DNA of 64,000 nt. Source: Candidatus Bathyarchaeota archaeon (GTDB lineage Archaea; Thermoproteota; Bathyarchaeia; Bathyarchaeales; SOJC01). The DNA is taken from NCBI GenBank assembly GCA_029882535.1, contig JAOUKM010000003.1, positions 1 through 64,000 on the forward strand, written 5' to 3'. The position numbers and the translations under genes were made by a program. The notes under the pieces are model-generated. The model was not told where the DNA came from. It saw only the letters and a list, made by a program, of their open reading frames with translations, and ran no database searches. Below are positions 1-64,000 of the stretch, piece after piece; the stretch's first letter is position 1; each line of letters starts with the position of its first letter.

Positions 1-296
1 CTGTTATAGTATACAGTATAATCTGTCCAGCCCAAGTCTTGTCCTCGTACCTGAATCTTATCGATGAGAGTGTCCCTACCGCCAATATTCGCAATGACAA
101 ACGCAGCTTGAGCTACAGTGCTGTTTGCCCATATGTGACCCTTGGTTACCCTCAGGTTCTCTTCTTGTACTCTCGTTGTGGTCACGTTGATGGCGTAGAA
201 AGTAACGACCGTTGCCAGTAGAACTGAAACCACCAGTATAATCAGCGTTGTTACTACTGTGCTAAGTCCTTTCTTGCTTTTTAGAAGACTTTTCAT
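1..296 (-). CDS. type IV pilin/archaellin-like protein, partial
   Basis: Partial gene whose C-terminal part lies beyond base 1. It begins MKSLLKSKKGLSTVV, a class III signal peptide: basic n-region, KKG|LS prepilin-peptidase site, then about 20 hydrophobic residues that form the filament core helix in this family. A GGAG ribosome-binding site sits about 8 bases before the ATG. The visible 98 residues match the neighbouring gene at 479-997 almost residue for residue. The product is expected on the cell surface as a pilus or archaellum-like subunit. Family membership is clear from the N-terminus; which filament it builds cannot be told. Confidence 0.85.
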   Translation of the reverse strand, partial: MKSLLKSKKGLSTVVTTLIILVVSVLLATVVTFYAINVTTTRVQEENLRVTKGHIWANSTVAQAAFVIANIGGRDTLIDKIQVRGQDLGWTDYTVYYN

Positions 297-478
297 TTTT
301 TTTCTCCGACAGAAAGTTCAGTTCGATGAGGATAAGACAATTTGTGTGTATTTGTGTTCTACACTCGCGAATCTAAGGGTTCGTTAATGTAATTTTTCAT
401 GCAAAAATGAGCCCGTAACTGCTTAGAGCTTTCATTTATTATGTGACCTGAGAGGAAAAAGGAAATGGGATATTGGCT

Positions 479-997
479 TTAACTAGCGGATTCAACGTTG
501 ACTTCTATCTTGTACTGTGCGCTGGCAGTGAAAACAGTGATGCTGCACGTAGTTCCAACGTCCGCAACGGATATGGTGCCTGGGTCTTGAATGTAGATGA
601 CTAGGTATTCGCCAGACTTCAAAGATAAATCGTCTGTGGCGTTGTCCCAACCTGTGAAGACACCTAGATAATCCAAATCAGCAGTTGGCGCTATAGTCGT
701 CCTGTTATAGTATACAGTATAATCTGTCCAGCCCAAGTCTTGTCCTCGTACCTGAATCTTATCGATGAGAGTGTCCCTACCGCCAATATTCGCAATGACA
801 AACGCAGCTTGAGCTACAGTGCTGTTAACCCATATGTGACCCTTGGTTACCCTCAGGTTCTCTTCTTGTACTCTCGTTGTGGTCACGTTGATAGCATAGA
901 AAGTAACCACTGTCGCAAGCAACACCGAAACCACAAGAATAATCAAGGTGGTGACTACCGTGCTAAGCCCTTTCCTATTTTTTAACACATGCTTCAT
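479..997 (-). CDS. type IV pilin/archaellin-like protein
   Basis: A 172-residue secreted pilin-like protein. The start at 997 is preferred over an ATG 39 bases upstream because it gives MKHVLKNRKGLSTVV, a standard class III signal peptide (RKG|LS, cleaved by an archaeal prepilin peptidase), and because GGAG lies at a good distance before it. Residues about 9-34 are the hydrophobic assembly helix. The rest is a beta-rich, Thr/Asn-rich head with possible N-glycosylation sites. It lies in tandem, same strand, with the near-identical gene at 1-296. No filament ATPase or platform gene is visible, so the type of filament is open. Confidence 0.87.
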   Translation of the reverse strand: MKHVLKNRKGLSTVVTTLIILVVSVLLATVVTFYAINVTTTRVQEENLRVTKGHIWVNSTVAQAAFVIANIGGRDTLIDKIQVRGQDLGWTDYTVYYNRTTIAPTADLDYLGVFTGWDNATDDLSLKSGEYLVIYIQDPGTISVADVGTTCSITVFTASAQYKIEVNVESAS

Positions 998-1133
998 TAT
1001 CTTTTCTCCAACAATTATTAACCAAAAATATGCCACGGCAAAGTATGTTCATTTGTGCGTAACGAAGCAAGACGCAACTCAACGATAAAAATCGACATTA
1101 ATTCTTTCAAATACGTTGACAGAATGTGGTTTT

Positions 1134-2066
1134 CTAAGACGGAGAAACGATTTTTAAAGGTACCTCAACATTCCACAATTCCGAGAATAACTTCGCCAAA
1201 GCCTTAATGAAAGCTTCGTAATTTGTCCACAAAGCAGCAATCTTTGCTCGCTTCGCTTTCTCACCATAATTTTCGTTGTTTTTCCTGACGGTGAGGAGAA
1301 GCTGCTCTTGATCTACCAAAATAAACGTGGGAAGATCTTTAACGTCTGAAAGTGCATACCTAGCATTCGTAAGCCTTATTTTTTCAACAAAAAAGTGGCT
1401 TTTCCTAGAATCGTTTGTCAGAAGCTTAACATCAAAGTTTTTCTTGGAAAGCCTCTCAAGTCTGTCTATGAAGCCTGAGTGGTATAATCTTGCAAGGTCT
1501 TCTTCAGAAGCAAAGACGCTGATCTCCCTCTGCGTATTTCGGATTATTTCGTTTGCTTTGAAATCAAGCTGCTCCTCACCTTCAAGTATCTGAAAAACCT
1601 CTTTTCTTTTATGTTTCACTTCAGGATGGGGAAGAGACAGCCAAATGTTGATCAAGTTTTTCTTTTTTCTTTCTAACTTCTGTATTTTCAGCTTCTTTGC
1701 TTCAATGAGTGCCTCTATCGCTCGTTCAAAGGGCGTAGCGATAAATTTCAGAGGTTTTTCGAAAACAGATGACACCAAGCCTCTTTTCTCCAAGTCCCGC
1801 AGTATTCTGTAGGTTTCTGTTCTGTGAAGACTGAGCGCCTCAGAAATCTCACTTGCCTTCCGCTCTCTAGAGCGAGCAAGATAAACATAAATTCTAATCT
1901 CGTTCTTAGAAAGACCGAGCTTTTGAAACATGTTCTCAATAAGCTCTATGGATTTAATTGAGCCCTTGTCCTTTCTGACGAATTTCCATACCCCAGTGGT
2001 TTCGTCATAAAGTTTAACAACCCTTTGAGAGTCTTCAACAATAGTTTCCACGATGGACCATCCCAA
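1134..2066 (-). CDS. TrmB-family transcriptional regulator
   Basis: A 310-residue DNA-binding regulator. Residues about 50-112 form a TrmB-type winged helix (LSKNEIRIYVYLARS, then ASEISEALSLHRTETYRIL and a basic wing). A charged coiled coil follows at about 118-145, then a C-terminal domain like the PLD-like effector part of TrmB proteins. The N-terminal 45 residues are an extension not usual in the family. It is transcribed away from lonB across a 225-base divergent intergenic region, so it may control lonB, its own gene, or the pilin genes that follow on the same strand. The effector cannot be inferred. Confidence 0.82.
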   Translation of the reverse strand: MGWSIVETIVEDSQRVVKLYDETTGVWKFVRKDKGSIKSIELIENMFQKLGLSKNEIRIYVYLARSRERKASEISEALSLHRTETYRILRDLEKRGLVSSVFEKPLKFIATPFERAIEALIEAKKLKIQKLERKKKNLINIWLSLPHPEVKHKRKEVFQILEGEEQLDFKANEIIRNTQREISVFASEEDLARLYHSGFIDRLERLSKKNFDVKLLTNDSRKSHFFVEKIRLTNARYALSDVKDLPTFILVDQEQLLLTVRKNNENYGEKAKRAKIAALWTNYEAFIKALAKLFSELWNVEVPLKIVSPS

Positions 2067-2291
2067 ACATTAACTCTGAATCTGAACCGAAGTGAGTTTG
2101 AGTTCAACTTCTATTTTACACTTCTGAACTCAAAATATGAATTAGAAATCAACAACGTGCATAAAAGCTCTACGGACATATTCCCGAAAAGGACATATGA
2201 ATGGATGTAAAATAAGCCGTATATTAAGACGAGAGATATTTTTCGTAGTGAGGCAATCTCACACCACTACAAGAGCACAGAAGGGAGAATT

Positions 2292-4511
2292 GTGGATTAT
2301 TTCGGAGAGGAAACAGAAACCATCCGTGGAAAAAAATGGAACTGGAAAGCCTTCGAATCCACCGAAGGCTTCCCTGTCTCCGACAACCTTCTCGACTGGG
2401 TCATCGGACAAGAACGCGCTTTAAACGAGTGCTATCTATGTCTCGAAGAATGGGTTCACAAACTCAAAAATCTTGAAAAAGAAAAATGGTATGACGCGTG
2501 GAAAGACCCCGATAAAGAAAAACCAAGCGCCACAAAAACTGCCCCTCCTGGCCCTTACCTCCTTTTGATGGGCGACCCTGGGACTGGAAAATCTCTCATC
2601 GGCAGAGCACTTGCTGCCCATCTAACTGAGCTTTACAAAAAACACAAAATTCAACTCCAAGACGTTGTCTGTTGGAAAAACGATTTAATTCCAAGTGAAC
2701 CGAAAATCTCCTCTAACCCTGCAGGCGAAGGGAAGAAAATAATTTTCAAAGAAAAATTGAAAGAAACAAAAAAACTGTTTCTCCAAAAACTCGGAATAAC
2801 GGCTCTAACTTATCTGATGATTGTAGTAGCCTCTATCTTTATGTTTGCAGGTTTCTACTATCTGTGGCAACAAAAGCTTCAATGGGACGCCAATGTGGCA
2901 ACAGCGTTCGGCATCCTTGTCCAAGAACAATACGGAGGCGACTTCGCCAGATACATATTGGACTCCTTCGTTACAATAGGCACCACCACATTCTTGCCTG
3001 CCGGCATGATGCTCATGTTCCTAATACTAGTGGTTGTGCTAGGACGTTTTGGAATGATGGGAGGCGCAAAAGGTGTTGGAGGTGCCAAAGCCACAACAGT
3101 GCCAAAACTTATAGTAGACAATTCCAAAAAAGCTGCACCATTCATAGACGCAACAGGACATGGTTCTGCACAATTATTCGGCAGCATCGCTTGGGATCCG
3201 CTGCAAACTGGCGGTTTAGGAACACCAGAGCATCAAAGAGTATCTGCTGGTGACGTCCACCGCGCACACATGGGTATTCTCTACATTGATGAGATTAAGA
3301 ACTTGAAGCCAGCTGAGGCAGTGACCTTGTTAACTGTTTTGGAGGATGGACAGTTGCCTGTAACTTTGAGAAGCCGCTGGGACGAAGGCAACACTGCGGC
3401 GATGGCTGTAGCTACCGAGCCAGTGCCGTGCATGTGTTTCTTGGTAGGTGCTGGAAACTTTGACAGTATTGGACAGGTGCATCCAGCTCTTATGGACAGA
3501 ATCTACGGTTATGGCAAGGTAGTTAGAATGAACAACGACATGTCCAACACCGTGGAAAACCGTCGAAGATGTGTCCAGTTTATCGCTCAAGAAGTTTCAC
3601 GCTTCCACCTGATACCTTTCAGCAGAGAGGCATGTGAAGAAATTATAGATGAAGGACGGAGACGAAGCAACAAAAGAGACGGATTAACGACTAGATTTCG
3701 ACCAATGATATCAATAGTGAAAACTGCTGCAACCCTAGCTGTCAAGGAAGGCTGCAGAACAGTTGAGAGAAGGTATGTGAGAGAAGCTATAGAAAACCAT
3801 TGTAAAACAATTCAGAAACAGCTTCTTGAGCATCAAATAAGCGAGAGAGGCAAACTTCTCGACATTAAACCTGAAGGTGCAAGGCTTGGCCAAATTTACG
3901 GTCTAGCAGCTGTTTCAGATCCCTACAGTGGTGAAATGACAGGCAACGTGTTGGCCGTTAAAGGATTCTTGGGGAAACGTGACAATGGAAGCAACAATCA
4001 CCTGAAAGGATATTACAAAGTGACTGGAATTGCGAAAGGTGGGAAAGAACGGTTTATCACAGACAGTGTTTCAAAAGTTAGAAGCGTTATCCTGCAAAAA
4101 TACGGATTAGACATCGCTCAAGACTTTTTTACACACATAGATTTCGCCCAAGCTTACGGCGTAGACGGACCAAGCGCTGGCGTTACGATGACAATTCTAC
4201 TATGCTCCTTGATAGAAGGACAACCAATCCGTCAAGACGTTGCCGTTACTGGTGAAATTAACGTCGGCGTGGATGGCGAAGTTCCTGTAACTGCTGTTGG
4301 TGGGCTTCACGAGAAGATTAAGGCTGCTGAGGCGTGGGGTTTCAGGAAGGTTGTGATTCCAGCTAGAAATTATAAACATTCCGTAGACCCTCGAGACTAT
4401 GACATAGATGTAGTCGCTGGCGAGACATTGAAGGACTACCTCAAGGAATGTTTGGTAGACCAGCAAAAGCCTTTCAACAACTTCAAAAAAATCGATCTTG
4501 GCAAATACTAA
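2292..4511 (+). CDS. lonB: membrane-anchored archaeal Lon protease (LonB)
   Basis: ATP-dependent serine protease of 739 residues for misfolded and short-lived proteins. Walker A is GDPGTGKS at 94-101. Two membrane segments inserted in the AAA domain (about 170-195 and 228-256) are the hallmark of archaeal LonB and hold it at the membrane. Walker B (LYIDEI) follows near 330. The C-terminal S16 domain has the Ser-Lys dyad, S628 in GPSAG and K675 in GGLHEK. The start is GTG, with GGGAG close upstream. It leads a + strand group with the coiled-coil and SecB-like proteins, in a region rich in chaperone genes. Confidence 0.96.
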   Translation: MDYFGEETETIRGKKWNWKAFESTEGFPVSDNLLDWVIGQERALNECYLCLEEWVHKLKNLEKEKWYDAWKDPDKEKPSATKTAPPGPYLLLMGDPGTGKSLIGRALAAHLTELYKKHKIQLQDVVCWKNDLIPSEPKISSNPAGEGKKIIFKEKLKETKKLFLQKLGITALTYLMIVVASIFMFAGFYYLWQQKLQWDANVATAFGILVQEQYGGDFARYILDSFVTIGTTTFLPAGMMLMFLILVVVLGRFGMMGGAKGVGGAKATTVPKLIVDNSKKAAPFIDATGHGSAQLFGSIAWDPLQTGGLGTPEHQRVSAGDVHRAHMGILYIDEIKNLKPAEAVTLLTVLEDGQLPVTLRSRWDEGNTAAMAVATEPVPCMCFLVGAGNFDSIGQVHPALMDRIYGYGKVVRMNNDMSNTVENRRRCVQFIAQEVSRFHLIPFSREACEEIIDEGRRRSNKRDGLTTRFRPMISIVKTAATLAVKEGCRTVERRYVREAIENHCKTIQKQLLEHQISERGKLLDIKPEGARLGQIYGLAAVSDPYSGEMTGNVLAVKGFLGKRDNGSNNHLKGYYKVTGIAKGGKERFITDSVSKVRSVILQKYGLDIAQDFFTHIDFAQAYGVDGPSAGVTMTILLCSLIEGQPIRQDVAVTGEINVGVDGEVPVTAVGGLHEKIKAAEAWGFRKVVIPARNYKHSVDPRDYDIDVVAGETLKDYLKECLVDQQKPFNNFKKIDLGKY

Positions 4512-4686
4512 CACTTAATTACCATTTTTGCCTATTTTTCTGCGAAACCAGCTGAAGGGAGAAAGAGGAGGTTTTTCGCTTTTTTAGCAAAATGCCAGCA
4601 AGCTTTCTTGGTGTGTAAAGGCTTGTCACATACAAATTCTCTTATCTCACGGAAACATGGTAGAAACGTGTACTTTGGTGTAGAAA

Positions 4687-5232
4687 TTGGTGAACATAGT
4701 CACAGAGATACGTAGTTTCTATTCAATCAAAGAGATAAACGAAGCTCTAGAAGAAGAGATAGAGCAATACAAATCAGTAGCCGACGAATACAGCCAATGG
4801 CTTGGTTCTTTTCTAAGAGACTCAGAAGCCATTCAAGAAAACGAAGAATGGGCCAAAAAAATGGTGGCACACCAAAAAAAGAAACCGAAAGGCAAAACCA
4901 AGAAGGCAAAGAAGAAAGGCAAAACCAAAGAAACACAAACGTCAGCTGACTGGATTCAATTCAAGGAAGTTATGCTCAATGCATCTGAGCAGGGTGAAGC
5001 TGAAATTCTCTTTGAAGCCATAGAAGAAATCAACAGAAAAACAGAGCAGTTAGAAAAGGCGAAAGACTCTATAGCACAGTTGGAAAAGTCAGGTCTTGGT
5101 AAAGACATAACTTACATAACTTATATTTGCGATGGAGTACCTGAGAAAATCGTTCTTCGTCACAAGAAAGACCAAGAATTCGCAAAGAAGTTTCAGTACA
5201 TAGCCGATTTTTCCATCCTAAAAGAAACATAA
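4687..5232 (+). CDS. hypothetical charged coiled-coil protein
   Basis: An unrecognised protein of about 180 residues. It starts at TTG 4687 or the next codon, GTG 4690; no strong ribosome-binding site decides. The N-terminal third is acidic and helical. A lysine-rich linker at about 60-82 (KKPKGKTKKAKKKGKTKE) suggests nucleic-acid or acidic-partner binding. Residues 95-140 are predicted coiled coil. The last 45 residues look like a small beta-rich domain (ITYITYICDGVPEKIVLRHKKD). It lies between lonB and the SecB-like gene on the same strand, 175 bases after lonB. A role as partner or substrate adaptor is only suggested by position. Confidence 0.7.
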   Translation: MVNIVTEIRSFYSIKEINEALEEEIEQYKSVADEYSQWLGSFLRDSEAIQENEEWAKKMVAHQKKKPKGKTKKAKKKGKTKETQTSADWIQFKEVMLNASEQGEAEILFEAIEEINRKTEQLEKAKDSIAQLEKSGLGKDITYITYICDGVPEKIVLRHKKDQEFAKKFQYIADFSILKET

Positions 5233-5471
5233 AAGACTATTTTGTTGGACTTTGCTGGATTAAGAATTGCCGTTTTCTTCCAGTGTCGTGGACGTATTTG
5301 CTAAGCAGTTAAAGCGAGAACCCAAGCAAACAGTGCCTCTTTGGGGTACATACATGCGTCTCTACTGTGTATGTAGCAAAGATTTACACACAAAGGAAAA
5401 ACTACAAAACCCAAAGGTAATGGTCATCGTACATTAAGTGGCTAAAGGATTTACTAAGATAAAGTGGGGTA

Positions 5472-6113
5472 TTGAAAATTTGCCCGTCAACTAGCTCGTT
5501 AGGTGTTGCAGTTAGGGTCGAGATTCGTGGTTTGTCAGCAGTTAAGCTAGTTGATGAAGTTGAGAGTGGAAAGTTAATTAATTTTGATGTCAGAGCGCGG
5601 ATGGAGGAGAAAGAACGTCGGAGCGACTGGGTTAGTGTAGGTTTCACTCTAAGTGTCGGAACCAAGCCGAACGTTGTGAAGTTCGAGGTGGAGGGAACAG
5701 CTACACTTGAGGGAAAAAATGAAGAAATTAAGAAAATGTTAGAAGCAGACCCTGAGACACAGATTCCACTAGTGTTTCAGAGGGTATATCAACACGTTTT
5801 TACGTCTATGTATTTACTCGCTACTCTAATTGATGCACCTTATCCACCAGCAAATCTCCTTTACTCAAGTCAACAGCAAATGCCTATTGTTCAAATGAAT
5901 GAGAATTCTCCGACTATAAGAGAGGAGACTACGCAGACAGCTGAACCCGCTACAGCTTTAGAGGAAAGCGCCCCTCCGCAAAGTATACCAAGTGCAGCTC
6001 CACCGGAAGAAACGGCAACGTCTGAACAAGAGCGAACGGTTGAAGCTGCTGCAGAAAATCAAGAAACTCAAGTAGTGCAGCCAGAAAAGGAAGAAGTCTC
6101 TACAGAAGCGTAG
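5472..6113 (+). CDS. SecB-like chaperone-fold protein
   Basis: A 213-residue protein with a TTG start and GGGG just upstream. Residues about 10-120 follow the order of SecB: antiparallel strands (SDWVSVGFTLSVGT, then VVKFEVEGTATLEG), then a loop and a helix ending LLATLIDAPYPPANLLY. SecB has the corresponding [20 protein letters not shown]. SecB-like proteins bind unfolded clients, and archaeal and toxin-antitoxin-associated versions are known. From residue about 125 the protein is a long Gln/Glu/Thr/Pro-rich disordered tail, absent from SecB. It sits after lonB and the coiled-coil gene and converges on the VWA-AAA operon. The fold is inferred from pattern, not from a search. Confidence 0.6.
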   Translation: MKICPSTSSLGVAVRVEIRGLSAVKLVDEVESGKLINFDVRARMEEKERRSDWVSVGFTLSVGTKPNVVKFEVEGTATLEGKNEEIKKMLEADPETQIPLVFQRVYQHVFTSMYLLATLIDAPYPPANLLYSSQQQMPIVQMNENSPTIREETTQTAEPATALEESAPPQSIPSAAPPEETATSEQERTVEAAAENQETQVVQPEKEEVSTEA

Positions 6114-6260
6114 ACTTGTTTTAGGCGTTAAGCCTAGACCTTTCTCCATTTGATTCAAATAAAGGGAGATTCCATGTGTAGAATTGATTTTTTTGGTTTC
6201 CTGTAATAAAAAAGACGTGCCTGTGAAATAATTCAAAGGTGCGAAATAAGCTGGATATCT

Positions 6261-7973
6261 CTACCTTTCGAGTGCAGCTGCTGATGCTTGTATATAGATT
6301 TTTGCGAATTTCTTTATGAGATCCTTTTGGCTGTAGACAGCGCTGCTTATTTTGAAGAAGTTCTTCATTCTTTCGCTTTCCAAGCCTACTCCAATTATTA
6401 TTACGCCCTTCTTTTCTAATGAACTGATACTTTCCGACAATGCACTGGACATGTTTGGATAACCATATGGCCATCCATCAGAAAGAACTAACAAGAACCT
6501 TTGCGCATCAAATCTCCGCGCAAGAATTTTGCCTGCAACTCGAATGGCATCAGGCATATACGTTAAGCCATCGAATTTTAGTCCTCCAATCCTCGCGCGA
6601 ACCCTTCGCGAATACGCCTCTGAAGCGCCTTTTAATATGTAGAAACGATCGCTAAAAGCAAAGAATGTCCACGAACCTGGATCCATCAAAAGTTCCTTTG
6701 TAGCTTCAGCAACACAAATTGCCAGTGTTCTGCTAAGTTCACCTTTAATCTTCATGCTTGCGCTTACATCAAAGAGAACTCCCCAAGCGAAGCTACTGCT
6801 CAGATATTCATTCTGCACGAAAACATCTGTTCTCGGACTTCTACTTGCAATCTTCTGTATAACTTCAGGCATGTCTAGTTGTCCCATTTCTTTTCTAGGA
6901 TCTTCGTCTAAGGCGTCCTGAGCCACTCTAAGACTGTCAAGAAGTCGCCGACTTCCCCCTCTAAGCAAAGCCCTTGCTCTTTGATACTGCGTATAGTCTT
7001 CCTCGGGAAACTCAATAGATTTGAACTTAGTCCCTTCCACATATTTCTCAATTCTTGTCAATATTTTTTTTTCTCGAGCTCTCTGGTGAGTCCATGAGTC
7101 GAACGCTTGTGAAGCCTCTGCGTCTACTTCTTTTCCCCAGTATGAGTCTATCGGTTCTTTCGACGGGTTAATCCCGCTTAGAGTTTCCAGAGATTTTTTG
7201 AAGATTTTTTCGATTTCAGATGGTATCTCGTATTGAGAGAACACTGTACATGGGCCAATTTGTTCAGTATGTTGCAGAGAGGGAGCTTCTAATATAGGGC
7301 CGTGTGATTCGAGAATTTGGGTTATGTCGTTTTTTGTCTCGTTAAAAACCTCGCTGAGTTCGGTTTCCTTTCCAGTCAGCGATGTTATAATTTTTTGTTT
7401 AAGTGAACTCAGTTTTATAGCCAACTGGTTGACTGCATTCTCTTCTTTTGGGCGAAGCGCTCCTTTTACAATACCTATGTTAATCTTTGACAATAAAGCC
7501 GCCATTATTCGAGTGGCTGGATTGAAAATTCTTTCAGCAGGTTTCATCTTTGCAAAGGCAAGCGAATTTGCAAAGGCCAAGTCGGCTAGTTTGTCATGGT
7601 GCTTTAGTGAAATGTAGGCGTTGACGTAAGTGTCGTTGACCAGAGACTCGGAGAAAGATTCAACAAGTGTACGTTTTGATGACGATGAAACGGTGTTTTT
7701 ATAGTCAATTGGTATCAATGTGTGTGTGGTTAGATGGAAAACGCAGGCTCTGAATAATCTTCCCGCTTTAGCTTTTCCATGGTCTGCTGGAAATTCGTAT
7801 CCTAAGAAAGATATAGTTTCTTCTTCTGACATGGAAGGCATAGGTAACGTTATGTTGAAGCCGGCTTCATTCCGCGTGAGAGTTGGTTGCCGAAGTTTTG
7901 GGTCTACACGGATTCTTGTTTTCACTTTGTCTTCTTGGAAGGAGAGAGACCAGGCGTAGTCAAGAAATCCCAT
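6261..7973 (-). CDS. VWA-domain protein paired with MoxR-type ATPase
   Basis: A 570-residue protein. Its C-terminal 175 residues are a von Willebrand A domain with an intact metal site: D402-x-S404-x-S406 (DVSAS), T471 and D499 (LSDG). The long helical N-terminal part is like that of CoxE/NorD/CbbO-type proteins. In those systems the VWA protein brings a MoxR-family AAA ATPase to its target for remodelling or cofactor insertion. The ATPase gene lies 32 bases upstream on the same strand, so the two form an operon. No obvious target enzyme is adjacent. The nearest non-operon genes are the SecB-like protein and LonB. Confidence 0.88.
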   Translation of the reverse strand: MGFLDYAWSLSFQEDKVKTRIRVDPKLRQPTLTRNEAGFNITLPMPSMSEEETISFLGYEFPADHGKAKAGRLFRACVFHLTTHTLIPIDYKNTVSSSSKRTLVESFSESLVNDTYVNAYISLKHHDKLADLAFANSLAFAKMKPAERIFNPATRIMAALLSKINIGIVKGALRPKEENAVNQLAIKLSSLKQKIITSLTGKETELSEVFNETKNDITQILESHGPILEAPSLQHTEQIGPCTVFSQYEIPSEIEKIFKKSLETLSGINPSKEPIDSYWGKEVDAEASQAFDSWTHQRAREKKILTRIEKYVEGTKFKSIEFPEEDYTQYQRARALLRGGSRRLLDSLRVAQDALDEDPRKEMGQLDMPEVIQKIASRSPRTDVFVQNEYLSSSFAWGVLFDVSASMKIKGELSRTLAICVAEATKELLMDPGSWTFFAFSDRFYILKGASEAYSRRVRARIGGLKFDGLTYMPDAIRVAGKILARRFDAQRFLLVLSDGWPYGYPNMSSALSESISSLEKKGVIIIGVGLESERMKNFFKISSAVYSQKDLIKKFAKIYIQASAAALER

Positions 7974-8005
7974 GAAGATTACCGCTTATTTCGCTGTAAT
8001 CCAGA

Positions 8006-9031
8006 TCATTTGGGCTTAGGAAAAACTGACTCGATAATTCTTCTGACATCATCTTGCACTTCAGTGTTATCGCTGGTTAATGCGATTATGGTTTCTTCAG
8101 CGGCGACGTTAGGGGTGTTGCCGTCGTGAACAAGGGTAGCCCAGTTTATTAGATCACCTAGAGATGGACCGTAAGGAACGTCTCCTGATTTGTATTGTCT
8201 TCGCAACTCTGCACCAGCCTGGACAATTTTATAAGCCATATTCTCGTCGACCTTAGATCGGTTCATGAGCATTTTTACTTCGACAGGTGAAATCTTGTTG
8301 CCAACACTTGTATAGTCGAAGTTTATCCACACAGCCATCCGCCTTCTCATAGCAGCGTTCAATGGCTTGGTTCCCGAAAACTCTGCTGAATAGGGGTTCA
8401 TGCTGATTATCAAGTATCCATACTTGTGTCTCTCCACGACTTCGTTGTCCTTTTCGTTCAACACAAGGTGCCCCCGAGTGTCGAGAACTGGATTAAGCCT
8501 TGTAGCAACGTCTTGCTTCATCATGTTAGCTTCGTCAAGATACATTATTCCACCTGCTTTTAGCCATCTTGTCACCATTCCGTCGATCCAGTTTTCTCTT
8601 CCAAGGCCAATAAAACGTCCAATCATGTCGTACGAAGATGTTTGAAGGCCACAGTTGATTTCCCACACTGGCAAACCACAGAGTTCTGCCACAAGATAGA
8701 CTATGTGTGTTTTGCCCGTTCCTGATGGTCCTATTAGGGAGCATTGTTTGAAGTAGTAGAGTGCACGGATGATACGTTCCACGTAATGTTGTCCGCTGTC
8801 GATGTATTCGGGAGTGTTCGTAGGAATCATGTCGGCAAGATGTGCGAAGCTGTAGTTTGGGTGAAGGTCGTATTTTTGGATGTCGTATTTGTGGTAAAGA
8901 GGAGACTGAGACATAGGGCGTTCTTTGTCTATGGACACCGTTATTTTGTAGTTGTCCCGCCGGACGGAGGTGACTTTTTGAACTCGACTAGTTTCCTCTT
9001 CCTCTTTCATGCCTTGATGTCCATAGCTCAA
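8006..9031 (-). CDS. MoxR/CbbQ-type AAA+ ATPase
   Basis: A 341-residue AAA+ ATPase. Walker A is GPSGTGKT at 101-108, Walker B IMYLDEAN at 162-169, then sensor 1 (IISMNPYS) and an arginine-finger segment (NAAMRRRM). The layout fits the NirQ/NorQ/CbbQ branch of MoxR, which acts with a VWA partner; that partner is the next gene (6261-7973). An alternative start is the ATG at 9010; neither site has a strong ribosome-binding site. It is transcribed divergently from the small gene at 9238. The substrate is unknown; the setting among lonB, a SecB-like gene and dnaKJ points to protein quality control by inference only. Confidence 0.9.
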   Translation of the reverse strand: MSYGHQGMKEEEETSRVQKVTSVRRDNYKITVSIDKERPMSQSPLYHKYDIQKYDLHPNYSFAHLADMIPTNTPEYIDSGQHYVERIIRALYYFKQCSLIGPSGTGKTHIVYLVAELCGLPVWEINCGLQTSSYDMIGRFIGLGRENWIDGMVTRWLKAGGIMYLDEANMMKQDVATRLNPVLDTRGHLVLNEKDNEVVERHKYGYLIISMNPYSAEFSGTKPLNAAMRRRMAVWINFDYTSVGNKISPVEVKMLMNRSKVDENMAYKIVQAGAELRRQYKSGDVPYGPSLGDLINWATLVHDGNTPNVAAEETIIALTSDNTEVQDDVRRIIESVFPKPK

Positions 9032-9237
9032 AATACTGTCGCCTCAAGAATATATAGGAAATGGGAATAAGATAAATATTGCGTACTACTACTTGCGATA
9101 CGCTATTCTTATCTCTAGAGCCGACACCAAACCAACACAACTGCGCCTGCTTAAATAAACCGTGTGCGTAAAGACACGCAACATACAAGGGCTTTTAGTA
9201 ATCTATCAATGAGAAACTAAGTAAGGGAATGCCCCAC

Positions 9238-9756
9238 ATGAGCCAAGATACTAGTCCACCCCAAGAAATGTTGCAACTACCAGCTGAGGAAGAACCAAAA
9301 AAAAATACCCAGGCTCAGGCATCACTGCAGGAACTTATTGATTCGCTGAAAAGCTTGCAGGATGATATTGGTCAAATCTGCGAGTTAACTTCTGAAGAGA
9401 AAGGACTTGTAACCGCGTTCTTCGAATCGTTGTTAAAACTTATGCAGCCACTCGCAACAACAATGCCAGTTTCCCCAGCGACGCTTCCAAAAGAAATGGG
9501 GAATGTAATTCAGGCAAACATAGATCCTACAGGGCACCTCATAATTTTATATCGGGATGGGCGAGCTGAGTTGAAGAATTTAAGCGAAGAGAAAAACCGT
9601 GATCTCATGATCCGCGTTATCAAAGATGTAATGCCAAAATTCAAGCAGCTTACTAGCGCTCATAGACAAAAAATTGAAGACAGAATTAAATTCTTATCAA
9701 CGGTTACTAAGGAACTGCAGAAGATATCTAAGGCACTTTCCACTGCTGCAACCTAA
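9238..9756 (+). CDS. hypothetical protein, helical
   Basis: An unrecognised protein of about 172 residues. The ATG at 9238 is preferred over the one at 9229 because AGGG at 9224-9227 is at normal distance from it. Residues about 20-85 are helical (ELIDSLKSLQDDIGQICELTSEEKGLVTAFFESLLKLM, given in part), followed by a short beta hairpin (LIILYRDGRAELKNL) and a C-terminal helical pair. The first 25 residues are Pro/Glu/Gln-rich and probably disordered. It is divergent from the MoxR-type ATPase with a 200-base gap and may share control with it. No signal peptide or membrane segment. Confidence 0.65.
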   Translation: MSQDTSPPQEMLQLPAEEEPKKNTQAQASLQELIDSLKSLQDDIGQICELTSEEKGLVTAFFESLLKLMQPLATTMPVSPATLPKEMGNVIQANIDPTGHLIILYRDGRAELKNLSEEKNRDLMIRVIKDVMPKFKQLTSAHRQKIEDRIKFLSTVTKELQKISKALSTAAT

Positions 9757-9953
9757 CTAGTGTAAGTGTGTTTTGGCGCTTAGATTAAACCCCTTGTTAC
9801 AGTCCAAGCAAGCTCCAAATTATGAATAGTGTTGTTTCTGTGTACTTAACACTTCTTTGTCTAGGTTTTCTTTGGTGACGGGTGTTTTTAGTGTTGACTA
9901 GATGAGTTTAAGCGTTATTGTTATAAAATTTGGCGTCTCTTATGAGAATGGTT

Positions 9954-10028
9954 GGGCGGGTAGCCTAGTACGGATAGGGCGCAGGCCCCCTAAGCCTGTG
10001 GTCGTGGGTTCAAATCCCACCCCGCCCG
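9954..10028 (+). tRNA. tRNA-Arg (anticodon CCU)
   Basis: Full cloverleaf. The acceptor GGGCGGG (9954-9960) pairs with CCCGCCC (10021-10027), discriminator G, then an encoded CCA (10029-10031). The D arm is of the GCCTAG...GGATAGGGC kind. The anticodon stem CAGGC/GCCTG encloses the loop CCCCTAA, giving anticodon CCU. The T arm is GTGGG-TTCAAAT-CCCAC. The loop has C instead of the nearly invariant U at position 33, just before the anticodon. No intron. It decodes AGG. Confidence 0.9.
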
Positions 10029-10135
10029 CCACAGACGCACCCCATACCATTAAAAACTTCTTATAGGGGTCATTTATCTACTATGCAGGAAAATGCCACG
10101 CGCGATGATTACATTGTCAAATCGTAAAATCGTGA

Positions 10136-10183
10136 CATATATATCTTTGTTTGTGTAACCAAAATTTAGAACCAAGGGGGGCG
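10136..10183 (+). promoter_or_regulatory. promoter and ribosome-binding site of the grpE-dnaK-dnaJ operon
   Basis: A TATA-like stretch CATATATAT at 10137-10145 lies about 50 bases before the grpE ATG. A strong purine-rich ribosome-binding site AAGGGGGGCG at 10174-10183 precedes the ATG by 8 bases. This gives a leadered transcript, unlike several other genes here that look leaderless. Confidence 0.5.
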
Positions 10184-10191
10184 AATCCTAG

Positions 10192-10788
10192 ATGAGCAAA
10201 GAAGCGGAGAAAAAACAAGCTAGAAACAAGAATGAAAAACGGGAAGAGCAACATGCCCGCTCAAAAGAGATCGCTGAAGAAAATGGGACACTTGAATTAG
10301 CCAACGCCTTGAAGGAGGAGAAGAAACGTTCAGAGGATTACCTGAATCGGCTCAAGTATATGCAGGCAGACTTTGAGAACTTGAAAAAAAGATTAGACAA
10401 TCAAATTAAAGAAATCAGAAAATACAGTAACGAACGTTTGGTCCTTGAGTTGCTTGGAATTGTAGATGAACTTGAAGTAGCAATCCAAGAAACCAAGCAA
10501 GCTCAATCAGTAGAGATCTTACTTAAAGGTGTTGAAATGACTCTGAAAAAGCTCAAGAAGGTCTTAGAGTTGGAAGAGGTTTCTCCTATAGATTGTATTG
10601 GTCAAACATTTGATCCCTCAAAACATGAGGTTGTGGCAAAAATTGAGAGTGAAGAGGAAGGAATAATCATCGAGGAAATAAGGAAAGGATATATTATGAA
10701 AGGAAAAGTAATCAGACCTAGTGCTGTGAAAATCGCAGCAAAATCATCCCTAAAAGCTACTAAGGAAGTGGAACAAAGTGAGCAATAG
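10192..10788 (+). CDS. grpE: GrpE nucleotide exchange factor
   Basis: A 198-residue co-chaperone that releases ADP from DnaK. After a Lys/Glu-rich disordered start, residues about 45-95 form the long coiled coil ([19 protein letters not shown]), and the C-terminal part is the beta domain that contacts the DnaK ATPase lobe ([18 protein letters not shown], then [15 protein letters not shown]). The length is normal. First gene of the grpE-dnaK-dnaJ operon; its end overlaps the dnaK start by 11 bases. In archaea this system is patchily present and generally taken as acquired from bacteria. Confidence 0.96.
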
Positions 10789-12655
10789 GAAACCCAGCGA
10801 AAAAATACTTGGGATAGATCTTGGAACCACAAACTCGGCAGCAGCAATTTTCGAAGGAGGTCGAACCACGATTATCCCAAGTGCTGAGGGACCAACAGCA
10901 GCTGGCAAGATGTTTCCATCTGTTGTGGCCTTCACTAAGGATGGTCAACTTCTAATCGGGGAACCTGCAAAGAGACAGGCTGCAGCTAATCCTGAAAACA
11001 CAATCTTTGAGATTAAAAGGAAAATGGGGACAAATTATAAAGTAAAAGCTCAAGGAAAAGAATACACCCCTCAACAAATTTCAGCATTTATACTTCAGAA
11101 AATCAAGAAAGATGCTGAGAATTTCCTAAGTGCTCCAATAAACAAAGCTGTAATAACAATACCTGCTCACTTCAATGACAACCAACGACAAGCTACAAAA
11201 GATGCTGGAGAAATTGCTGGTTTTGAGGTTAAACGCATTGTGAATGAACCAACTGCAGCTTGCTTGGCATATGGAATTGACAAATTAGAGAAAGAAATGA
11301 AGATCCTAGTTTTCAGCTTTGGCGGTGGTACTCATGACGTTACGGCAATGGACTTCGGCAAAGGCGTATTTCAAGTTCTATCGACGAGTGGTGATACACA
11401 TATTGGAGGAACAGATGTGGACAAAGCTATCATGGATCATATAATCGAAGAATTCAAACGGCAGACCGGAGTAGATCTCAGCAATGACAACGCAGCATTG
11501 GGTAGACTTAAAGAAGCGGCTGAAAAGGCCAAGATTGAACTGTCAACATTGATGACGACTGACATTGATCTGCCCTTCATACACTCAGATGAGTCAGGAC
11601 CAAAACACCTGCACCTTACGCTCACTCGAGCAAGGCTGGAGGTTTTGGCAAATTCTATTGTCAAGAAGACGAGAAAGACAATCCTGAAATCCTTAGAGGA
11701 CGCCAAGCTGACTCCCAAGGATATAGACAAAATAATCTTGATTGGCGGCATGACCAGAATGCCTTTGGTTCAGAAATTTGTTGAAGAAATGTTGGGTAAA
11801 TCTCCAGAGCGGGGAGTGGATCCAATGGAATGTGTGGCAACTGGGGCGGCCATACAAGCGGGTGTACTTACAGGGGAAGTCAAGGACTTGCTCTTACTTG
11901 ATGTTACACCCTTATCTCTTGGTGTTGAAACCTTGGGTCAGGTTCATACTAGAATAATTGAGCGAAACACAACTATTCCTACAAAGAGAATGCAGATATT
12001 TTCCACAGCAGCAGACTTCCAGACATTAGTAACGATCAATGTGCTACAAGGGGAGCGGTCTATGGCTCCAGATAACGTGTCGCTTGGGACATTCAACTTA
12101 ACAGGAATTCCTCCAGCTCCAAGAGGGATACCGCAGATAGAAGTAACGTTTGACATTGATGCAAATGGCATTTTGAATGTATCAGCAAAAGACCTGGGAA
12201 CTAACAAAGAAGCCAAGATAACCATTACAGCCTCCACTAAACTATCTGAAGAAGAAAAGGAGCGGATGATAAAGGAGGCTGAGCGATTTGCAGAACAAGA
12301 CAAAAAGAAGCGGGAAGAGGCAGAGCTAAGGAATAATGCTGATACTCTAATTTACACTGCAGAGAAAACAAAGAAAGACTTGGGAGAAAAACTGGCTAAA
12401 GATCAGGAAAAGAATATTGACAAAGCTGTCTCTGAGTTGAAAGATGCCTTAGCGGGTACTGACATGGAAATGATTAGAACTAAATCGGAGAATCTCACAA
12501 AAATCCTCCAGGAAGTTGGAACTACAGTTTATCAACAAGTCGCAGCAGAGCAGGCGAAGAAATCAGCTGCAAAACATGACCAGAAGGCAGAAAAAGAAGA
12601 AAAGAAGGTTGTAGATTCCGAAGATTACAAAGTTGAAGAATCTAAAGAAGACTAG
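10778..12655 (+). CDS. dnaK: Hsp70 chaperone DnaK
   Basis: A 625-residue Hsp70 that binds unfolded chains in an ATP cycle driven by DnaJ and GrpE. GTG start inside the last codons of grpE (11-base overlap), so translation is coupled. The phosphate-1 loop IGIDLGTT-type motif (here [10 protein letters not shown], 11-20), catalytic Lys (K80 in EIKRKMG), substrate domain and Glu/Lys-rich lid are all present. The phosphate-2 motif is odd: where Hsp70s read (F/Y)DLGGGTFD this protein reads FSFGGGTHD, so the first acidic residue is Ser180 and F becomes His186. The second acidic residue, D187, is kept. Confidence 0.96.
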
Positions 12656-12690
12656 CTAACTCACACTATTAAGGAGCTACAGCGCGCAGA

Positions 12691-13812
12691 ATGGCAAGTG
12701 GAAGTGATTACTATGAAATCTTGGGCTTATCTAGGTCAGCCTCTCATGCAGAGATCAAAGATGCCTACCGAAAGCTGGCATTGAAGTACCACCCTGATCG
12801 CAATAAATCACCCGATGCTGAAGACAAATTCAAGGAAATATCTGAAGCCTACGCTGTCTTATCAGATCCAAGTAAGCGTAGACAATACGATATGCTGGGC
12901 CATGTAGGATTCGATCAAAGATATTCTGAAGAAGATATATTCCGAGGAGTAGATTTCGAATCTATATTTAGAGACTTTGGCTTTGGCTTTGGCTTTAACT
13001 TCGAGGATTTCTTCAGCCCCTTTTTCGGTCGAAGAGGCTTCAGAAGAAGAATCGTCAAAGGTCACGACATAGTTCACGATGTTAAAATATCCCTTGAAGA
13101 AGCAGCGGAAGGTGCAGAAAAGAGGATACAGGTTAGACGAATCGAAAAATGTGAGACATGCAAAGGAACTGGAGCCAATCCAGGGACCTCCCCAAGAAGT
13201 TGCCCAGAATGTAATGGTGTAGGACAAATTCAGGATGTTCAGAGAAACAGGTTCTCCATGTTCGTACGTATTGTTCCCTGCCCCAAATGCAGAGGAAAAG
13301 GTGAGGTTATTGACTCACCCTGCAAAAAATGCAAGGGCATCGGACTCGAGAAAAGGAAGAAGAGAATAACTGTGAAGATCCCTTCAGGAATTGATAATGG
13401 ATACCAGCTAAGACTAAAAGGCCAAGGCGATGTTCCTCCAGAAGAAGGGATTCCAGGAGACCTCTACGTTAATATATATGTGTCCCCTCACAAACATTTC
13501 GAAAGAGTCGGAGACAATCTTTTATATGATCTGAAAATCGGGTTTCCTCAAGTTGCCCTAGGGGCACGCATCACTGTTCCAACGCTAGACGGTAACAGTG
13601 AAGTGAAGATTCATCGTGGAACACGCCCTGGAGATGTGGTTGTGTTGAAGGGAAAGGGCATGCCTAGACTACATAGACATGGTAGAGGGGACCTCTTGGT
13701 GCGAGTAGATGTATCTGTCCCGAAAAAATTGACAAAGAGAGAGAAGATGTTGATTAAGGAGTTAGCCAAAGAGTTCAAGCAAGAAGTGGATAATGGGGGT
13801 CGATTTTTTTAA
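12691..13812 (+). CDS. dnaJ: Hsp40 co-chaperone DnaJ (type I)
   Basis: A 373-residue DnaJ. J domain at 1-70 with HPD at 34-36, then a Gly/Phe-rich linker (residues about 75-115). Next is the zinc domain with four CxxCxGxG repeats ([32 protein letters not shown]), and then the two C-terminal substrate-binding domains. It stimulates DnaK ATP hydrolysis and delivers clients. It lies 35 bases after dnaK, with AAGGAG upstream of its ATG, and closes the operon. All parts are intact. Confidence 0.97.
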
Positions 13813-14111
13813 GTTCTAGACATGCGTGAGTGTCGCGCGCGCGGGGCAACACTACATCGTCATTCACTCGATCTCTAACAAGAAAATGCAGATTCTCAAC
13901 ACCTTGAAGATCCCTAACGAATCCATAAAAATAAAAAGGACATCAACTAAGCTCAACATTTTTTGCAGCCGATCTTATTGTTCCCGGTATATATCTTGGA
14001 TTTGTATGGACTCAAGAACATAAAAAATATGCTGGCAAGTTTAGCTTTTGAAGTTTGTAGTAAAACAGATATTTTATTAGCTCAAAAATTAATGCTAATA
14101 GAAGACATACC
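13813..14111. other. intergenic stretch with alternating CG tract
   Basis: No convincing gene. A ten-base CGCGCGCGCG tract at 13834-13843 follows dnaJ, and the remainder is AT-rich leading to the ZIP transporter gene. Confidence 0.5.
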
Positions 14112-14834
14112 ATGTTTACTCTTGCTTGGATTCTCATCTCCACGTTTTTAGTCAGCGTCATTTCACTGATTGGAATATTATTTTTAGCTGTTAAAGAGAA
14201 CATTCTGAAAAAATTTGTTCTTGTGTTGGTTAGTTTTGCTTCTGGAAGTTTGTTGGGAGGAGCCTTTTTTCATCTAATCCCTGAATCTTTTTCCACGCTT
14301 GATGAAAGCGTCTTTATTACAGTTGTTTTTGGCATTATGCTTTTCTTTCTTCTTGAGAAATGTCTGTGGCGTCATTGCCATGAGAGAGAATGCCCAGTTC
14401 ATCCTTTTGCTTATCTGAACTTTTTGGGTGATGGAATTCACAATTTTATTGATGGCATAGTCATTGCAGCAAGTTTTCTCTCTGCTGAATCCTTGGGTTT
14501 AATCACTACTGTAGCGGTTGTGATGCATGAAATACCACAAGAGCTTGGTGACTTTGGGGTGCTTATTTACGGAGGGTTCACTAAGGCAAAAGCTTTGCTC
14601 TTTAACTTTGTAAGCGCAATATTGGCTATGGCTGGAGCTTTGTTTACCTATTTCTTTATTTCGTACCTCCCAAACACAAATTATATCCTTGGCTTTGCAG
14701 CGGGAGGTTTCATTTACATAGCAACAACGGATCTTATTCCTGAATTGCACAAAGAAACCAATATCAAAAATTCTATTGTTGAAATTGTGTTTTTACTGTT
14801 GGGCGTTATTTTGATGAAGTTTCTAAAAGTCTGA
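14112..14834 (+). CDS. ZIP-family divalent metal transporter
   Basis: A 240-residue membrane protein with about eight hydrophobic segments. The two metal-site motifs of ZIP transporters are present: HNFIDGIVIAASFL in the fourth helix and HEIPQELGDFGVL in the fifth. A histidine/cysteine-rich loop (RHCHERECPVHPF) before the first motif may bind metal. It imports zinc, iron or a similar ion into the cytoplasm. It stands alone between the chaperone operon and tfb, on the + strand. Confidence 0.93.
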   Translation: MFTLAWILISTFLVSVISLIGILFLAVKENILKKFVLVLVSFASGSLLGGAFFHLIPESFSTLDESVFITVVFGIMLFFLLEKCLWRHCHERECPVHPFAYLNFLGDGIHNFIDGIVIAASFLSAESLGLITTVAVVMHEIPQELGDFGVLIYGGFTKAKALLFNFVSAILAMAGALFTYFFISYLPNTNYILGFAAGGFIYIATTDLIPELHKETNIKNSIVEIVFLLLGVILMKFLKV

Positions 14835-15022
14835 AGAGGCTTTCTAGAACAGAAGTTTCTTTGCAGCAAAGTTTTTCAGCGTCTTCGATTTGTCAGTTGA
14901 GAAAGGCTGAACCACGTAGCAACATTATTCCAGCGAACGAAAAACCTATTTCAGCAAGCCTTGCCACTCAGCACCTTAACCGAGACCTAAAAATCTAGAA
15001 GTCTAGAAGAGTCACGCACACG

Positions 15023-15958
15023 CTAGTCTGGCAACTCCAAACCAAGCTGCCTCTTCAAACTCTTATACCGGTTCCTCACCGTAACCTCAGTAACACCTGC
15101 AGCTTCAGCAATATCCTTCTGTGTCTTCTTCTCCTCACCCATCAAACAAGCAATATACAAAGCTGCAGCCGCCAAACCCATCGGATCCTTCCCAGCCGCC
15201 GCCCGCTCACGCTTCGCATCGCGCAAGATCTTAATCGCTATACCCTGCGTCTGCCCACTAATCCCTGTCCGCTCAGCAATTTTCGAAACATAAGTCAACG
15301 GATCTGCAATAGGCATCTTAACATCTAACTCACGCAACAACAACCTGTAACACCGCGCCACATCCTTCTTATCCACCAAACTGGCCTCAGAAATCTCACG
15401 CAAAGTCCTCGGCGTACCTGTCGTCCGACAAGCTGCATACAACGAAGCAGCTGCAATAGCCGCAATAGACCTACCACGCACTAAACCCTTATCCAACGCC
15501 TTACGATAAACCACCGCCGCCTTCTCCTTAACCGAAGAAGGGACATACACTTTATCCGATAACCTATCTAACTCAGCCATAGCTTGCGCCAGATTCCGGT
15601 CAACACTTGAATGAACACGCGACCGAATCTGCCACTTTCTCAACCGCCACATCTGCAACCGAGTAGAAAGTGGCAACTTACGACCAAAAGCATCCCTGTC
15701 AACTCTGCCAATAGCCGTTGACAATCCCTTATCATGAACAGAATACGAAGTAGGCACCCCAACTCTACTACGTGAAGCTTTCTCTTCCTGCGTGAAAGCC
15801 CGCCACTCAGGTCCCTTATCCATCATCTGCTCACGCAAGACAAGTCCGCAATTACCACAAACAGTTTCCCCACTGTCATAGTCATGAATAAGATTAGTGC
15901 TACCGCACTCTGGGCACTTATCCGTTAAACGCTGACGCGCCATAGTCTTCTTGCTCAT
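15023..15958 (-). CDS. tfb: transcription initiation factor TFB
   Basis: A 311-residue archaeal TFIIB homologue that bridges TBP-bound promoter and RNA polymerase. The N-terminal zinc ribbon has C15, C18, C34 and C37. It is followed by the B-finger/linker segment (MMDKGPEWRAFTQEEKASRSRVG in part) and two cyclin repeats (about 115-205 and 210-305). The final helix-turn-helix (TQKDIAEAAGVTEVTVRNRYK) contacts the BRE element. The length is standard. Upstream lies an AT-rich region with TATA-like stretches. This gene is firm evidence that the DNA is archaeal. Confidence 0.97.
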   Translation of the reverse strand: MSKKTMARQRLTDKCPECGSTNLIHDYDSGETVCGNCGLVLREQMMDKGPEWRAFTQEEKASRSRVGVPTSYSVHDKGLSTAIGRVDRDAFGRKLPLSTRLQMWRLRKWQIRSRVHSSVDRNLAQAMAELDRLSDKVYVPSSVKEKAAVVYRKALDKGLVRGRSIAAIAAASLYAACRTTGTPRTLREISEASLVDKKDVARCYRLLLRELDVKMPIADPLTYVSKIAERTGISGQTQGIAIKILRDAKRERAAAGKDPMGLAAAALYIACLMGEEKKTQKDIAEAAGVTEVTVRNRYKSLKRQLGLELPD

Positions 15959-16281
15959 TGCACTACCCTTCTATGACTTACTCTGGCGTAAACCGGTCAC
16001 AACCATCAAGTTCCTCATCAGAAACTTCGGAATTAAAAATCGTCCATTTGGCCGCCGTAATAAAATTTAAGGACATGTTTTAATATATAAATCTTTCGAT
16101 TTTTCTTTCCAGATTAACAAAACTAAATTGTAAGAGATATTGTCTATCAGAACTCTATTTCCAAGCAACACTGAATGAAAAAAGAATCCATAAAAGCGAT
16201 AAATGTTGGAAAAATCACCTGAAAAAATAAGTTAACCCTGATTAGGTTTATTAGTGATGCTTAATTTTTTGATTGTTGTGA
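15959..16281. other. AT-rich intergenic region between tfb and tRNA-Gln
   Basis: No gene. AT-rich with TTTTAATATATAAAT near 16077-16091, a likely TATA element for tfb on the minus strand. A further AT-rich stretch just before the tRNA-Gln gene on the + strand probably holds its promoter. Confidence 0.5.
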
Positions 16282-16354
16282 AGCCCGGTGGTGTAGCGGT
16301 CAAGCATGACGGGCTCTGGACCCGTTGACGAGAGTTCGAATCTCTCCCGGGCTA
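16282..16354 (+). tRNA. tRNA-Gln (anticodon CUG)
   Basis: Cloverleaf with acceptor AGCCCGG (16282-16288) pairing CCGGGCT (16347-16353), discriminator A and an encoded CCA (16355-16357). The anticodon stem ACGGG/CCCGT encloses the loop CTCTGGA, anticodon CUG. The T arm is GAGAG-TTCGAAT-CTCTC. The gene is overlapped in antisense by the 3' end of a ribbon-helix-helix-like ORF. Partial copies of its 3' half lie at 25517-25563 and 30986-31001, so it looks like an integration target. Confidence 0.95.
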
Positions 16355-16521
16355 CCAACCACACTGCTTCCACAATTATTTCCTGAGTAGACGCTTTGAA
16401 ATTGGTTAATCAAGTGTTTCAAGTGGTTTTCACACGTTTTAGAAAGGTTGAAGCCTATTTCACGCGTTTTTTTAACTATTTCAGCATCAAGATAAAGGAC
16501 AACATTTCTCTTGTGCGGCAT
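16300..16521 (-). CDS. ribbon-helix-helix-like small protein reading into antisense tRNA-Gln
   Basis: A 73-residue ORF. The first 45 residues (KRNVVLYLDAEIVKKTREIG, then FNLSKTCENHLKHLINQF) have the strand-helix-helix pattern of CcdA/CopG-type antitoxin or DNA-binding proteins found often in archaea. The last 17 residues (GSPGEIRTLVNGSRARHA) are simply the antisense translation of tRNA-Gln, so the gene stops inside the tRNA. This is expected when an element integrated at a tRNA carries a gene whose 3' end is completed by the attachment site. Dimeric DNA binding is inferred from the pattern. No toxin or integrase gene is adjacent. Confidence 0.65.
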   Translation of the reverse strand: MPHKRNVVLYLDAEIVKKTREIGFNLSKTCENHLKHLINQFQSVYSGNNCGSSVVGSPGEIRTLVNGSRARHA

Positions 16522-16589
16522 TTTCTGTTTGCAACCCCTTGCGCGCGTGGGATTGCAGGTTCAATGTTATAAATTTGGTGCTGCTGAAT

Positions 16590-17939
16590 TTAGTGTTTTG
16601 ATTTGCTTTTTCTATAGATTTTTGTTGCAAGCAGAGTTGCTGTCATGAATATTGGTAGAATGATGAGTGATGGAAACTCTGGGATGATTATGACTTCTTG
16701 TGTTGAATGACTATAATTGAAGTATAGATAGCTGTGTGTGCTGTTAGAACATGGTAAAGGTTCTGGAGACGGTAAGATTTCTGTGCCATTGACAAACACT
16801 CTGAAGGAGTCATTCATCAAGGCCGTTGGTATGCATATTCTGCAGAAGCCAGTAGTGCCATCCTCACCAGTAACATTGAAACTTATCGCAGTGCTATTGA
16901 ATTGGAAATCTGAAATTGAAGAATTGCAGATAACTTGAGCGCTGTATTCTGAAGTGATATCGAATTCAGAAAATGCACCCACTAGAGGAAAGTTGTCAGT
17001 GTTATCTGCATCTAATATGAATGTAGAATCACCTATTCCATCATGGCTAAGGTCAGCATCAGTATATTCGCTCCAAAAGTTTCCACCAGAGGGGTAACCA
17101 TCATCCCAGAAGTTGGCGTACCCGCTAGCTAAGATAAGTACCTGCTCAGTATTGTTGAAAAAAACGTTATGATAGAACCTGTTGTTCCTGGAATACCCAA
17201 GTGTAATGCTTCGCCAGTTGTTCGTCATGTTGTTCTCGAAGATGCTGTTTGAGTCTGCGTTGTATATATGTATACTCACAGTGTTTGCCATAAGGCAATT
17301 TCCAGATATGATGTTATAAGTCGCTTGGTGGTGAATGTCAACACCAACGTGGTTGTTTGTTATGGTGTTATTTGACATGCTCGTGTTTCTTGGAGACCCA
17401 AAAATACCAACATAATTATCGACAAGGCGATTTCCAAATATATTGCAGTAGCTTGTGCTGCTAAGGTAGATTCCCGCCTTAATAAGAGTGCCTTCCCCTC
17501 CACTTCTCTGTATTGTGAAACCTGTAACATTCACGTGGTCTTGGGTTATGGTGACAACATCCCCCGTCATGTTACCATCAATAATTGTGGTTCCTCTATT
17601 CTCTCCATGCAACATCAGGGATTTATTAACTGTCACATGCTCATAGTAGATCCCTTCGTCAACAAAGATTGTATGTCCATTCGAAGTTTCAGGAGCATTT
17701 ATCGCTTCTTGAATAGTTATATAGTTTAACCAAGTGTCAAGGTTGTGAACTGGATAGCCATTAGGTGCTTTTACCTCAGTTACATGAAAATTTGTTGCTA
17801 AAATTAAAATGCTGGGAAACAGTATTGATATTATTATTACGGAAATTACGTTCCTCAAAACTAATGCTCTCCCATTTTTATATATTTTCGTTTTCAAGAT
17901 AACATTTGTGGATAAAAGTTCTATCACACAGCAATCCAA
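16590..17939 (-). CDS. secreted parallel beta-helix (NosD-like) surface protein with PEF-type anchor
   Basis: A 449-residue exported protein. A hydrophobic signal segment lies at about 28-50; the true start may be inside the first 25 residues. Residues about 65-310 carry repeated N/D-rich rungs (for example MSNNTITNNHVGVDI and NIISGNCLMANTVSI) of a right-handed beta-helix like NosD and pectate-lyase-type proteins. A short beta domain follows. The C-terminus is PEFPSLIILPIFMTATLL followed by basic residues, a membrane anchor and sorting signal of archaeal surface proteins. A related protein is at 58361-59890. The ligand is unknown; carbohydrate binding is common for the fold. Confidence 0.85.
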   Translation of the reverse strand: MDCCVIELLSTNVILKTKIYKNGRALVLRNVISVIIISILFPSILILATNFHVTEVKAPNGYPVHNLDTWLNYITIQEAINAPETSNGHTIFVDEGIYYEHVTVNKSLMLHGENRGTTIIDGNMTGDVVTITQDHVNVTGFTIQRSGGEGTLIKAGIYLSSTSYCNIFGNRLVDNYVGIFGSPRNTSMSNNTITNNHVGVDIHHQATYNIISGNCLMANTVSIHIYNADSNSIFENNMTNNWRSITLGYSRNNRFYHNVFFNNTEQVLILASGYANFWDDGYPSGGNFWSEYTDADLSHDGIGDSTFILDADNTDNFPLVGAFSEFDITSEYSAQVICNSSISDFQFNSTAISFNVTGEDGTTGFCRICIPTALMNDSFRVFVNGTEILPSPEPLPCSNSTHSYLYFNYSHSTQEVIIIPEFPSLIILPIFMTATLLATKIYRKSKSKH

Positions 17940-17971
17940 TGTGTTTAAACCATCACTTTAGAGAGATTGGT

Positions 17972-18012
17972 GAGAACTGAGAGGCTGAGGAGAGGCACTG
18001 AGGAGACAGAAG
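17972..18012. repeat. purine-rich repeat P, copy 1
   Basis: Contains GAGGAGAGGCACTGAGGAGA and then CAGAAG. It matches copy 2 (20207-20233) at 25 of 26 bases and the left part of copy 3 (23983-24024) at 21 of 22. It begins immediately after the stop codon side of the UDG-like gene at 18017. Confidence 0.8.
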
Positions 18013-18016
18013 AGAT

Positions 18017-18622
18017 TCATCGAATTTTCATGAAAGCGCTATCTATCTCACTGGTCCACTTTCTGGTTAGTCCTCCAGGAAAGGGACATACGATTACACG
18101 ATAGCCTGATAAGTTTGTATCATAGTCTTGTGTTATTCTGTGTTGGACCAATTCTTCGAAATCAGCAGTTTGCTCAAGCGCATATTTGGCTGTATTTCCA
18201 AGTATGAAAACAGTGTTAGGTTTCAGTTGCCTGATTTCTTTCAACAAGAATCTTTGTGAACAGGTTTTGGCAATCCTATACAATACTTTCTTTTTTATTG
18301 ATTTATTTAACCTACATTTGATTGTGTCAATAAGAAAATAGCTTCTCTCTTTGAAGACCTCCAGCTTGTCCAAGTTCAGCCTTGACAGGACTTCCGTTCT
18401 TAGATTAATCCGCTTCTCAGCAACTGGATTATAGAAATAGCGTTGTTTGCCATTCCATGGCGGAGATTCAGCGACGAAGAGAACATCCACTTTTCCAGGT
18501 TTCCAACTTCTCTCCACATCAAATTGAACGTAGGGCTTCTGATCAGCATTGAATTTATCATAACTAACTAATTTCAGATCTATGCATCTCTTACATTTCC
18601 GAATTTCATCAGACATAGTCAT
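18017..18622 (-). CDS. uracil-DNA glycosylase superfamily-like protein
   Basis: A 201-residue cytoplasmic protein. An N-terminal CKRC pair is followed by the UDG-type first motif (VDVLFVAESPPWNG), a central strand-helix (TVFILGNTAKYAL) and the late motif VCPFPGGLTRKW in the place where UDG-fold enzymes have HPSP. The usual family-4 iron-sulfur cysteines are not complete, so it may be a UDG-fold protein of another activity. The gene is bracketed by repeat P directly after its stop and repeat R 18 bases before its start. R supplies TATA-like sequence. It is the first of three such single-gene units. Confidence 0.7.
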   Translation of the reverse strand: MTMSDEIRKCKRCIDLKLVSYDKFNADQKPYVQFDVERSWKPGKVDVLFVAESPPWNGKQRYFYNPVAEKRINLRTEVLSRLNLDKLEVFKERSYFLIDTIKCRLNKSIKKKVLYRIAKTCSQRFLLKEIRQLKPNTVFILGNTAKYALEQTADFEELVQHRITQDYDTNLSGYRVIVCPFPGGLTRKWTSEIDSAFMKIR

Positions 18623-18639
18623 AATAAGATTCTCACTCT

Positions 18640-18717
18640 TTTCTACTTTCTAACATAGTCTAGGAAATATAAAACTCTAAGATTTTTCTTTAACTTAGAA
18701 ATTATAAAATATAAAAC
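18640..18717. repeat. AT-rich repeat R, copy 1
   Basis: Starts TTCTACTTTCTAACATAGTC and ends near CTTAGAAATTATAAAATATA. It aligns along its length with copies 2 (20796-20889) and 3 (24501-24596). It has outer inverted TTTCTAA...TTAGAAA words, so it could fold into a long hairpin, and TATA-like words on both strands. It lies between the UDG-like gene and the methyltransferase at 18740. Confidence 0.8.
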
Positions 18718-18739
18718 CAGTTGTAGAGTAGAGAGTGGC

Positions 18740-19279
18740 ATGAAATCTAGCAGATTAGGATATGGGTCACATTCTTTTCTTAACGAGTACATCAGTAGGA
18801 ATGAATGTAAGAAGATCATGGAGATTGGAGTTGCAGATGGTGAGAATGCCATGACAATGGTTAAGGTCGCTACTCGAAACTGTTCGCCTGAAGAAGTGGA
18901 GTATTACGGGTTCGATCTTTATGAAAGCAACAGAATGGAGCAAGTTAGGCAGAAATTAAAGGAGACACGGTGTAAGTTCAAGCTTTTCAAAGGGGACTCT
19001 GTTGAAACTCTTACTAGAGTGTTGAAAACCTTGCCTAAAATGGATTTGATCTTCATTGATGGAGGTCATTCTTATGAAACAGTGAAGAGTGATTGGGAAA
19101 ATTCAAGATCTCTTATACACGATGAAACGGCAGTCTTCTTTCACAACTATGATTTCTCAGGCGTCAAAAAGATAGTCGATAACATTTCCCGAGAAGAATA
19201 TCAAGTGAAGACAATCCATCCTTCAGCGGATTGTGATATGGCCTTCGTTAAGAAGAAAGTCCATAGAGAAGCAAGCTAA
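18740..19279 (+). CDS. class I SAM-dependent methyltransferase-like protein
   Basis: A 179-residue Rossmann-fold protein of the Methyltransf_24 or cephalosporin-hydroxylase-like type. Motif I is IMEIGVADGENAM, an acidic residue follows in YYGFDLYES, and the fourth motif is MDLIFIDGGHSYETVKSDWE, where IDGGH(S/T) is typical of this group. AT-rich repeat R just upstream provides TATA-like words, giving a short leader. The substrate is unknown; such genes often modify sugars or small molecules. It is followed by another methyltransferase 121 bases downstream. Confidence 0.78.
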   Translation: MKSSRLGYGSHSFLNEYISRNECKKIMEIGVADGENAMTMVKVATRNCSPEEVEYYGFDLYESNRMEQVRQKLKETRCKFKLFKGDSVETLTRVLKTLPKMDLIFIDGGHSYETVKSDWENSRSLIHDETAVFFHNYDFSGVKKIVDNISREEYQVKTIHPSADCDMAFVKKKVHREAS

Positions 19280-19400
19280 GAAAGAGGCAAGCATTAACCT
19301 TACGAAATGCTACACTAGACCTTTTCTTTCGATTTTTTCTTGCGCGCTCGCAATAACGTATATTCATAGGAGACAGTAATCTAGTGATCGGTAGAAAACT

Positions 19401-20201
19401 ATGTCAGTAAGAGAAAAGGAGATGGCTGAACTCCTCGCAAAAACCCATCGGGAGGAGAGACTTTCAGCTGTAACAGCTTATATTAATCCTGATGTTTCTG
19501 CGATTTTGGACTTAGGTTGTGGAATTGGTGCTTTGACAACTCGATTAGCTGAGAGGTTTCCTTCTGCGCTGATAATTGGTGTTGATCGGTCAAAGTATCT
19601 TATTAGTAGGTTGCAAAAAAAGGAGAATGTTTTGACAATATTGGGAGATATACCAGCTGTACCTTTTAAGAACCGTTCTTTTGATCTTGTAGTAGCTGTC
19701 CAAGTTCTTCATGAGATATTCCATTTTAAAGGAGTTCATGCACTCACTAGGACGTTTCAGAGGATTTTTGATTTATTGAAGAAGGACGGTGAGCTAATTA
19801 TCTTGGACCATTTCAATCCAGGTGATGTCTCAATCTCCTTTAAACTCTCTGAAGAACTGAGAAAGAAATTACGTGAATTCCAATCGAAGTTTAAGCCACG
19901 TAAGATAAATTATCATGATCTAGGTAAAGGTTGGGTCAGAAGCAGTATGCGTGATTTCTATGATTTTATCACTAAAATCTGGGCTTTGAATTCTGGACTT
20001 GAAGAAGAGGAAATGAGTGAAACTCATACACCATTCACTCGTCAGGAACTTGTGGATTTTGTGCAAGAAGCTGGGTTTAAAGTAGTACATGTTACTAGCA
20101 TCACTGCTATAGACAGGAATTTAGAGCACTACGGCGTAACTGTTGAATGGACCTTGAACCTTCCAGACAGGCACATCATGTTGATAGCAAAGAAAAGTTG
20201 A
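19401..20201 (+). CDS. class I SAM-dependent methyltransferase
   Basis: A 266-residue methyltransferase. Motif I is ILDLGCGIGALTTRLAERF, motif II IIGVDRS, and motif IV FDLVVAVQVLHEI with a following LKKDGELIILDH. The C-terminal half has extra helices. The fold resembles UbiE/Methyltransf_11 proteins; the substrate is not clear. It runs on the same strand as the methyltransferase at 18740. Its stop is followed at once by purine repeat P copy 2. Confidence 0.85.
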   Translation: MSVREKEMAELLAKTHREERLSAVTAYINPDVSAILDLGCGIGALTTRLAERFPSALIIGVDRSKYLISRLQKKENVLTILGDIPAVPFKNRSFDLVVAVQVLHEIFHFKGVHALTRTFQRIFDLLKKDGELIILDHFNPGDVSISFKLSEELRKKLREFQSKFKPRKINYHDLGKGWVRSSMRDFYDFITKIWALNSGLEEEEMSETHTPFTRQELVDFVQEAGFKVVHVTSITAIDRNLEHYGVTVEWTLNLPDRHIMLIAKKS

Positions 20202-20206
20202 ATTGT

Positions 20207-20233
20207 AGAGGAGAGGCACAGAGGAGACAGAAG
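20207..20233. repeat. purine-rich repeat P, copy 2
   Basis: GAGGAGAGGCACAGAGGAGA then CAGAAG. It differs from copy 1 at one base over 26. It ends 7 bases from the stop of the GrpB-like gene at 20240. Confidence 0.8.
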
Positions 20234-20239
20234 TCTTAT

Positions 20240-20770
20240 TCACTGTGTTTCTGTTTCAGCTCTTGCTTTGGCAACTATGGATTCAATGAATGATGTTTTT
20301 GCTTCAGTGTAGCTTTCACGATCTGAACCATACTCTCTTGCCAGTCTTTTCTTCAATTTGTGATAGTCTTGAGCGACTTCTGGATGAGTTCGAAGATAGT
20401 CACGGAACAGTAAATGTCTTTTCCAAAAATTACTTGATAGTTCAACCATATGCAGGTGATAATGTTGTTCCTTTGGTGGTTTGCCCTTGTGGAAATATCG
20501 TCTTTCAGGTATTGATTCTTCGTATTCCGGAACATACTCGTAGCCAATACTTTCAAGAGGTCCAATACACTTGTGGACGTCTTCTAGATTTTTGATAGCA
20601 ACAGTAATGTCGATAATCGGTTTGGCACCTAAACCAATGACAGCAGTGCTTCCTATATGTTCGATTCCAACAACAAAGTGTCCTATGACATTAAGGATTA
20701 GACGCTTCTCATTATCAAACAATGTAAGCCATTGAGGATTATAGTCCACAATTTTGACTGGTCTTTTCAT
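20240..20770 (-). CDS. GrpB-family (UPF0157) nucleotidyltransferase-like protein
   Basis: A 176-residue protein of the GrpB family, related to the nucleotidyltransferase fold. It starts with the family signature PVKIVDYNPQWLTLFDNEK and continues with IEHIGSTAVIGLGAKPIIDI, where GS and the paired Asp-type residues mark the active region. Most family members read GSTAVPGL; here V-I-G-L. Some family members modify nucleotides or antibiotics, but the role here is unknown. It is bracketed by repeat P after the stop and repeat R 26 bases before the start, the second single-gene unit. Confidence 0.88.
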   Translation of the reverse strand: MKRPVKIVDYNPQWLTLFDNEKRLILNVIGHFVVGIEHIGSTAVIGLGAKPIIDITVAIKNLEDVHKCIGPLESIGYEYVPEYEESIPERRYFHKGKPPKEQHYHLHMVELSSNFWKRHLLFRDYLRTHPEVAQDYHKLKKRLAREYGSDRESYTEAKTSFIESIVAKARAETETQ

Positions 20771-20795
20771 TTCTCTAAACTCAACAGAAAAACGA

Positions 20796-20889
20796 CAATA
20801 AAAAGTTTCTAAGTTTATACTTTCTAACTAGTATAGAAAATATAAAATTCTAAGGTTTTTCCTTTAGTTAGAAATTATAAATTAGAAAA
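20796..20889. repeat. AT-rich repeat R, copy 2
   Basis: Opens with CAATAAAAAGTTTCTAAGTT and runs to TATAAATTAGAAAA. The first 33 bases match copy 3 with one difference. It contains inverted TTTCTAAC/GTTAGAAA words. It lies upstream of the GrpB-like gene. Confidence 0.82.
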
Positions 20890-21119
20890 TTAAAGTGTAA
20901 ATACACGTTTTGAACAGTCCTGTAGGTTACGTACACCGAGGAAATGAAGAACATGAGAGAAGATTGGGAACACGACAAACTGACTTTAAAACGAGCAACA
21001 TTTATTCTACAATAGTGAAATAATGTAGAATGAACCACTAAGATTAATTATTCAGTGGAGTTATGACAAACATTCCTGAAAAAGATAGCGCGCGGCCGCA
21101 CATCAAAAGGTAGTGAAAA

Positions 21120-23081
21120 ATGCGGAAACCACTTTGGGTACCTTCTGAAGAGCGTATAAAAGAGGCGAACATAACACGGTTCATAAATCTTGTCAACGGA
21201 AAATACAATCTTCAAATAGACTCTTATGATAAACTTCATAGATGGTCTATAGAAAACGTATCAGATTTCTGGGCAGCTATGTGGGAATTTGGGGGAATAA
21301 AAGCTTCCCAAAAATATGAGACCGTAGTGGATGATTTAGGCAAGTTCCCTGGTGCAAAATGGTTTGCTGGGGCAAGATTGAACTTTGCAGAGAATCTTCT
21401 GAGATGTAGAGACGCCCATCCCGCCTTTATATTTAAAGGAGAAACCAAAAAATCTTCCAGAATGACCTACACGGAACTGTACAATTCTGTAGCACGTTTA
21501 GCTAGATCATTACGCAAAATGGGTGTTGCCGTTGGAGATCGCGTGGCAGCCTATATGCCCAACCTTGTGGAAACCGCCAACGCTATGCTTGCAACTACAA
21601 GTATTGGCGCTATATGGTCTTCTTGTGGTACTGAACTGGGTCCAAAGGCAGTTCTTGATCGTTTTGGTCAAATTGAGCCTAAAGTTTTGTTCACTGTTGA
21701 TGGATACTACTACAAAGGGAAGACGTTTGGCGTTTTGTCAAGAGCTGAGGAAGTGGCAAAAGGAATATCTTCAGTAAAGAAAACTATTGTATTTCCTTAT
21801 GTTGAAGAAAAACCCCATATTGTTTCTATCCCTAACTCGGTGCTTTATGATGATTTTGTATTTCAAGAAGAACAGCGAGAGATTTCATTTGAAAAGCTGC
21901 CTTTTGATCATCCAGCATATATCATGTTTTCCTCAGGCACAACTGGTAAGCCAAAATGTATGGTTCAAGGAGCTGGGGGTATTCTCATCAATCATCTAAA
22001 AGAGCTGATACTTCATACTGATCTAAAACGTGATGACAGAATATTTTACATAGCAACTCCGAGTTGGATGATGTGGAATTGGCTACTGGGCTCTTTAGCT
22101 GTAGGCGCTACCCTAGTGTTGTACGATGGCAACCCCAATTACCCAGATTGGAGCACCATGTGGCGACTAGTTCAGGACGAAAAAATAACCATCTTTGGTT
22201 GCAGCGCAAGCTACATCAACTATCTCAAAAGTGTGGATGCTAAGCCAGCTAAGGATTTTGATTTGTCTTCGTTACGAGAAATTTCTCAGACTGGTTCTCC
22301 TCTTTCAGCCGAAGGATTCGAATATATTTACCGAAAAATTAAAGAAGATTTGCATTTCAACTCTATTTCGGGAGGCACAGATATCAATGGTTGTTTTGCT
22401 GCTGGAACCCCTATTCAACCTGTATATGCTGGTGAATTGCAGGGTCCGGCTTTGGGAATGAATGTGAAAGCATATGACGAGAAGGGTAATAGCGTGGTTG
22501 ATCAACAAGGAGAACTAGTCTGTGAAGCTCCCGCTCCCTCGATGCCTCTTTATTTCTGGAACGACCTAGATAGCAAGAGATATAGAGATGCTTACTTCAG
22601 CATTTATTCAAATGTTTGGCGGCATGGTGATTGGATACTGATTCACAGCGACACTGGTGGAATAACCTTCTTAGGGCGTTCTGATTTTACCTTGAAACCC
22701 TCTGGAGTGCGCATTGGTCCGTCGGAAATATATAATGTGGTGGAAAGATTTGAGGAAATTGCTGACAGCATGGTTGTAGGGCAAGATTTGAAGGGGGATC
22801 AACGCATTATTCTCTTTGTTAAACTGGCTTCAAGATTTCAATTAACAGACGAGTTAAAAAATAAGATTAGAAAAACGCTGCGCAAAGAGGCGTCTCCTAG
22901 ACACGTCCCAGCTCTAATCATCGAAACGCCAGATATTCCATACACTTTCAGCATGAAGAAGGTTGAGAGTGCGGTGTCGAATATAGTGAATGGGAGACCA
23001 GTTACAAATAGAGATGCTTTAGTTAATCCGGAATCGTTGGATTTTTACGAAAGAATTCTTTCCGAGCTTCAAAAAGGATAA
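21120..23081 (+). CDS. acetoacetyl-CoA synthetase (acetoacetate-CoA ligase)
   Basis: A 653-residue acyl-CoA synthetase that activates acetoacetate, or a related short keto acid, with ATP and CoA. The N-terminal ACAS-type segment (WVPSEERIKEANITRF, then DFWAAMWEF) is typical of acetoacetyl-CoA synthetases. The AMP-binding loop is IMFSSGTTGKPKCMVQG. The adenylate motifs and the C-terminal Lys domain (ETPDIPYTFSMKKVE) are present. AAGG stands about 10 bases before the ATG. It stands alone on the + strand. It links ketone-body or polyhydroxybutyrate-like carbon to acetyl-CoA metabolism; the exact acid is inferred from family. Confidence 0.92.
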   Translation: MRKPLWVPSEERIKEANITRFINLVNGKYNLQIDSYDKLHRWSIENVSDFWAAMWEFGGIKASQKYETVVDDLGKFPGAKWFAGARLNFAENLLRCRDAHPAFIFKGETKKSSRMTYTELYNSVARLARSLRKMGVAVGDRVAAYMPNLVETANAMLATTSIGAIWSSCGTELGPKAVLDRFGQIEPKVLFTVDGYYYKGKTFGVLSRAEEVAKGISSVKKTIVFPYVEEKPHIVSIPNSVLYDDFVFQEEQREISFEKLPFDHPAYIMFSSGTTGKPKCMVQGAGGILINHLKELILHTDLKRDDRIFYIATPSWMMWNWLLGSLAVGATLVLYDGNPNYPDWSTMWRLVQDEKITIFGCSASYINYLKSVDAKPAKDFDLSSLREISQTGSPLSAEGFEYIYRKIKEDLHFNSISGGTDINGCFAAGTPIQPVYAGELQGPALGMNVKAYDEKGNSVVDQQGELVCEAPAPSMPLYFWNDLDSKRYRDAYFSIYSNVWRHGDWILIHSDTGGITFLGRSDFTLKPSGVRIGPSEIYNVVERFEEIADSMVVGQDLKGDQRIILFVKLASRFQLTDELKNKIRKTLRKEASPRHVPALIIETPDIPYTFSMKKVESAVSNIVNGRPVTNRDALVNPESLDFYERILSELQKG

Positions 23082-23490
23082 CTCAAAGAACCCCTCGCGT
23101 GCAAGCTTGAGGCATTAAAATAAGGGTTGATTTCTCCACCAGAGAGCAAACGCGCGCCTACTTATTAGTAGTTGTGCGCACGAATCTTAGCTACCTATTT
23201 TCTTCTTAGGAGATCACCTTCATATATGCGCATGCATGCGCACACGCTCTTTCCAATACCAAGTTTTAATGATTTAGGTTTTCCCTTGCAACTTCTCCTT
23301 ATAGTCTTTCCATTGGGTTTTAACATAAGGTCCCAAACTTTTAATATCTGAAACTCCTACAAAATCTCTCAGAGCTGAGCTAACTGCCTTTGCATTCAAG
23401 AATTCCTTTCACGTCTTCTTTTGTTTGATTAGCGCGTATTATACCTTAGAGTTCAAGGATGACAGAAAAAAGGGAATTTAGCTTTTCGCT
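23082..23490. other. intergenic region with repeat remnant and palindrome
   Basis: No gene seen. It holds a degenerate copy of the TGGAGA(T)ATC element at 23120-23150 (minus orientation), a CGCGCGCC tract at 23151 and a perfect 16-base palindrome TGCGCATGCATGCGCA at 23227-23242. Confidence 0.6.
23120..23150 (-). repeat. TGGAGATATC element, degenerate copy
   Basis: On the minus strand it reads TGGAGAAATCAACCCTTATT, matching the core TGGAGATATCACCC with a changed tail. No tRNA-like end is recognisable. Confidence 0.4.
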
Positions 23491-23946
23491 TTATTCTATT
23501 CCCCATCGTTTCGTAATCTTGACCATAACGAAGATTACGAAAGCTACGATAATGAAGGTTATCAACGCTACTAAGAAGTGCCCCACTAGGAAGCTTTGGC
23601 TGGCAACTGGCAATTCGATAGTTGCTAAGTTATCTAGTCCAGGTATAGCAAGGCCTATTATTGGCATTATTAGGTCCGAAACGAGTGCTTGAACTAGGTT
23701 ACCTAGATAAATGCCTATAATGAAAGCAACGGCAAGACCCATAACCTTGTACTTCGATATGAAGTTCATGAACTCATTCCATAAGCCTTTCTTTGCTGGT
23801 GGAGACGGTGCCGGCGTCAACAGTTCACGTATCTTCTTGAGTTCCTGTAACATCTCATCTTCTTTTGGCAAATTTTTCCCCAGAAGACCACTTTTCGACG
23901 ATTTTTCATATAAGTTGTTCGGCTTATAACGTGTGCCATACATCAT
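23491..23946 (-). CDS. mscL: large-conductance mechanosensitive channel MscL
   Basis: A 151-residue pressure-release channel of the cell membrane. The first 45 residues are a charged extension. Then come the amphipathic start WNEFMNFISKYKVMGLAVAF, the first membrane helix (IIGIYLGNLVQALVSDLIMP), a short extracellular loop and the second helix (FLVGHFLVALITFIIVAFVI). The C-terminal bundle is short. The likely start may be an internal Met; the MscL part proper begins near residue 52. It is transcribed away from the HIT gene; repeat P copy 3 lies just upstream of its start. Confidence 0.9.
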   Translation of the reverse strand: MMYGTRYKPNNLYEKSSKSGLLGKNLPKEDEMLQELKKIRELLTPAPSPPAKKGLWNEFMNFISKYKVMGLAVAFIIGIYLGNLVQALVSDLIMPIIGLAIPGLDNLATIELPVASQSFLVGHFLVALITFIIVAFVIFVMVKITKRWGIE

Positions 23947-23982
23947 CCTAGTTTGCTCAGGCTATCACTATAGGAAGACTAT

Positions 23983-24024
23983 AGAGAACAGAGAGGCTGA
24001 GGAGAAGCAGAAGCGAGACAGAAG
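23983..24024. repeat. purine-rich repeat P, copy 3
   Basis: Contains GAGAACAGAGAGGCTGAGGA and ends GAGACAGAAG. The left 22 bases match copy 1 at 21 positions; the right part is more diverged. It lies between mscL and the HIT gene, 61 bases before the HIT start. Confidence 0.75.
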
Positions 24025-24085
24025 GGAGACTCTAAAATACAACTGTTTGAATATTGGCAAACTGATAATATTTGAGGTTTAAAAG

Positions 24086-24517
24086 ATGGATTATTGTGTT
24101 TTCTGTCGCATAGTGAAAGGTGTTGCACCTGCAAGCGTAGCCTATTCTGATGAAGACGTTGTGGCCTTTATGGATATTACACCCGTTAATCCAGGACACG
24201 TGTTGGTGATCCCGAAAGTTCATGCTGCACAACTATCTGAACTAAATCCAGAGATAGGGGCACATATGTTCAAAGCTGCAATGCATGTAGCAGAAGGTCT
24301 CAGGCGATCAGGAGTAAAATGTGAAGGAGTAAGCTTGTTCTTAGCTGACGGAGAAGCTGCATTCCAAGACATATTTCACGTTCATTTGCATGTGATTCCC
24401 AGATTCAAGGGAGATGGTTTTGGACTGAAATTAGGTCTTAATTACGGCTTTAAGCCAAAAAGAAAAGAATTAGATGAGATTGCTAACAAAATCAGGAAGG
24501 CAATAAAAAGTTTCTAA
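24086..24517 (+). CDS. HIT-family nucleotide hydrolase
   Basis: A 143-residue histidine-triad protein. N-terminal CVFC (C4, C7) is the zinc pair of the Hint/HIT branch. The core ends in FHVHLHVIPRF, the HxHxHxx active motif that cleaves nucleoside phosphoramidates or dinucleotides. The stretch PVNPGHVLVIPK is also typical. The last five codons and the stop lie inside the first bases of repeat R copy 3, so its C-terminus (AIKSF) is encoded by the repeat. With repeat P upstream it is the third repeat-bracketed single gene, here in the opposite orientation to the other two. Confidence 0.93.
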   Translation: MDYCVFCRIVKGVAPASVAYSDEDVVAFMDITPVNPGHVLVIPKVHAAQLSELNPEIGAHMFKAAMHVAEGLRRSGVKCEGVSLFLADGEAAFQDIFHVHLHVIPRFKGDGFGLKLGLNYGFKPKRKELDEIANKIRKAIKSF

Positions 24518-24596
24518 GTTTCTACTTTCTAACATGGTTAAAATCTTAGAATTTCTAAAGATCCTTCCTTTACTTAGAAAATAGATATTAGAAAAA
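24501..24596. repeat. AT-rich repeat R, copy 3
   Basis: Begins CAATAAAAAGTTTCTAAGTT and ends ATTAGAAAAAG. Its first 17 bases code the end of the HIT gene, stop codon at 24515-24517. It aligns with copies 1 and 2 and keeps the inverted TTTCTAA/TTAGAAA words. Confidence 0.8.
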
Positions 24597-24626
24597 GTGG
24601 GTACGCAATCAGTAGTATAACATGCG

Positions 24627-24911
24627 TTATGATTGAAGTTTTGGTGGTATCAGATATATGCGGAGTTGTCCTTTTGTAACCTTCAAATTTATTGTTTGGT
24701 CAACTTCACCTATTGCGGAAACAGCGAGTAGGTTTCGTATTCCGCCTTTTCTCACGCCTAAAACTAATTCAGCCGCATCTTTTGTCAATTCAACCTCAAG
24801 ATGAGTAATCTTCCATTGCTCAGAGTCGAATATGAACTCTTTCACTTTACCCACGTCCAAGTCTTCGCAAACAATTCTCTTTCCCAGTAATTCTCCACCT
24901 TTCATTTCCAT
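24627..24911 (-). CDS. PRC-barrel domain protein
   Basis: A 94-residue small beta-barrel. GELLGKRIVCEDLDVGKVKE, then FIFDSEQWKITHLEVEL, follow the PRC-barrel pattern, in which a conserved Gly-x-x-aliphatic loop begins the barrel and W/hydrophobic strands follow. Short stand-alone PRC proteins are common in archaea and are thought to bind RNA or protein partners. No operon partner is visible. It converges on the HIT gene with repeat R copy 3 between the two. Confidence 0.8.
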   Translation of the reverse strand: MEMKGGELLGKRIVCEDLDVGKVKEFIFDSEQWKITHLEVELTKDAAELVLGVRKGGIRNLLAVSAIGEVDQTINLKVTKGQLRIYLIPPKLQS

Positions 24912-25213
24912 GTTAATCGCAACCCAACTTTGTAGTCAAACTATAAAGAATTTTCTGGCTTGAACAGATAAGAATTCTGGATTTCAGATTCAATTTTATA
25001 CTGAACTATTATGCAAACACACTTTCACCTTACTCTCTATTTCTCTAGCAATACGTTGCCTCACAGTCATTAAATAGAAAATCCAATTAGTGCCATTGTG
25101 CTTGCGGTTCATCGCTCTCTTAGTGAAAGTGATTATAGAGCCCAAAGATATGGCCTTCCCTTCACAAATGCACGGCGTGAATCGCAAGCAAATCCATTCA
25201 AAGAGGTTTCAAC
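24912..25213. other. intergenic region, no supported gene
   Basis: A 63-codon open frame on the minus strand (24996-25187) has no ribosome-binding site and no recognisable family. I see nothing else. Confidence 0.4.
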
Positions 25214-25372
25214 ATGAATTCTAAAGCCGACACTATCCTCAAAGAATGTTCTCAATGTAGATAACAAGTAGTCATTAGTTGTGTGTGTCCATCTTGTAAA
25301 CTTCGAGTCTGCATGATTTGTGCGATAGAGAATGATTGGAAATGTCCGAAGCGCAAAATAGATTTGGTTTAA
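25214..25372 (+). pseudogene. zinc-ribbon protein remnant with in-frame stop
   Basis: From the ATG at 25214 the frame reads MNSKADTILKECSQCR, then TAA at 25262-25264. It continues in the same frame as QVVISCVCPSCKLRVCMICA then IENDWKCPKRKIDLV to a stop at 25370-25372. Four or more paired cysteines on both sides of the stop suggest a small zinc-ribbon gene broken by one nonsense change. It lies just before the tRNA-Gln fragment. Stop-codon read-through cannot be excluded. Confidence 0.5.
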
Positions 25373-25516
25373 TGGCTACCTATGTTCCGAAGCCTTACGT
25401 GTATAAATGCAAGTCTACCTCCTTCCAGCCTCTTTCTTCAACCTTGAGTACTCCCAAAAGTCAGCAACAGTATTGTCGATGTCATCTATAATGAAAGAAT
25501 TGCCTTGGCTGCTCTG

Positions 25517-25563
25517 GGTTCTGGACCCGCTGACGAGCGTTCGAATCTCTCCCGGGCTATCAT
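25517..25563 (+). repeat. tRNA-Gln 3'-half fragment (attachment-site relic)
   Basis: From the anticodon loop to the 3' end it matches the tRNA-Gln at 16282-16357: TTCTGGACCCGCTGACGAGC then GTTCGAATCTCTCCCGGGCT. There are only about four differences over some 45 bases. There is no 5' half, so it cannot be a tRNA. Such halves are left where a mobile element integrates into a tRNA gene. Confidence 0.85.
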
Positions 25564-25769
25564 CCCTGCCACACACATTTTTAAACAAATCTTAACTCTA
25601 AACCCAAACCTATTGTTAACAATGGACACTTTAGGGTGTCCATTTCTTAAGAAAGGTTAAAACTGCAATGCGTGCGCTAAATGCTTCGCAGTTATCCACA
25701 ATTACTATGCAAGGTTCCTCATCAAGGTAGATTTATAAGAAAGTAGAGTTGTGGGAATGTGGTGATTCT

Positions 25770-26087
25770 ATGGCAAGAAAGAGCAAAGTTAGGATTACGG
25801 TTTTAAAAAAGCTAGATACAAAAGAAATATTTGGTGACAACCCTCCATTGGGAAAGAATCGAAAGGCTTGTCCTGTATTTGAGGTAGGTCAAGAGTTTAT
25901 CGTCGGTGAAGATGGTGAGATGCCCAAAGGATTCTGTCATTGGGCTTGGAACGACATGTACAAGGTAGTAACTACATTGAAATACGACGGAAACTGGGAA
26001 CCGGGGACAAAGGAAAAAGGAGCCCCCACGGTGCACTGCTGCACCGATGGGTTAAGACCAGTCATATTCAAACTCGAGCGCATTTAG
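25770..26087 (+). CDS. TIGR04076-type small protein
   Basis: A protein of about 105 residues. The ATG at 25770 is chosen over the TTG at 25749 because it gives MARKSKVRITVLKK, matching the paralogue at 26914-27231. It has the features of the TIGR04076 group: N-terminal strand with basic residues, an internal Cys (KACPVFEVGQEFIV), a W-rich middle (FCHWAWNDMYKV) and the end CCTDGLRPVIFKLER. The function is not established. Conserved Cys suggest metal or redox chemistry. The paralogue lies beyond the LysE-type exporter. Confidence 0.75.
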   Translation: MARKSKVRITVLKKLDTKEIFGDNPPLGKNRKACPVFEVGQEFIVGEDGEMPKGFCHWAWNDMYKVVTTLKYDGNWEPGTKEKGAPTVHCCTDGLRPVIFKLERI

Positions 26088-26171
26088 CAAAATCCATAAA
26101 AAAGTATAAATATGCACGATGCGCGCGCAATCACCAAAGGTTATTATTCAAATTGACAATTCTACATCTTT

Positions 26172-26801
26172 ATGGAAATACTAGATTTCATGGTTACTGT
26201 TATTCTCGTAACTGCGTCCGGTGCTTTAGCCCCTGGCCCTCTATTTTTTGCCAACCTCACAGAAGGTTCCAAATTTGGAGCCAAAGGGGGCATTGTGTTC
26301 TCTGTGGCGCACACTTTGATTGAGTTCACCCTTGTTATGCTATTGGCATTTGGACTTTTGATCATTACGAGCGAGTTGGTCAAGATTGTAGTTGGAGTTA
26401 CTGGAGGTGTTGTGCTAGTTGCTTTCGGTGTAATGCAAATCTATGGTTCCCTCAAGCCTAAGTCGAAAAGCCTTCAAAGAATTGGTGAAACAAGTTTTCA
26501 ACACCTACTCGTTATTGGTCTGACTTTCACCGGTTTGAACCCTTTCTTTATCATTTGGTGGCTTACTGCTGGAGCCCAGCTTATTATTATTTCATTGGAG
26601 TTTGCGTCTCTTGCCGGCGTTTTGCTGATGTATATTTGCCATGTTTGGATGGACTATGTCTGGCTTATCTCAACTGCCCATCTTGCCAAGGGGGGGATGA
26701 AAGTCGTTGGGATCAAATGGTATAGAGTCTTAATAGTCTTGTTCGGCACAGTTCTAATATACTTTGGGCTCGTTTTTCTAGCCAGCTCGATTCAAATATG
26801 A
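26172..26801 (+). CDS. LysE/RhtB-family exporter
   Basis: A 209-residue inner-membrane exporter with about six hydrophobic segments. The start MEILDFMVTVILVTASGALA, followed by PGPLFFANLTEGSKFGAKGG, carries the PGP motif and the Gly-rich loop that mark the LysE/RhtB group. Members export amino acids or related small molecules. It lies between two TIGR04076-type genes on the same strand, which may mean a shared substrate or stress. Nothing in the sequence tells which amino acid. Confidence 0.88.
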   Translation: MEILDFMVTVILVTASGALAPGPLFFANLTEGSKFGAKGGIVFSVAHTLIEFTLVMLLAFGLLIITSELVKIVVGVTGGVVLVAFGVMQIYGSLKPKSKSLQRIGETSFQHLLVIGLTFTGLNPFFIIWWLTAGAQLIIISLEFASLAGVLLMYICHVWMDYVWLISTAHLAKGGMKVVGIKWYRVLIVLFGTVLIYFGLVFLASSIQI

Positions 26802-26809
26802 TGTGCACA

Positions 26810-26862
26810 TAAAAAAGGAGGTTGCGGTGATTTTCTCCACCTAGGAGAGGGTTCAAAGCTGT
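26810..26862 (-). repeat. TGGAGATATC element with tRNA-end remnant
   Basis: On the minus strand: a tRNA-like antisense T arm (TTTGAACCCTCTCC), then TGGAGAAAATCACCGCAACC and a T-run tail. Degenerate copy lying after the LysE-type gene. Confidence 0.55.
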
Positions 26863-26913
26863 GCTCGAAAAATTTAGATAGTTTATTTAGATGCTCTTCT
26901 ATACTAGTCAGTT

Positions 26914-27231
26914 GTGGTTGAAATGGTTGAGCTACATAAGGTTAAGATTACAGTTTTGAGGCGTTTTCATCCATCTGAAGTTTTTGAGAAACCTCCTGCG
27001 ACATCGCATGCTCTTGAGGCTTGTGGACTGTTTAGGGATGGTCAGGAATTCATTGTTGAGAATCTGAGGATGCCTGAAGATTTCTGCACTTCCGCTTGGA
27101 TCTCTATGTATGGTAATATCCGGCTCTTGAGCTTTGGCGGAGATCTCCCATGGATCAAGGAGAAAGGTGTTGCCATTAATTGCTGCACCGACGGATTAAG
27201 ACCAGTTATATTCAAACTTGAACGCGTCTAG
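26914..27231 (+). CDS. TIGR04076-type small protein, second copy
   Basis: A 105-residue paralogue of the protein at 25770-26087. Shared parts are HKVKITVLRRF at the start, ACGLFRDGQEFIVE, the aromatic middle (FCTSAWISMYGNI) and the end CCTDGLRPVIFKLERV. The start is GTG 26914 or ATG 26923. It differs in losing the first W of the middle motif. No function is known for the family. The two copies flank the LysE-type exporter, suggesting one duplicated unit. Confidence 0.75.
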   Translation: MVEMVELHKVKITVLRRFHPSEVFEKPPATSHALEACGLFRDGQEFIVENLRMPEDFCTSAWISMYGNIRLLSFGGDLPWIKEKGVAINCCTDGLRPVIFKLERV

Positions 27232-27517
27232 TCACTCGTGCTTTTTGAAGAGTGATTCCGTTGTGTGAGCATTCATAAAAGAAGCATGTCGTTATCCACA
27301 AAAAGGGGGTCGTGAGCACGCGCGTTTCTGAAATGATGGAAAAACCTATCAAAAAGCTGTCAAAATCCTGTCATTCCTCAAAAATGCAGAAAGGCTGGCG
27401 CGCGCCAAAAATAAACATTGGAAAATGCACGCATACGCCTTATTGAAGGCAAAGAAGCAAGCTTTAAAAATATGAAAAACTTCAGACCCCTAGAGATGCA
27501 GGTGTTAAAATCTGGGA

Positions 27518-28414
27518 ATGATTTTTGACATCAAGAGATATGCAATTCATGACGGTCCAGGCATTCGTACAACAGTTTTTTTTAAAGGTTGCCCATTGAA
27601 CTGCCTATGGTGTCATAATCCTGAAGGGAAAGCGAGAGAACAGGAATTTATGTGGTGGGAAGAAAAGTGCATAGGTTGTAGAGATTGTCAGAACGAATGC
27701 ACTAAAAGCGCTATATCTTTTTCAAATAATTCCTTACTTTTAGATCAAGGAAAATGTAATCTTTGCGGAGCTTGTGTGGAAGCCTGTTATTCGCAAGCTT
27801 TGAGACTTGTTGGGCGAAAAATGACGGTAACTCAAGTGATGAAAGAAATTGAAAAGGACATGGTTTTTTACGATGAATCCGAAGGCGGAGTAACTTTTTC
27901 CGGAGGGGAACCGCTAATGCAATCAAATTTTCTACATAGTCTTCTAAAAGCCTGCGAGAAACTAGAAATCCATACAGCCGTGGATACTTGTGGACATGTA
28001 AACTCAGATCCCCTTTTAAAGATCAGCAAACATGTGGATTTGTTCTTATATGACCTTAAAGTAATCAATGACAAAAAACACAAAAAAATTACAGGTGTAT
28101 CAAACAAACTTATCTTGGAAAACCTGAAAAAACTTTCACATAATGGACAGAAGATAATTGTGCATTTTCCGCTCATTCCAAGCATAAATGACGATGAACA
28201 GGACATAGTAGAACTTGGTACATTTGTTTCTTCGCTTAAAAATGTAAAAGACTTAAGCATCCTCCCTTATCACAAAGCTGGGATTGAAAAATCTAAGCGA
28301 TTGATGAAACCAACAGATATATTCTTCATGAGCCATTCTCCTTCTAGTGAAACATTAGCTGAAATTAAGAAAAAATTGGGAACTTTTGGGTTGAAAATCC
28401 AGATAGGAGGATAA
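27518..28414 (+). CDS. glycyl-radical enzyme activase (PflA family, radical SAM)
   Basis: A 298-residue radical SAM enzyme that generates the glycyl radical on the enzyme encoded next. The radical SAM cluster is C25-x3-C29-x2-C32 (GCPLNCLWCH). An inserted ferredoxin-like part holds two further clusters (CIGCRDCQNEC and CNLCGACVEAC). The SAM-binding GGE motif is FSGGEPL. The double ferredoxin insert is normal for activases of glycerol-dehydratase-like and X-succinate-synthase-like enzymes and absent from simple PflA. The gene ends 4 bases before the partner start, with a good ribosome-binding site between. Anaerobic and oxygen-sensitive by nature. Confidence 0.95.
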   Translation: MIFDIKRYAIHDGPGIRTTVFFKGCPLNCLWCHNPEGKAREQEFMWWEEKCIGCRDCQNECTKSAISFSNNSLLLDQGKCNLCGACVEACYSQALRLVGRKMTVTQVMKEIEKDMVFYDESEGGVTFSGGEPLMQSNFLHSLLKACEKLEIHTAVDTCGHVNSDPLLKISKHVDLFLYDLKVINDKKHKKITGVSNKLILENLKKLSHNGQKIIVHFPLIPSINDDEQDIVELGTFVSSLKNVKDLSILPYHKAGIEKSKRLMKPTDIFFMSHSPSSETLAEIKKKLGTFGLKIQIGG

Positions 28415-28418
28415 CAAT

Positions 28419-30785
28419 ATGATGTCAAAAAGGGTCAAACGCCTGAGAGAGCAAAGCGTTAACACAAAACCCTACATCTCCGCCGAAAGAGCCGAATTGC
28501 TTACAGACTTCTATCGAAGCGGTGCTGCAGACGGAGTTTCCACTCCTATAGCTCGTGCCTTAGTCTTCAAATATTTGCTGGAAAACAAGACGATATGTAT
28601 TAATGAAGGCGAGCTGATTATAGGAGAGCGCGGACCCGCGCCAAAAGCCACTCCTACCTATCCGGAATTGTGCAATCATACAATTGAAGATCTGGAAAAG
28701 CTGAACTCAAGAAAAAGGACTCCTTTCCTCGTAAGCGAAGACGATAAAAGAATCTACTGCGAAAAAATCATTCCCTTCTGGAAAGGCAAAACCATGCGTG
28801 AACGAGTTTTCTCAGCAATGTCTAAGGAGTGGAAGTATGCATTTAATTCCGGTGTGTTTACAGAATTTATGGAGCAAAGAGCACCTGGACATGCTATTTT
28901 GGACAACAAAATCTATCATAAGGGCTTGCTTGATTTTAGACAAGAAATAAAGAATAGATTAGATAATTTAGATTATTTTAGGGATCCTGATGCTTACGCA
29001 AAAGAACAGGAACTTAAGGCGATGGAAATAGCTGCAGATGCGTTAATCATCTTTGCAAAGCGCCACTCTAAAAAAGCAAGAGAGCTTGCAGAAGTGGAGA
29101 AAGATCCACAGCGGAAAGTGGAACTTGAGAAAATCGCTGACGTTTGCTCGCATGTTCCAGCTCATCTGCCCAGAGATTTTTGGGAAGCCTTACAGATTTA
29201 CTGGTTTGTCCATCTGGGCGTGATAACCGAACTTAATGTCTGGGATTCCTTCAATCCAGGGCGCCTTGACCAGCACCTATATCCTTTTTACAAAAAAGAT
29301 CTGGAAGAAGGAAAGCTTTCAAAAGAGTTCGCAAAAGAATTGCTGCAATGTTTCTGGATCAAGTTTAACAATCAACCAGCGCCCCCTAAAGTGGATATAA
29401 CTGAGAAGCAGAGCAGCACCTATCAGGATTTCGCCTTGATCAATGTTGGTGGCTTGAAGGAAGACGGAACAGACGCTGTCAACGAGCTCTCCTACCTCAT
29501 ACTAGATGTATTAGAAGAGATGCGGTTAATTCAGCCGAGTGGATGCATTCAACTTAGCAGCAAGAACTTAGACCGATTTTTAAAGAAAGGTATTGAAGTT
29601 GTCAAAGCTGGTTTTGGGCAACCCTCAATCTTCAATACCGACGTGATCATTCAAGAATTTCTCCGTGCTGGAAAATCAATGAAAGATGCAAGAGCCGGAG
29701 GCCCAAGTGGCTGCGTTACAATCAGTGTCTTCGGAAAAGAAAGTTGCACCTTAACCGGTTATTGCAATTGGCCAAAGATTTTTGAGCTAACCTTGAATAA
29801 TGGGGTTGACCCACAGACTGGGAAGCAAATCGGTCTGCAAACGGGAGACCCCTCCAACTTTGCTTCCTTTGACGAGCTAATGGAGGCTTACAAAAAACAA
29901 CTCAAATATTTCGTAGACCTCAAGATTAAAGGCAATAATATTATTGAAAGACTATATGCTGATTATATGCCCACTCCATTAATGTCACTACTGTTTGATG
30001 ATTGTATAGCAAAAGCAAAAGATTACCACGACGGAGGGCCACGATATAATTCGACATACATTCAAGGTGTCGGAATTGGAACCTTGACGGACTCGCTTTC
30101 CGCAGTGAAATATCACGTGTTCGACACAAAGAAGTTAACGATGGAACAACTGCTCAGCTCGCTCAGAAATAACTTTGAAGCATCCGAAAAAATCCGACAG
30201 ATGCTGCTGAACAAAACCCCAAAGTATGGCAATGATAACGACTATGCAGACAACATCGCCCGAGCAGTCTTTGACGCGTATTTTGAAGTGTTGGATGGGC
30301 GACCGAATACAAAAGGAGGAGAGTATCGAGTCAACTTGTTACCTACTACGGTCCATATTTATTTTGGGCGGGTTACAGGTGCAACGCCAGATGGACGAAA
30401 GGCTGGAGAACCGCTTTCCGATGGCATTTCACCCAGTCAGGGAGCAGACAAAAATGGTCCTACTGCCGTGATCAAATCGGTTGCCAAGATAGATCATGTC
30501 AAAACTGGTGGAACTCTTCTCAATCAGAAATTTATGCCCCAATTGCTAGCTGATAAAGCAGGCACAGATAAGTTGGCGCATTTGGTGCGGACTTACTTCA
30601 AGCTGGGGGGACACCATATCCAATTTAATGTGGTAGATGCGAAGACTCTTGAAGAAGCGCAGAGAAATCCAGAGAAATATAGAAACCTCATAGTTCGCGT
30701 GGCAGGCTATAGCGATTATTTTGTTGATATAGGCAAAGAATTACAGGATGAAATCATCGCAAGGACGGAACATCGGAGTTTTTGA
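28419..30785 (+). CDS. glycyl-radical enzyme (PFL-like), substrate unknown
   Basis: A 788-residue glycyl-radical enzyme. The radical glycine is G763 in RVAGYSDYFVDIGKELQDEI, and the thiyl cysteine is C432 in GGPSGCVTISVFGKES. The length and the LTGY...PKIFELTLNNG segment fit the PflD, dehydratase and lyase branch rather than pyruvate formate-lyase, which has two adjacent Cys. The dehydratases and choline lyase carry Glu two residues after the Cys (GCVE); here it is Thr434. The reaction is therefore not a simple match to those. It could be a C-C bond lyase or synthase; this is inference. GGAGG precedes the ATG, and it is an operon with its activase. Confidence 0.93.
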   Translation: MMSKRVKRLREQSVNTKPYISAERAELLTDFYRSGAADGVSTPIARALVFKYLLENKTICINEGELIIGERGPAPKATPTYPELCNHTIEDLEKLNSRKRTPFLVSEDDKRIYCEKIIPFWKGKTMRERVFSAMSKEWKYAFNSGVFTEFMEQRAPGHAILDNKIYHKGLLDFRQEIKNRLDNLDYFRDPDAYAKEQELKAMEIAADALIIFAKRHSKKARELAEVEKDPQRKVELEKIADVCSHVPAHLPRDFWEALQIYWFVHLGVITELNVWDSFNPGRLDQHLYPFYKKDLEEGKLSKEFAKELLQCFWIKFNNQPAPPKVDITEKQSSTYQDFALINVGGLKEDGTDAVNELSYLILDVLEEMRLIQPSGCIQLSSKNLDRFLKKGIEVVKAGFGQPSIFNTDVIIQEFLRAGKSMKDARAGGPSGCVTISVFGKESCTLTGYCNWPKIFELTLNNGVDPQTGKQIGLQTGDPSNFASFDELMEAYKKQLKYFVDLKIKGNNIIERLYADYMPTPLMSLLFDDCIAKAKDYHDGGPRYNSTYIQGVGIGTLTDSLSAVKYHVFDTKKLTMEQLLSSLRNNFEASEKIRQMLLNKTPKYGNDNDYADNIARAVFDAYFEVLDGRPNTKGGEYRVNLLPTTVHIYFGRVTGATPDGRKAGEPLSDGISPSQGADKNGPTAVIKSVAKIDHVKTGGTLLNQKFMPQLLADKAGTDKLAHLVRTYFKLGGHHIQFNVVDAKTLEEAQRNPEKYRNLIVRVAGYSDYFVDIGKELQDEIIARTEHRSF

Positions 30786-30856
30786 CTTAGTTTTTTGTAG
30801 AAGATTTATTATAGAAAATCTCTCCCCGCTTCTTTGATAACTTCAATGTATGTGTG

Positions 30857-30900
30857 CAGAAAAATGGGGATTTGCGGGTGATATCTCCACTGCACGTAGG
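30857..30900 (-). repeat. TGGAGATATC element, well-kept copy
   Basis: On the minus strand: TGGAGATATCACCCGCAAAT then CCCCATTTTT. Closest to the consensus together with 35475-35512 and 46753-46786. It lies after the glycyl-radical enzyme gene. Confidence 0.7.
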
Positions 30901-30940
30901 TAAAATTACTGCCTGTTACAGTTTTAGCTTAACAATCCAA

Positions 30941-31003
30941 GTAAAAATGGGGATTTCGGTATAAATTACAGTTTTGGAACGGTAACTCCCGGGCTACCAA
31001 CAG
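30941..31003 (-). repeat. element tail joined to tRNA-Gln 3' end
   Basis: On the minus strand it starts with the antisense tRNA-Gln end GGTAGCCCGGGAG and ends with the element tail GAAATCCCCATTTTTAC; the middle core is lost. On the + strand CTCCCGGGCTACCAAC (30986-31001) is identical to 16344-16359 at the tRNA-Gln gene, a third relic of that locus. Confidence 0.65.
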
Positions 31004-31018
31004 ACCCTAGAAACCTTT

Positions 31019-31462
31019 TTAAAAGGAATTAAAATGTTGAAGCTTTTCTCTGTTCCTTTCAAAGAACTCTCTAAAAACCCTTGTCAAATCATATTTTTCT
31101 ACTTCACTTAAAGAAACCCAGTGTACTTCTAAGGCATCACTTCCTGCGTGAGGACTGCCTCCTTTTAAGCGAACAAAGAAGTCGAGAATGACGAAGTGGT
31201 AGCGCAATTTACCTTTTTCATCTGGCTCTAAGTTATCTACGACATCGATTAAACTGTGAACCTCTACATCGAGGTTGCTTTCTTCTTTTACTTCCCGAAC
31301 TACTGTGTTTCGCACTGTTTCGCCAAGTTCAACAAGACCGCCTGGGATGCTCCATTTATTTTTTCCTGGTTCAGACCCTCGTTTAGCTAAGAGAATTTTG
31401 CCGTTGCAGATTATGACTGCGCCTACGCCTACAGTGGGTTGGGTTGGATATTCACGTTTCAA
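31019..31462 (-). CDS. NUDIX hydrolase
   Basis: A 147-residue phosphohydrolase. The Nudix box is complete: GGLVELGETVRNTVVREVKE with the following ESNLDV, matching Gx5Ex7REUxEExGU except that the final Gly is Asn. The fold start VGVGAVIICNGKILLAKRG is typical. It resembles ADP-ribose or 8-oxo-dGTP hydrolases, but the specificity is not visible. It is transcribed toward the glycyl-radical region and is the first ordinary gene after the putative island. Confidence 0.92.
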   Translation of the reverse strand: MKREYPTQPTVGVGAVIICNGKILLAKRGSEPGKNKWSIPGGLVELGETVRNTVVREVKEESNLDVEVHSLIDVVDNLEPDEKGKLRYHFVILDFFVRLKGGSPHAGSDALEVHWVSLSEVEKYDLTRVFREFFERNREKLQHFNSF

Positions 31463-31531
31463 ATGGTCTCTCCTACCGGTAGTTTTTCACCGTCTTTGTT
31501 GTCAACATTTTTTCAGGAAACTTAAGTATGA

Positions 31532-31623
31532 TGGGCCCGGGGCGATTTGAACGCCCGACCAACAGGTTTCTCGTCCGTGGCGATTATGAGCCTGTCGCTC
31601 TGACCGTGCTGAGCTACGGGCCC
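31532..31623 (-). tRNA. tRNA-Met (anticodon CAU), with intron
   Basis: On the minus strand the acceptor is GGGCCCG/CGGGCCC, discriminator A, no encoded CCA. The anticodon stem ACAGG/CCTGT encloses the loop CTCATAA, interrupted after position 37 by a 17-base intron (31568-31584), the usual archaeal site. The body matches elongator tRNA-Met rather than the initiator. T arm GGGCG-TTCAAAT-CGCCC. Confidence 0.92.
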
Positions 31624-31654
31624 TCCTTCTCTATGTTGTAGAGTAGCAGTGAAA

Positions 31655-31906
31655 TTAAGGTTTTCCAGTTTTTCTAGTCGAACCAAGCAAGATGCCTAAG
31701 CCGAAACTGAAGAAGGCTATGGAGAAGGTTTCGTGGTGGATGTCTGCTATTTCGAACCAGATGCCATAGAAAATGTATTGGTGTGCGAGTATTAGAAATC
31801 CTATGGAAAGGCAGATGTAGGCAAGGAGCTGCGTTAGTTTGGGCATTTTTGGTTCAGGTTGTTGTTTTTTGGGGTATGAAGATTTAAATATTCCTAGTTT
31901 TGTCAA
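31655..31906 (-). CDS. hypothetical small membrane protein
   Basis: An 83-residue protein with two likely membrane helices (LLAYICLSIGFLILAHQYIF and TFSIAFFSFGLGILLG) joined by a short loop with His and Asp, and a basic Pro-rich N-terminus. No family is recognised. It lies between two tRNA genes and is transcribed in the same direction as tRNA-Met. The short basic tails suggest both ends are cytoplasmic. Confidence 0.6.
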   Translation of the reverse strand: MTKLGIFKSSYPKKQQPEPKMPKLTQLLAYICLSIGFLILAHQYIFYGIWFEIADIHHETFSIAFFSFGLGILLGSTRKTGKP

Positions 31907-31921
31907 GTTAGACGTTGTGTT

Positions 31922-32025
31922 GCCGCCGTAGCTCAGTCCGGTAGAGCAGCTGTCTCTGGTAGTGGTTTTATCAGGGGCTGAGGCTGTTAACCAGTCGGTC
32001 GTAGGTTCGAGTCCTACCGGCGGCG
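31922..32025 (+). tRNA. tRNA-Asn (anticodon GUU), with non-canonical intron
   Basis: Acceptor GCCGCCG (31922-31928) pairs CGGCGGC (32018-32024), discriminator G. The T arm is GTAGG-TTCGAGT-CCTAC. The anticodon loop is CTGTTAA. The 5' strand of the anticodon stem is split: GCTG at 31949-31952 is separated from the fifth base G31983 by about 30 bases, which must be removed to form GCTGG/CCAGT. So the intron lies inside the stem (position 30/31 or 29/30), not after position 37. Such sites are known in several archaeal groups. Confidence 0.88.
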
Positions 32026-32123
32026 CTTACACCATTATTTTCGCAAACCTGCGTCCGTGGCGATATGTTCATTCTGTTTTCTGAAGATTAGGGAAGCAAC
32101 ACTTCGTTCTTCCTTCTCTGACA

Positions 32124-32137
32124 TGACCAATTGGTCA
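32124..32137. promoter_or_regulatory. 14-base palindrome TGACCAATTGGTCA
   Basis: A perfect inverted repeat just past the stop of the membrane-protein gene at 32143. It shares the core CAATTG with the palindrome upstream of the same gene (32689-32704). Confidence 0.35.
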
Positions 32138-32142
32138 AAACG

Positions 32143-32613
32143 TTAGACTTCAGAAGAGGCATTTTGCTTGATGAATTTTTCTGCTTCAGCAATAAATTTG
32201 GATTTGCTCTCTTTCACACCACTGAGATTGAAGTAAGGAAAAAGGACGATAGTAAGTACAATTATAACTAGTAGTGCCAATTCATACAATGATTGTCCCT
32301 TTAGATAATTCGGAAGAAATATTGTCAGAAGTAAAGTTGTTGCCAACATCTCAAAAGCCAAAGTCATAATGTAGTATATCTTAAAGTCAAATAAGAAGCG
32401 AACACGACTACCTTTCTCTCTTGGTTCTATTAGAATTTTCGCATAGCCTACTGGTCTAAAACTTCTACCGACGAAGTAGGAACCAATCTTCAAAAGAATA
32501 AGTGATGGTTCTGCAAAAGATGAAATCTGCCATCTCCGTTTTCTGGAATAGAACCCGATGAGAAGACGATACACCTGCCTTGGTGGAATATTGGTTGAAA
32601 TAACAGTTGTCAA
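32143..32613 (-). CDS. hypothetical protein with two membrane segments
   Basis: An unrecognised 156-residue protein. The first 80 residues are soluble-type and beta-rich with basic residues (RLLIGFYSRKRRWQIS, then ILIEPREKGSRVRFLF). Two membrane helices follow (about 85-105 and 112-130). The C-terminal 25 residues are helical and charged (KESKSKFIAEAEKFIKQ). It stands alone and is flanked by palindromes sharing CAATTG on both sides. The layout resembles small START-like/PH-like membrane proteins, but I cannot assign it. Confidence 0.6.
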   Translation of the reverse strand: MTTVISTNIPPRQVYRLLIGFYSRKRRWQISSFAEPSLILLKIGSYFVGRSFRPVGYAKILIEPREKGSRVRFLFDFKIYYIMTLAFEMLATTLLLTIFLPNYLKGQSLYELALLVIIVLTIVLFPYFNLSGVKESKSKFIAEAEKFIKQNASSEV

Positions 32614-32688
32614 GTAAATACATCAAGCTCCTTTCAGCTTTCCCTTCTGACTAATTAATCAAACTTCGGTTTTCTAGCTCTTAAAATT

Positions 32689-32704
32689 TTAATCAATTGA
32701 TTAA
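32689..32704. promoter_or_regulatory. 16-base palindrome TTAATCAATTGATTAA
   Basis: Perfect inverted repeat about 76 bases before the start of the membrane-protein gene at 32613. A half-site TTGATTAATTAG (minus strand) lies nearby at 32651-32662. A possible operator. Confidence 0.35.
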
Positions 32705-32834
32705 TAGAAACGAGAAGAGAAAACAGAACTAGCGGTTCGCTCTTTTGAAGATTTTTGTTCCGTTGTGTTTGCAGATATATTCGAATGCATGCATGCGCCA
32801 CACATTCCATGAGATATGCTCGGATTTTAAGCAC

Positions 32835-34247
32835 CTATGTTGATGCGGACGTGCCTCGTGCATTTGCTTCCGACACATTTGCTCCTCGGTTGGTGGCAAC
32901 ATTCGCTTGGTGGTCTGGAATAATGTCTTCGACATTTCTCACAGCCTTGAAAGCGTAGCCCCCGAACCCTATGAGTATTCCACACAAACCAGCAATAACA
33001 AACATGAGCGCCATGCCTGCACCTGGACCTGTGCCAACTAACTGGTTGAACACAGGTTCTAAGCCCCCTCCTGCCATCATTCCTGGCTCAAAGAAATTGT
33101 CTGCCAGAGGGCCAGACAGCAACATGGCCACTGGAACGCTAATCTGTGCAATCAATGCTCGTGTCGCAAACACACGCCCCTGTACGTCCGGGGCGACCTT
33201 AGCCTGCCAGATCGCTTGATTGGAACCATTGATGATCGGAATGAAGAGTAAACTGATGAATGCAGCCAAAGGCCAGACATAAAGGTCGCGTCCAAGACCC
33301 ATCAAAACCATACCAAACATGCCGAATGCCATTCCAGCCAGTACTCCGTGTACCCTTCGTTTTGGACCGCCCCAAATGCTAAGCACCACACTACCCACGA
33401 CTCCGCCGATTCCCATGGTAGACTGGACAATTCCCAACACTGTTGCGTCGTTTCCAGTGCGGGCCAAGATCATCGGTGTTGAAACAGTATTTCCAAAGAC
33501 AGCAACCAGATTTATGCTAAAGAAGACTAGTTGGAGACCAAGCAAGCTGGGTCGTTTGAAGATGTAACGAAATCCGTAGACTGACTCTTTCCAGAGGCTT
33601 CCTCTGCTTTTGAGTCCCTCTTCAGTCACGACAGGCTGCGGAATGTGAACTACGAGCAAAGCGCCAATAGCGAACAAGAAAGTAACGATGTCAATCATCA
33701 AGATTCCACCTATGCCAATAGGCGAAACAATTAAGGCTGCTGCCAAGATCGGGGCAAAAATGCCAGACGCGAATTGAGCCGTAGAGAGCATACCACTAGC
33801 GCGTCCATACTGTTCTTTCGATATCATAGTGGTCACAGCTGCAGAATATGCTGGGAACTGGAAAGCCCCAAAAGCACTTGCAAAGGCTCCTGTTAGGTAC
33901 AAGTGCCAAATCTGAAGACTGCCGGCTGAGAACAACATAAGGATGACAGCCGTCGCCAGGACTGCTGCCAAATCGCTAAGCATCATCATAAGCTTTCGGT
34001 TCCAACGGTCCACTAATGCTCCTGCGACCGGGCTTACCAGTATAGTCGGGGCAAAGGCGAAAAAACCCACTAACGCCAAAGCTGTAGCCATTCCGGTAGT
34101 CAGATATGCCCAATAAGCGAGCGCAAAACCAGTCATAGCGGTGCCTAATAGTGAAACCAGCTGGCCAACCCAGACAACAGTGAAAGCTCTCATCCCAGTC
34201 GGCCGACCATGTGTCTTCGTAGAAGATTCCTCTGCCAATTGTATCAC
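32835..34247 (-). CDS. MFS transporter (MFS_3 / efflux type)
   Basis: A 470-residue transporter with about twelve membrane helices. Between helices 2 and 3 it has the MFS signature GALVDRWNRKLMMMLSD. The N-terminal half starts FTVVWVGQLVSLLGTAMTGF, typical of the MFS_3 (enterobactin-exporter-like) group. The substrate is unknown; drug or metabolite efflux is most likely by family. The C-terminal 35 residues are hydrophilic. It is alone on the minus strand. Confidence 0.9.
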   Translation of the reverse strand: MIQLAEESSTKTHGRPTGMRAFTVVWVGQLVSLLGTAMTGFALAYWAYLTTGMATALALVGFFAFAPTILVSPVAGALVDRWNRKLMMMLSDLAAVLATAVILMLFSAGSLQIWHLYLTGAFASAFGAFQFPAYSAAVTTMISKEQYGRASGMLSTAQFASGIFAPILAAALIVSPIGIGGILMIDIVTFLFAIGALLVVHIPQPVVTEEGLKSRGSLWKESVYGFRYIFKRPSLLGLQLVFFSINLVAVFGNTVSTPMILARTGNDATVLGIVQSTMGIGGVVGSVVLSIWGGPKRRVHGVLAGMAFGMFGMVLMGLGRDLYVWPLAAFISLLFIPIINGSNQAIWQAKVAPDVQGRVFATRALIAQISVPVAMLLSGPLADNFFEPGMMAGGGLEPVFNQLVGTGPGAGMALMFVIAGLCGILIGFGGYAFKAVRNVEDIIPDHQANVATNRGANVSEANARGTSAST

Positions 34248-34654
34248 CTTTTCTAGTGCCTTTAGTCAGCCAACGATATTTAACATCAGGTTTAACGCTT
34301 TAGGTCATTCACGCACTTGGGAAAGGTTTCAATTATGCGTTTGCGCATGCAGCAATAATATGTGCTTCATTTTATCATTTGATGTTTAGGAAAGATTCAA
34401 GGAAGATGAAGAGAAGAAACATATTGTCAACATTGAGAAATGTGGTGAGTACTCTAGGAGTTTCAATCAACTACTTCTCAATTAAAAGAAAATTCAAAGG
34501 ACGCTATAAAAAACGGAAATATAACCAACATCAAGAAGGCGAATGGCAAGAAGCATTAGAAAATATGGGGGCTTGCAGGGGTCGCTCCACAGTTGTGGGA
34601 GTTTCAAATCCTACCTCCAACGCAAGTACATTATGAGCTAAATTCAAAGGTGTA
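34248..34654. other. intergenic region with degenerate ORF and tRNA-like end
   Basis: An 85-codon frame (34379-34636) is rich in Lys/Arg and ends in the translation of a tRNA-like 3' end, so it is probably not a gene. A GTTTGCGCATGCAGC stretch lies near 34339. Nothing else is seen. Confidence 0.4.
34575..34622 (+). pseudogene. possible tRNA 3'-end remnant
   Basis: GGGAGTTTCAAATCCTACCT resembles a T arm and acceptor end but with an overlong T loop and imperfect stem. There is no anticodon arm. Weak on its own; it fits the other tRNA-end remnants in the window. Confidence 0.3.
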
Positions 34655-35452
34655 CTACTTCTTTCCAACAATAAACAAATATGAAGCATTAGCAGAACCG
34701 AATTTCTTTATTCTTTCCTTTAATTTCTCTCCTTCCTTTTCTAAACGAGTTCGCGCTTTCAGATAGGGGTATTCTTTTATGCGGCGAAGATTATCGTCAA
34801 TCTCTTTGATAGCTTGATTCACTATTTTTTCGTTTTTTGGGTTTTCGCATTCAAACTTCTCGTCGCAGAACAGACACTTGACATAATGTGTGGATTCGAA
34901 TACTTCAACCTCTTTTAGTCCAAGACTACTCACAATGTCCTTGATCTTCTGTTTTGTGAGTGTTTTGTTGTGAGTAACACCTAGTAAAGAATCGATTTCT
35001 GCATCCCAGTGATGTTGTAATATATCCGATCTTTGTGCTTCGGCTTGTTCTTCATCACAAAACATTTCTTGAATTACAAAATAACCACAGGTTTTCAATG
35101 CACGTTTCATTTCAGCCAAGACTTTATCTATTCTGTAAAGATGATGCAACGAGTTGGCCACACACACAGTGTCAAAAGAGTCGTTTTCAAATTCCAGAGC
35201 CTCCGCATTCATTTCCATTATATTTACAGGTTTCCCTTCAAAGTGCTTCCTTGCAGATTCTAATTCTTTCTTAGAATTGTCGATTCCTATAAACAAATCA
35301 TAATCTCTTAAGGTTTTCATTAAGGTGCGAATGAATCCCCCGTCACCTGTAGCGACATCTAATATTTTCCCACCGGAAATTAATTCCAATCTTCTTTCTA
35401 TCTTCTTTGCACCAGAAGACGCTAATCCTTTTGGTAGATTTTCCATTTTCAT
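34655..35452 (-). CDS. class I SAM-dependent methyltransferase
   Basis: A 265-residue methyltransferase. Motif I is GGKILDVATGDGGFIRTLM, the acidic residue is in IGIDNS, motif IV is FDTVCVANSLHHL and motif VI ALKTCGYFVIQEM. The C-terminal part has Cys pairs (VKCLFCDEKFECEN) that could bind a metal. The substrate is unknown; the form resembles UbiE/Methyltransf_11 enzymes. It is transcribed toward the tRNA-like remnant; the TGGAGATATC element at 35475 lies just upstream of its start. Confidence 0.85.
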   Translation of the reverse strand: MKMENLPKGLASSGAKKIERRLELISGGKILDVATGDGGFIRTLMKTLRDYDLFIGIDNSKKELESARKHFEGKPVNIMEMNAEALEFENDSFDTVCVANSLHHLYRIDKVLAEMKRALKTCGYFVIQEMFCDEEQAEAQRSDILQHHWDAEIDSLLGVTHNKTLTKQKIKDIVSSLGLKEVEVFESTHYVKCLFCDEKFECENPKNEKIVNQAIKEIDDNLRRIKEYPYLKARTRLEKEGEKLKERIKKFGSANASYLFIVGKK

Positions 35453-35474
35453 AGATTAAGGAGATACATTCATA

Positions 35475-35512
35475 TATAAAAAAGGTGGAGTCTTGCGGGT
35501 GATATCTCCAAT
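35475..35512 (-). repeat. TGGAGATATC element, well-kept copy
   Basis: On the minus strand TGGAGATATCACCCGCAAGA then CTCCACCTTTTTTATA. It lies in the short gap upstream of the methyltransferase at 34655-35452. Confidence 0.7.
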
Positions 35513-35688
35513 GGTTGCTGATGCGAGTCCTAGTGGAAAACCACTAAAACAAAATAGCGACCATACTCGATTTTTCAATAAGACTTTGTTTGTCGGTCGT
35601 TAGTTTTTTAAGGAAGAACTGCTATCGTGGAAGAGGATTTACATGTATCGGAAACCACAACGTAAGCTAACCTGTGAGGGTGAAAAAA

Positions 35689-36945
35689 ATGAACCAAAAA
35701 GAGAACAAGCCACACTTCGGCTTCATGACACGCAACTACCTAGTGCTAACCCTCACATCCACCCTGTGGGGAATCCCCACAAGCATCTGTAACACCTACT
35801 TCTCCCTATACGTCTTCGGACTAGGCGGAACAGAAATAACAATAGGTCTCATCGCAGCCCTAGGAAGCACCACCTTTGTCATATCCGCAATCATAGGCGG
35901 CCACATAGCCGACCTATACGGCAGAAAGACATTAATCAGCCTAATGACTATCGCCCTCGGGTTAAGCCAATTCCTAGTAGCCTTCGCACCCAACTGGCAA
36001 TTTCTGACTCTAGCCATTATCCTAGCAAACGTGTGCTGGATATTCGAACCCGCATTCTGGGCAATACTAGCAGACTCGATAAACGAACAAAAAAGAGGAA
36101 CAGCCTTCGCATTCTACAGCTGCCTAAGCTTCCTACCATGGGCCATAATGCCCTCCATCGGAGGCTACCTAATTGACATCCACGGCATAATAACACCGAT
36201 GAGATGGGCTTACGTTGGCTTGGCAATAGTAGGTGTAACCGCAGGCATCATACGAATGTTCATGCTCACAGAAACCATTTCCCCTCAGAACAAACAAGCA
36301 GATGAACAATATAGCGTTAAAGAATTAGGCAAACTCGTAAAAGACGCCTTCAAAGAACACCTGCAAACATGGTCGTGGATGCCCCACTCAACACTCGCCC
36401 TAACAGCCATCTACATCCTATGGGCATTTGAATACGGCTTAGTCGAACCCTACTGGATAGTCTACGCCGAAGAAATAATCGGCCTCACATCTACGCAATG
36501 GGGCATAATCATAGGCGTAGGCAGCGCAATCAGCATTACGTCAAAGATACTCATAGTCGGCAAACTACTAGACAAATTCAGCCGAAGAAAAATACTACTA
36601 GCAACAACAGCCTTAGACATATTCACCTATCTACTCTTCATCCGCTGCGGTATGTTCATACAAGTTCTAGCTCTCTGGACCGCAAGCTCCTTCATATGGT
36701 CCTTCTACGAACCAACATACTCATCCTTGGAAGCAGACCTGATCCCCAAAGAAAGAAGAGGAAGAGTATTCGCAGCTTTCGGCGTTGCATGGTCGACCTT
36801 CAGCGTTCCAGCAAGCCTCCTAGGAGGGTTCATTTACGAGCAAGTCAGCCCTGAATTGTCCTTCATAATGGCATCAGTTGGCATTACACTATGCTTCATT
36901 CTGACAGCACTATTCATTAAGCAACCCCAACGCAATAAAAAGTAA
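35689..36945 (+). CDS. MFS transporter
   Basis: A transporter of 418 residues with about twelve membrane helices. The ATG at 35689 (MNQKENKPHFG) is chosen over GTG 35674 because GAGGGTGA lies just before it. The MFS loop GGHIADLYGRKTLISLM (residues about 70-90) is intact, and the second half repeats a similar loop (GKLLDKFSRRKILLATT). The substrate is unknown. Codons are strongly biased to C- and A-ending triplets (for example CTA, ATA, CCC), unlike the T-rich neighbours, which may point to separate acquisition. Confidence 0.9.
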   Translation: MNQKENKPHFGFMTRNYLVLTLTSTLWGIPTSICNTYFSLYVFGLGGTEITIGLIAALGSTTFVISAIIGGHIADLYGRKTLISLMTIALGLSQFLVAFAPNWQFLTLAIILANVCWIFEPAFWAILADSINEQKRGTAFAFYSCLSFLPWAIMPSIGGYLIDIHGIITPMRWAYVGLAIVGVTAGIIRMFMLTETISPQNKQADEQYSVKELGKLVKDAFKEHLQTWSWMPHSTLALTAIYILWAFEYGLVEPYWIVYAEEIIGLTSTQWGIIIGVGSAISITSKILIVGKLLDKFSRRKILLATTALDIFTYLLFIRCGMFIQVLALWTASSFIWSFYEPTYSSLEADLIPKERRGRVFAAFGVAWSTFSVPASLLGGFIYEQVSPELSFIMASVGITLCFILTALFIKQPQRNKK

Positions 36946-37573
36946 ATGACGACGTAAACATGATCAACTCAGGATTCACTTACTATTTTTCTATCTAAAG
37001 GTTCCACCAATTGACCTAATCTCTCGCACAAACCAAAGCGATCTTTGTCTTTACGCACACATAAGAAAAATGAGCAAAATGCAAAAGACATCTACACTGA
37101 TTGCCATTTCGAGTCTTACAAGCAGGCTCAAGCAAACTCTCTTGCGCTTCTATTCTGCTTATTCGATTTTTGAGTGTTTTCTTAAATACCCCTTTCCCAA
37201 CTCGTTTAATGATAGAATTGAAATGAATCGCCTCTGCGACTACGTTCTAGCAGCCGATGAAAATATACACTTCGCTACGGCCATCGACGAAATTCGTAAC
37301 ATGCTTTGCATGAAAGCCATGGTTTTCTATCAACTTCCGCGAGAAGCAGCCAAAAACTCGCCGACACTTTCGCTGTCCTGACAATTAGCATCTTTAAAAC
37401 TCTCACTTAACACCACGGTTGCTTCCAACACATAACCATAAAATAAAAACTACAAAAAATCGGTCAGCCCATCAAACAAGGTTACCTAATCTACACAACC
37501 ACGGAGCCTATAGAACCATAAATCATCCAAAAAAATAACAGAAGCAGTCAAAAATCTACCAAAAAAAAGAACT
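36946..37573. other. long intergenic region with one possible gene remnant
   Basis: AT/AC-rich. It holds a short open frame with distant family resemblance (37223-37381) and otherwise nothing I can support. Confidence 0.4.
37223..37381 (+). pseudogene. possible remnant of DUF6659-like archaeal protein
   Basis: From the ATG at 37223 the frame reads MNRLCDYVLAADENIHFATA then IDEIRNMLCMKAMVFYQLPR. It recalls small archaeal proteins that begin with a helix, then LDxxIRFxxIxDE and a loop-helix, but it is short and diverges at the end. It may be a decayed copy. Low certainty. Confidence 0.25.
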
Positions 37574-38065
37574 TTAAACTCTACTCCTAATCTGCGCTAA
37601 CACCTCATCCACCAATCGGTTAATCCCTAAAGCTGAAAGCCGATAACCTCCTTCCTCTGTCTTTACCGCCAAGCCTTCACGACACAGCTCGCCAAGCCGA
37701 GTACCCGTAATCTTCCTACTTTTCCCCAACCATCCCTGCAATTCATCCCTAGAAAGCCACATCTTGTCCAAAACACCTAACTGTCCTCCAACGTAAGCTG
37801 CAAGCAACTTCAAAAGCAAGCTTTCAGTGTCAGTCAATTTCTGCTTAGAAATCAAAACTACAGGGCCCTCTTCGGCTACAGCCACAAAACCCTTACTAGC
37901 CACTATAACCTTCTTCAAGTCCACGGTCAAAACTGCACTACGGGCCGCGTCAAAAAGTGGGATTGTCTGACTAAAAAATCGGTTGATGCTTGTCCAAACA
38001 TTGTTAACATCTCCCGTGAAAGTTTCCTCAATGTCCTTATACTTGATGTGCACCGTGATACTCAA
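37574..38065 (-). CDS. winged-helix protein of a three-gene paralogous operon (third gene)
   Basis: A 163-residue protein. The N-terminal strand pair (ITVHIKYKDIEETFTGD) is followed by a helix (VNNVWTSINRFFSQT) and a middle helical part. The C-terminus is a winged helix (LSRDELQGWLGKSRKITGTR, then LGELCREGLAVKTEEGGYRL). It shares the order 'short beta pair, helix, central part, winged helix' with the two genes before it, which end 2 and 3 bases apart. No known family is recognised. DNA or protein binding is inferred from the wing. Confidence 0.75.
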   Translation of the reverse strand: MSITVHIKYKDIEETFTGDVNNVWTSINRFFSQTIPLFDAARSAVLTVDLKKVIVASKGFVAVAEEGPVVLISKQKLTDTESLLLKLLAAYVGGQLGVLDKMWLSRDELQGWLGKSRKITGTRLGELCREGLAVKTEEGGYRLSALGINRLVDEVLAQIRSRV

Positions 38066-38067
38066 CC

Positions 38068-38541
38068 TTACGCTGTCTCCTTCAGTTTCGCCAGAACTCC
38101 CTCTTTAACCCATTTCTCACCTTTCGTCGTCAACCTAAACTCCGGCCGCCCAGGATCAGGTTTGAACACCAAACCTCGTTTTGTCATTTCATTTAACCTT
38201 GCAGGCACCATAGAATTTACTCCACTGGACTTTAGTAGACGATCAATCTGCGTCGCCGTACTCGTCTTCTTGTTAGAGGCGTACAAAACTAATCCAATAG
38301 CTTCATAGTGTGTAAGCTTACGTCTCGCCGTAATCACGGGGCCTTCAGTTGTGAACTCCACGATTCCTTCTAACTGCGCATGTAGAGGCGGCGTCAATTT
38401 AGACGAAACCAAACCGTTAATTTTCTCCATAAACTCTGGAGGCATGTCCTTAAGCATATCCAAAATCTCTTTTGCACTATCTCCTTCTACAACAACTTCT
38501 CCAAAAGGCGCTTTCACTCGAACTCGCAAATGCCCTGGCAA
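38068..38541 (-). CDS. winged-helix protein of a three-gene paralogous operon (second gene)
   Basis: A 157-residue protein with the same layout as its neighbours. The N-terminal strands LRVRVKAPFGEVVVEGD precede a helix (SAKEILDMLKDMPPEFMEKI). The C-terminal winged helix runs from KLTHYEAIGLVLYASNKKTS to GRPEFRLTTKGEKWVKEGV. The stop lies 2 bases before the next gene's start and the start is 3 bases after the previous stop, so the three are cotranslated. The N-terminal part looks like the oligomerising part of a multi-subunit complex. The function is unknown. Confidence 0.75.
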   Translation of the reverse strand: MPGHLRVRVKAPFGEVVVEGDSAKEILDMLKDMPPEFMEKINGLVSSKLTPPLHAQLEGIVEFTTEGPVITARRKLTHYEAIGLVLYASNKKTSTATQIDRLLKSSGVNSMVPARLNEMTKRGLVFKPDPGRPEFRLTTKGEKWVKEGVLAKLKETA

Positions 38542-38544
38542 AGC

Positions 38545-39000
38545 TTAAGCCTCCTCCTTCTCAGCCAATATATACACGTAACCAGCGTCAGTCTTCCACC
38601 GTCTCACTTTCCCTTTCTTCACAAGCCATGACAATACACCTGACAAAGTTGTTGAAGGATAGTGAATAGCATTTGCCTTCAAAGCCTCAACAATCTCAGA
38701 CATATTTCTAGGCCTCCAAGCCCCCCACTCAGTTTGAAGCAACTTTAACACTGCTTGGCTGCAGTTTTTTGCCTTCTTAATCGAAGGATACATTTTGGAT
38801 GGCACGGCAGTTGGAGAAGTCAACCGAACTGTTACAGGTGTTTTTTTGGTGGCAGCAACTTTTGAGTTCATGTGAGCGAACGCTTTGGAAATGTTCTCAA
38901 TAAGCTTTGGCAGGTCTTTTATTGTTTTCAAAACTTCTTTTTGTGTACCTGAAATTTCAACTTCATTTTGGTTCATTTTGACACGTAACGAAAATGGCAT
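38545..39000 (-). CDS. winged-helix protein of a three-gene paralogous operon (first gene)
   Basis: A 151-residue protein starting MPFSLRVKMNQNEVEISGTQ. The start at 39000 is chosen because a TATA-like TTTTATAAT on the minus strand (39042-39051) would place transcription start near 39018. That rules out the upstream ATG at 39117. The layout is a beta pair, a helix (KEVLKTIKDLPKLIENISKA), a Pro/Thr linker, then a winged helix (NMSEIVEALKANAIHYPSTT, then LSGVLSWLVKKGKVRRWKTD). First gene of the operon. Confidence 0.75.
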   Translation of the reverse strand: MPFSLRVKMNQNEVEISGTQKEVLKTIKDLPKLIENISKAFAHMNSKVAATKKTPVTVRLTSPTAVPSKMYPSIKKAKNCSQAVLKLLQTEWGAWRPRNMSEIVEALKANAIHYPSTTLSGVLSWLVKKGKVRRWKTDAGYVYILAEKEEA

Positions 39001-39041
39001 GCTTGATCGAACCTCACAATGGTAAAGTGATACTAGACGGA

Positions 39042-39053
39042 TATTATAAAATC
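39042..39053 (-). promoter_or_regulatory. TATA element of the three-gene winged-helix operon
   Basis: Minus strand GATTTTATAAT, about 42-52 bases before the ATG at 39000. It fits transcription start near 39018 and decides the start codon of the first gene. Confidence 0.5.
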
Positions 39054-39244
39054 TTTCATTATTCACGACATAATTCCGTATTTGCTTCTCAGACAATATC
39101 CGTCTGCTAAGTTGCATCGAGACTTAAAAACTACTTGAAACTATACCTTTCGAACAGAATTAGGAGAGCTTGCTGAAAAGTGGCAAACCTTTATTGACAT
39201 GCATTAGTTTTTTTAGTCGTTGTGATAATCCTTTCTCGGTTTAA

Positions 39245-40183
39245 ATGTTCAGAAAAGTAGAAGAAGCTTATGAGCGAATAAAAGGAATCGTTAACAAAAC
39301 TCCCGTAATGACTTCCTCAACCCTTAACAAAATAACTGGCAGCAAGTGTTTCTTGAAATGTGAGAATTTTCAGAAAACTGGAGCTTTCAAATTTAGAGGA
39401 GCTTTCAATGCCTTGTCACAACTATCTCCGGAACAGAAGAAAAAAGGAGTAATAACACACTCCTCTGGAAACCATGCACAGGCACTAGCCTTAGCAGCTA
39501 AACTTCTAGGAATCAAGGCGGTGATAGTTATGCCTGAAAATGCCTCTCTAGTGAAAATGGCTGCAACAAAAGGTTACGAAGCGGAAATAGTCACTTGTGG
39601 TTCTAACCCAACCGATCGAGAGAAAGCTGTTATACCCCTAATCGAAAGACACGGTTATACTCTCATACACCCATCTAACGATCTCACAATAATCGCTGGT
39701 GCTGGAACTGCTACCTATGAACTAATCAAAGAAGTAAGCAAGCTCGACTATGTTTTCAGTCCAGTGGGCGGTGGCGGATTACTGAGTGGAACAGCAATAG
39801 CGACAAAGGGTTTGCTTCCATCAGCCAAGATTATTGGTGTTGAACCCAAAAACGCAGACGATGCCTATCAATCATTCAAAGCAGGAAAAATTATTCCAGT
39901 CGAGAATCCAAATACGATAGCAGACGGTTTAAAAACTTCTCTTGGAAGCAATACTTTTAGAATAATACGAGGAAAGGTGGACCAAATAATAACCGTTTCA
40001 GAAGAAGAAATTGTAGAGGCAATGCAGTTTCTCTGGGAAAGAATGAAGCTAGTGGTTGAACCTTCTGGAGCAGTTTCACTGGCAGGGGTACTATCGAAAC
40101 AGATAGAATTAGAGTCTAAAAAAGTGGGAATAATAATTAGTGGAGGAAACATCGACTTAACTGGTTTCTTCGACAGAATTTAG
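39245..40183 (+). CDS. threonine dehydratase-like PLP enzyme
   Basis: A 312-residue fold-type II PLP enzyme. K49 in NFQKTGAFKFRGAF is the PLP lysine. SSGNHAQALALAAKLLG holds the substrate carboxylate loop, VGGGGLLSG grips the cofactor phosphate, and a Ser near the end of the protein (IIISGGN) contacts the PLP ring nitrogen. It deaminates threonine to 2-oxobutyrate, or acts on serine as a dehydratase or racemase. The C-terminal ACT domain of biosynthetic IlvA is missing, so it is the unregulated catabolic or racemase-like form. It stands alone. Confidence 0.9.
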   Translation: MFRKVEEAYERIKGIVNKTPVMTSSTLNKITGSKCFLKCENFQKTGAFKFRGAFNALSQLSPEQKKKGVITHSSGNHAQALALAAKLLGIKAVIVMPENASLVKMAATKGYEAEIVTCGSNPTDREKAVIPLIERHGYTLIHPSNDLTIIAGAGTATYELIKEVSKLDYVFSPVGGGGLLSGTAIATKGLLPSAKIIGVEPKNADDAYQSFKAGKIIPVENPNTIADGLKTSLGSNTFRIIRGKVDQIITVSEEEIVEAMQFLWERMKLVVEPSGAVSLAGVLSKQIELESKKVGIIISGGNIDLTGFFDRI

Positions 40184-40407
40184 CAAGTATAAGCGGTTGA
40201 ACAGTTCATAAAGTGGACTGTAGTTTTCGTAAGAGGTTTCTAGTTCTTTAAAAGACCTGACAATCCACGTATTTATGACTCTCTTTAGATTAGTTCTTGC
40301 TGTGTTGCTTTTCTACGAAACTATTCACCGAGTAACTGATTTAACGTAACGTTTTTAGAACTTTTCCTTGGAAACGATAGGTTGAAGCTCGAATTTCTCA
40401 GCTTTGG

Positions 40408-40878
40408 TTAGACCTTTTGGAGACCAGCAAGAGCCATGTGTTTCTTTATGTTAGTCAATGTTGTTATGAAAGAATTCGAGTTGGCAATTTTTGATTTTTG
40501 TCGCAAGTCTGCGATGAAATCTGAATAATCGGTGTAGTTCTTGTGCATAGTCACGATTAGAGAGTTTTTTCCCATTCCGTTGCCGTCAGCAACGAAGATC
40601 ACTCTAGGTTCTTTGTCAAGCCATTTGTAAGGTGACGTGGTTTCTGTTTTTTCTTCGGGTAGCCATTGCACGAAAGTAAATGCTGCCAGCTCGAATCCAA
40701 GCTTGGTAAAGTCTGGCAGAGCGGTATATTGTAGAACGTACTTCTCGTCTTCAAGCTTTCTCCTAGTCCTCGTAACGGTAGGCTGCGAAAACCCAAGGAC
40801 CTTCGCCAAGTCTCTATCGCTTCTTCGAGAGTTCTTAATTAATTCGTAGAGAAGCTTCGGAATTTTATCAGGATGCAT
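40408..40878 (-). CDS. Lrp/AsnC-like transcriptional regulator
   Basis: A 156-residue regulator from MHPDKIPKLL. Residues about 8-50 form the helix-turn-helix (RRSDRDLAKVLGFSQPTVTR). The C-terminal part is not a standard Lrp ligand domain but has an alpha-beta pattern (FTFVQWLPEEKTE, then VIFVADGNGMGKNSLIVTMH). The start at 40878 is chosen because the TATA element at 40901-40910 puts transcription start within a few bases of it, so the mRNA is nearly leaderless. Upstream ATGs at 40896 and 40887 would precede transcription start. Target genes are unknown. Confidence 0.75.
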   Translation of the reverse strand: MHPDKIPKLLYELIKNSRRSDRDLAKVLGFSQPTVTRTRRKLEDEKYVLQYTALPDFTKLGFELAAFTFVQWLPEEKTETTSPYKWLDKEPRVIFVADGNGMGKNSLIVTMHKNYTDYSDFIADLRQKSKIANSNSFITTLTNIKKHMALAGLQKV

Positions 40879-40900
40879 ACTTCGCATAAAGTACAAAGTA

Positions 40901-40910
40901 GTATATAAAT
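40901..40910 (-). promoter_or_regulatory. TATA element of the Lrp-like gene
   Basis: Minus strand ATTTATATAC centred near 40905. Transcription start expected near 40880, next to the ATG at 40878. Confidence 0.5.
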
Positions 40911-40969
40911 CCTATGATTAACTTTGAGGCATATGCAATTTTTTATTTTTCTCAATAAATTAACACTTT

Positions 40970-42055
40970 TTATGATTTTTTTAAAACATATAATCTTCCA
41001 GTCAATCTCTCTGCATTGCCTTTTTTCACTAACACTGTGTCCTCGATTCTAAAACCACCAAAGCCAACGATATATATACCAGGCTCGTCAGTAACTGCGT
41101 TTCCCGCCTTCAGTACATCTTTGCTTGTGGAATTCAAAACTGGCTGCTCATGTACTTCTAATCCAACACCGTGGCCCAAACCGTGGACAAAATATTCACC
41201 GTACCCTGCCTTGCCTATGATGCCCCTTGCAGCTGCGTCCGTTTCTGCAGCCTTCACTCCATCCTGCATTTTCCGAAAAGCTTTCTCTTGGGCCATCTTC
41301 ACAACTGTGTAGATTTTTTTCTGCTTTGCAGATGGCTTGCCAACAACGAACGTTCGAGTCATGTCTGCGCGGTAGTTCTTGCATATTGCTCCAATATCGA
41401 CGACAACAAGGTCTCCGTTTTTGAGTTTCCGTTCACCACATCCTCCGTGAGGATAGGCTGAGTGAGGACCTGAGGCAACTATAGTGTCGAAGGCTACGCC
41501 GTAGGATCCGTGGATGCGCATTGTATATTCGATTTCAGCGGCAACTTCATACTCTCGAATCCCAGCCTTAATCGTTTCGTAGGCTGTTTGCATGCTTTCA
41601 ACCGTTAGTTCTGCGGCTTTTCGCATTTTTTTCAACTCGCCCGCATCTTTTATTCTGCGAAGGTTCCAGATGTATTCGCTTTTAGCCTCAAGCTTAGTGC
41701 TTTTCAGAGCTTTGCTGAACTTTTGATACGTTAGAACGTTCATGGCGTCGAAGCCTAGTTTCTTCAGCTTTTGGTTTCTAACTTGTTCTGCAACTTTTTT
41801 AACCAAGTCTTCTCCACGTTTTACCAGTTCTACCCTGCAGTTTTTTGCTTCAGCCTTTATCCATTCATAGTTTACGCCATAAACGTAAAGTGTGCTTTCA
41901 CCTTCGCTTGGAACTAGCATCATAACAGCACCTAATGAATCAGCAGCGCCCAGTAACTCAGTGAAATAGAGCAGGTTAATCGGGTTAGCGATTATGTAAC
42001 CGTCGAATTCTTTTTTGAAGGTTGTCTTTAAGGCTTTTATTCTATTCCTCAACAC
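40970..42055 (-). CDS. Xaa-Pro dipeptidase/aminopeptidase (M24 family)
   Basis: A 361-residue metallopeptidase that splits dipeptides or peptides with proline in the second position. The N-terminal creatinase-like domain (residues 1-125) is followed by the pita-bread catalytic domain. The five metal ligands are visible in context: VVVDIGAICKNYRADMTRTF (two Asp), HGLGHGVGLEVHEQP (His), VTDEPGIYI (Glu) and FRIEDTVLV (Glu). The length is standard for archaeal prolidase. The gene after it in transcription lies 75 bases away. Role in peptide recycling in the cytoplasm. Confidence 0.93.
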   Translation of the reverse strand: MLRNRIKALKTTFKKEFDGYIIANPINLLYFTELLGAADSLGAVMMLVPSEGESTLYVYGVNYEWIKAEAKNCRVELVKRGEDLVKKVAEQVRNQKLKKLGFDAMNVLTYQKFSKALKSTKLEAKSEYIWNLRRIKDAGELKKMRKAAELTVESMQTAYETIKAGIREYEVAAEIEYTMRIHGSYGVAFDTIVASGPHSAYPHGGCGERKLKNGDLVVVDIGAICKNYRADMTRTFVVGKPSAKQKKIYTVVKMAQEKAFRKMQDGVKAAETDAAARGIIGKAGYGEYFVHGLGHGVGLEVHEQPVLNSTSKDVLKAGNAVTDEPGIYIVGFGGFRIEDTVLVKKGNAERLTGRLYVLKKS

Positions 42056-42118
42056 ATATCCCTCTTTTGAGAGAATGTTAGTTGACTAAAATAGACTATA
42101 ACTTTTATGGATTGCCGC

Positions 42119-42406
42119 CTATCCACCACTCATCAGCGACATAAGAATGACGTGATCTCCATCCTTTAACGTCGTTTCAACCCCGTCAAGTTGTCCCATC
42201 AACACTCCATTCACGGTAACAACAAAACCCGTTTTCACGTCTTTTTGACCAGGCTCAAAAACTTCTTTCTTAAAAGGCGTTCCGTAAAGGTTTGACAGTT
42301 TGCCTAGCAGGTCTTGAAGTGAAGTTTCCTTGTTTAACTCGAATTTTTCAACTCGTTTGTTAAGCATGTTCTTGATAAAGCCCAAATATTCCACCTTTAC
42401 CTTCAT
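42119..42406 (-). CDS. MoaD/ThiS-like ubiquitin-fold protein
   Basis: A 95-residue small beta-grasp protein from MKVKVEYLGFIKN. The C-terminus is MSLMSGG; the terminal Gly-Gly is the thiocarboxylation or ligation tail of MoaD, ThiS and archaeal SAMP proteins. The strand-helix-strand order and VTVNGVLMGQLDGVETTLKD fit MoaD. Its job may be sulfur transfer for molybdopterin or tRNA, or protein tagging. No moaE or E1-like gene is beside it. An ATG 18 bases upstream is the alternative start. Confidence 0.85.
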   Translation of the reverse strand: MKVKVEYLGFIKNMLNKRVEKFELNKETSLQDLLGKLSNLYGTPFKKEVFEPGQKDVKTGFVVTVNGVLMGQLDGVETTLKDGDHVILMSLMSGG

Positions 42407-42424
42407 GTTAAGCCACGTCTTCAA

Positions 42425-42741
42425 AAGAATAATTTTCGGCGTACCTATTTAACTCTTCTAAAACTCCTACGTTTGCAAATCGAAAACGAATTGTATGCAC
42501 ACATTTTCAGAAGGCGAGCTATGCTCTAACAGGAGTTTTTGGTAGCCCGGATAGGTTCAAATATCGGTTTAAAATATCGGCGTTAAGGCACAATTCTCTA
42601 TCCTTTAGGAAAAATACAACTAAAATAAGCTTAAAAGAAGATTTTAGTGTATGAAAATGCTTAAACGACTATCAAATCATTTGCTTTCAGAATCCATATA
42701 TTTGTTTGCCTATTTTCTTTTATGAGTGAGGATAGAAAAAC
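42425..42741. other. intergenic region with a tRNA-end remnant
   Basis: AT-rich. Apart from the tRNA-Gln-like fragment at 42539-42562 and TATA-like words before the epimerase gene I see nothing. Confidence 0.5.
42539..42562 (-). pseudogene. tRNA-Gln-like 3'-end fragment
   Basis: The minus strand reads TTTGAACCTATCCGGGCTAC then CA, the end of a T arm plus acceptor and CCA of a tRNA-Gln-like gene. There is nothing of the rest of a tRNA. Another isolated tRNA end in antisense orientation. Confidence 0.55.
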
Positions 42742-43731
42742 ATGGGAATTAAAAATATTAAAAAGAAGGCATTGGTCACTGGTGGTGGAGGTTTTATCGG
42801 TTCAAGACTTGTCAAGACACTATTGCGGACAGGATTTGCGGTAACCGTTCTTGATGTTCAGCCCGGCTTTCTTAAAGGTGAAACTGACCCAAATCTAGAA
42901 CTGATAGGTATACGAAGCGATGGGCTGCGTGGAGGCATGGCTGATAGAAGTCTGGTTGAACAAGCTGTTAAAAATGTAGACGTAATTTATCACTTAGCAA
43001 TCAATTGGGATTGGGGTGCCCAGCCAAGCGCTCTCCGTCTCGCAGATTTATTTGACGTTAATGTTAGAGGCACCCTAAATCTTCTGGAAGTAGCTAAATT
43101 CCATGGAGTAAAACACTTTATATCTGCAAGCAGCTGCGCTGTTTATGGAGAGCCCGAATCTTCTCCTATAGATGAGGAAACATTGTGCAAACCTGAGTTG
43201 TCTCCAACTCATCTCTCCGCATATGGTATAATGAAGCTCACCACTGAGAAACTCTGCCTTATGTATTACCACCATTATGGAATACCAGTCACCACCTTTC
43301 GAATAGAAGTTGTTTTTAGTGACGATGAATCACTGCTGTCTGCTTTAAGTAGAGAATACATTGACAAGATAATTAGAAATGAAAATATAGGAGTGCTTGA
43401 CGATGAAGGGTGTGCAAGCATACATGTTGACGAAGTTGTGGATGCTTTTTTACTGGCCACCTTAAACAATAAGGCATACGGTCATGTTTTCAATGTTTCA
43501 AATCCCGCAACCTACATTACTCATGGCGAACTCTACGAATTCATAATTCAGTTGACTGGTTCAAAGAGTAAAATCGAGGTAATCCCAAGTGGGCGGCGTA
43601 TAAGCTGCATGCCCGAATCCATAGAGAAGATACAAAGAATCCTAGGTTGGAAACCTCAAAAAACCAAAGAAGACCTCAAAAAGGCAGTAGCTGAAACCGT
43701 TAAGTCGATCATATCATATTACAAGGCGTAA
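42742..43731 (+). CDS. NAD-dependent nucleotide-sugar epimerase/dehydratase
   Basis: A 329-residue extended short-chain dehydrogenase. The N-terminal NAD loop is VTGGGGFIGSRLVKTLL, and the catalytic pair is Y-x3-K in SAYGIMKLTTEKL with upstream Ser (ASSCAVYGEP). The fold and length fit UDP-glucose 4-epimerase-like enzymes that feed surface glycan synthesis. The exact sugar cannot be told. It stands alone before tRNA-Gln(UUG). Confidence 0.9.
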   Translation: MGIKNIKKKALVTGGGGFIGSRLVKTLLRTGFAVTVLDVQPGFLKGETDPNLELIGIRSDGLRGGMADRSLVEQAVKNVDVIYHLAINWDWGAQPSALRLADLFDVNVRGTLNLLEVAKFHGVKHFISASSCAVYGEPESSPIDEETLCKPELSPTHLSAYGIMKLTTEKLCLMYYHHYGIPVTTFRIEVVFSDDESLLSALSREYIDKIIRNENIGVLDDEGCASIHVDEVVDAFLLATLNNKAYGHVFNVSNPATYITHGELYEFIIQLTGSKSKIEVIPSGRRISCMPESIEKIQRILGWKPQKTKEDLKKAVAETVKSIISYYKA

Positions 43732-43825
43732 TGTAGTAGACTAGCAATCAGCTGATACGGCGCTTTTCATAAACACGTCTCATTCAGCGAAATTTTCCAT
43801 CAAAAGTCTTAAGAAAATCTTATGG

Positions 43826-43898
43826 TAGCCCGGGAGAGATTCGAACTCTCGTCAGAGGGTCCAAAGCCCTCTATGCTTGTCCACTACACCACCGGGCT
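43826..43898 (-). tRNA. tRNA-Gln (anticodon UUG)
   Basis: Minus strand: acceptor AGCCCGG/CCGGGCT, discriminator A, encoded CCA (43823-43825). The anticodon stem AGAGG/CCTCT encloses loop GCTTTGGAC-type sequence with anticodon UUG. The T arm is identical to the tRNA-Gln(CUG) at 16282. No intron. Confidence 0.95.
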
Positions 43899-43975
43899 CC
43901 ACAATGCCTATACACGCAACCATCGTAAAAACCTTAACACACACTTACACATACCTATGAAGAACGGGAAAAACG

Positions 43976-45013
43976 TTGGGTGTCAACCTCACTCCAATAA
44001 TGGTAAAGCAAATTCTTACCTTAAACGATTTAAGAGGAAAAAGCCTCGCAGTAGACGCCAACAACTACCTCTACCAATTTCTATCCATCATACGAACAAG
44101 AGACGGAAATCCCCTAAAAGATTCAAAAGGAAACATCACATCCCACATCGCCGGCTTAATGTTCCGCTCCACATGTCTAATACGCGATTTTAACATAGAT
44201 CTTGTTTTTGTATTTGATGGGCAACCACCAGCGCTTAAAGGAGAAGAAATTAGAAAGAGACGTGAACAACGAGAGAAATCCTTTCGAGAATGGCAACAGG
44301 CACTGAAAGCCGGTGACTACGCTAAAGCCTTTTCAAAAGCGGTTATGACTAGTCGGCTAACACGGAGCATGATAGAAGACGCTAAAAAGCTGCTTAGACT
44401 GCTTGGAATCCCATACGTGCAAGCCCCAAGCGAGGCAGAAGCTCAAACAGCCTACATGACAATGCGGGGAGATGTTTGGGCGGCAAGCAGCAAAGACTAC
44501 GACACCGTTCTCTTCGGAGCATCAAAACTAGTGCGGTTCTTAACAATTCACGGACAGGAATACCTGCCAAGCAAAGGAACAGCAAGACCGTTAAAGCCCG
44601 AACTCATAACTTTACACAAACTTCTTTCACATCATGAAATAACGCGTTTGCAACTTGTTGACATGGCAATCTTGATTGGAACAGACTTCAATGAAGGCAT
44701 AAAGGGCGTAGGATCCAAGACTGCACTCAAACTTATCAAAGAATACGGAAGAATAGAAAAACTGCCAAGCAAATTTTTGTCAAAAACTCCGCCCCAATAC
44801 AAGGAAGTCAGAGAGATCTACCTTAGTCCAAAAACCACATCCGAATACGATCTGAACTATAGTCCTTTACGTGAGGATGAGCTTTTCCACTTCCTTTGTG
44901 ACCAAAGGGATTTCGCTCGAAAACGGGTGGAAACGGTTATTCAGAGAATGAAAGAAGTTTATGGGATAAAGAAGCAGGCAAGGCTTGAAAAATGGTTTAG
45001 CAGGTGTATATAA
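43976..45013 (+). CDS. fen: flap endonuclease FEN1
   Basis: A 345-residue structure-specific nuclease that trims 5' flaps in Okazaki-fragment processing and repair. It starts at TTG with MGVNLTPIM, matching the conserved MGVxL start of the family. The N-terminal (LAVDANNYLYQFL, VFVFDGQPP) and internal (APSEAEAQTAYM, SSKDYDTVLFG) nuclease motifs carry the metal-binding acids. A helix-hairpin-helix follows (LIGTDFNEGIKGVGSKTALK). The C-terminus QARLEKWF is a PIP box for the PCNA clamp. All parts intact. Confidence 0.97.
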   Translation: MGVNLTPIMVKQILTLNDLRGKSLAVDANNYLYQFLSIIRTRDGNPLKDSKGNITSHIAGLMFRSTCLIRDFNIDLVFVFDGQPPALKGEEIRKRREQREKSFREWQQALKAGDYAKAFSKAVMTSRLTRSMIEDAKKLLRLLGIPYVQAPSEAEAQTAYMTMRGDVWAASSKDYDTVLFGASKLVRFLTIHGQEYLPSKGTARPLKPELITLHKLLSHHEITRLQLVDMAILIGTDFNEGIKGVGSKTALKLIKEYGRIEKLPSKFLSKTPPQYKEVREIYLSPKTTSEYDLNYSPLREDELFHFLCDQRDFARKRVETVIQRMKEVYGIKKQARLEKWFSRCI

Positions 45014-45145
45014 CTGGTTTGCTTTACGCTAAATTTGGGGTCTTGCTGAAAATGGTTTAAATATTCTAAAAAAGACAGAAAAACGTCAGAAAGTTATTTA
45101 AGCCATTTCCACGAAAAACCTATGACGTCATGAGAGGCAGATAGA

Positions 45146-45448
45146 ATGAGATCAGATTACGCCTTATACGTCGTAGCCATAATATGCTTCATAGTAGCGA
45201 TCTGCACAACCACCATGAATCTACAAACCTCACTCTATATCTATGCAATAGTCGTTCTCGGCATAATTTTCATGGGGCTTGGATACATAGCGAGACCGAA
45301 AAAGGTGATGCTTTCACCAGCGACTACAGCACCACCTGCACCACCACCAGAATCATTGCCAGAAAAAACAGTAAAACCGGAAAAACAAGCAACGAAAAAG
45401 AGGGCACGAAAGAAAAAGACTACAAGAAGCCGAGAAAAGAAGACTTAA
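45146..45448 (+). CDS. hypothetical membrane protein with basic tail
   Basis: A 100-residue protein. Two membrane helices (YALYVVAIICFIVAICTTTM and LYIYAIVVLGIIFMGLGYIA) are separated by a short loop. They are followed by a Pro/Ala linker and a Lys/Arg-rich tail (KQATKKRARKKKTTRSREKK) that must face the cytoplasm and could bind nucleic acid or the ribosome. Similar small proteins with this layout occur next to DNA-repair genes in related archaea, as far as I recall. It follows FEN1 by 132 bases. Confidence 0.7.
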   Translation: MRSDYALYVVAIICFIVAICTTTMNLQTSLYIYAIVVLGIIFMGLGYIARPKKVMLSPATTAPPAPPPESLPEKTVKPEKQATKKRARKKKTTRSREKKT

Positions 45449-45696
45449 TTGTCTTATAGTCTTATTCATCAGTTTCCATTTCTAGTTGCCTATTCTTTAA
45501 ACTGGAGAAAATTGACTTGTAACCCGCTAAGATGTTTTCACTTCTTTGCGATTCAACATTTCGGTTTTCGCCAAAAAAGGTTTTCATAAATCAGAAATAA
45601 AAGCAGTTTATAGTCTGAGGTGAGCATTCTCATAGAAATGAGAACCTAAAGATGCTGCAGAAATTGAAAGAAGGATGAGGTTCGGTTGCGTTTTTC

Positions 45697-46023
45697 TTAT
45701 TCTGTTTCTTCGCCTTCCGTAGTTTCGCTTTCCTCTGTAACTACTTCTACCTTCGCCTCTGCAGGCTTTTCTTCTGCTTCCCCGACTGCTTCTGCCTCAG
45801 CAAACCTTCTGCTTATTCTAGTTATGCGTATTTTCACATGATCGCCTGGTTTCGTGTTTGGTATAAAGCATACTAAGCCTTTGATTCGCGCTATTCCTTC
45901 GCCTCGACGACTGGTTTCCAGAATTTCAACATCATATTCTTTTCCTATTTCAACTGGTTTTGGGGGGAAACGTCTGGGACCGTAGTCTCTGTCGGTTCTT
46001 CTTCCACGCCTTTCATAATGCAT
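45697..46023 (-). CDS. TRAM-domain RNA-binding protein
   Basis: A 108-residue protein. Residues about 22-80 (EIGKEYDVEILETSRRGEGI, then ARIKGLVCFIPNTKPGDHVK) form a TRAM OB-like barrel that binds RNA and occurs alone in archaea, some as RNA chaperones. An Arg/Pro-rich head and an acidic C-terminal tail (EEKPAEAKVEVVTEESETTE) flank it. It is transcribed in the same direction as the OB-fold gene upstream, 46 bases apart, so they may be one operon of nucleic-acid-binding proteins. Confidence 0.88.
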   Translation of the reverse strand: MHYERRGRRTDRDYGPRRFPPKPVEIGKEYDVEILETSRRGEGIARIKGLVCFIPNTKPGDHVKIRITRISRRFAEAEAVGEAEEKPAEAKVEVVTEESETTEGEETE

Positions 46024-46069
46024 TCTTTCACCTCTTTGTAGTTCGTTAACAAGTAGCCTGACCTAGAAT

Positions 46070-46369
46070 TTAGGAAGTTTGCGTTACCGTTAGCTGCCCG
46101 TATCGGCCTATGTTGAGTTGGATTTCTCCGCGGAACGATGTTATGTAGCCGTTTTGGATCTTGACTGTGTCGTTTTCGTTGACTTGTTCTATCTGGTCGT
46201 TCCACAAGGTTAGTTTTATTTGTCCAGTGTCGTCGCTTATCATTGCGTTTGCTACGCGATATGTTTCGTTCTTGTATCTAGACATGACTTCGCGGGCTGC
46301 TGTCTTTTCTAGAACCTTCGCCTCCACGTCTACCTGTTTCATTCCATTTCTTAAATCCTTTATTTTCAA
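46070..46369 (-). CDS. single OB-fold RPA-like nucleic-acid-binding protein
   Basis: A 99-residue OB-fold protein from TTG at 46369 (MKIKDLRNGMKQVDVEAKVL). GGAGGAG lies 5-6 bases before this TTG, and the stop codon of a 35-codon ORF (46366-46473) overlaps it. An open frame extends further upstream but is low-complexity and has no better start. The strand pattern (ANAMISDDTGQIKLTLWNDQ, then IQNGYITSFRGEIQLNIG) is that of RPA-type single-strand DNA-binding OB folds. It probably acts with the TRAM gene downstream. Confidence 0.85.
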   Translation of the reverse strand: MKIKDLRNGMKQVDVEAKVLEKTAAREVMSRYKNETYRVANAMISDDTGQIKLTLWNDQIEQVNENDTVKIQNGYITSFRGEIQLNIGRYGQLTVTQTS

Positions 46370-46473
46370 TTTTCTCCTCCCGTTTTGTTTACTTTTTCCG
46401 CTAGGACGAATTCTCTGTTGACTTTGACTGTTTTGACTGGGCATTCTTGCTGAAATGCCATTGGTTTGGCCAT
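46366..46473 (-). CDS. possible 35-residue leader ORF coupled to the OB-fold gene
   Basis: ATG 46471-46473 to TGA 46366-46368: MAKPMAFQQECPVKTVKVNR then EFVLAEKVNKTGGEN. Its stop overlaps the TTG start of the OB-fold gene (sequence ATTGA), and the GGAGGAG of that gene lies inside its last codons. This is the arrangement of translational coupling. No known family. It could be a regulatory leader or a real micro-protein. Confidence 0.4.
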   Translation of the reverse strand: MAKPMAFQQECPVKTVKVNREFVLAEKVNKTGGEN

Positions 46474-46752
46474 GTTTTTTGGCGAAACCTTTGCAACTGT
46501 TTTTCTTGCAGTTTCGTTTGTTCTGGAAGCCGTCTTGGCATATGTGCTGTTCGTCCCTTAATGCGATGCTGGTCACCAAAACGGAACCCATGTAAAAAGT
46601 GGCGAGAGGCTACTTTTACATGGTGCTGCTCTGGCAAGCCAGTGGTGTTGAAGGAAGATTGCGTTGAATATAAGTTTTATTATGGTCATTGGTATGGTGT
46701 TGAAAGGCTTGCCTAGGGAATATTATTTCAAAAATCGTATTACAGCTTAGAA

Positions 46753-46786
46753 TGGAGATATCTCCCGCAAATCCCCCATTTCTTTT
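46753..46786 (+). repeat. TGGAGATATC element, well-kept copy
   Basis: TGGAGATATCTCCCGCAAAT then CCCCCATTTCTTTT. No tRNA end is recognisable to its left. It lies upstream of the OB-fold gene. Confidence 0.7.
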
Positions 46787-46894
46787 ATATTTCCTTTAAT
46801 GTCGTTGCAAAGCACGCGCTATAAGTTCTTTGAAAGTTATGCTTTTCCCGTAACCGAATGGTTTTTTATTCAAGCTCTATTATTGGTGGTTTTT

Positions 46895-47089
46895 TCAGCC
46901 GTTTTTCCACATATGTTCTCTAAAAGGCTTGCCTATCCACCTCTTCAAACTGACTGATATCTTATGAGTTCTTTTTAGATGGTCGCTTCTCTTCTTTTTT
47001 GGTATGGTTAAATCGCTGTGTTTACATTCTATTAATGGTTTGCCTTTCATATCTAGGAATCTTACATCAACTTTGTTGAGTTGGTACAT
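46895..47089 (-). CDS. possible small basic protein downstream of ABC permease
   Basis: A 64-codon frame beginning MYQLNKVDVRFLDMKGKPLI followed by ECKHSDLTIPKKKRSDHLKR. It begins 19 bases after the stop of the ABC permease gene on the same strand. A Cys/His-containing middle could be a small zinc site, but it lacks a full C2H2 pattern, and no ribosome-binding site is visible. May be a real small gene or chance. Confidence 0.3.
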   Translation of the reverse strand: MYQLNKVDVRFLDMKGKPLIECKHSDLTIPKKKRSDHLKRTHKISVSLKRWIGKPFREHMWKNG

Positions 47090-47108
47090 GTGTGCGTGAG
47101 GTTCAGCC

Positions 47109-48290
47109 CTACTTGGTCATGGCTCTCTTGAACACTGGTACTGCTATTATCGTCATGATGATCCCAAATCCTATGAGTACTGCAAGCTCAGTGGTTATTA
47201 CGGACACCCCTGCTCCAAGTACCATAACTTTCCTCAGAGCTGTTGCTACGTATGTCAGTGGGAGGAATTTTGAGATTCCCTGCATGTACCAAGGCATCTG
47301 CTGTATCGGGAAGAACACGCCACTGAGGAACATCATAGGAAATATTAAAGTCATCATCAACATCATGGCTGTCTCTTGATCCTTCGCAAAGGACGTTAAC
47401 ACAACGCCAAAGCCAACGAAGCTGAACACCCCCAACAAAAGCAATGCAAAGACTAGCAGAATACTCCCATGAATGGTGACGCCGAACAGAGCCACTGCCA
47501 ATATCAGTATGAGAGTCCCTTGGAGTAAACCCCTAGCCGTCTGGGCAAGGGTTTTTCCAAGTATTATAGCAAGCCTGTTGATAGGAGCCACCATCATTCC
47601 GTCCAACGTGCCAACCTCCTTCTCGTGGGAGATAGCTGCAGGGAGCCCTGTCATAACGCTCATCATCACCGTCATGGCCATAATCCCAGGAGCTATGAAA
47701 TCGAAATAACTGAAGTGTCCTGGGATGGATCCTTCTGTCTGGACACTGTAGGGCTTCACGATCGCAAGTGAGTTGCTTTCATTAACCGTTGAGTTTAGCT
47801 CCTGAACTTTTTGTTGTGCCAGCCATGTGCCTATCTGTTCAAACACTTCCTTCAAAGCGATCTGCAGCAGCGTCGACATTTGGGGATTAGACTGGTCGGT
47901 TACGATTGTAATTGTTCCCTGTTTTCCACTTATGAGGCTTGAAGTGAAGTTGCTGGCGATTACTATGCCTCCTTCAACGTCTCCCCTCTGGATCATGTCT
48001 CTTACTTCATCGAAACTTGAAGCATCAGTAATGGTCATCATACTCGTGTTATTGTTCAACGTCTCCAAGGCCATGATGAGCATTGCGCTGCCGTCTCCCT
48101 TGTCCTCGTTCACTAGGGCGATGGATATTTTGCTTATGGATGTGTCAGAGGGATATATGAAGCCAACCATGCTCATCATGAATATTGGCATTAACACGAG
48201 CATAATCAGCCCTAATTTGTTCCTAAACAACTCCATTAGGTCCTTCCAAGCAACCATGAGGCTGTGGGAGATCATACTTTTGACGCTCAT
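47109..48290 (-). CDS. ABC-2 type transporter permease
   Basis: A 393-residue membrane component. The N-terminal helix (GLIMLVLMPIFMMSMVGFIY) precedes a large extracytoplasmic domain (residues about 55-190), then five more membrane helices. The family signature ISHEKEVGTLDGMMVAPINR lies before the third helix. This is the ABC2_membrane_3 layout used for export of drugs, lipids or polysaccharide. It pairs with the ATPase encoded 7 bases upstream. Substrate unknown. Confidence 0.9.
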   Translation of the reverse strand: MSVKSMISHSLMVAWKDLMELFRNKLGLIMLVLMPIFMMSMVGFIYPSDTSISKISIALVNEDKGDGSAMLIMALETLNNNTSMMTITDASSFDEVRDMIQRGDVEGGIVIASNFTSSLISGKQGTITIVTDQSNPQMSTLLQIALKEVFEQIGTWLAQQKVQELNSTVNESNSLAIVKPYSVQTEGSIPGHFSYFDFIAPGIMAMTVMMSVMTGLPAAISHEKEVGTLDGMMVAPINRLAIILGKTLAQTARGLLQGTLILILAVALFGVTIHGSILLVFALLLLGVFSFVGFGVVLTSFAKDQETAMMLMMTLIFPMMFLSGVFFPIQQMPWYMQGISKFLPLTYVATALRKVMVLGAGVSVITTELAVLIGFGIIMTIIAVPVFKRAMTK

Positions 48291-48297
48291 TCGGGCC

Positions 48298-49326
48298 TCA
48301 CCTCACCCTCCGCCGTGGCATAAAATGCCTGTGCTCTCTCAATGGTATTTTTCGATCTGCATTGTCTCTAACTTCGCGACCAGTGACGTGTAGGAACACA
48401 TCTTCAAGTGTGGGTTCAAGGTTTTTTACTGAGGTTATCTTGGCCTTCTCGGCTCTTATGGCATCGATAATAGCGTCGAATGTTTCGTCACCATTAGCAT
48501 GAATCTTGATGTGCGTGGCGTTGTCCTGAGAGACGGAGTTGACGCATTTTAGAGACTGTATCGACGCGACCATGTTTGTGGTGAGATTTGCTATCTCTAG
48601 TTCCAAGATAGTTTCGTCAGCTCCTGAAACAAGCTTTTTCAGATTTGTTGATGTATCAAGGGCGACGATTTTTCCATGGTCTATGATGCCTATGCGGTCG
48701 CAGAGCATGTCAGCTTCAATCATCATGTGTGTTGTGATGATGATTGTCGTCTTCTTTTCTCTATTGATTTTCCTTACGAACTCTCTAACTTCGACTGAGG
48801 ATTGAGGATCTAGACCTAGTGTGGGTTCATCTAGGAATAGTACTTCTGGCATGTTAAGCAATGCCCTTATTACATTCATCCTCTGCCTCATACCTGATGA
48901 GAAGGTGCCCACCTGAGAATCTTTCCAATTACTTAGTTGAACCAGTTTTAGGAGTTCGTCTATCCTTTTGTTGAGAATTTCTTTTGGGATATTGTAGAGT
49001 TTTCCGAAAAACCACAGATTTTCTTTGGCTGTTAAGCGGTCGTACATTATTATTTTTTCAGAAACTAGGCCAATGAGTTTCCTGACCTCATGGTCATCCT
49101 TTACTACGTCGTAGTTGCCGACTGTGGCTGTGCCCTCCGTGGGCCTAGTTAGTGTGGAGAGCATCCTTATTGTCGTGGTTTTACCAGCTCCATTAGGACC
49201 AAGCAAACCGAAAACCTCGCCTCTTTTCACGTCAAATGAAATGTGATCTACTGCTGCGAGTTCATTGAATTTCTTCGTGAGGTTTTTGGTTTCGATCATC
49301 ATGGTACTTACCAAGTTAGACACCAA
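48298..49326 (-). CDS. ABC transporter ATP-binding protein (DrrA/Ccm type)
   Basis: A 342-residue ATPase. Walker A is GLLGPNGAGKTTTIRML, the signature FSSGMRQRMN, Walker B VLFLDEPTLGLDP and the switch His in IITTHMM. The C-terminal 100 residues form the extra domain seen in daunorubicin-resistance-type ATPases. It may start at one of the Met codons around 49299-49302 (MIETKNLTKKF), which matches the family start better than 49326. It forms a two-gene exporter with the permease downstream. Confidence 0.92.
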   Translation of the reverse strand: MVSNLVSTMMIETKNLTKKFNELAAVDHISFDVKRGEVFGLLGPNGAGKTTTIRMLSTLTRPTEGTATVGNYDVVKDDHEVRKLIGLVSEKIIMYDRLTAKENLWFFGKLYNIPKEILNKRIDELLKLVQLSNWKDSQVGTFSSGMRQRMNVIRALLNMPEVLFLDEPTLGLDPQSSVEVREFVRKINREKKTTIIITTHMMIEADMLCDRIGIIDHGKIVALDTSTNLKKLVSGADETILELEIANLTTNMVASIQSLKCVNSVSQDNATHIKIHANGDETFDAIIDAIRAEKAKITSVKNLEPTLEDVFLHVTGREVRDNADRKIPLREHRHFMPRRRVR

Positions 49327-49400
49327 CTGGGTTTATGTGGTGGGAAGAATCTCAGAGTAAGATATAATCTTTCTTGACAGGGTAGTTCAATAACCTTTAG

Positions 49401-49470
49401 TGGCGCCGCTGGTAGGATTCGAATCCCATCCACAGTGGAGATATCTCTTACATCATCTTCTTTTTCTAAA
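49401..49470 (+). repeat. TGGAGATATC element joined to antisense tRNA 3' end
   Basis: Left part TGGCGCCGCTGGTAGGATTC then GAATCCCATCC is the antisense of a tRNA end (CCA, acceptor, T arm), followed by CACAGTGGAGATATCTCTTA. The C-rich tail is lost. It lies between the two ABC operons. Confidence 0.7.
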
Positions 49471-49486
49471 TGCATGCATCATCATC

Positions 49487-50770
49487 TCACTCATATCTGA
49501 GAGCATCTACTGGTTTACGTCTTGAAGCTTGCCAAGCTGGATAGATTGCAAATACTACACTAATTACTACGCCGAATGCAAGGGATCCTATAAGCACTGT
49601 TGGAGTTAGAACTGGGGTTATCGTCATTCCACCGACTGTAGCTGCTTGATTTCCCCCTGACATGCCGAAAGGGCCTCCTCCACTAAAAACTCTTGCAACT
49701 ACGTTTGCTAAAACCCAACCTGAAGCTATGCCAAATATTGCACCCATCAACCCAACTATCACTGCTTCGCTTAAGAAAATGGAAAGCACCGTTCGACTTT
49801 TCATGCCTAACGCCTTCAGTATACCTATCTCTCTTGTACGCTCCATCAAAGAAACAATCATAATATTCATTATGCCTATGCCAGCCACCAAAAGTGAGAT
49901 GGCAGCAATTCCAGCTAAGAAAAGTTCTACGGTGGAGAAAACACTTGACATAATATCAAGCACAGCTATTGAAGAAACGACAGAGACTTGATCGCTAAAG
50001 GCTTCATCTATGGCTTCAGAAACACTCTCAATCGTTGTTTTATCATCGTTTTCCAACTGCACAATTATTTGATCACATTCATCGGTTCCAAAGAAACTTT
50101 GAGCTTGCGAAATCGGAATGTAAACACTAAAATCTGAAGGCCCAATGCCGAAGCCTCCAATCTCCTTAAGAACAGCCGTAACATGGCCAGTATAAGTCTT
50201 AACTTGGTACAGCGAGGGAGTCCAAATGATCTCAATTGCATCATTTACATCGAATAATAATGTCCCATTATCCCCGGGGTCACTGACCAACTTCCCAACT
50301 ACAACTGTTTCATTGTCTGGATCTAAAGGTGTTTCACCACGTTCAGCGACAAAAGTGCTACTGTAAATATTAGCATATTTGGCGAAATCTACACCTACAA
50401 TAGTAACCGTGAGCTCTCCTTCTGTAGAATTAAGGTTACACAGCTTCTGAATTACAGCCGTTGACATTTCAACATTTTCTATTTCATCGATTATTTTTGT
50501 ATAATTAACTAGCAATTCGAAATCTGATTCAACTGCGGTCATTGCGCCAGGATTCATACCGAGGCCTCCCCCAGTAGAAACAATCAATGTGTCGGTTGCG
50601 AATCCTGTTTGAAGTTGGTCAGTTATGGTAATTTGGAGACCTTGGCTAATTGACAGCAAGGCAACGATAGCTGCAATGCCAATGATTACTCCCAGAGTTG
50701 TTAAGCCTGCACGGAGTTTCCTTAGTTTTATTGCACCGAAAGCGTATGAGAAAACATCACTTATATTCAT
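49487..50770 (-). CDS. MacB/FtsX-type ABC permease
   Basis: A 427-residue permease. The first helix (GLTTLGVIIGIAAIVALLSI) is followed by a large extracytoplasmic domain (about 45-280, MacB_PCD type) and three C-terminal helices with the FtsX signature (LMERTREIGILKALGMKSRT). Such proteins work with LolD-like ATPases to move lipoproteins, peptides or drugs, or to transmit signals. It starts 1 base after the ATPase stop, so translation is coupled. Third gene of the PadR-LolD-MacB operon. Confidence 0.92.
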   Translation of the reverse strand: MNISDVFSYAFGAIKLRKLRAGLTTLGVIIGIAAIVALLSISQGLQITITDQLQTGFATDTLIVSTGGGLGMNPGAMTAVESDFELLVNYTKIIDEIENVEMSTAVIQKLCNLNSTEGELTVTIVGVDFAKYANIYSSTFVAERGETPLDPDNETVVVGKLVSDPGDNGTLLFDVNDAIEIIWTPSLYQVKTYTGHVTAVLKEIGGFGIGPSDFSVYIPISQAQSFFGTDECDQIIVQLENDDKTTIESVSEAIDEAFSDQVSVVSSIAVLDIMSSVFSTVELFLAGIAAISLLVAGIGIMNIMIVSLMERTREIGILKALGMKSRTVLSIFLSEAVIVGLMGAIFGIASGWVLANVVARVFSGGGPFGMSGGNQAATVGGMTITPVLTPTVLIGSLAFGVVISVVFAIYPAWQASRRKPVDALRYE

Positions 50771-50771
50771 C

Positions 50772-51458
50772 CTAGTTCACCTCTTCCTGAACTATCAAGC
50801 CGTCAGCCATGTGCACTATTCTTCCAGCTTGTGATGCTATGTTCTTGTCATGGGTGATCACTACCGTTGTCATGCCTCTCTTTTTGTTCAATCTATTAAC
50901 AAGCTCCATTATTTCGTGTGCAGTTTTGGAATCTATGTTTCCGGTGGGTTCATCCATTAGGAGAAATTTCGGATTGTTTGCAAGGGCTCTGGCAATTGCC
51001 ACACGTTGACGTTCACCACCACTGAGTTCAGCCGGTTTATGGTTAATTCTTTCCTTCAAGCCCACTGATTCGAGGAGTTCTGTGGCGCGTTTCTTTCTCT
51101 CTTTCTTGCTCAAGCCGAGTATTGCCATGGTCAATTCAACATTTCCTCTTGCAGTTAGCCGTGGAATTAGGTTGAAGAATTGAAATACGAAGCCTATTTT
51201 ACGCCGCAAATCAGCTAATCCGTTGTCATGCAATGTGGAAATGTCAACGCCTTCTATGAAGACTTTTCCGTCTGTTGACTTGTCCAAGGCACCAATTATA
51301 TTAAGCAAAGTGGATTTTCCACTTCCAGAAGGGCCGAGAATTGCGAGAAAATCACCCTTTTCAATTCTCAAATCCACACCCACTAGGGCTTCAACCGGGA
51401 CCTTTCCAAGCATGTAGGTCTTTCGAAGATTAGCTGTCTGAATGATTGGTGTTGTCAA
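50772..51458 (-). CDS. LolD/MacB-type ABC ATPase
   Basis: A 228-residue ATPase. Walker A is AILGPSGSGKSTLLNII, the signature LSGGERQRVAIARAL, Walker B FLLMDEPTGNID and the switch His VITHD. The short length and DKSTDGKVFIEGVD insert are typical of the LolD/MacB group. It serves the FtsX-type permease encoded just downstream. It is the second gene of the operon, 4 bases after the PadR regulator. Confidence 0.94.
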   Translation of the reverse strand: MTTPIIQTANLRKTYMLGKVPVEALVGVDLRIEKGDFLAILGPSGSGKSTLLNIIGALDKSTDGKVFIEGVDISTLHDNGLADLRRKIGFVFQFFNLIPRLTARGNVELTMAILGLSKKERKKRATELLESVGLKERINHKPAELSGGERQRVAIARALANNPKFLLMDEPTGNIDSKTAHEIMELVNRLNKKRGMTTVVITHDKNIASQAGRIVHMADGLIVQEEVN

Positions 51459-51462
51459 CCCG

Positions 51463-52020
51463 TCATCCCTTCTTGATTCTCTCGATTATTTGCTCGAGTT
51501 TTTCAGCGCTATCATTCAGAATTTGCGCTACTTCTCTTGCAGTTTGCGTAGTCAGATTTTCCTTTAGGGTTAGTCGCAGATCGAGGAGTGCAGTAACAAG
51601 TCGTCTGGCAGGTTCTCTGATCTCTCGCAGCTTCTCTCCATTGATGCCCATCTGGAAACCTCCTACTAATATAGGTGCCAAAAACTCCAACTTTTTCCTA
51701 AGTCTTTCTCCAAACTTTGCTTGTTCTTCAAAGAATTTTTCTCCTTCCTTTGTAAGCTTGTAATGTTTCATTCCAACTTCATCTTTTGGAAGCTCTTTTG
51801 TGTAGCCTTTGTTTTGAAGCTGCGCTAGAAGTGGATAGATTGATCCAGGACTTGGCTTCCATCGTCCGCCAGTTTCTTTCTCAATTTCATCCACGATCTC
51901 TGCTCCTGACATCGGCTTTTCTTTCAGCAGCTTAAGTACCAAGAATCTAAGGAGACCTCTTGGTACACCTGCTGTGCGCTTCATCCTGCGGTCAAATTCG
52001 TGTGGTGGATGCTCGAACAC
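51463..52020 (-). CDS. PadR-family transcriptional regulator
   Basis: A 185-residue repressor-type protein. The PadR winged helix covers residues about 20-100: LRFLVLKLLKEKPMSGAEIV, then WKPSPGSIYPLLAQLQNKGY and YKLTKEGEKFF. The C-terminal helices would dimerise. It starts at GTG 52020; a Met at 51984 is an alternative. It leads the ABC operon and faces a double inverted-repeat operator, so it probably represses its own operon until an exported compound is bound. Confidence 0.9.
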   Translation of the reverse strand: MFEHPPHEFDRRMKRTAGVPRGLLRFLVLKLLKEKPMSGAEIVDEIEKETGGRWKPSPGSIYPLLAQLQNKGYTKELPKDEVGMKHYKLTKEGEKFFEEQAKFGERLRKKLEFLAPILVGGFQMGINGEKLREIREPARRLVTALLDLRLTLKENLTTQTAREVAQILNDSAEKLEQIIERIKKG

Positions 52021-52021
52021 T

Positions 52022-52061
52022 ATATCACCAGAGATATTGCTAAAGATATCACATGCGATAT
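52022..52061. promoter_or_regulatory. double PadR operator overlapping the operon promoter
   Basis: Two identical-format inverted repeats ATATC-N6-GATAT lie at 52022-52037 and 52046-52061, 24 bases centre to centre. On the minus strand the outer one overlaps the TATA word TTATATAT (52058-52065), and both cover the expected transcription start region before the GTG at 52020. This spacing suits two dimers bound in near phase. Confidence 0.65.
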
Positions 52062-52102
52062 ATAACCTTTTCGTTTAGTCAGTAACTGTAAGAGGAGAAT
52101 AA

Positions 52103-52160
52103 TGGGTAGCTGGGAGAGATTTGAAGCCTCTCCAACTGGAGATATCCCCCGCATGCAATC
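52103..52160 (+). repeat. TGGAGATATC element joined to antisense tRNA 3' end
   Basis: GGGTAGCTGGGAGAGATTTG then AAGCCTCTCC is antisense to a tRNA acceptor and T arm. It is followed by CAACTGGAGATATCCCCCGC and a short tail. Confidence 0.65.
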
Positions 52161-52324
52161 GAAGTCTATTCTAAAAGTCATAAAAACTGAAGCAGAAGAC
52201 ATACATGCGTATGCATGCAGGTCGATTGTTTTTGAATTGAGATTTTGGGTTCAGAACCGTTAAGCTATTCTGCCGATTATGTGAAAGATGTGGTTGAGTG
52301 AGAGTTAATGGTGGCGTGGTTGAA

Positions 52325-53677
52325 ATGGTGAGTTTAACGTTTTACGGTGGAGTGGATGAGATTGGTGGAAACAAGGTTTTGTTGGAAGATGGCGATGTCA
52401 GGGTTTTCTTGGATTTCGGTCAATCTTTCACTTTGGGTTGTGGATTTTTTACGGGTTGGCTTTCTCCTAGAGGCATCAATGGATTAGGGGATTATTTTGA
52501 GTTTGGTTTGCTGCCGAAGTTGAGGGGTTTGTATGCGGAGGAGCAGCTGCAGTTCACGGATGTTCCTTATGTGAAGTCAAGGTTTGACGCTGTGTTTTTG
52601 TCTCACGCGCACTTTGATCACATAGAACATGTCCAGTTTTTAGATCCAGAGATACCGGTGCATCTTGGTGAGGGCACTAAGCTGTTTTTGGAAGCGATGG
52701 AGAAAACCAGCAGCTTCTGTGATTATGGGGAGCATCGGTTTCAGAGGTTTAGAACTGGAGACAGAATCAAGGTTGGCGACCTTGTGGTGGAGCCTGTTCA
52801 TGTCGATCATTCGATTCCTGCTGCTTACGGCTTCTTAGTCCACACGTCTGAAGGCACGATTGTGTATACCGGGGATCTTAGGAGTCATGGTCCCAAGAAG
52901 GATATGACTGAAGAGTTTGCTGAAAAGGCGCATACATCTGAGCCTGCCGCCATGATATGCGAAGGCACCAGAATGGTTGAAGAGGAGCGGAGAAAGAACT
53001 ATTCTGAGCAGCAGGTTGAAACGCTAAGCGGCAAAGTTGTTGCTTCAACCGGTAAGATTGTGTTTGTCACTCGTTACAGTAGGGACATGGACCGGTTCAG
53101 AAGTTTCTATAACGTGGCTAAGAACACAGGTAGAAAGATTGTTATTTCTCCAAAAACGGCTCATTTGCTGAGCAGACTTGTGGAAGACAGACGCCTTGAT
53201 CTTCCTGACCCGTTGAAGGACGAGAATATTCTGGTTTACTATAAGCGGAAAAAGTCTGGGAAGTTCGAGGAGAAGGACTATTATGTTTGGGAGCGAGATT
53301 TCATGGATAAAATGGCTACGTATGAGTCTGTGCACGAGAATCAGGGTAAGCTGGTTATGGACTTGGATTTCTATCAGTTTGCAGAACTAATCGACGTTAA
53401 GCCGAGTCCAGGCAGCCATTTCATCCACAGCATGAGCGAACCTTACAGTGAAGAAGATATTGAAGATCAGGTAATGCATAACTGGCTGAACCATTTTGAA
53501 ATGCAGTTTCATCAGCTGCATGCTTCCGGGCACATGAATAGACACCAATTGACAGATCTAATCAACTGTATCAAGCCGAAGAGAATATTTCCAGTACACA
53601 CGGAAAACCAGCATTTATTCAAGAAAAAATGCAGTAACGTTCAGACGATAGAATATGGGAGAGAATACACATTATGA
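52325..53677 (+). CDS. RNase J-like metallo-beta-lactamase-fold hydrolase
   Basis: A hydrolase of 450 residues from the ATG at 52325 (MVSLTFYGGVDEIGGNKVLL); a GTG 27 bases upstream is the alternative. The metal motif is FLSHAHFDHI (HxHxDH), further ligands are in HVDHSIP and YTGDLR. The C-terminal motif ASGHMNRHQLTDLINCIKPK, followed by RIFPVHTEN, is the beta-CASP/RNase J end. The start EIGGN of RNase J is also present. It should cut or trim RNA from the 5' end; a few members act on other substrates. Single gene between two repeat elements. Confidence 0.87.
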   Translation: MVSLTFYGGVDEIGGNKVLLEDGDVRVFLDFGQSFTLGCGFFTGWLSPRGINGLGDYFEFGLLPKLRGLYAEEQLQFTDVPYVKSRFDAVFLSHAHFDHIEHVQFLDPEIPVHLGEGTKLFLEAMEKTSSFCDYGEHRFQRFRTGDRIKVGDLVVEPVHVDHSIPAAYGFLVHTSEGTIVYTGDLRSHGPKKDMTEEFAEKAHTSEPAAMICEGTRMVEEERRKNYSEQQVETLSGKVVASTGKIVFVTRYSRDMDRFRSFYNVAKNTGRKIVISPKTAHLLSRLVEDRRLDLPDPLKDENILVYYKRKKSGKFEEKDYYVWERDFMDKMATYESVHENQGKLVMDLDFYQFAELIDVKPSPGSHFIHSMSEPYSEEDIEDQVMHNWLNHFEMQFHQLHASGHMNRHQLTDLINCIKPKRIFPVHTENQHLFKKKCSNVQTIEYGREYTL

Positions 53678-53797
53678 TGGGATGAGTAGACGTTACGCTT
53701 CTTCTGCTTCCATATCTTCTTAATCTATTTCTGATTCCCAGGATTCGGCGCATGTGGAACATAGTCCCTGATGATTCCGCATTTTTGTCAGCCATCA

Positions 53798-53830
53798 TGG
53801 AGGTATCCTCTGCAATCCCCTATTTTTTCA
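53798..53830 (+). repeat. TGGAGATATC element, degenerate copy
   Basis: TGGAGGTATCCTCTGCAATC then CCCTATTTTTTC. No tRNA end kept. It follows the RNase J-like gene. Confidence 0.5.
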
Positions 53831-53866
53831 AGGATCTACGTGCGTGTGTTTTACAAATTTCACTTA

Positions 53867-54201
53867 CTATACATATTTCGCACGCGCTAGATTGTGATAT
53901 CGGCGAGAAGCGGTACGTGGTCGCTGAAGCTTATTTCGACCTAAACTCGCTTTGCAAGCCTTCTTAATTGCGCCGGCAAGAATCTTCAGAATTTCTTCCA
54001 AACTGTGAAGCTCTTGCGGAATATATAATTCACCTGAGAGTTCCAACTTAGAGGCTGCAACGTTCAACCCGAGATGGCGAAGCTTATTTTCAATCGTTTT
54101 CGGCTTTCGGTCAAATTTTCCAGCCAAAGCCTTAATGCTCATGCGTTGCTTTGTAGCTGTTCAATAAGCTGTTTCTCCTCTTCATTGCCCCAATGAGACA
54201 T
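53867..54201 (-). pseudogene. frameshifted helix-turn-helix protein gene
   Basis: From ATG 54199-54201 one frame reads MSHWGNEEEKQLIEQLQSNA and stops. The next frame, overlapping at ATGA, continues MSIKALAGKFDRKPKTIENK then LRHLGLNV, an HTH of the kind 'SIKALAEKFxRSPxTIxxKLxRLGL'. Then comes YIPQELHSLEEILKILAGAI, a helical segment found after such HTHs in related archaeal proteins. The C-terminus dissolves into unrelated residues. One frameshift and a damaged end make this a decayed gene. Its family is common in archaeal mobile regions, from memory. Confidence 0.6.
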
Positions 54202-54510
54202 TAGAAATCGCGCTCTAAATGTACTTGTACCAAATTTTTTTTAGTACAGTACATTTCTTTCAGTTTTCTCTTAATGGGATTTTTGAACCGTAGATGTTTC
54301 CAGCCAAACATGACGGTGAGGAATCGTAAACTTTCGATTCCCTTTGAAGCAGATACTGCGTTGCTAAATGACCCCTTTTTTGGGTTTGAAACCTTAAACG
54401 TTGAGGAGATAGAAATAATCCTTTGCATACAATGGTTCACATCTTCGCTTGGCAGGAGGAATAAACATGGCAGCGGCGCAGTAGGATTGCGCAGCGAAAG
54501 GTGACTAACC

Positions 54511-54677
54511 ATGCGTAAAGGTAGCTCAATTGTCCTTGTCCAGAAAAAAAATTGGGGCAAAGACAATTGAACAGAGGAGAAGGGAATTTTTCGGATAAGA
54601 CTTGGACTGTTGAAGCTGAATTCGAATACATCTGCACCACACCCGACGAAGTCATGTTTTTCCGCAAACGCAAGTGA
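54511..54677 (+). pseudogene. small protein gene broken at an A-run
   Basis: ATG 54511 starts MRKGSSIVLVQKKNWGKDN and stops. If the A-run at 54543-54551 is one base longer, the frame runs on as RGEGNFSDKTWTVEAEFEYI and CTTPDEVMFFRKRK to the stop at 54675. The ending WTVEAEFEY...FRKRK recalls the C-terminus of small archaeal proteins. It could be a true frameshift, slippage at the A-run, or an assembly error. Confidence 0.45.
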
Positions 54678-54835
54678 CCACTAAATATTTTTTTCCAGTG
54701 TAGCTGGAGAAATGATATAGTGGGCCGGGATAGTGTGATAAGTCTCGTTTGGAAGTCTCGAAATTCGAGATTTCGCGCGCATTTTGGCAGATTGTAGAAT
54801 TTAGAAGAATAGAGTTCTTTTGGGAATGATTTTCT

Positions 54836-55117
54836 TTATTTCAATGTTTTTTGTTTTTTGTGAAATTTCTTTGCTTCTTCTTCCATTTTATCGAGTCTCG
54901 TGTAGTAATCTGAAAATTCATTCAAGTGTGCCAGAGCAATTTTGCCGGTCATTATCGGATCATCATTAGTTACATTAGTGTCGGTATCTATCTTGCCATG
55001 TTCGAGCTCTACATCCAGCCCCATTCTAAATTGTTCAACATCAAACTTGCTCCAGTTTATATTAAGTGCTTCACCTATTTTCTTAGCTTCCTCAGTTGAA
55101 AAATGTTTCTTGTTCAT
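54836..55117 (-). CDS. DUF5661-like protein
   Basis: A 93-residue soluble protein. FSTEEAKKIGEALNINWSKF, DVEQFRMGLDVELEHGK and the end segment GKIALAHLNEFSDYYTRLDK match the DUF5661 pattern, in which the His/Glu/Asp set (ELEHG, AHLNE, DYY) is conserved and looks like a metal site. The function is unknown. In bacteria and archaea it is a stand-alone small gene. No operon partner here; an AT-rich promoter lies upstream on the minus strand. Confidence 0.8.
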   Translation of the reverse strand: MNKKHFSTEEAKKIGEALNINWSKFDVEQFRMGLDVELEHGKIDTDTNVTNDDPIMTGKIALAHLNEFSDYYTRLDKMEEEAKKFHKKQKTLK

Positions 55118-55255
55118 AGTTCTTACTAACTTAATAGAAAATAAAAATTTATCGCGTCTAGCAAATACCTTTATTCGACTTATCTGATTCGAATTGTTTG
55201 AAAGGTTTTAATCTGACATTGATTTGCGCGCGCATTTAAATTAGAGACTTGCGTC

Positions 55256-56425
55256 TTAATGCGCATTCAGTTTTTTCCGGATTTTTTTCAGAATGCTATT
55301 CCAAGCAGATGTTCCATGTTTGCTCTCGAATTCTTTACAGCTCATCAAAAAGTCTATGTAGAGCCATCCGTTGTCTACTGCTTTTTCAAGATATTTGAGG
55401 ACACCATTGTCTTCTCCAATTGCGGCTTTTGCATAGGCTACGCGGAAGTAGTGTGTGCCGAGCTCTTGAGGCAGTATTTCACGGAGCCATTTCGGCAGTT
55501 CTTCTGGTGGTGTCGCAAAGAATTTCTCGTAGCTTTCGATGGCTTCTTTGTATCGTTTTGCCCTGAAGTGGGCTTGAGCTGTTTCTTCAAGGTGATGGGC
55601 CTCGTTAGCGCATGCGTAGTATTGGATGTACTTTCTCTCCAGTTTGAATCCTACTTTCTCGGCGACCCCGATCGAGCCTAGGTTGTATTCGTCACAGTGC
55701 CAACCGACTTGTCTGAAGCCGCTTGACAGAGAGTGGTCGACGGCTGCTGCAGCTGTGAGAGTGGCCAGTCCCTGTTTTCTGTAGTCTTCACGCGTGTGTA
55801 TACCGATTTCGCAGGCGTTGCCGCTTACGCAGTCAGCAATGCTCCAACTGACAATCCGCTTGTCAAGTAATGTGCAGAAGCCGAAGCCTTTCTTCATGAA
55901 GTCGGAGATGGAGCCCCAGTTTGTCTTCATCCAACCCGTTACGTGTTCTGGAATCTCCAAGTGGGGCGTTCGCAGGAGTTTTTCATCTATGCGTTGGATC
56001 TGAAATCCCTTTGGAACATGATCCATCCAGTGGTCTACTTTCAACTCAGTGCAGACGTAGTGCCTGCGCGCCGTTGTCAGCGGAGTCCTCCCTTGGAATA
56101 TGATGGGCATCTTTTCCTTCCATGAATCTGGATGGAAGCCTATTGCAACGTCGGTTTCATCCTTCCTGACAGTGTCTCCGGCGAAAATCCTCGCAAATAT
56201 GAGTTTGTTCAGAGAGGTGTTGAACTCATCGTTGTTGTCATATCCTGCCAGGTAGTATCCTTCAACGGTGCACATGAATGCTGTTCTCGGATCCTCGACA
56301 CGATCTGCATAGACTCTTCCGGGGCTGGTTCCCTCGATGACAGCACTCGTGATTAGGTTCCACTCTAATTCCTCGAATAGTGGTTGAACCTTCTGGTAGT
56401 CCCTCTTTCTGAGCTCGTGTATCAT
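55256..56425 (-). CDS. GNAT-type N-acetyltransferase with C-terminal helical repeat
   Basis: A protein of 389 residues from MIHELRKRDYQKV. The start at 56425 fits a TATA-like CATATAATT near 56455-56463 better than 56440. Residues about 140-260 are the GNAT fold; the acetyl-CoA loop is GIHTREDYRKQGLATLTAAA, and the later strand GWHCDEYNLGSIGVAEKVGF is typical. The C-terminal 110 residues have TPR-like helices (AQAHFRAKRYKEAIESYEKF). Fusions of this kind are known for GNAT proteins of unclear substrate. Single gene. Confidence 0.87.
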   Translation of the reverse strand: MIHELRKRDYQKVQPLFEELEWNLITSAVIEGTSPGRVYADRVEDPRTAFMCTVEGYYLAGYDNNDEFNTSLNKLIFARIFAGDTVRKDETDVAIGFHPDSWKEKMPIIFQGRTPLTTARRHYVCTELKVDHWMDHVPKGFQIQRIDEKLLRTPHLEIPEHVTGWMKTNWGSISDFMKKGFGFCTLLDKRIVSWSIADCVSGNACEIGIHTREDYRKQGLATLTAAAAVDHSLSSGFRQVGWHCDEYNLGSIGVAEKVGFKLERKYIQYYACANEAHHLEETAQAHFRAKRYKEAIESYEKFFATPPEELPKWLREILPQELGTHYFRVAYAKAAIGEDNGVLKYLEKAVDNGWLYIDFLMSCKEFESKHGTSAWNSILKKIRKKLNAH

Positions 56426-56490
56426 CCTATTTTGTCCCACAAAGGGACTACAGCCAATTATATGAACTTAACTGCCAAGCTCAAGCTTGC

Positions 56491-56575
56491 AGTGGGCAGG
56501 GTGGGATTCGAACCCCACCCACAGTGGAGATATCTCCCAATATCCCTTCCCCCGCAAACTCCCCTTTTTTGTTTA
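56491..56575 (+). repeat. TGGAGATATC element joined to antisense tRNA 3' end
   Basis: AGTGGGCAGGGTGGGATTCG then AACCCCACCC is antisense to a tRNA end. It is followed by ACAGTGGAGATATCTCCCAA, a short insert, and CCCGCAAACTCCCCTTTTTT. The most complete copy, about 85 bases. It lies directly upstream of the DUF998 gene. Confidence 0.75.
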
Positions 56576-56630
56576 ATACACGCGTAGGATTTAAGTGAAG
56601 GTGTGATCTAAACATCAAAACGGGGAAATT

Positions 56631-57239
56631 ATGAACATCTTTCAGATTTTAGCAATTTGTGGAATGCTTAGTCCAATCGTATATACCGTTATGTGGATTC
56701 TTGGGGGCATTTTGCAGCCAGACTATAGTCATATTCAAGATGATATTAGTTCACTATTTGCAGTTGGCGCTCCAAACAAAGGACTAATGCAGTCTTTCAT
56801 TATTGCTTCTAGTGTTTTGCTGTTTGTATTTTACATTGGAGTACATGATGGGATAAACAATGGTGGAGGTTCAATTGTAGGACCTGTTTTATTTTTAACT
56901 AGTTCAGTTTTGGGAATACTCGTTGCTCTCTTCTTCCCTCTTGATGCTGGGGGTGAAATAATCACTCTCAGAGGGAAGATGCACCTAATTCTTGTGGTTG
57001 GGTCGGGATTATTAACAATTGGTGGGATGGTGGCACTGTGGTTTCGATTACAGTTGGTAGAAGTATGGAATACTTTTGCAACCTATTCACTCATTTCCGC
57101 GATAGTTTCACTAATTCTTGTAATTATCTCAGGGATATTCATCAGAAGCAAATATAGGGGTCTGCTTGAAAGATTAGGAGTCTATCCCTATCAACTCTAC
57201 TACTTTGTACTTAGTCTGATGGTTTTTCTGAATAATTAA
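56631..57239 (+). CDS. DUF998 family membrane protein
   Basis: A 202-residue protein with six likely membrane helices. The DUF998 features are the first helix with a Pro (GMLSPIVYTVMWILGGILQP), the conserved DDISSLFAVGAPNKGLMQSF loop, and the FFPLDAGGE loop between helices 3 and 4, plus KMHLILVV at the fourth. The function is unproven. It lies between two copies of the TGGAGATATC element, one on each side. Confidence 0.85.
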   Translation: MNIFQILAICGMLSPIVYTVMWILGGILQPDYSHIQDDISSLFAVGAPNKGLMQSFIIASSVLLFVFYIGVHDGINNGGGSIVGPVLFLTSSVLGILVALFFPLDAGGEIITLRGKMHLILVVGSGLLTIGGMVALWFRLQLVEVWNTFATYSLISAIVSLILVIISGIFIRSKYRGLLERLGVYPYQLYYFVLSLMVFLNN

Positions 57240-57418
57240 TTATTCAATCAAAATAAATGATAACCGTTTAGTTTTACGCGCGCGCATGTCAACTGTGTAG
57301 TTTGCTTTCTCCATACAAGATAGCATCATTTGTTCGTAATCCCAGATTGAGTGTATTCATCGTACACAGGAGTACATAAATAAGTCTTATATTCATGCGC
57401 GCGCGGGTTTGTTGAAGT

Positions 57419-57463
57419 GCGGGGGGTCGGATTTGAACCCCGGACAAAAGGAGATATCTCCCG
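57419..57463 (+). repeat. TGGAGATATC element joined to antisense tRNA 3' end
   Basis: GCGGGGGGTCGGATTTGAAC then CCCGGAC is antisense to a tRNA end, followed by AAAAGGAGATATCTCCCG. It is immediately followed by a second core in the opposite orientation. Confidence 0.65.
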
Positions 57464-57500
57464 ATGTGGGACTTATAATGTCTGATATCTCCACTACATG
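57464..57500 (-). repeat. TGGAGATATC element, head-to-head partner
   Basis: Minus strand TGGAGATATCAGACATTATA then AGTCCC. It forms an inverted pair with the copy at 57419-57463. Confidence 0.5.
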
Positions 57501-58360
57501 ATAAGTGCAGTTAGCTAATAAATAGACATGGAAGATTCTTCTAGTATATCTTAGGGAGTTCTCTATTATTCTTATTATCAGTACCGTTACCAGATTGTAC
57601 CTTTAGACCAGATATAGTAGTACTACCGTCCCTTTCCGTCCTCATTATCCGTCCCTCTGGAAACAACTTTAACACTCCAGAAACAAACCTATCCTTCCCT
57701 GAAACAGATCCAACAACAATCAGAAACACTCCTATAATCTGGATACCCTATGATTGGTAAATTACAAAATACAACCGTCCACTAGGGTTATGGTTATTGG
57801 GGTAGGGTTGTCATGACTGTTTTCTGGGATTATCTTCCTCTGTTTTCTAGGCTAGGTCTTTGGTTGGTCTCTCTGTTATCGGTTGTTGTCTCTGTTGCCT
57901 CTAAGTTCCCTTTTAGATTATATTTACTGTATACTAATCTCTTGTCTTTCAACCACAGAATCAGTACTTAAAGATAAAGGAAACCAAAGGTACTCTTTCA
58001 TAAAATTTCTGGAATATAACCTAACGGTTCAAAGGGAGACCAGCTATATGAATAATGAGGCAATAGAGACAAGCCATGTAGTACAGAGAGGATGGATAGA
58101 ACAGAGAGACCCTCAATCACAAGTATACATGAAACTCTACTAAGTTCTTTAAAGCCCCTAGTCTAATGTCTCTCCCTATTCTCAAATTTTCCAACCGAAC
58201 TGCATCCGTGTTCTCCATCTCAAACCCTAAAACCAATGGAGTCATTAATAAACCCTCTAACACAGTTTTTATCGTGATACACCGATACACCTAAGGGCAT
58301 CCAAAAGAGACTCAAATCAAGGCTATTCTAAGGAAAGGGGCATAGGGGGAGGAGAAAGGT
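57501..58360. other. unassigned region of unusual composition
   Basis: No recognised gene. Two weak open frames lie here. One is 57541-57729 (minus), with a hydrophobic start (MFLIVVGSVSGKDRFVSG) and a polar tail. The other is 57883-58143 (+), ending MNNEAIETSHVVQRGWIEQR then DPQSQVYMKLY. GC and CG dinucleotides are scarcer than in the neighbours, and CCGTCC, TCTCT and CCTCT words are many. It may be foreign DNA. Confidence 0.35.
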
Positions 58361-59890
58361 TCAAGGAACAAACGAACAAGACTCGAAAACCTGAACGTGA
58401 TTAACCTGTGTATGTACTTTGTTAGAATGTTTTCTTTTGTAGATCATGACTGCTAGTAGTGTTGCCATCATGAATAGCGGTAGAATGAGGAATGATGGAA
58501 ACTCTGGAATTATCACTATTTCGTGCAATGAATATGGGTGGGGGTAAGCGACGTATATCCATCGATGGGTGCCGTTGTCATATAGTGTGTTGTTGAAGAA
58601 AAGGGGTGTCACTGTTCCATCATCGATGACAACGTTGATCCAAGTGACTTCTGGATCTATCAAATTATGCGGTATTGAGACTCTGCAGAAGCCAAAAGTC
58701 TGTTCTGTTGTAGCGTTGCGAACTTGTATTGTAATCCAGCCCTTAGTCTCTGCATAGTTGAAGTATGTTACTGTGGAGTTGGAAACAACGCTGACATACT
58801 CACCTGCAGAAGTGTTGAAATTGTGAAAAGGGCCCATCAATGGGTACATGTCCACGTTATTTGCGTTGATAGTGTGGTTCGTATCACCTATCCCGTCATG
58901 GTTTGAGTCAACACCAGTGTAGTTGCTCCAGTAGTTACCCTCAATACCATTGTCTAAGAAGTTAAGATTGGCAGGATTGGAAACATCCATGTGATTCGTG
59001 TTGTTGACGAATGCGTTATGGTATATTCGCATATTAAAGGAGTACCAGTCAAGGAGGACACCGTACTTCTTGTTGTTCGCAATGTTGTTTCCGATTATGC
59101 TATGGTTTAAGGCCTGCTCAAAATATAATGAATAATTGTTGTTTTCTATGTTGTTTCCTGAGACGGTGTCATAAACCGTATCCATACCAAAGAAGAACCC
59201 TGTGTCGCAATTTGTTATGTTGTTCCCCGATATAATGTTGTAGCTTCCAAAGATGTCGATGCCTATGTACTTCGCCTGTACGTTGTTCCTGTAGAGTGTA
59301 TTATTGTCTCCGCCAAGAGCGATGCCGCCATTGTTTGCCGTCAGATTGTTTCCTATGATTTCATTGTCTGAAGAAGCCCAGATATGGATACCGCTAAGGT
59401 TGTTGTTTATCTCATTTTCTGAGATGGTGACATTAGAAGAGAAGTAGACTCGCACGCCTTCACCGTCACTCTGATATTGAATGGTGTTATGCCTGATTGT
59501 TACTTGGGAAGTGGAATTCAAGAAAATGCCATCAGAGAAGTCAGAAATCACCAAGTTCGTAATCGTCACATTGTGTCTTCCAGTGAGTTCTATCCCAATG
59601 GCATACACAAGTAATGGTGAACGTGAGAAGTGATTATTTGCTCCATCAAGCGTCATGTTGTCTCTTTCGATTATCATTCCAGTGGCGTCGCCATCAACCA
59701 TAATGTCACCAGTGAACGTGTAGACATCACCGTTTCTTTGGATTGGCACCCAAGAAGGATCAACGTCACCATTGGCCTTAATGTAGACTGTAAGAAGTTG
59801 CGCTTCAACTCTATGAACATTAATAGATACAACTAACACTCCCATGAGAATCATAGCCAAAAACATCAAGAGAACAGGCTTCTTGCTCAA
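58361..59890 (-). CDS. secreted parallel beta-helix (NosD-like) surface protein with PEF-type anchor
   Basis: A 509-residue exported protein. The signal peptide is MSKKPVLLMFLAMILMGVLV. After a short lead, residues about 75-330 contain about ten N/D/G-rich rungs of a right-handed beta-helix, with repeating words NNxxGIxI, NxISGNNI, ENNNYSL. The C-terminal anchor is PEFPSFLILPLFMMATLLAV followed by basic residues. It shares its domain order with the protein at 16590-17939. The long asparagine-rich helix suggests binding or processing of polysaccharide, by analogy with the fold. Confidence 0.87.
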   Translation of the reverse strand: MSKKPVLLMFLAMILMGVLVVSINVHRVEAQLLTVYIKANGDVDPSWVPIQRNGDVYTFTGDIMVDGDATGMIIERDNMTLDGANNHFSRSPLLVYAIGIELTGRHNVTITNLVISDFSDGIFLNSTSQVTIRHNTIQYQSDGEGVRVYFSSNVTISENEINNNLSGIHIWASSDNEIIGNNLTANNGGIALGGDNNTLYRNNVQAKYIGIDIFGSYNIISGNNITNCDTGFFFGMDTVYDTVSGNNIENNNYSLYFEQALNHSIIGNNIANNKKYGVLLDWYSFNMRIYHNAFVNNTNHMDVSNPANLNFLDNGIEGNYWSNYTGVDSNHDGIGDTNHTINANNVDMYPLMGPFHNFNTSAGEYVSVVSNSTVTYFNYAETKGWITIQVRNATTEQTFGFCRVSIPHNLIDPEVTWINVVIDDGTVTPLFFNNTLYDNGTHRWIYVAYPHPYSLHEIVIIPEFPSFLILPLFMMATLLAVMIYKRKHSNKVHTQVNHVQVFESCSFVP

Positions 59891-59965
59891 GACATCTCAC
59901 CTATTTTAGCTTAGACTCAATTACTAGGTAACTTCAGTTTTTAGGACTTGTGGAAGAAACTCAAG

Positions 59966-60040
59966 TGGGCCGGGAGAGATTTGAACTCTCGACCTTTCGG
60001 TTATCAGCCGAACGCTCCAGCCATACTGAGCTACCGGCCC
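59966..60040 (-). tRNA. tRNA-Ile (anticodon GAU)
   Basis: Minus strand: acceptor GGGCCGG/CCGGCCC, discriminator A. The anticodon stem TTCGG/CCGAA encloses the loop CTGATAA with anticodon GAU. The T arm is GAGAG-TTCAAAT-CTCTC. No intron. Confidence 0.95.
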
Positions 60041-60133
60041 ACAACTCAGCTGTAAAATTAGAAATAAACAACTGCTAATTATAAGCATTTTCAGAAAGAA
60101 ACTCTTTAATCACCTATTCTCTATCTCTTGTGT

Positions 60134-60209
60134 GGGTCCGTAGCCTAGTCTGGATTAAGGCGCTGGCCTTCGGAGCCGGAGACCGGGGGTTCAAATCCCC
60201 TCGGACCCG
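60134..60209 (+). tRNA. tRNA-Arg (anticodon UCG)
   Basis: Acceptor GGGTCCG (60134-60140) pairs CGGACCC (60202-60208), discriminator G, no encoded CCA. The anticodon stem CTGGC/GCCGG encloses CTTCGGA, anticodon UCG. The T arm is GGGGG-TTCAAAT-CCCCT-like. No intron. It has the normal U33, unlike the tRNA-Arg at 9954. Confidence 0.94.
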
Positions 60210-60233
60210 CACTGGAAATAAGTTAAAATATGC

Positions 60234-61427
60234 TTGGGTATCTTCCTTCTTTACCAGAGGAGTGGATTAGCCATCAGAAAAGTCTATGTGGACTATGCTG
60301 CCACAACTTCCGTCGATCCACGTGTAGTCAAAGCTATGCAGCCCTATTTCACCAAGTTTTATGGTAACGCTTCTTCACTGAACTCTTTCGGTGTCGAAGC
60401 CAAAAAAGCCTTGGAAACGTCTAGAGAGACAATAGCTAGGTTCATGGGCGCTGACGCAAACGAACTAATATTCACGGGGAGTGCAACAGAAGCTAACAAT
60501 CTTGTGCTGAAAGGGCATGCTTTTAAAAAAGGAAAAGCCAGATGCCACATTGCGGTTTCTACAATTGACCATGACTGCATATTAAACTCGGCAAAATGGC
60601 TGGAGAAGCAGGGGTTTAAGGTCACGTACTTACCAGTTGACCAATATGGCTTACTGAAAATGGACGCTCTTGAAGAAGCGTTAAAAGAAAACGTGACTCT
60701 CGTATCCGTCGTTCACGGAAACAATGAAATCGGAACAGTTCAGTCAATCGAAGAAATTGTGAGAACATGCCACGAACACAATACCTCTTTCCACACAGAC
60801 GCAGTTCAAAGCTTTGGCAAACTACCCATCAACGTCAAAAAAATGAACATCGACTTCATGACGATTAACGCACATAAACTATATGGACCAAAAGGCGTTG
60901 GCGCTTTGTACATCAATAAAAACTTCAAAATTGAACCTTTAATACATGGTGGTGGACACGAATTCGGCCTAAGATCGGGAACCGAAAACGTGCCAGGAAT
61001 AGTAGGTTTCGCCAAGGCAGTGGAACTTCGAAAAGAAGAGATGAAGCCAGAGGCAGAACTACTCACTTGTCTACGTGACAAGCTGATAAAAGGCACTTTA
61101 GAAATTGAAGATACGTATCTTAATGGTCACCCTACGAAAAGACTTTCCAACAATACAAATTTCCGATTCTCTTACATAGAAGGAGAAGCCGTGGTTCTAG
61201 GCCTCGACACGGAAGGAATAGCTGCATCCTCAGGGTCTGCTTGTTCCTCAATGGCTGGAGAACCAAGCCACGTGCTTCTCGCCATCGGATTAAAGCCAGA
61301 GGAAGCTCGTGGCAGTTTAAGACTCTCGCTTGGAAAGTATAATACCGAAGAGGATATTGACTACATTCTTCAAGTATTACCGAAAGTTGTAAAACGACTC
61401 AGAGCAATGTCGCCATTAAGACCTTAA
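60234..61427 (+). CDS. cysteine desulfurase (NifS/IscS family)
   Basis: A 397-residue PLP enzyme counted from TTG 60234. It removes sulfur from cysteine for Fe-S clusters and thio-tRNA. The PLP lysine is K215 (INAHKLYGPKGVG) and the catalytic cysteine is C337 (SSGSACSSMAGE). Homologues begin M-R-K-V-Y-M-D-Y-A-A-T-T. Here RKVYVDYAATTSVDP is preceded by ATC at 60273, and AGAGGAG lies about 10 bases before that ATC. So the real start may be ATC, the TTG at 60234, or the GTG inside VYVDY. It follows the two tRNA genes. Confidence 0.94.
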   Translation: MGIFLLYQRSGLAIRKVYVDYAATTSVDPRVVKAMQPYFTKFYGNASSLNSFGVEAKKALETSRETIARFMGADANELIFTGSATEANNLVLKGHAFKKGKARCHIAVSTIDHDCILNSAKWLEKQGFKVTYLPVDQYGLLKMDALEEALKENVTLVSVVHGNNEIGTVQSIEEIVRTCHEHNTSFHTDAVQSFGKLPINVKKMNIDFMTINAHKLYGPKGVGALYINKNFKIEPLIHGGGHEFGLRSGTENVPGIVGFAKAVELRKEEMKPEAELLTCLRDKLIKGTLEIEDTYLNGHPTKRLSNNTNFRFSYIEGEAVVLGLDTEGIAASSGSACSSMAGEPSHVLLAIGLKPEEARGSLRLSLGKYNTEEDIDYILQVLPKVVKRLRAMSPLRP

Positions 61428-61484
61428 CCAAACAGAATAAAGACAGATAACACAATACTAGTTCAGAAGTGATGGTGAGACAAG

Positions 61485-61967
61485 TTGGATGTTAAAGTGG
61501 TGAAAATTGAGGCGGTGAAAGACTGCAATGTTATTTTGGGCATGGCACATTTCATCAAAACCGTTGAAGATCTTTACGAAGTATTAGTAGAGTCAGTTCC
61601 AAACATAAAATTCGGTGTAGGCTTCTGCGAAAGCTCTGGTCCGTGTTTGGTGAGAAGCGAAGGCAACGACGACGAACTGAAACATCTAGCGACTCAAAAA
61701 GCATTTGAGCTTAGCTGCGGTCACTGTTTTATAATTTTCATCAAGAACGCCTACCCCATCAACATCTTAAACAAAATTAAACAAGTGTCAGAAGTATGCA
61801 CCATTTATGCCGCTACAGCCAACCCGTTGCAGATTATTGTGTGTGAAACGGAGCAAGGAAGAGGAGTACTTGGTGTGGTAGACGGTTTAAGAAGCAAAGG
61901 AATCGAAACTAAAAGCGATGTCAAGGCGAGAAAGGAGTTTCTCAGAAAAATTGGCTACAAACTCTAA
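61485..61967 (+). CDS. adenosine-specific kinase
   Basis: A 160-residue small protein of the family first characterised as adenosine-specific kinase in Pyrobaculum. It starts at TTG (MDVKVVKIEAVKDCNVILGM). The conserved parts are FGVGFCESSGPCLVRSEGND, HCFIIFIKNAYPINILNKIK, and IYAATANPLQIIVCETEQGR followed by GVLGVVDG. It phosphorylates adenosine or a related nucleoside and has an unusual fold. GGTGAG lies before the start. It follows the cysteine desulfurase by 57 bases, so the two may be cotranscribed. Confidence 0.9.
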   Translation: MDVKVVKIEAVKDCNVILGMAHFIKTVEDLYEVLVESVPNIKFGVGFCESSGPCLVRSEGNDDELKHLATQKAFELSCGHCFIIFIKNAYPINILNKIKQVSEVCTIYAATANPLQIIVCETEQGRGVLGVVDGLRSKGIETKSDVKARKEFLRKIGYKL

Positions 61968-62048
61968 CTAAATCCTTCTTAAAAATCTTCACCTTTGCCA
62001 GTTCACAATTCAATTTTTGTCTTACCAAACATTGAAGCCTAACATGTT

Positions 62049-63083
62049 TTAGCGGGTCAATATTGTTTTGGCGTTTTTCCATTGGTCCCTTACTATTTCT
62101 ATGTTGCCTTGGATATTTGCATGTAGGGAATAGAACATGTAACACATGTAGGAGCATTTTTTGCATTTCCGGTACATTTTTCTTGAGTTCTCAAATCTTT
62201 GGCTGTTCCATACTTTAGGTAAGTCAAAAACTGTGGCAACAGGTTGTTCAAGATGACAACCAGCCACATTTCCAAGCGGGTCTATCATGAAAAAGGATTG
62301 AAGAGCTTTACATTCCCAGGTTCTTTGTCCAGTTAAGTGTAACTCTTTCAAGGTGTTTAGCATTTTTTTTGTTATGAGAATTCCTTGACATTTGTCTTTC
62401 TTTTCTGCAAGTGCGTCGCAGATTTTTGCAAAAGCCTCATTGTCCATGATTTCAAGTTCTTTGTCTTTCTCCCCTATTTGAAACAATGGCTGCGCAAGAG
62501 AGTCATGTTGATATAAACAATAAAGAACGGGAATTCCCTTCTCAGTAAAATGTTCAGTGAAATCCAGTATCTCATGCATGTTAAGTTGTGAGATGGTAGG
62601 AGAAACTCCTACAGTTATTCCTTGGTTATGCAGAGTTTGAACTGCATTTAACGCGTTTTTCCAAGCACCGTGAACACCTTTTAGATAGTTGTATTTTTTC
62701 TCGTCTAATGTGTCGAGGGATATGGCGACGAAATCGGCTTTTTGTAAAGCGTCTATTTTTTTTACAGCTTGACTTCCATTGTCATAAATTGTTGTGATAA
62801 AGTATCGAGAGGCATAATCTATTATTTCCCGAATGTCTTCACGTAAAAGGGGATTTCCTCCAGAGAGAACAATTTCTATTACTCCCATTTTGCGAAGAAC
62901 ATCTAATCCTGCTTTCACTTCATCGGTGGAAAGCTCCGCTGTCGGTTTCTGGTCTCGCCATACATCACAGCTTTTGCAGCGATAATTACACCGACGTGTA
63001 AGCATCCATTGCACGTGATGAGGCTTGTTAAAGGCGAGAGAACGCTTGAATAAACCAAGAACTTTGGAAGGCGAGAGCCTCAT
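62049..63083 (-). CDS. radical SAM protein (HpnH/SPASM-like)
   Basis: A 344-residue radical SAM protein. The cluster motif is C-x3-C-x2-C in TRRCNYRCKSCDVWRD, and the SAM GGN motif is VLSGGNPLLREDI. The C-terminal cysteines CHLEQPV and CKKCSYMCYMFYSLH could hold an extra cluster as in SPASM-type enzymes. Similar to HpnH and other B12-independent synthases or peptide-modifying enzymes; the substrate is unknown. It faces the glycosyltransferase gene across a short divergent gap. Confidence 0.87.
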   Translation of the reverse strand: MRLSPSKVLGLFKRSLAFNKPHHVQWMLTRRCNYRCKSCDVWRDQKPTAELSTDEVKAGLDVLRKMGVIEIVLSGGNPLLREDIREIIDYASRYFITTIYDNGSQAVKKIDALQKADFVAISLDTLDEKKYNYLKGVHGAWKNALNAVQTLHNQGITVGVSPTISQLNMHEILDFTEHFTEKGIPVLYCLYQHDSLAQPLFQIGEKDKELEIMDNEAFAKICDALAEKKDKCQGILITKKMLNTLKELHLTGQRTWECKALQSFFMIDPLGNVAGCHLEQPVATVFDLPKVWNSQRFENSRKMYRKCKKCSYMCYMFYSLHANIQGNIEIVRDQWKNAKTILTR

Positions 63084-63220
63084 TTAAGATGCCCCATTGA
63101 GGATTTTTACTCTTAAGCTAAGAGCGGTCGGTTATTTAAGCACAAATGTTATAAGTGTTTTGTCAATTGAAAGAGCCTAGTAGATCTTTAAGCACCACCC
63201 ACTGCAGAGTTGAACATCTA

Positions 63221-63952
63221 ATGAAGGTAGATGTAGTCGTCTTAACAAAGAACAGCGAAAGAACATTAAGGAAGTGTTTAAGCTCCATCTACAATTATGT
63301 TCCAGTTAACCGACTAATTGTGGTGGATGGTTTTTCAACAGATAAGACTTTAAAAATAATTAGAAAATTCAACAAAAAACACCATAATGTTGTTCTCCTT
63401 AGTGAAAAAGGAACAAGAGGAAAGGGAAGACAAAAAGCTATAGAAGCGGTCACGACTGAATGGTTTGTGTTTGTTGACAGCGACGTCATCTTATGCAAAG
63501 GATGGTTCAAGAAGGCAAAGAGGCTTATAAAAGCTGATGTGGGTGCAATTTGGGGAATAGAAGTTTGGTCGGTGCTGAAAAATATAACCGTCTTGAAATT
63601 GTTTGAAAGAGTTACACTGAAGATTTTTGGAAAAAGAGGTGGAACCCACGACTTACTGGTGCGACGTGAAGCAGTCAAAGATATCCACATTCCTTCTAAT
63701 CTACATGTGTATGAAGACGCTTACATCAAATCGTGGATTTGTAAGAAAGGCTACAAGGTGGTTTCCGCCTATGAGCCCTACTGTATTCATTACCGACCAC
63801 CAATTGTTTGGACAATAAAGAAAAGTATCTTCTTTGTTTCTAATGAACTTAAATTTGCCATTCGTTATCCTCAGTTGTTGCTGTCGTATGCATTATACGC
63901 CGTCATTGTTTTATACCAGAATATGTTGCGTAACATTAGAGCCAAGAGTTAA
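63221..63952 (+). CDS. family 2 glycosyltransferase
   Basis: A glycosyltransferase of 243 residues from the ATG at 63221 (MKVDVVVLTKNSERTLRKCL), which is the usual GT2 start; an ATG 66 bases upstream is less likely. The GT-A features are VVVLTKNSERTLRKCLSSIY, the Asp in VVDGFSTDKT, and the DxD-like FVDSDVILC. The C-terminal segment ends in a weak membrane helix (LLLSYALYAVIVLYQNML). It transfers a sugar from a nucleotide donor, probably for surface glycan or glycolipid. It ends 48 bases before the window edge; I see nothing in those bases. Confidence 0.88.
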   Translation: MKVDVVVLTKNSERTLRKCLSSIYNYVPVNRLIVVDGFSTDKTLKIIRKFNKKHHNVVLLSEKGTRGKGRQKAIEAVTTEWFVFVDSDVILCKGWFKKAKRLIKADVGAIWGIEVWSVLKNITVLKLFERVTLKIFGKRGGTHDLLVRREAVKDIHIPSNLHVYEDAYIKSWICKKGYKVVSAYEPYCIHYRPPIVWTIKKSIFFVSNELKFAIRYPQLLLSYALYAVIVLYQNMLRNIRAKS

Positions 63953-64000
63953 AACTAGTTTTAGTTGGAGAAGAGAAGTAAGCGCTGACATTTCGATTAC

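Follow-up and report, generated by a model that had tools for sequence, protein, structure and literature searches.

The window, here the whole analysed stretch of 64,000 nucleotides at the start of contig JAOUKM010000003.1 of a Candidatus Bathyarchaeota genome (G000; 1.73 Mb in 83 contigs), contains a short reverse-strand open reading frame that runs into the antisense strand of a tRNA-Gln(CTG) gene and ends there (Table 1). The frame, designated int(N) below, consists of an RHH/CcdA-like domain (residues 4-40), a linker of about 14 residues and about 18 codons (16303-16357) that are coding and at the same time antisense to the tRNA; the preliminary description of this DNA had recognized the overlap, although its count of 17 codons was slightly off. 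That an RHH-like frame ends in antisense tRNA-Gln, as stated there, is borne out by ARAGORN, Rfam and Pfam; the CcdA family (PF07362) matches residues 4-40 at 27.1 bits (cut-off 22.4), over positions 1-37 of the 71 positions of the profile only. The RHH fold is a prediction from this Pfam match, and the AlphaFold model of int(N) contains two confident helices without a strand. PF07362 scores reached 27.1, 28.2 and 27.5 bits in three int(N) frames, and 24.9, 21.8 (just below the cut-off of 22.4) and 13.9 bits in three of the full-length frames described below.

Table 1. Features of the window, better-preserved split elements, and C-terminal integrase remnants at other loci.
Feature	Position or length	Strand	Remarks
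Candidate int(N), 73-aa ORF	16300..16521	-	ATG start, TGA stop within tRNA
tRNA-Gln(CTG), putative rebuilt host target gene (attL)	16282..16357	+	ARAGORN; Rfam tRNA 63.4 bits
50-bp direct repeat, attL copy	16311..16360	+	repeat search of window
TATA-like box (TTTATAACA)	16565..16573	-	44-52 nt upstream of int(N) start
Interval between repeats	16361..25515	.	9,205 bp repeat to repeat
Candidate int(C) stub	25415..25558	-	antisense-tRNA peptide and first post-att codons, then frameshift/stop
attR repeat copy, isolated tRNA-Gln 3' fragment	25516..25565	+	45/50 identical to attL copy
L222 element	3,225 bp between repeats		int(N) at one end, int(C) at the other; repeats 63 bp, 2 mismatches
L231 element	5,459 bp		tRNA-Phe; int(N) at one end, int(C) at the other; repeats 29 bp, 0 mismatches
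L241 element	5,332 bp		tRNA-Lys; int(N) at one end, int(C) at the other; repeats 44 bp, 0 mismatches
C-terminal integrase remnant, L035	3966-4061		
C-terminal integrase remnant, L223	2483-5413		
C-terminal integrase remnant, L224	7424-7546		
C-terminal integrase remnant, L225	6527-6640		

The second repeat copy is overlapped by a stub, int(C), that carries the same antisense-tRNA peptide as int(N) and is read in the same phase. Int(N) is 82% identical to residues 1-71 of an intact integrase of another locus (L035; E 2e-31), and the stub matches residues 57-106 of the same protein at 66% identity (tblastn with the intact integrase as query, E 1.2e-12); beyond the frame break of the stub, tblastn with L035 found no catalytic domain. 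The attR copy and the int(C) start together explain the isolated antisense tRNA end at 25516-25565, and the earlier suggestion that such ends are leftovers of similar gene ends thus proved correct for this one. Since int(C) is merely a stub here, the window alone would not prove a split integrase.

The interval between the repeats now contains largely chromosomal-type genes; by the annotator's reading they encode a beta-helix protein, a UDG-like protein, two methyltransferases, a GrpB-like protein, an acetoacetyl-CoA synthetase-like protein, and MscL, HIT and PRC-barrel proteins. The synthetase-like gene (21120-23081) is located elsewhere in the chromosome of all six relatives that possess it; the present content of the interval therefore need not equal the original cargo, and chromosomal genes have either filled or rearranged the interval or were captured. 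In genome G033, the synthetase-like gene lies about 1.1 kb from an int(C), a possible instance of gene capture. Parallel beta-helix surface-type proteins adjoin int(N) or int at several loci (window 16590-17939; L035 4149-5819; L070 8691-9899) and may represent recurrent cargo. Elsewhere in the window, two probable intron-containing tRNA genes occur at 31922-32026 (forward strand) and 31532-31623 (reverse strand), with Rfam tRNA scores of 53.8 and 58.4 bits; run without introns, ARAGORN missed the former and left the latter unassigned.

With the 45-residue domain as sole query, matches were obtained in 66 of the 151 genomes of the order, and three of these matches (L035, L039 and L044) read about 280 residues past the tRNA fragment. 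Three unsplit genes are open, namely L035 (351 aa), L039 (350 aa; also L206) and the more distant L176; L044, broken in its RHH part, is a fourth. The parts of the unsplit genes follow the order RHH domain, antisense-tRNA attachment site (att), SAM-like domain and catalytic domain, and the antisense-tRNA peptide inside the open frames of L035, L039 and L176 places the attachment site within the gene. Since the frame continues from the RHH domain and the antisense tRNA into an integrase, the open reading frame of the window is almost certainly the front of an integrase gene with an internal att; what was earlier termed a "DNA-binding-type gene" does not stand alone and is better understood as an integrase's N-terminal domain. 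In L035, L039 and L044, both PF00589 (Phage_integrase) and PF16795 (Phage_integr_3) score above their cut-offs; PF16795 reaches 40.3, 36.5 and 41.0 bits (cut-off 27), with PF00589 scoring higher in all three, and matches to the SAM-like core are weaker or accepted. L039 matches the archaeal XerA structures 4a8e and 5hxy by sequence, and the matches in NCBIfam and PHROGs are XerA-like and phage integrases. Among seven integrases inspected for catalytic motifs, the R box and the Tyr box are present in all, and box II has K in four and Q in three; the SSV-type catalytic pattern is given as R...KxxR...Y in the relevant passage of Badel et al. (2021; PMC8371274). The predicted structure of the full-length integrase (mean pLDDT 56.9) was too poor for use. 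On one chromosome contig (G029:C25), an unsplit open integrase (L035 5834-6889) and an int(N) (L048 10647-10781) lie 18 kb apart, an arrangement expected if two tandem-integrated elements had re-formed a whole gene at their junction.

Three further loci, all from Bathyarchaeia, preserve both halves of a split integrase at opposite ends of a short element (Table 1). In these three elements and in the window (4/4), int(N) and int(C) have equal phase at the repeat; joining the halves there yields open frames of 355 aa in L231 and 365 aa in L241, and, up to a decay stop, 139 aa in L222 and 103 aa in the window. The L231 and L241 intervals contain several small ORFs, and many int(C) starts at other loci carry antisense-tRNA peptides. 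These frames also bear on the possibility that a separate small RHH gene, for an excisionase or a regulator, stands beside the att of a classical pNOB8-type element, a thought encouraged by the frequency of small RHH proteins on archaeal elements (SSV1 record; parts of Makarova, 2014, PMC4158269). The possibility is very unlikely and for these loci refuted by continuous RHH-integrase frames, since the frame runs on into the integrase in the three open unsplit genes and is likewise continuous in L231 and L241 after joining at the repeat.

Further traces of integrase genes were observed in the window's own genome and elsewhere. The genome contains a second int(N), with a stop codon after nine residues, beside a tRNA-Pro(TGG) gene (L232, contig C18, about 6815-6904), and an int(C) frame that starts with an antisense-tRNA peptide (L228, contig C30, 10134-11054); no int(N) partner of the latter was found. 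Short C-terminal integrase remnants follow an int or int(C) at a distance of 0.5-2.4 kb downstream, with the strand unchanged and as many as three in succession (Table 1), and are possibly scars of stacked small elements. At several loci, int(C) fragments are stacked in this way 1.3-2.4 kb behind int(C).

Whether other members of the family end in tRNA genes had been posed as a question in the preliminary description, and many of them do. For the 39 close matches of the single-domain search (E<1e-9; fetched loci rescored, with 7 weaker ones of 46 dropped), a complete antisense tRNA lies no more than 250 nt downstream in 27, or in 31 if the T-loop motif is counted. A set of 40 more distant CcdA-like matches was rejected as a control because 29 of them also end in antisense tRNAs (32 with the T-loop motif); ending in tRNAs at a like rate, these are family members and not controls, and weak PF07362-like matches and the upstream side of the loci took their place. 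In the named GTDB collection, searched with patterns from nine close members, all 26 close relatives are Candidatus Bathyarchaeota MAGs; a tRNA follows in 21 and, with the T-loop motif, in 22, and the other four comprise two full-length integrases (L206, L218) and two frames without tRNA or motif (L198, L216). A profile search across the phylum covered 398 genomes, and the following counts refer to 81 of its 91 listed matches. At E<=1e-8, 43 of 55 matches run into an antisense tRNA (47 with the T-loop motif), a count that is not fully independent, as the profile was built partly from members known to end in tRNAs, but with which the single-protein search and the nine-member patterns agree; the tie between the 3' end and site-specific integration at a tRNA, already proposed for the window, thereby emerges as a trait of the family. 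Between 1e-8 and 1e-6, the tRNA is present in one of five matches (two with the T-loop motif); above 1e-6, in a class that is mostly VapB-like, in two of 21, both int(N)-like. Eight of the 55 strong matches lack both tRNA and T-loop motif; two of these lie at a contig end, and the rest are decayed, displaced or unexplained.

The mirror test on the upstream side gave no tRNA (0/81). Antisense tRNA DNA is often open in some frame, a point in favour of a chance origin by which an unrelated open frame happens to extend into the tRNA; the probability of such an origin is negligible, and it is refuted by the conservation of the domain across genera and classes and by the contrast between downstream (43/55) and upstream (0/81) sides.

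The target tRNAs belong to at least 13 isotypes, plus Phe, with ARAGORN isotypes uncertain for intron-containing tRNA calls. Strong matches also occur outside Bathyarchaeia (for example L142, L151, L155 and L157), so that the tRNA-end trait is not restricted to this class; within Bathyarchaeia, RHH-type int(N) is common. The phase of the T loop is constant for Gln (5/5) and His (4/4), nearly so for Thr and Pro (4/5 each), and mixed for Ala and Gly (three values in four loci each). A constant tail frame was rejected as proof of a functional tail on account of the mixed phases in Ala and Gly, which indicate that phase reflects the integrase frame of each target lineage and not one conserved tail.

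The Pfam label itself, with a PF07362 score above the cut-off, could be taken to indicate a genuine antitoxin of the CcdA/VapB type, one partner of a toxin-antitoxin pair, with the end of its gene overlapping the tRNA by happenstance. This identity is extremely improbable. The CcdA match stays within the first 37 of 71 profile positions, and no toxin gene follows, the next feature downstream of int(N) being the tRNA; antitoxin-type PF07362 genes of the phylum, by contrast, have a PIN-domain ORF at -14 to +6 nt in all eight cases tested, and the weak matches end in a tRNA in only two of 21 cases, the int(N)-like ones. For the family as a whole, the full-length fusions, the att duplication and the VapB/PIN contrast rule out an antitoxin.

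Related genomes provide occupied and apparently empty versions of the window's integration site. Of 13 family genomes searched, 12 have the tRNA-Gln(CTG) gene next to one and the same TFB gene, and the thirteenth has a paralogue only. Int(N) is present at six of the 12 TFB/tRNA-Gln sites, whole in G000, G041 and G021 and 5'-truncated in G014, G029 and G033; no RHH frame was found within about 1.1 kb of the site in G037, G053, G057 and G045, and the two remaining sites either read N and are unreadable or end at a contig edge. The sequence that flanks the window's attR on its far side did not turn up next to these empty sites, which are therefore candidates and not base-exact empty sites.

The duplication of att, the occurrence of both halves in one frame, intact counterparts and recurrence at many tRNAs are all present in these sequences, and the ORF at 16300-16521 is almost certainly the int(N) of a tyrosine integrase of the suicidal (SSV-type) kind, whose N-terminal domain is an RHH (CcdA-like) one. 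As long as the element is free, its complete integrase gene would comprise the RHH domain, the linker, att (antisense of the tRNA 3' half), and the SAM-like and catalytic domains, and would be transcribed from the predicted promoter that now stands above int(N). The integrase would recombine the internal att with the 3' half of the host tRNA gene; integration would restore an intact tRNA and cut the integrase gene, locking the element in. Int(N) and its promoter would remain beside the tRNA, reading into it, and int(C) would land at the opposite end, next to the second copy of the tRNA 3' fragment. The window's int(N) is still open, and its int(C) would have decayed to a stub. This sequence of events reverses the earlier proposal that integration completes the gene, since the gene would be whole in a free element, or where two copies lie in tandem, and integration would cut it; the accompanying idea that integration swaps the tail is trivially true, in that the codons past the crossover come from the host tRNA, and otherwise does not hold. 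That the enzyme catalyses recombination and that its split halves are largely inactive is likely by analogy with SSV1, SSV2 and pTN3, for which catalysis and poor activity of the halves have been described (work summarized in sections of the review by Badel et al., 2021, PMC8371274, and in Cossu et al., 2017, PMC5495485). Going by the domain itself, the RHH part may bind DNA, either at arm or att sites or at its own promoter, and dimerise.

A variant of this interpretation accepts the integrase origin of int(N) and adds that the RHH protein is retained and working after integration, for example by repressing the int promoter or by keeping further elements out of the same tRNA; we consider this addition unlikely. 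The promoter-like box is left on the int(N) side, TATAACA occurring in 16 of 22 upstream regions (counted by eye), and the RHH domain is still open in most close members, but broken int(N) are frequent. Transcription of int(N) has been reported for pXQ1/XQ2 in a passage of Badel et al. (2021; PMC8371274), a review that terms the halves inactive pseudogenes. An intact int(N) pair from related genomes differs by 13 synonymous and no non-synonymous changes, in contrast to three synonymous and nine non-synonymous changes in a 5'-truncated pair; yet the intact pair lies in a stretch of excess divergence (24 differences per 210 columns, compared with about 10 in the surroundings), and one of its copies is closer to an intact integrase of the other genome of the pair (five synonymous changes). 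Conversion from live integrases can explain the 13:0 pattern on both grounds, and the counts, suggestive of post-integration selection on int(N), are spoiled by this likely conversion. The wider proposition is equally doubtful: archaeal suicidal integrases with a detachable RHH front would form a large class that is as yet uncatalogued, each integration leaving a self-contained, promoter-bearing RHH repressor gene at the tRNA; the left-over Int(N) would stay active, bind att arms or the int promoter and protect the tRNA from further elements, and many a "CcdA antitoxin" of archaea would be such a protein.

For the preferred reading, a split integrase with an RHH front, several consequences follow. 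Odd small ORFs with an antitoxin-like head and a tRNA-antisense tail are explained as split-integrase halves, and an RHH frame running into a tRNA becomes a simple marker of integrated elements in Bathyarchaeia. The detachable front of suicidal integrases can differ wholly from that of SSV1, and could work alone after the split; an RHH front that could act alone makes the persistence of self-destroying integrases a testable question. Genes annotated as "CcdA" in archaeal proviruses may be misnamed; the CcdA gene of an archaeal provirus was interpreted as an antitoxin in a 2024 paper, in the portion available to us (PMC11705971).

The splitting itself is known, and the RHH front on a split integrase is apparently new. 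The partition mechanism of integrases is documented (sections of PMC8371274, PMC3293823 and PMC4158269), and an N-terminal moiety that had originally gone unannotated is reported (in an excerpt of PMC4158269). None of the words "ribbon", "RHH", "CcdA" and "antitoxin" occurs in the main text of the review by Badel et al. (2021; PMC8371274), and the available text of a paper on Bathyarchaeia viruses (PMC10848311) mentions integrases and no split gene. In the main-text passages of freely accessible papers that were searched, no mention of an RHH or CcdA domain linked to a split archaeal integrase was found, which is weak evidence of absence. Three scans of IMG/VR yielded no relative; in phage and plasmid collections, none of the matches listed covers the RHH domain, only the catalytic and core parts being matched (19/19 records; best 20 of 252).

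Compared with known systems, int(N) shares the N-terminal RHH half of CcdA/VapB antitoxins (PF07362), but lacks their toxin-binding C-terminal half and a toxin gene, and its frame enters a tRNA or an integrase instead. The catalytic domain resembles XerA and XerC/D, which provide the best NCBIfam match (NF040815, 105.9 bits); this score is far under the 220-bit cut-off, and the RHH domain and the internal att are additional here. The pNOB8-type integrases of Sulfolobus plasmids are 27% identical over residues 77-350; their match does not include an RHH domain, and their gene is not split on integration (passages of PMC8371274 and PMC3293823). The closest parallels are found with SSV-type integrases (SSV1, SSV2, pTN3/TKV4, pT26-2). 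As in these, the integrase gene contains its own att, near residues 53-75, comparable to the SSV1 record, where the integration site at 1735-1778 falls within int (961-1968) at about residues 64-78; int(N) adjoins the tRNA and int(C) marks the opposite end, the tRNA 3' half is the target, PF16795 is matched, and many tRNA targets are used per family, as described for pT26-2 in part of Badel et al. (2021; PMC8371274). Box II differs in part, with Q instead of K in some of the integrases described here. In the sequence comparison with SSV-type integrases, for which SSV1 was used, similarity to SSV1 Int is confined to residues 78-331 (hhalign probability 95%, 26% identity; BLASTP E 0.001); the front of SSV1 Int is PF07935 (117.7 bits), a domain that neither L206 nor the int(N) tested contains, and its place is taken here by a PF07362-like RHH front. 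Unlike the SSV-type integrases, those with an RHH front occur in Bathyarchaeia and in several further lineages of this phylum.
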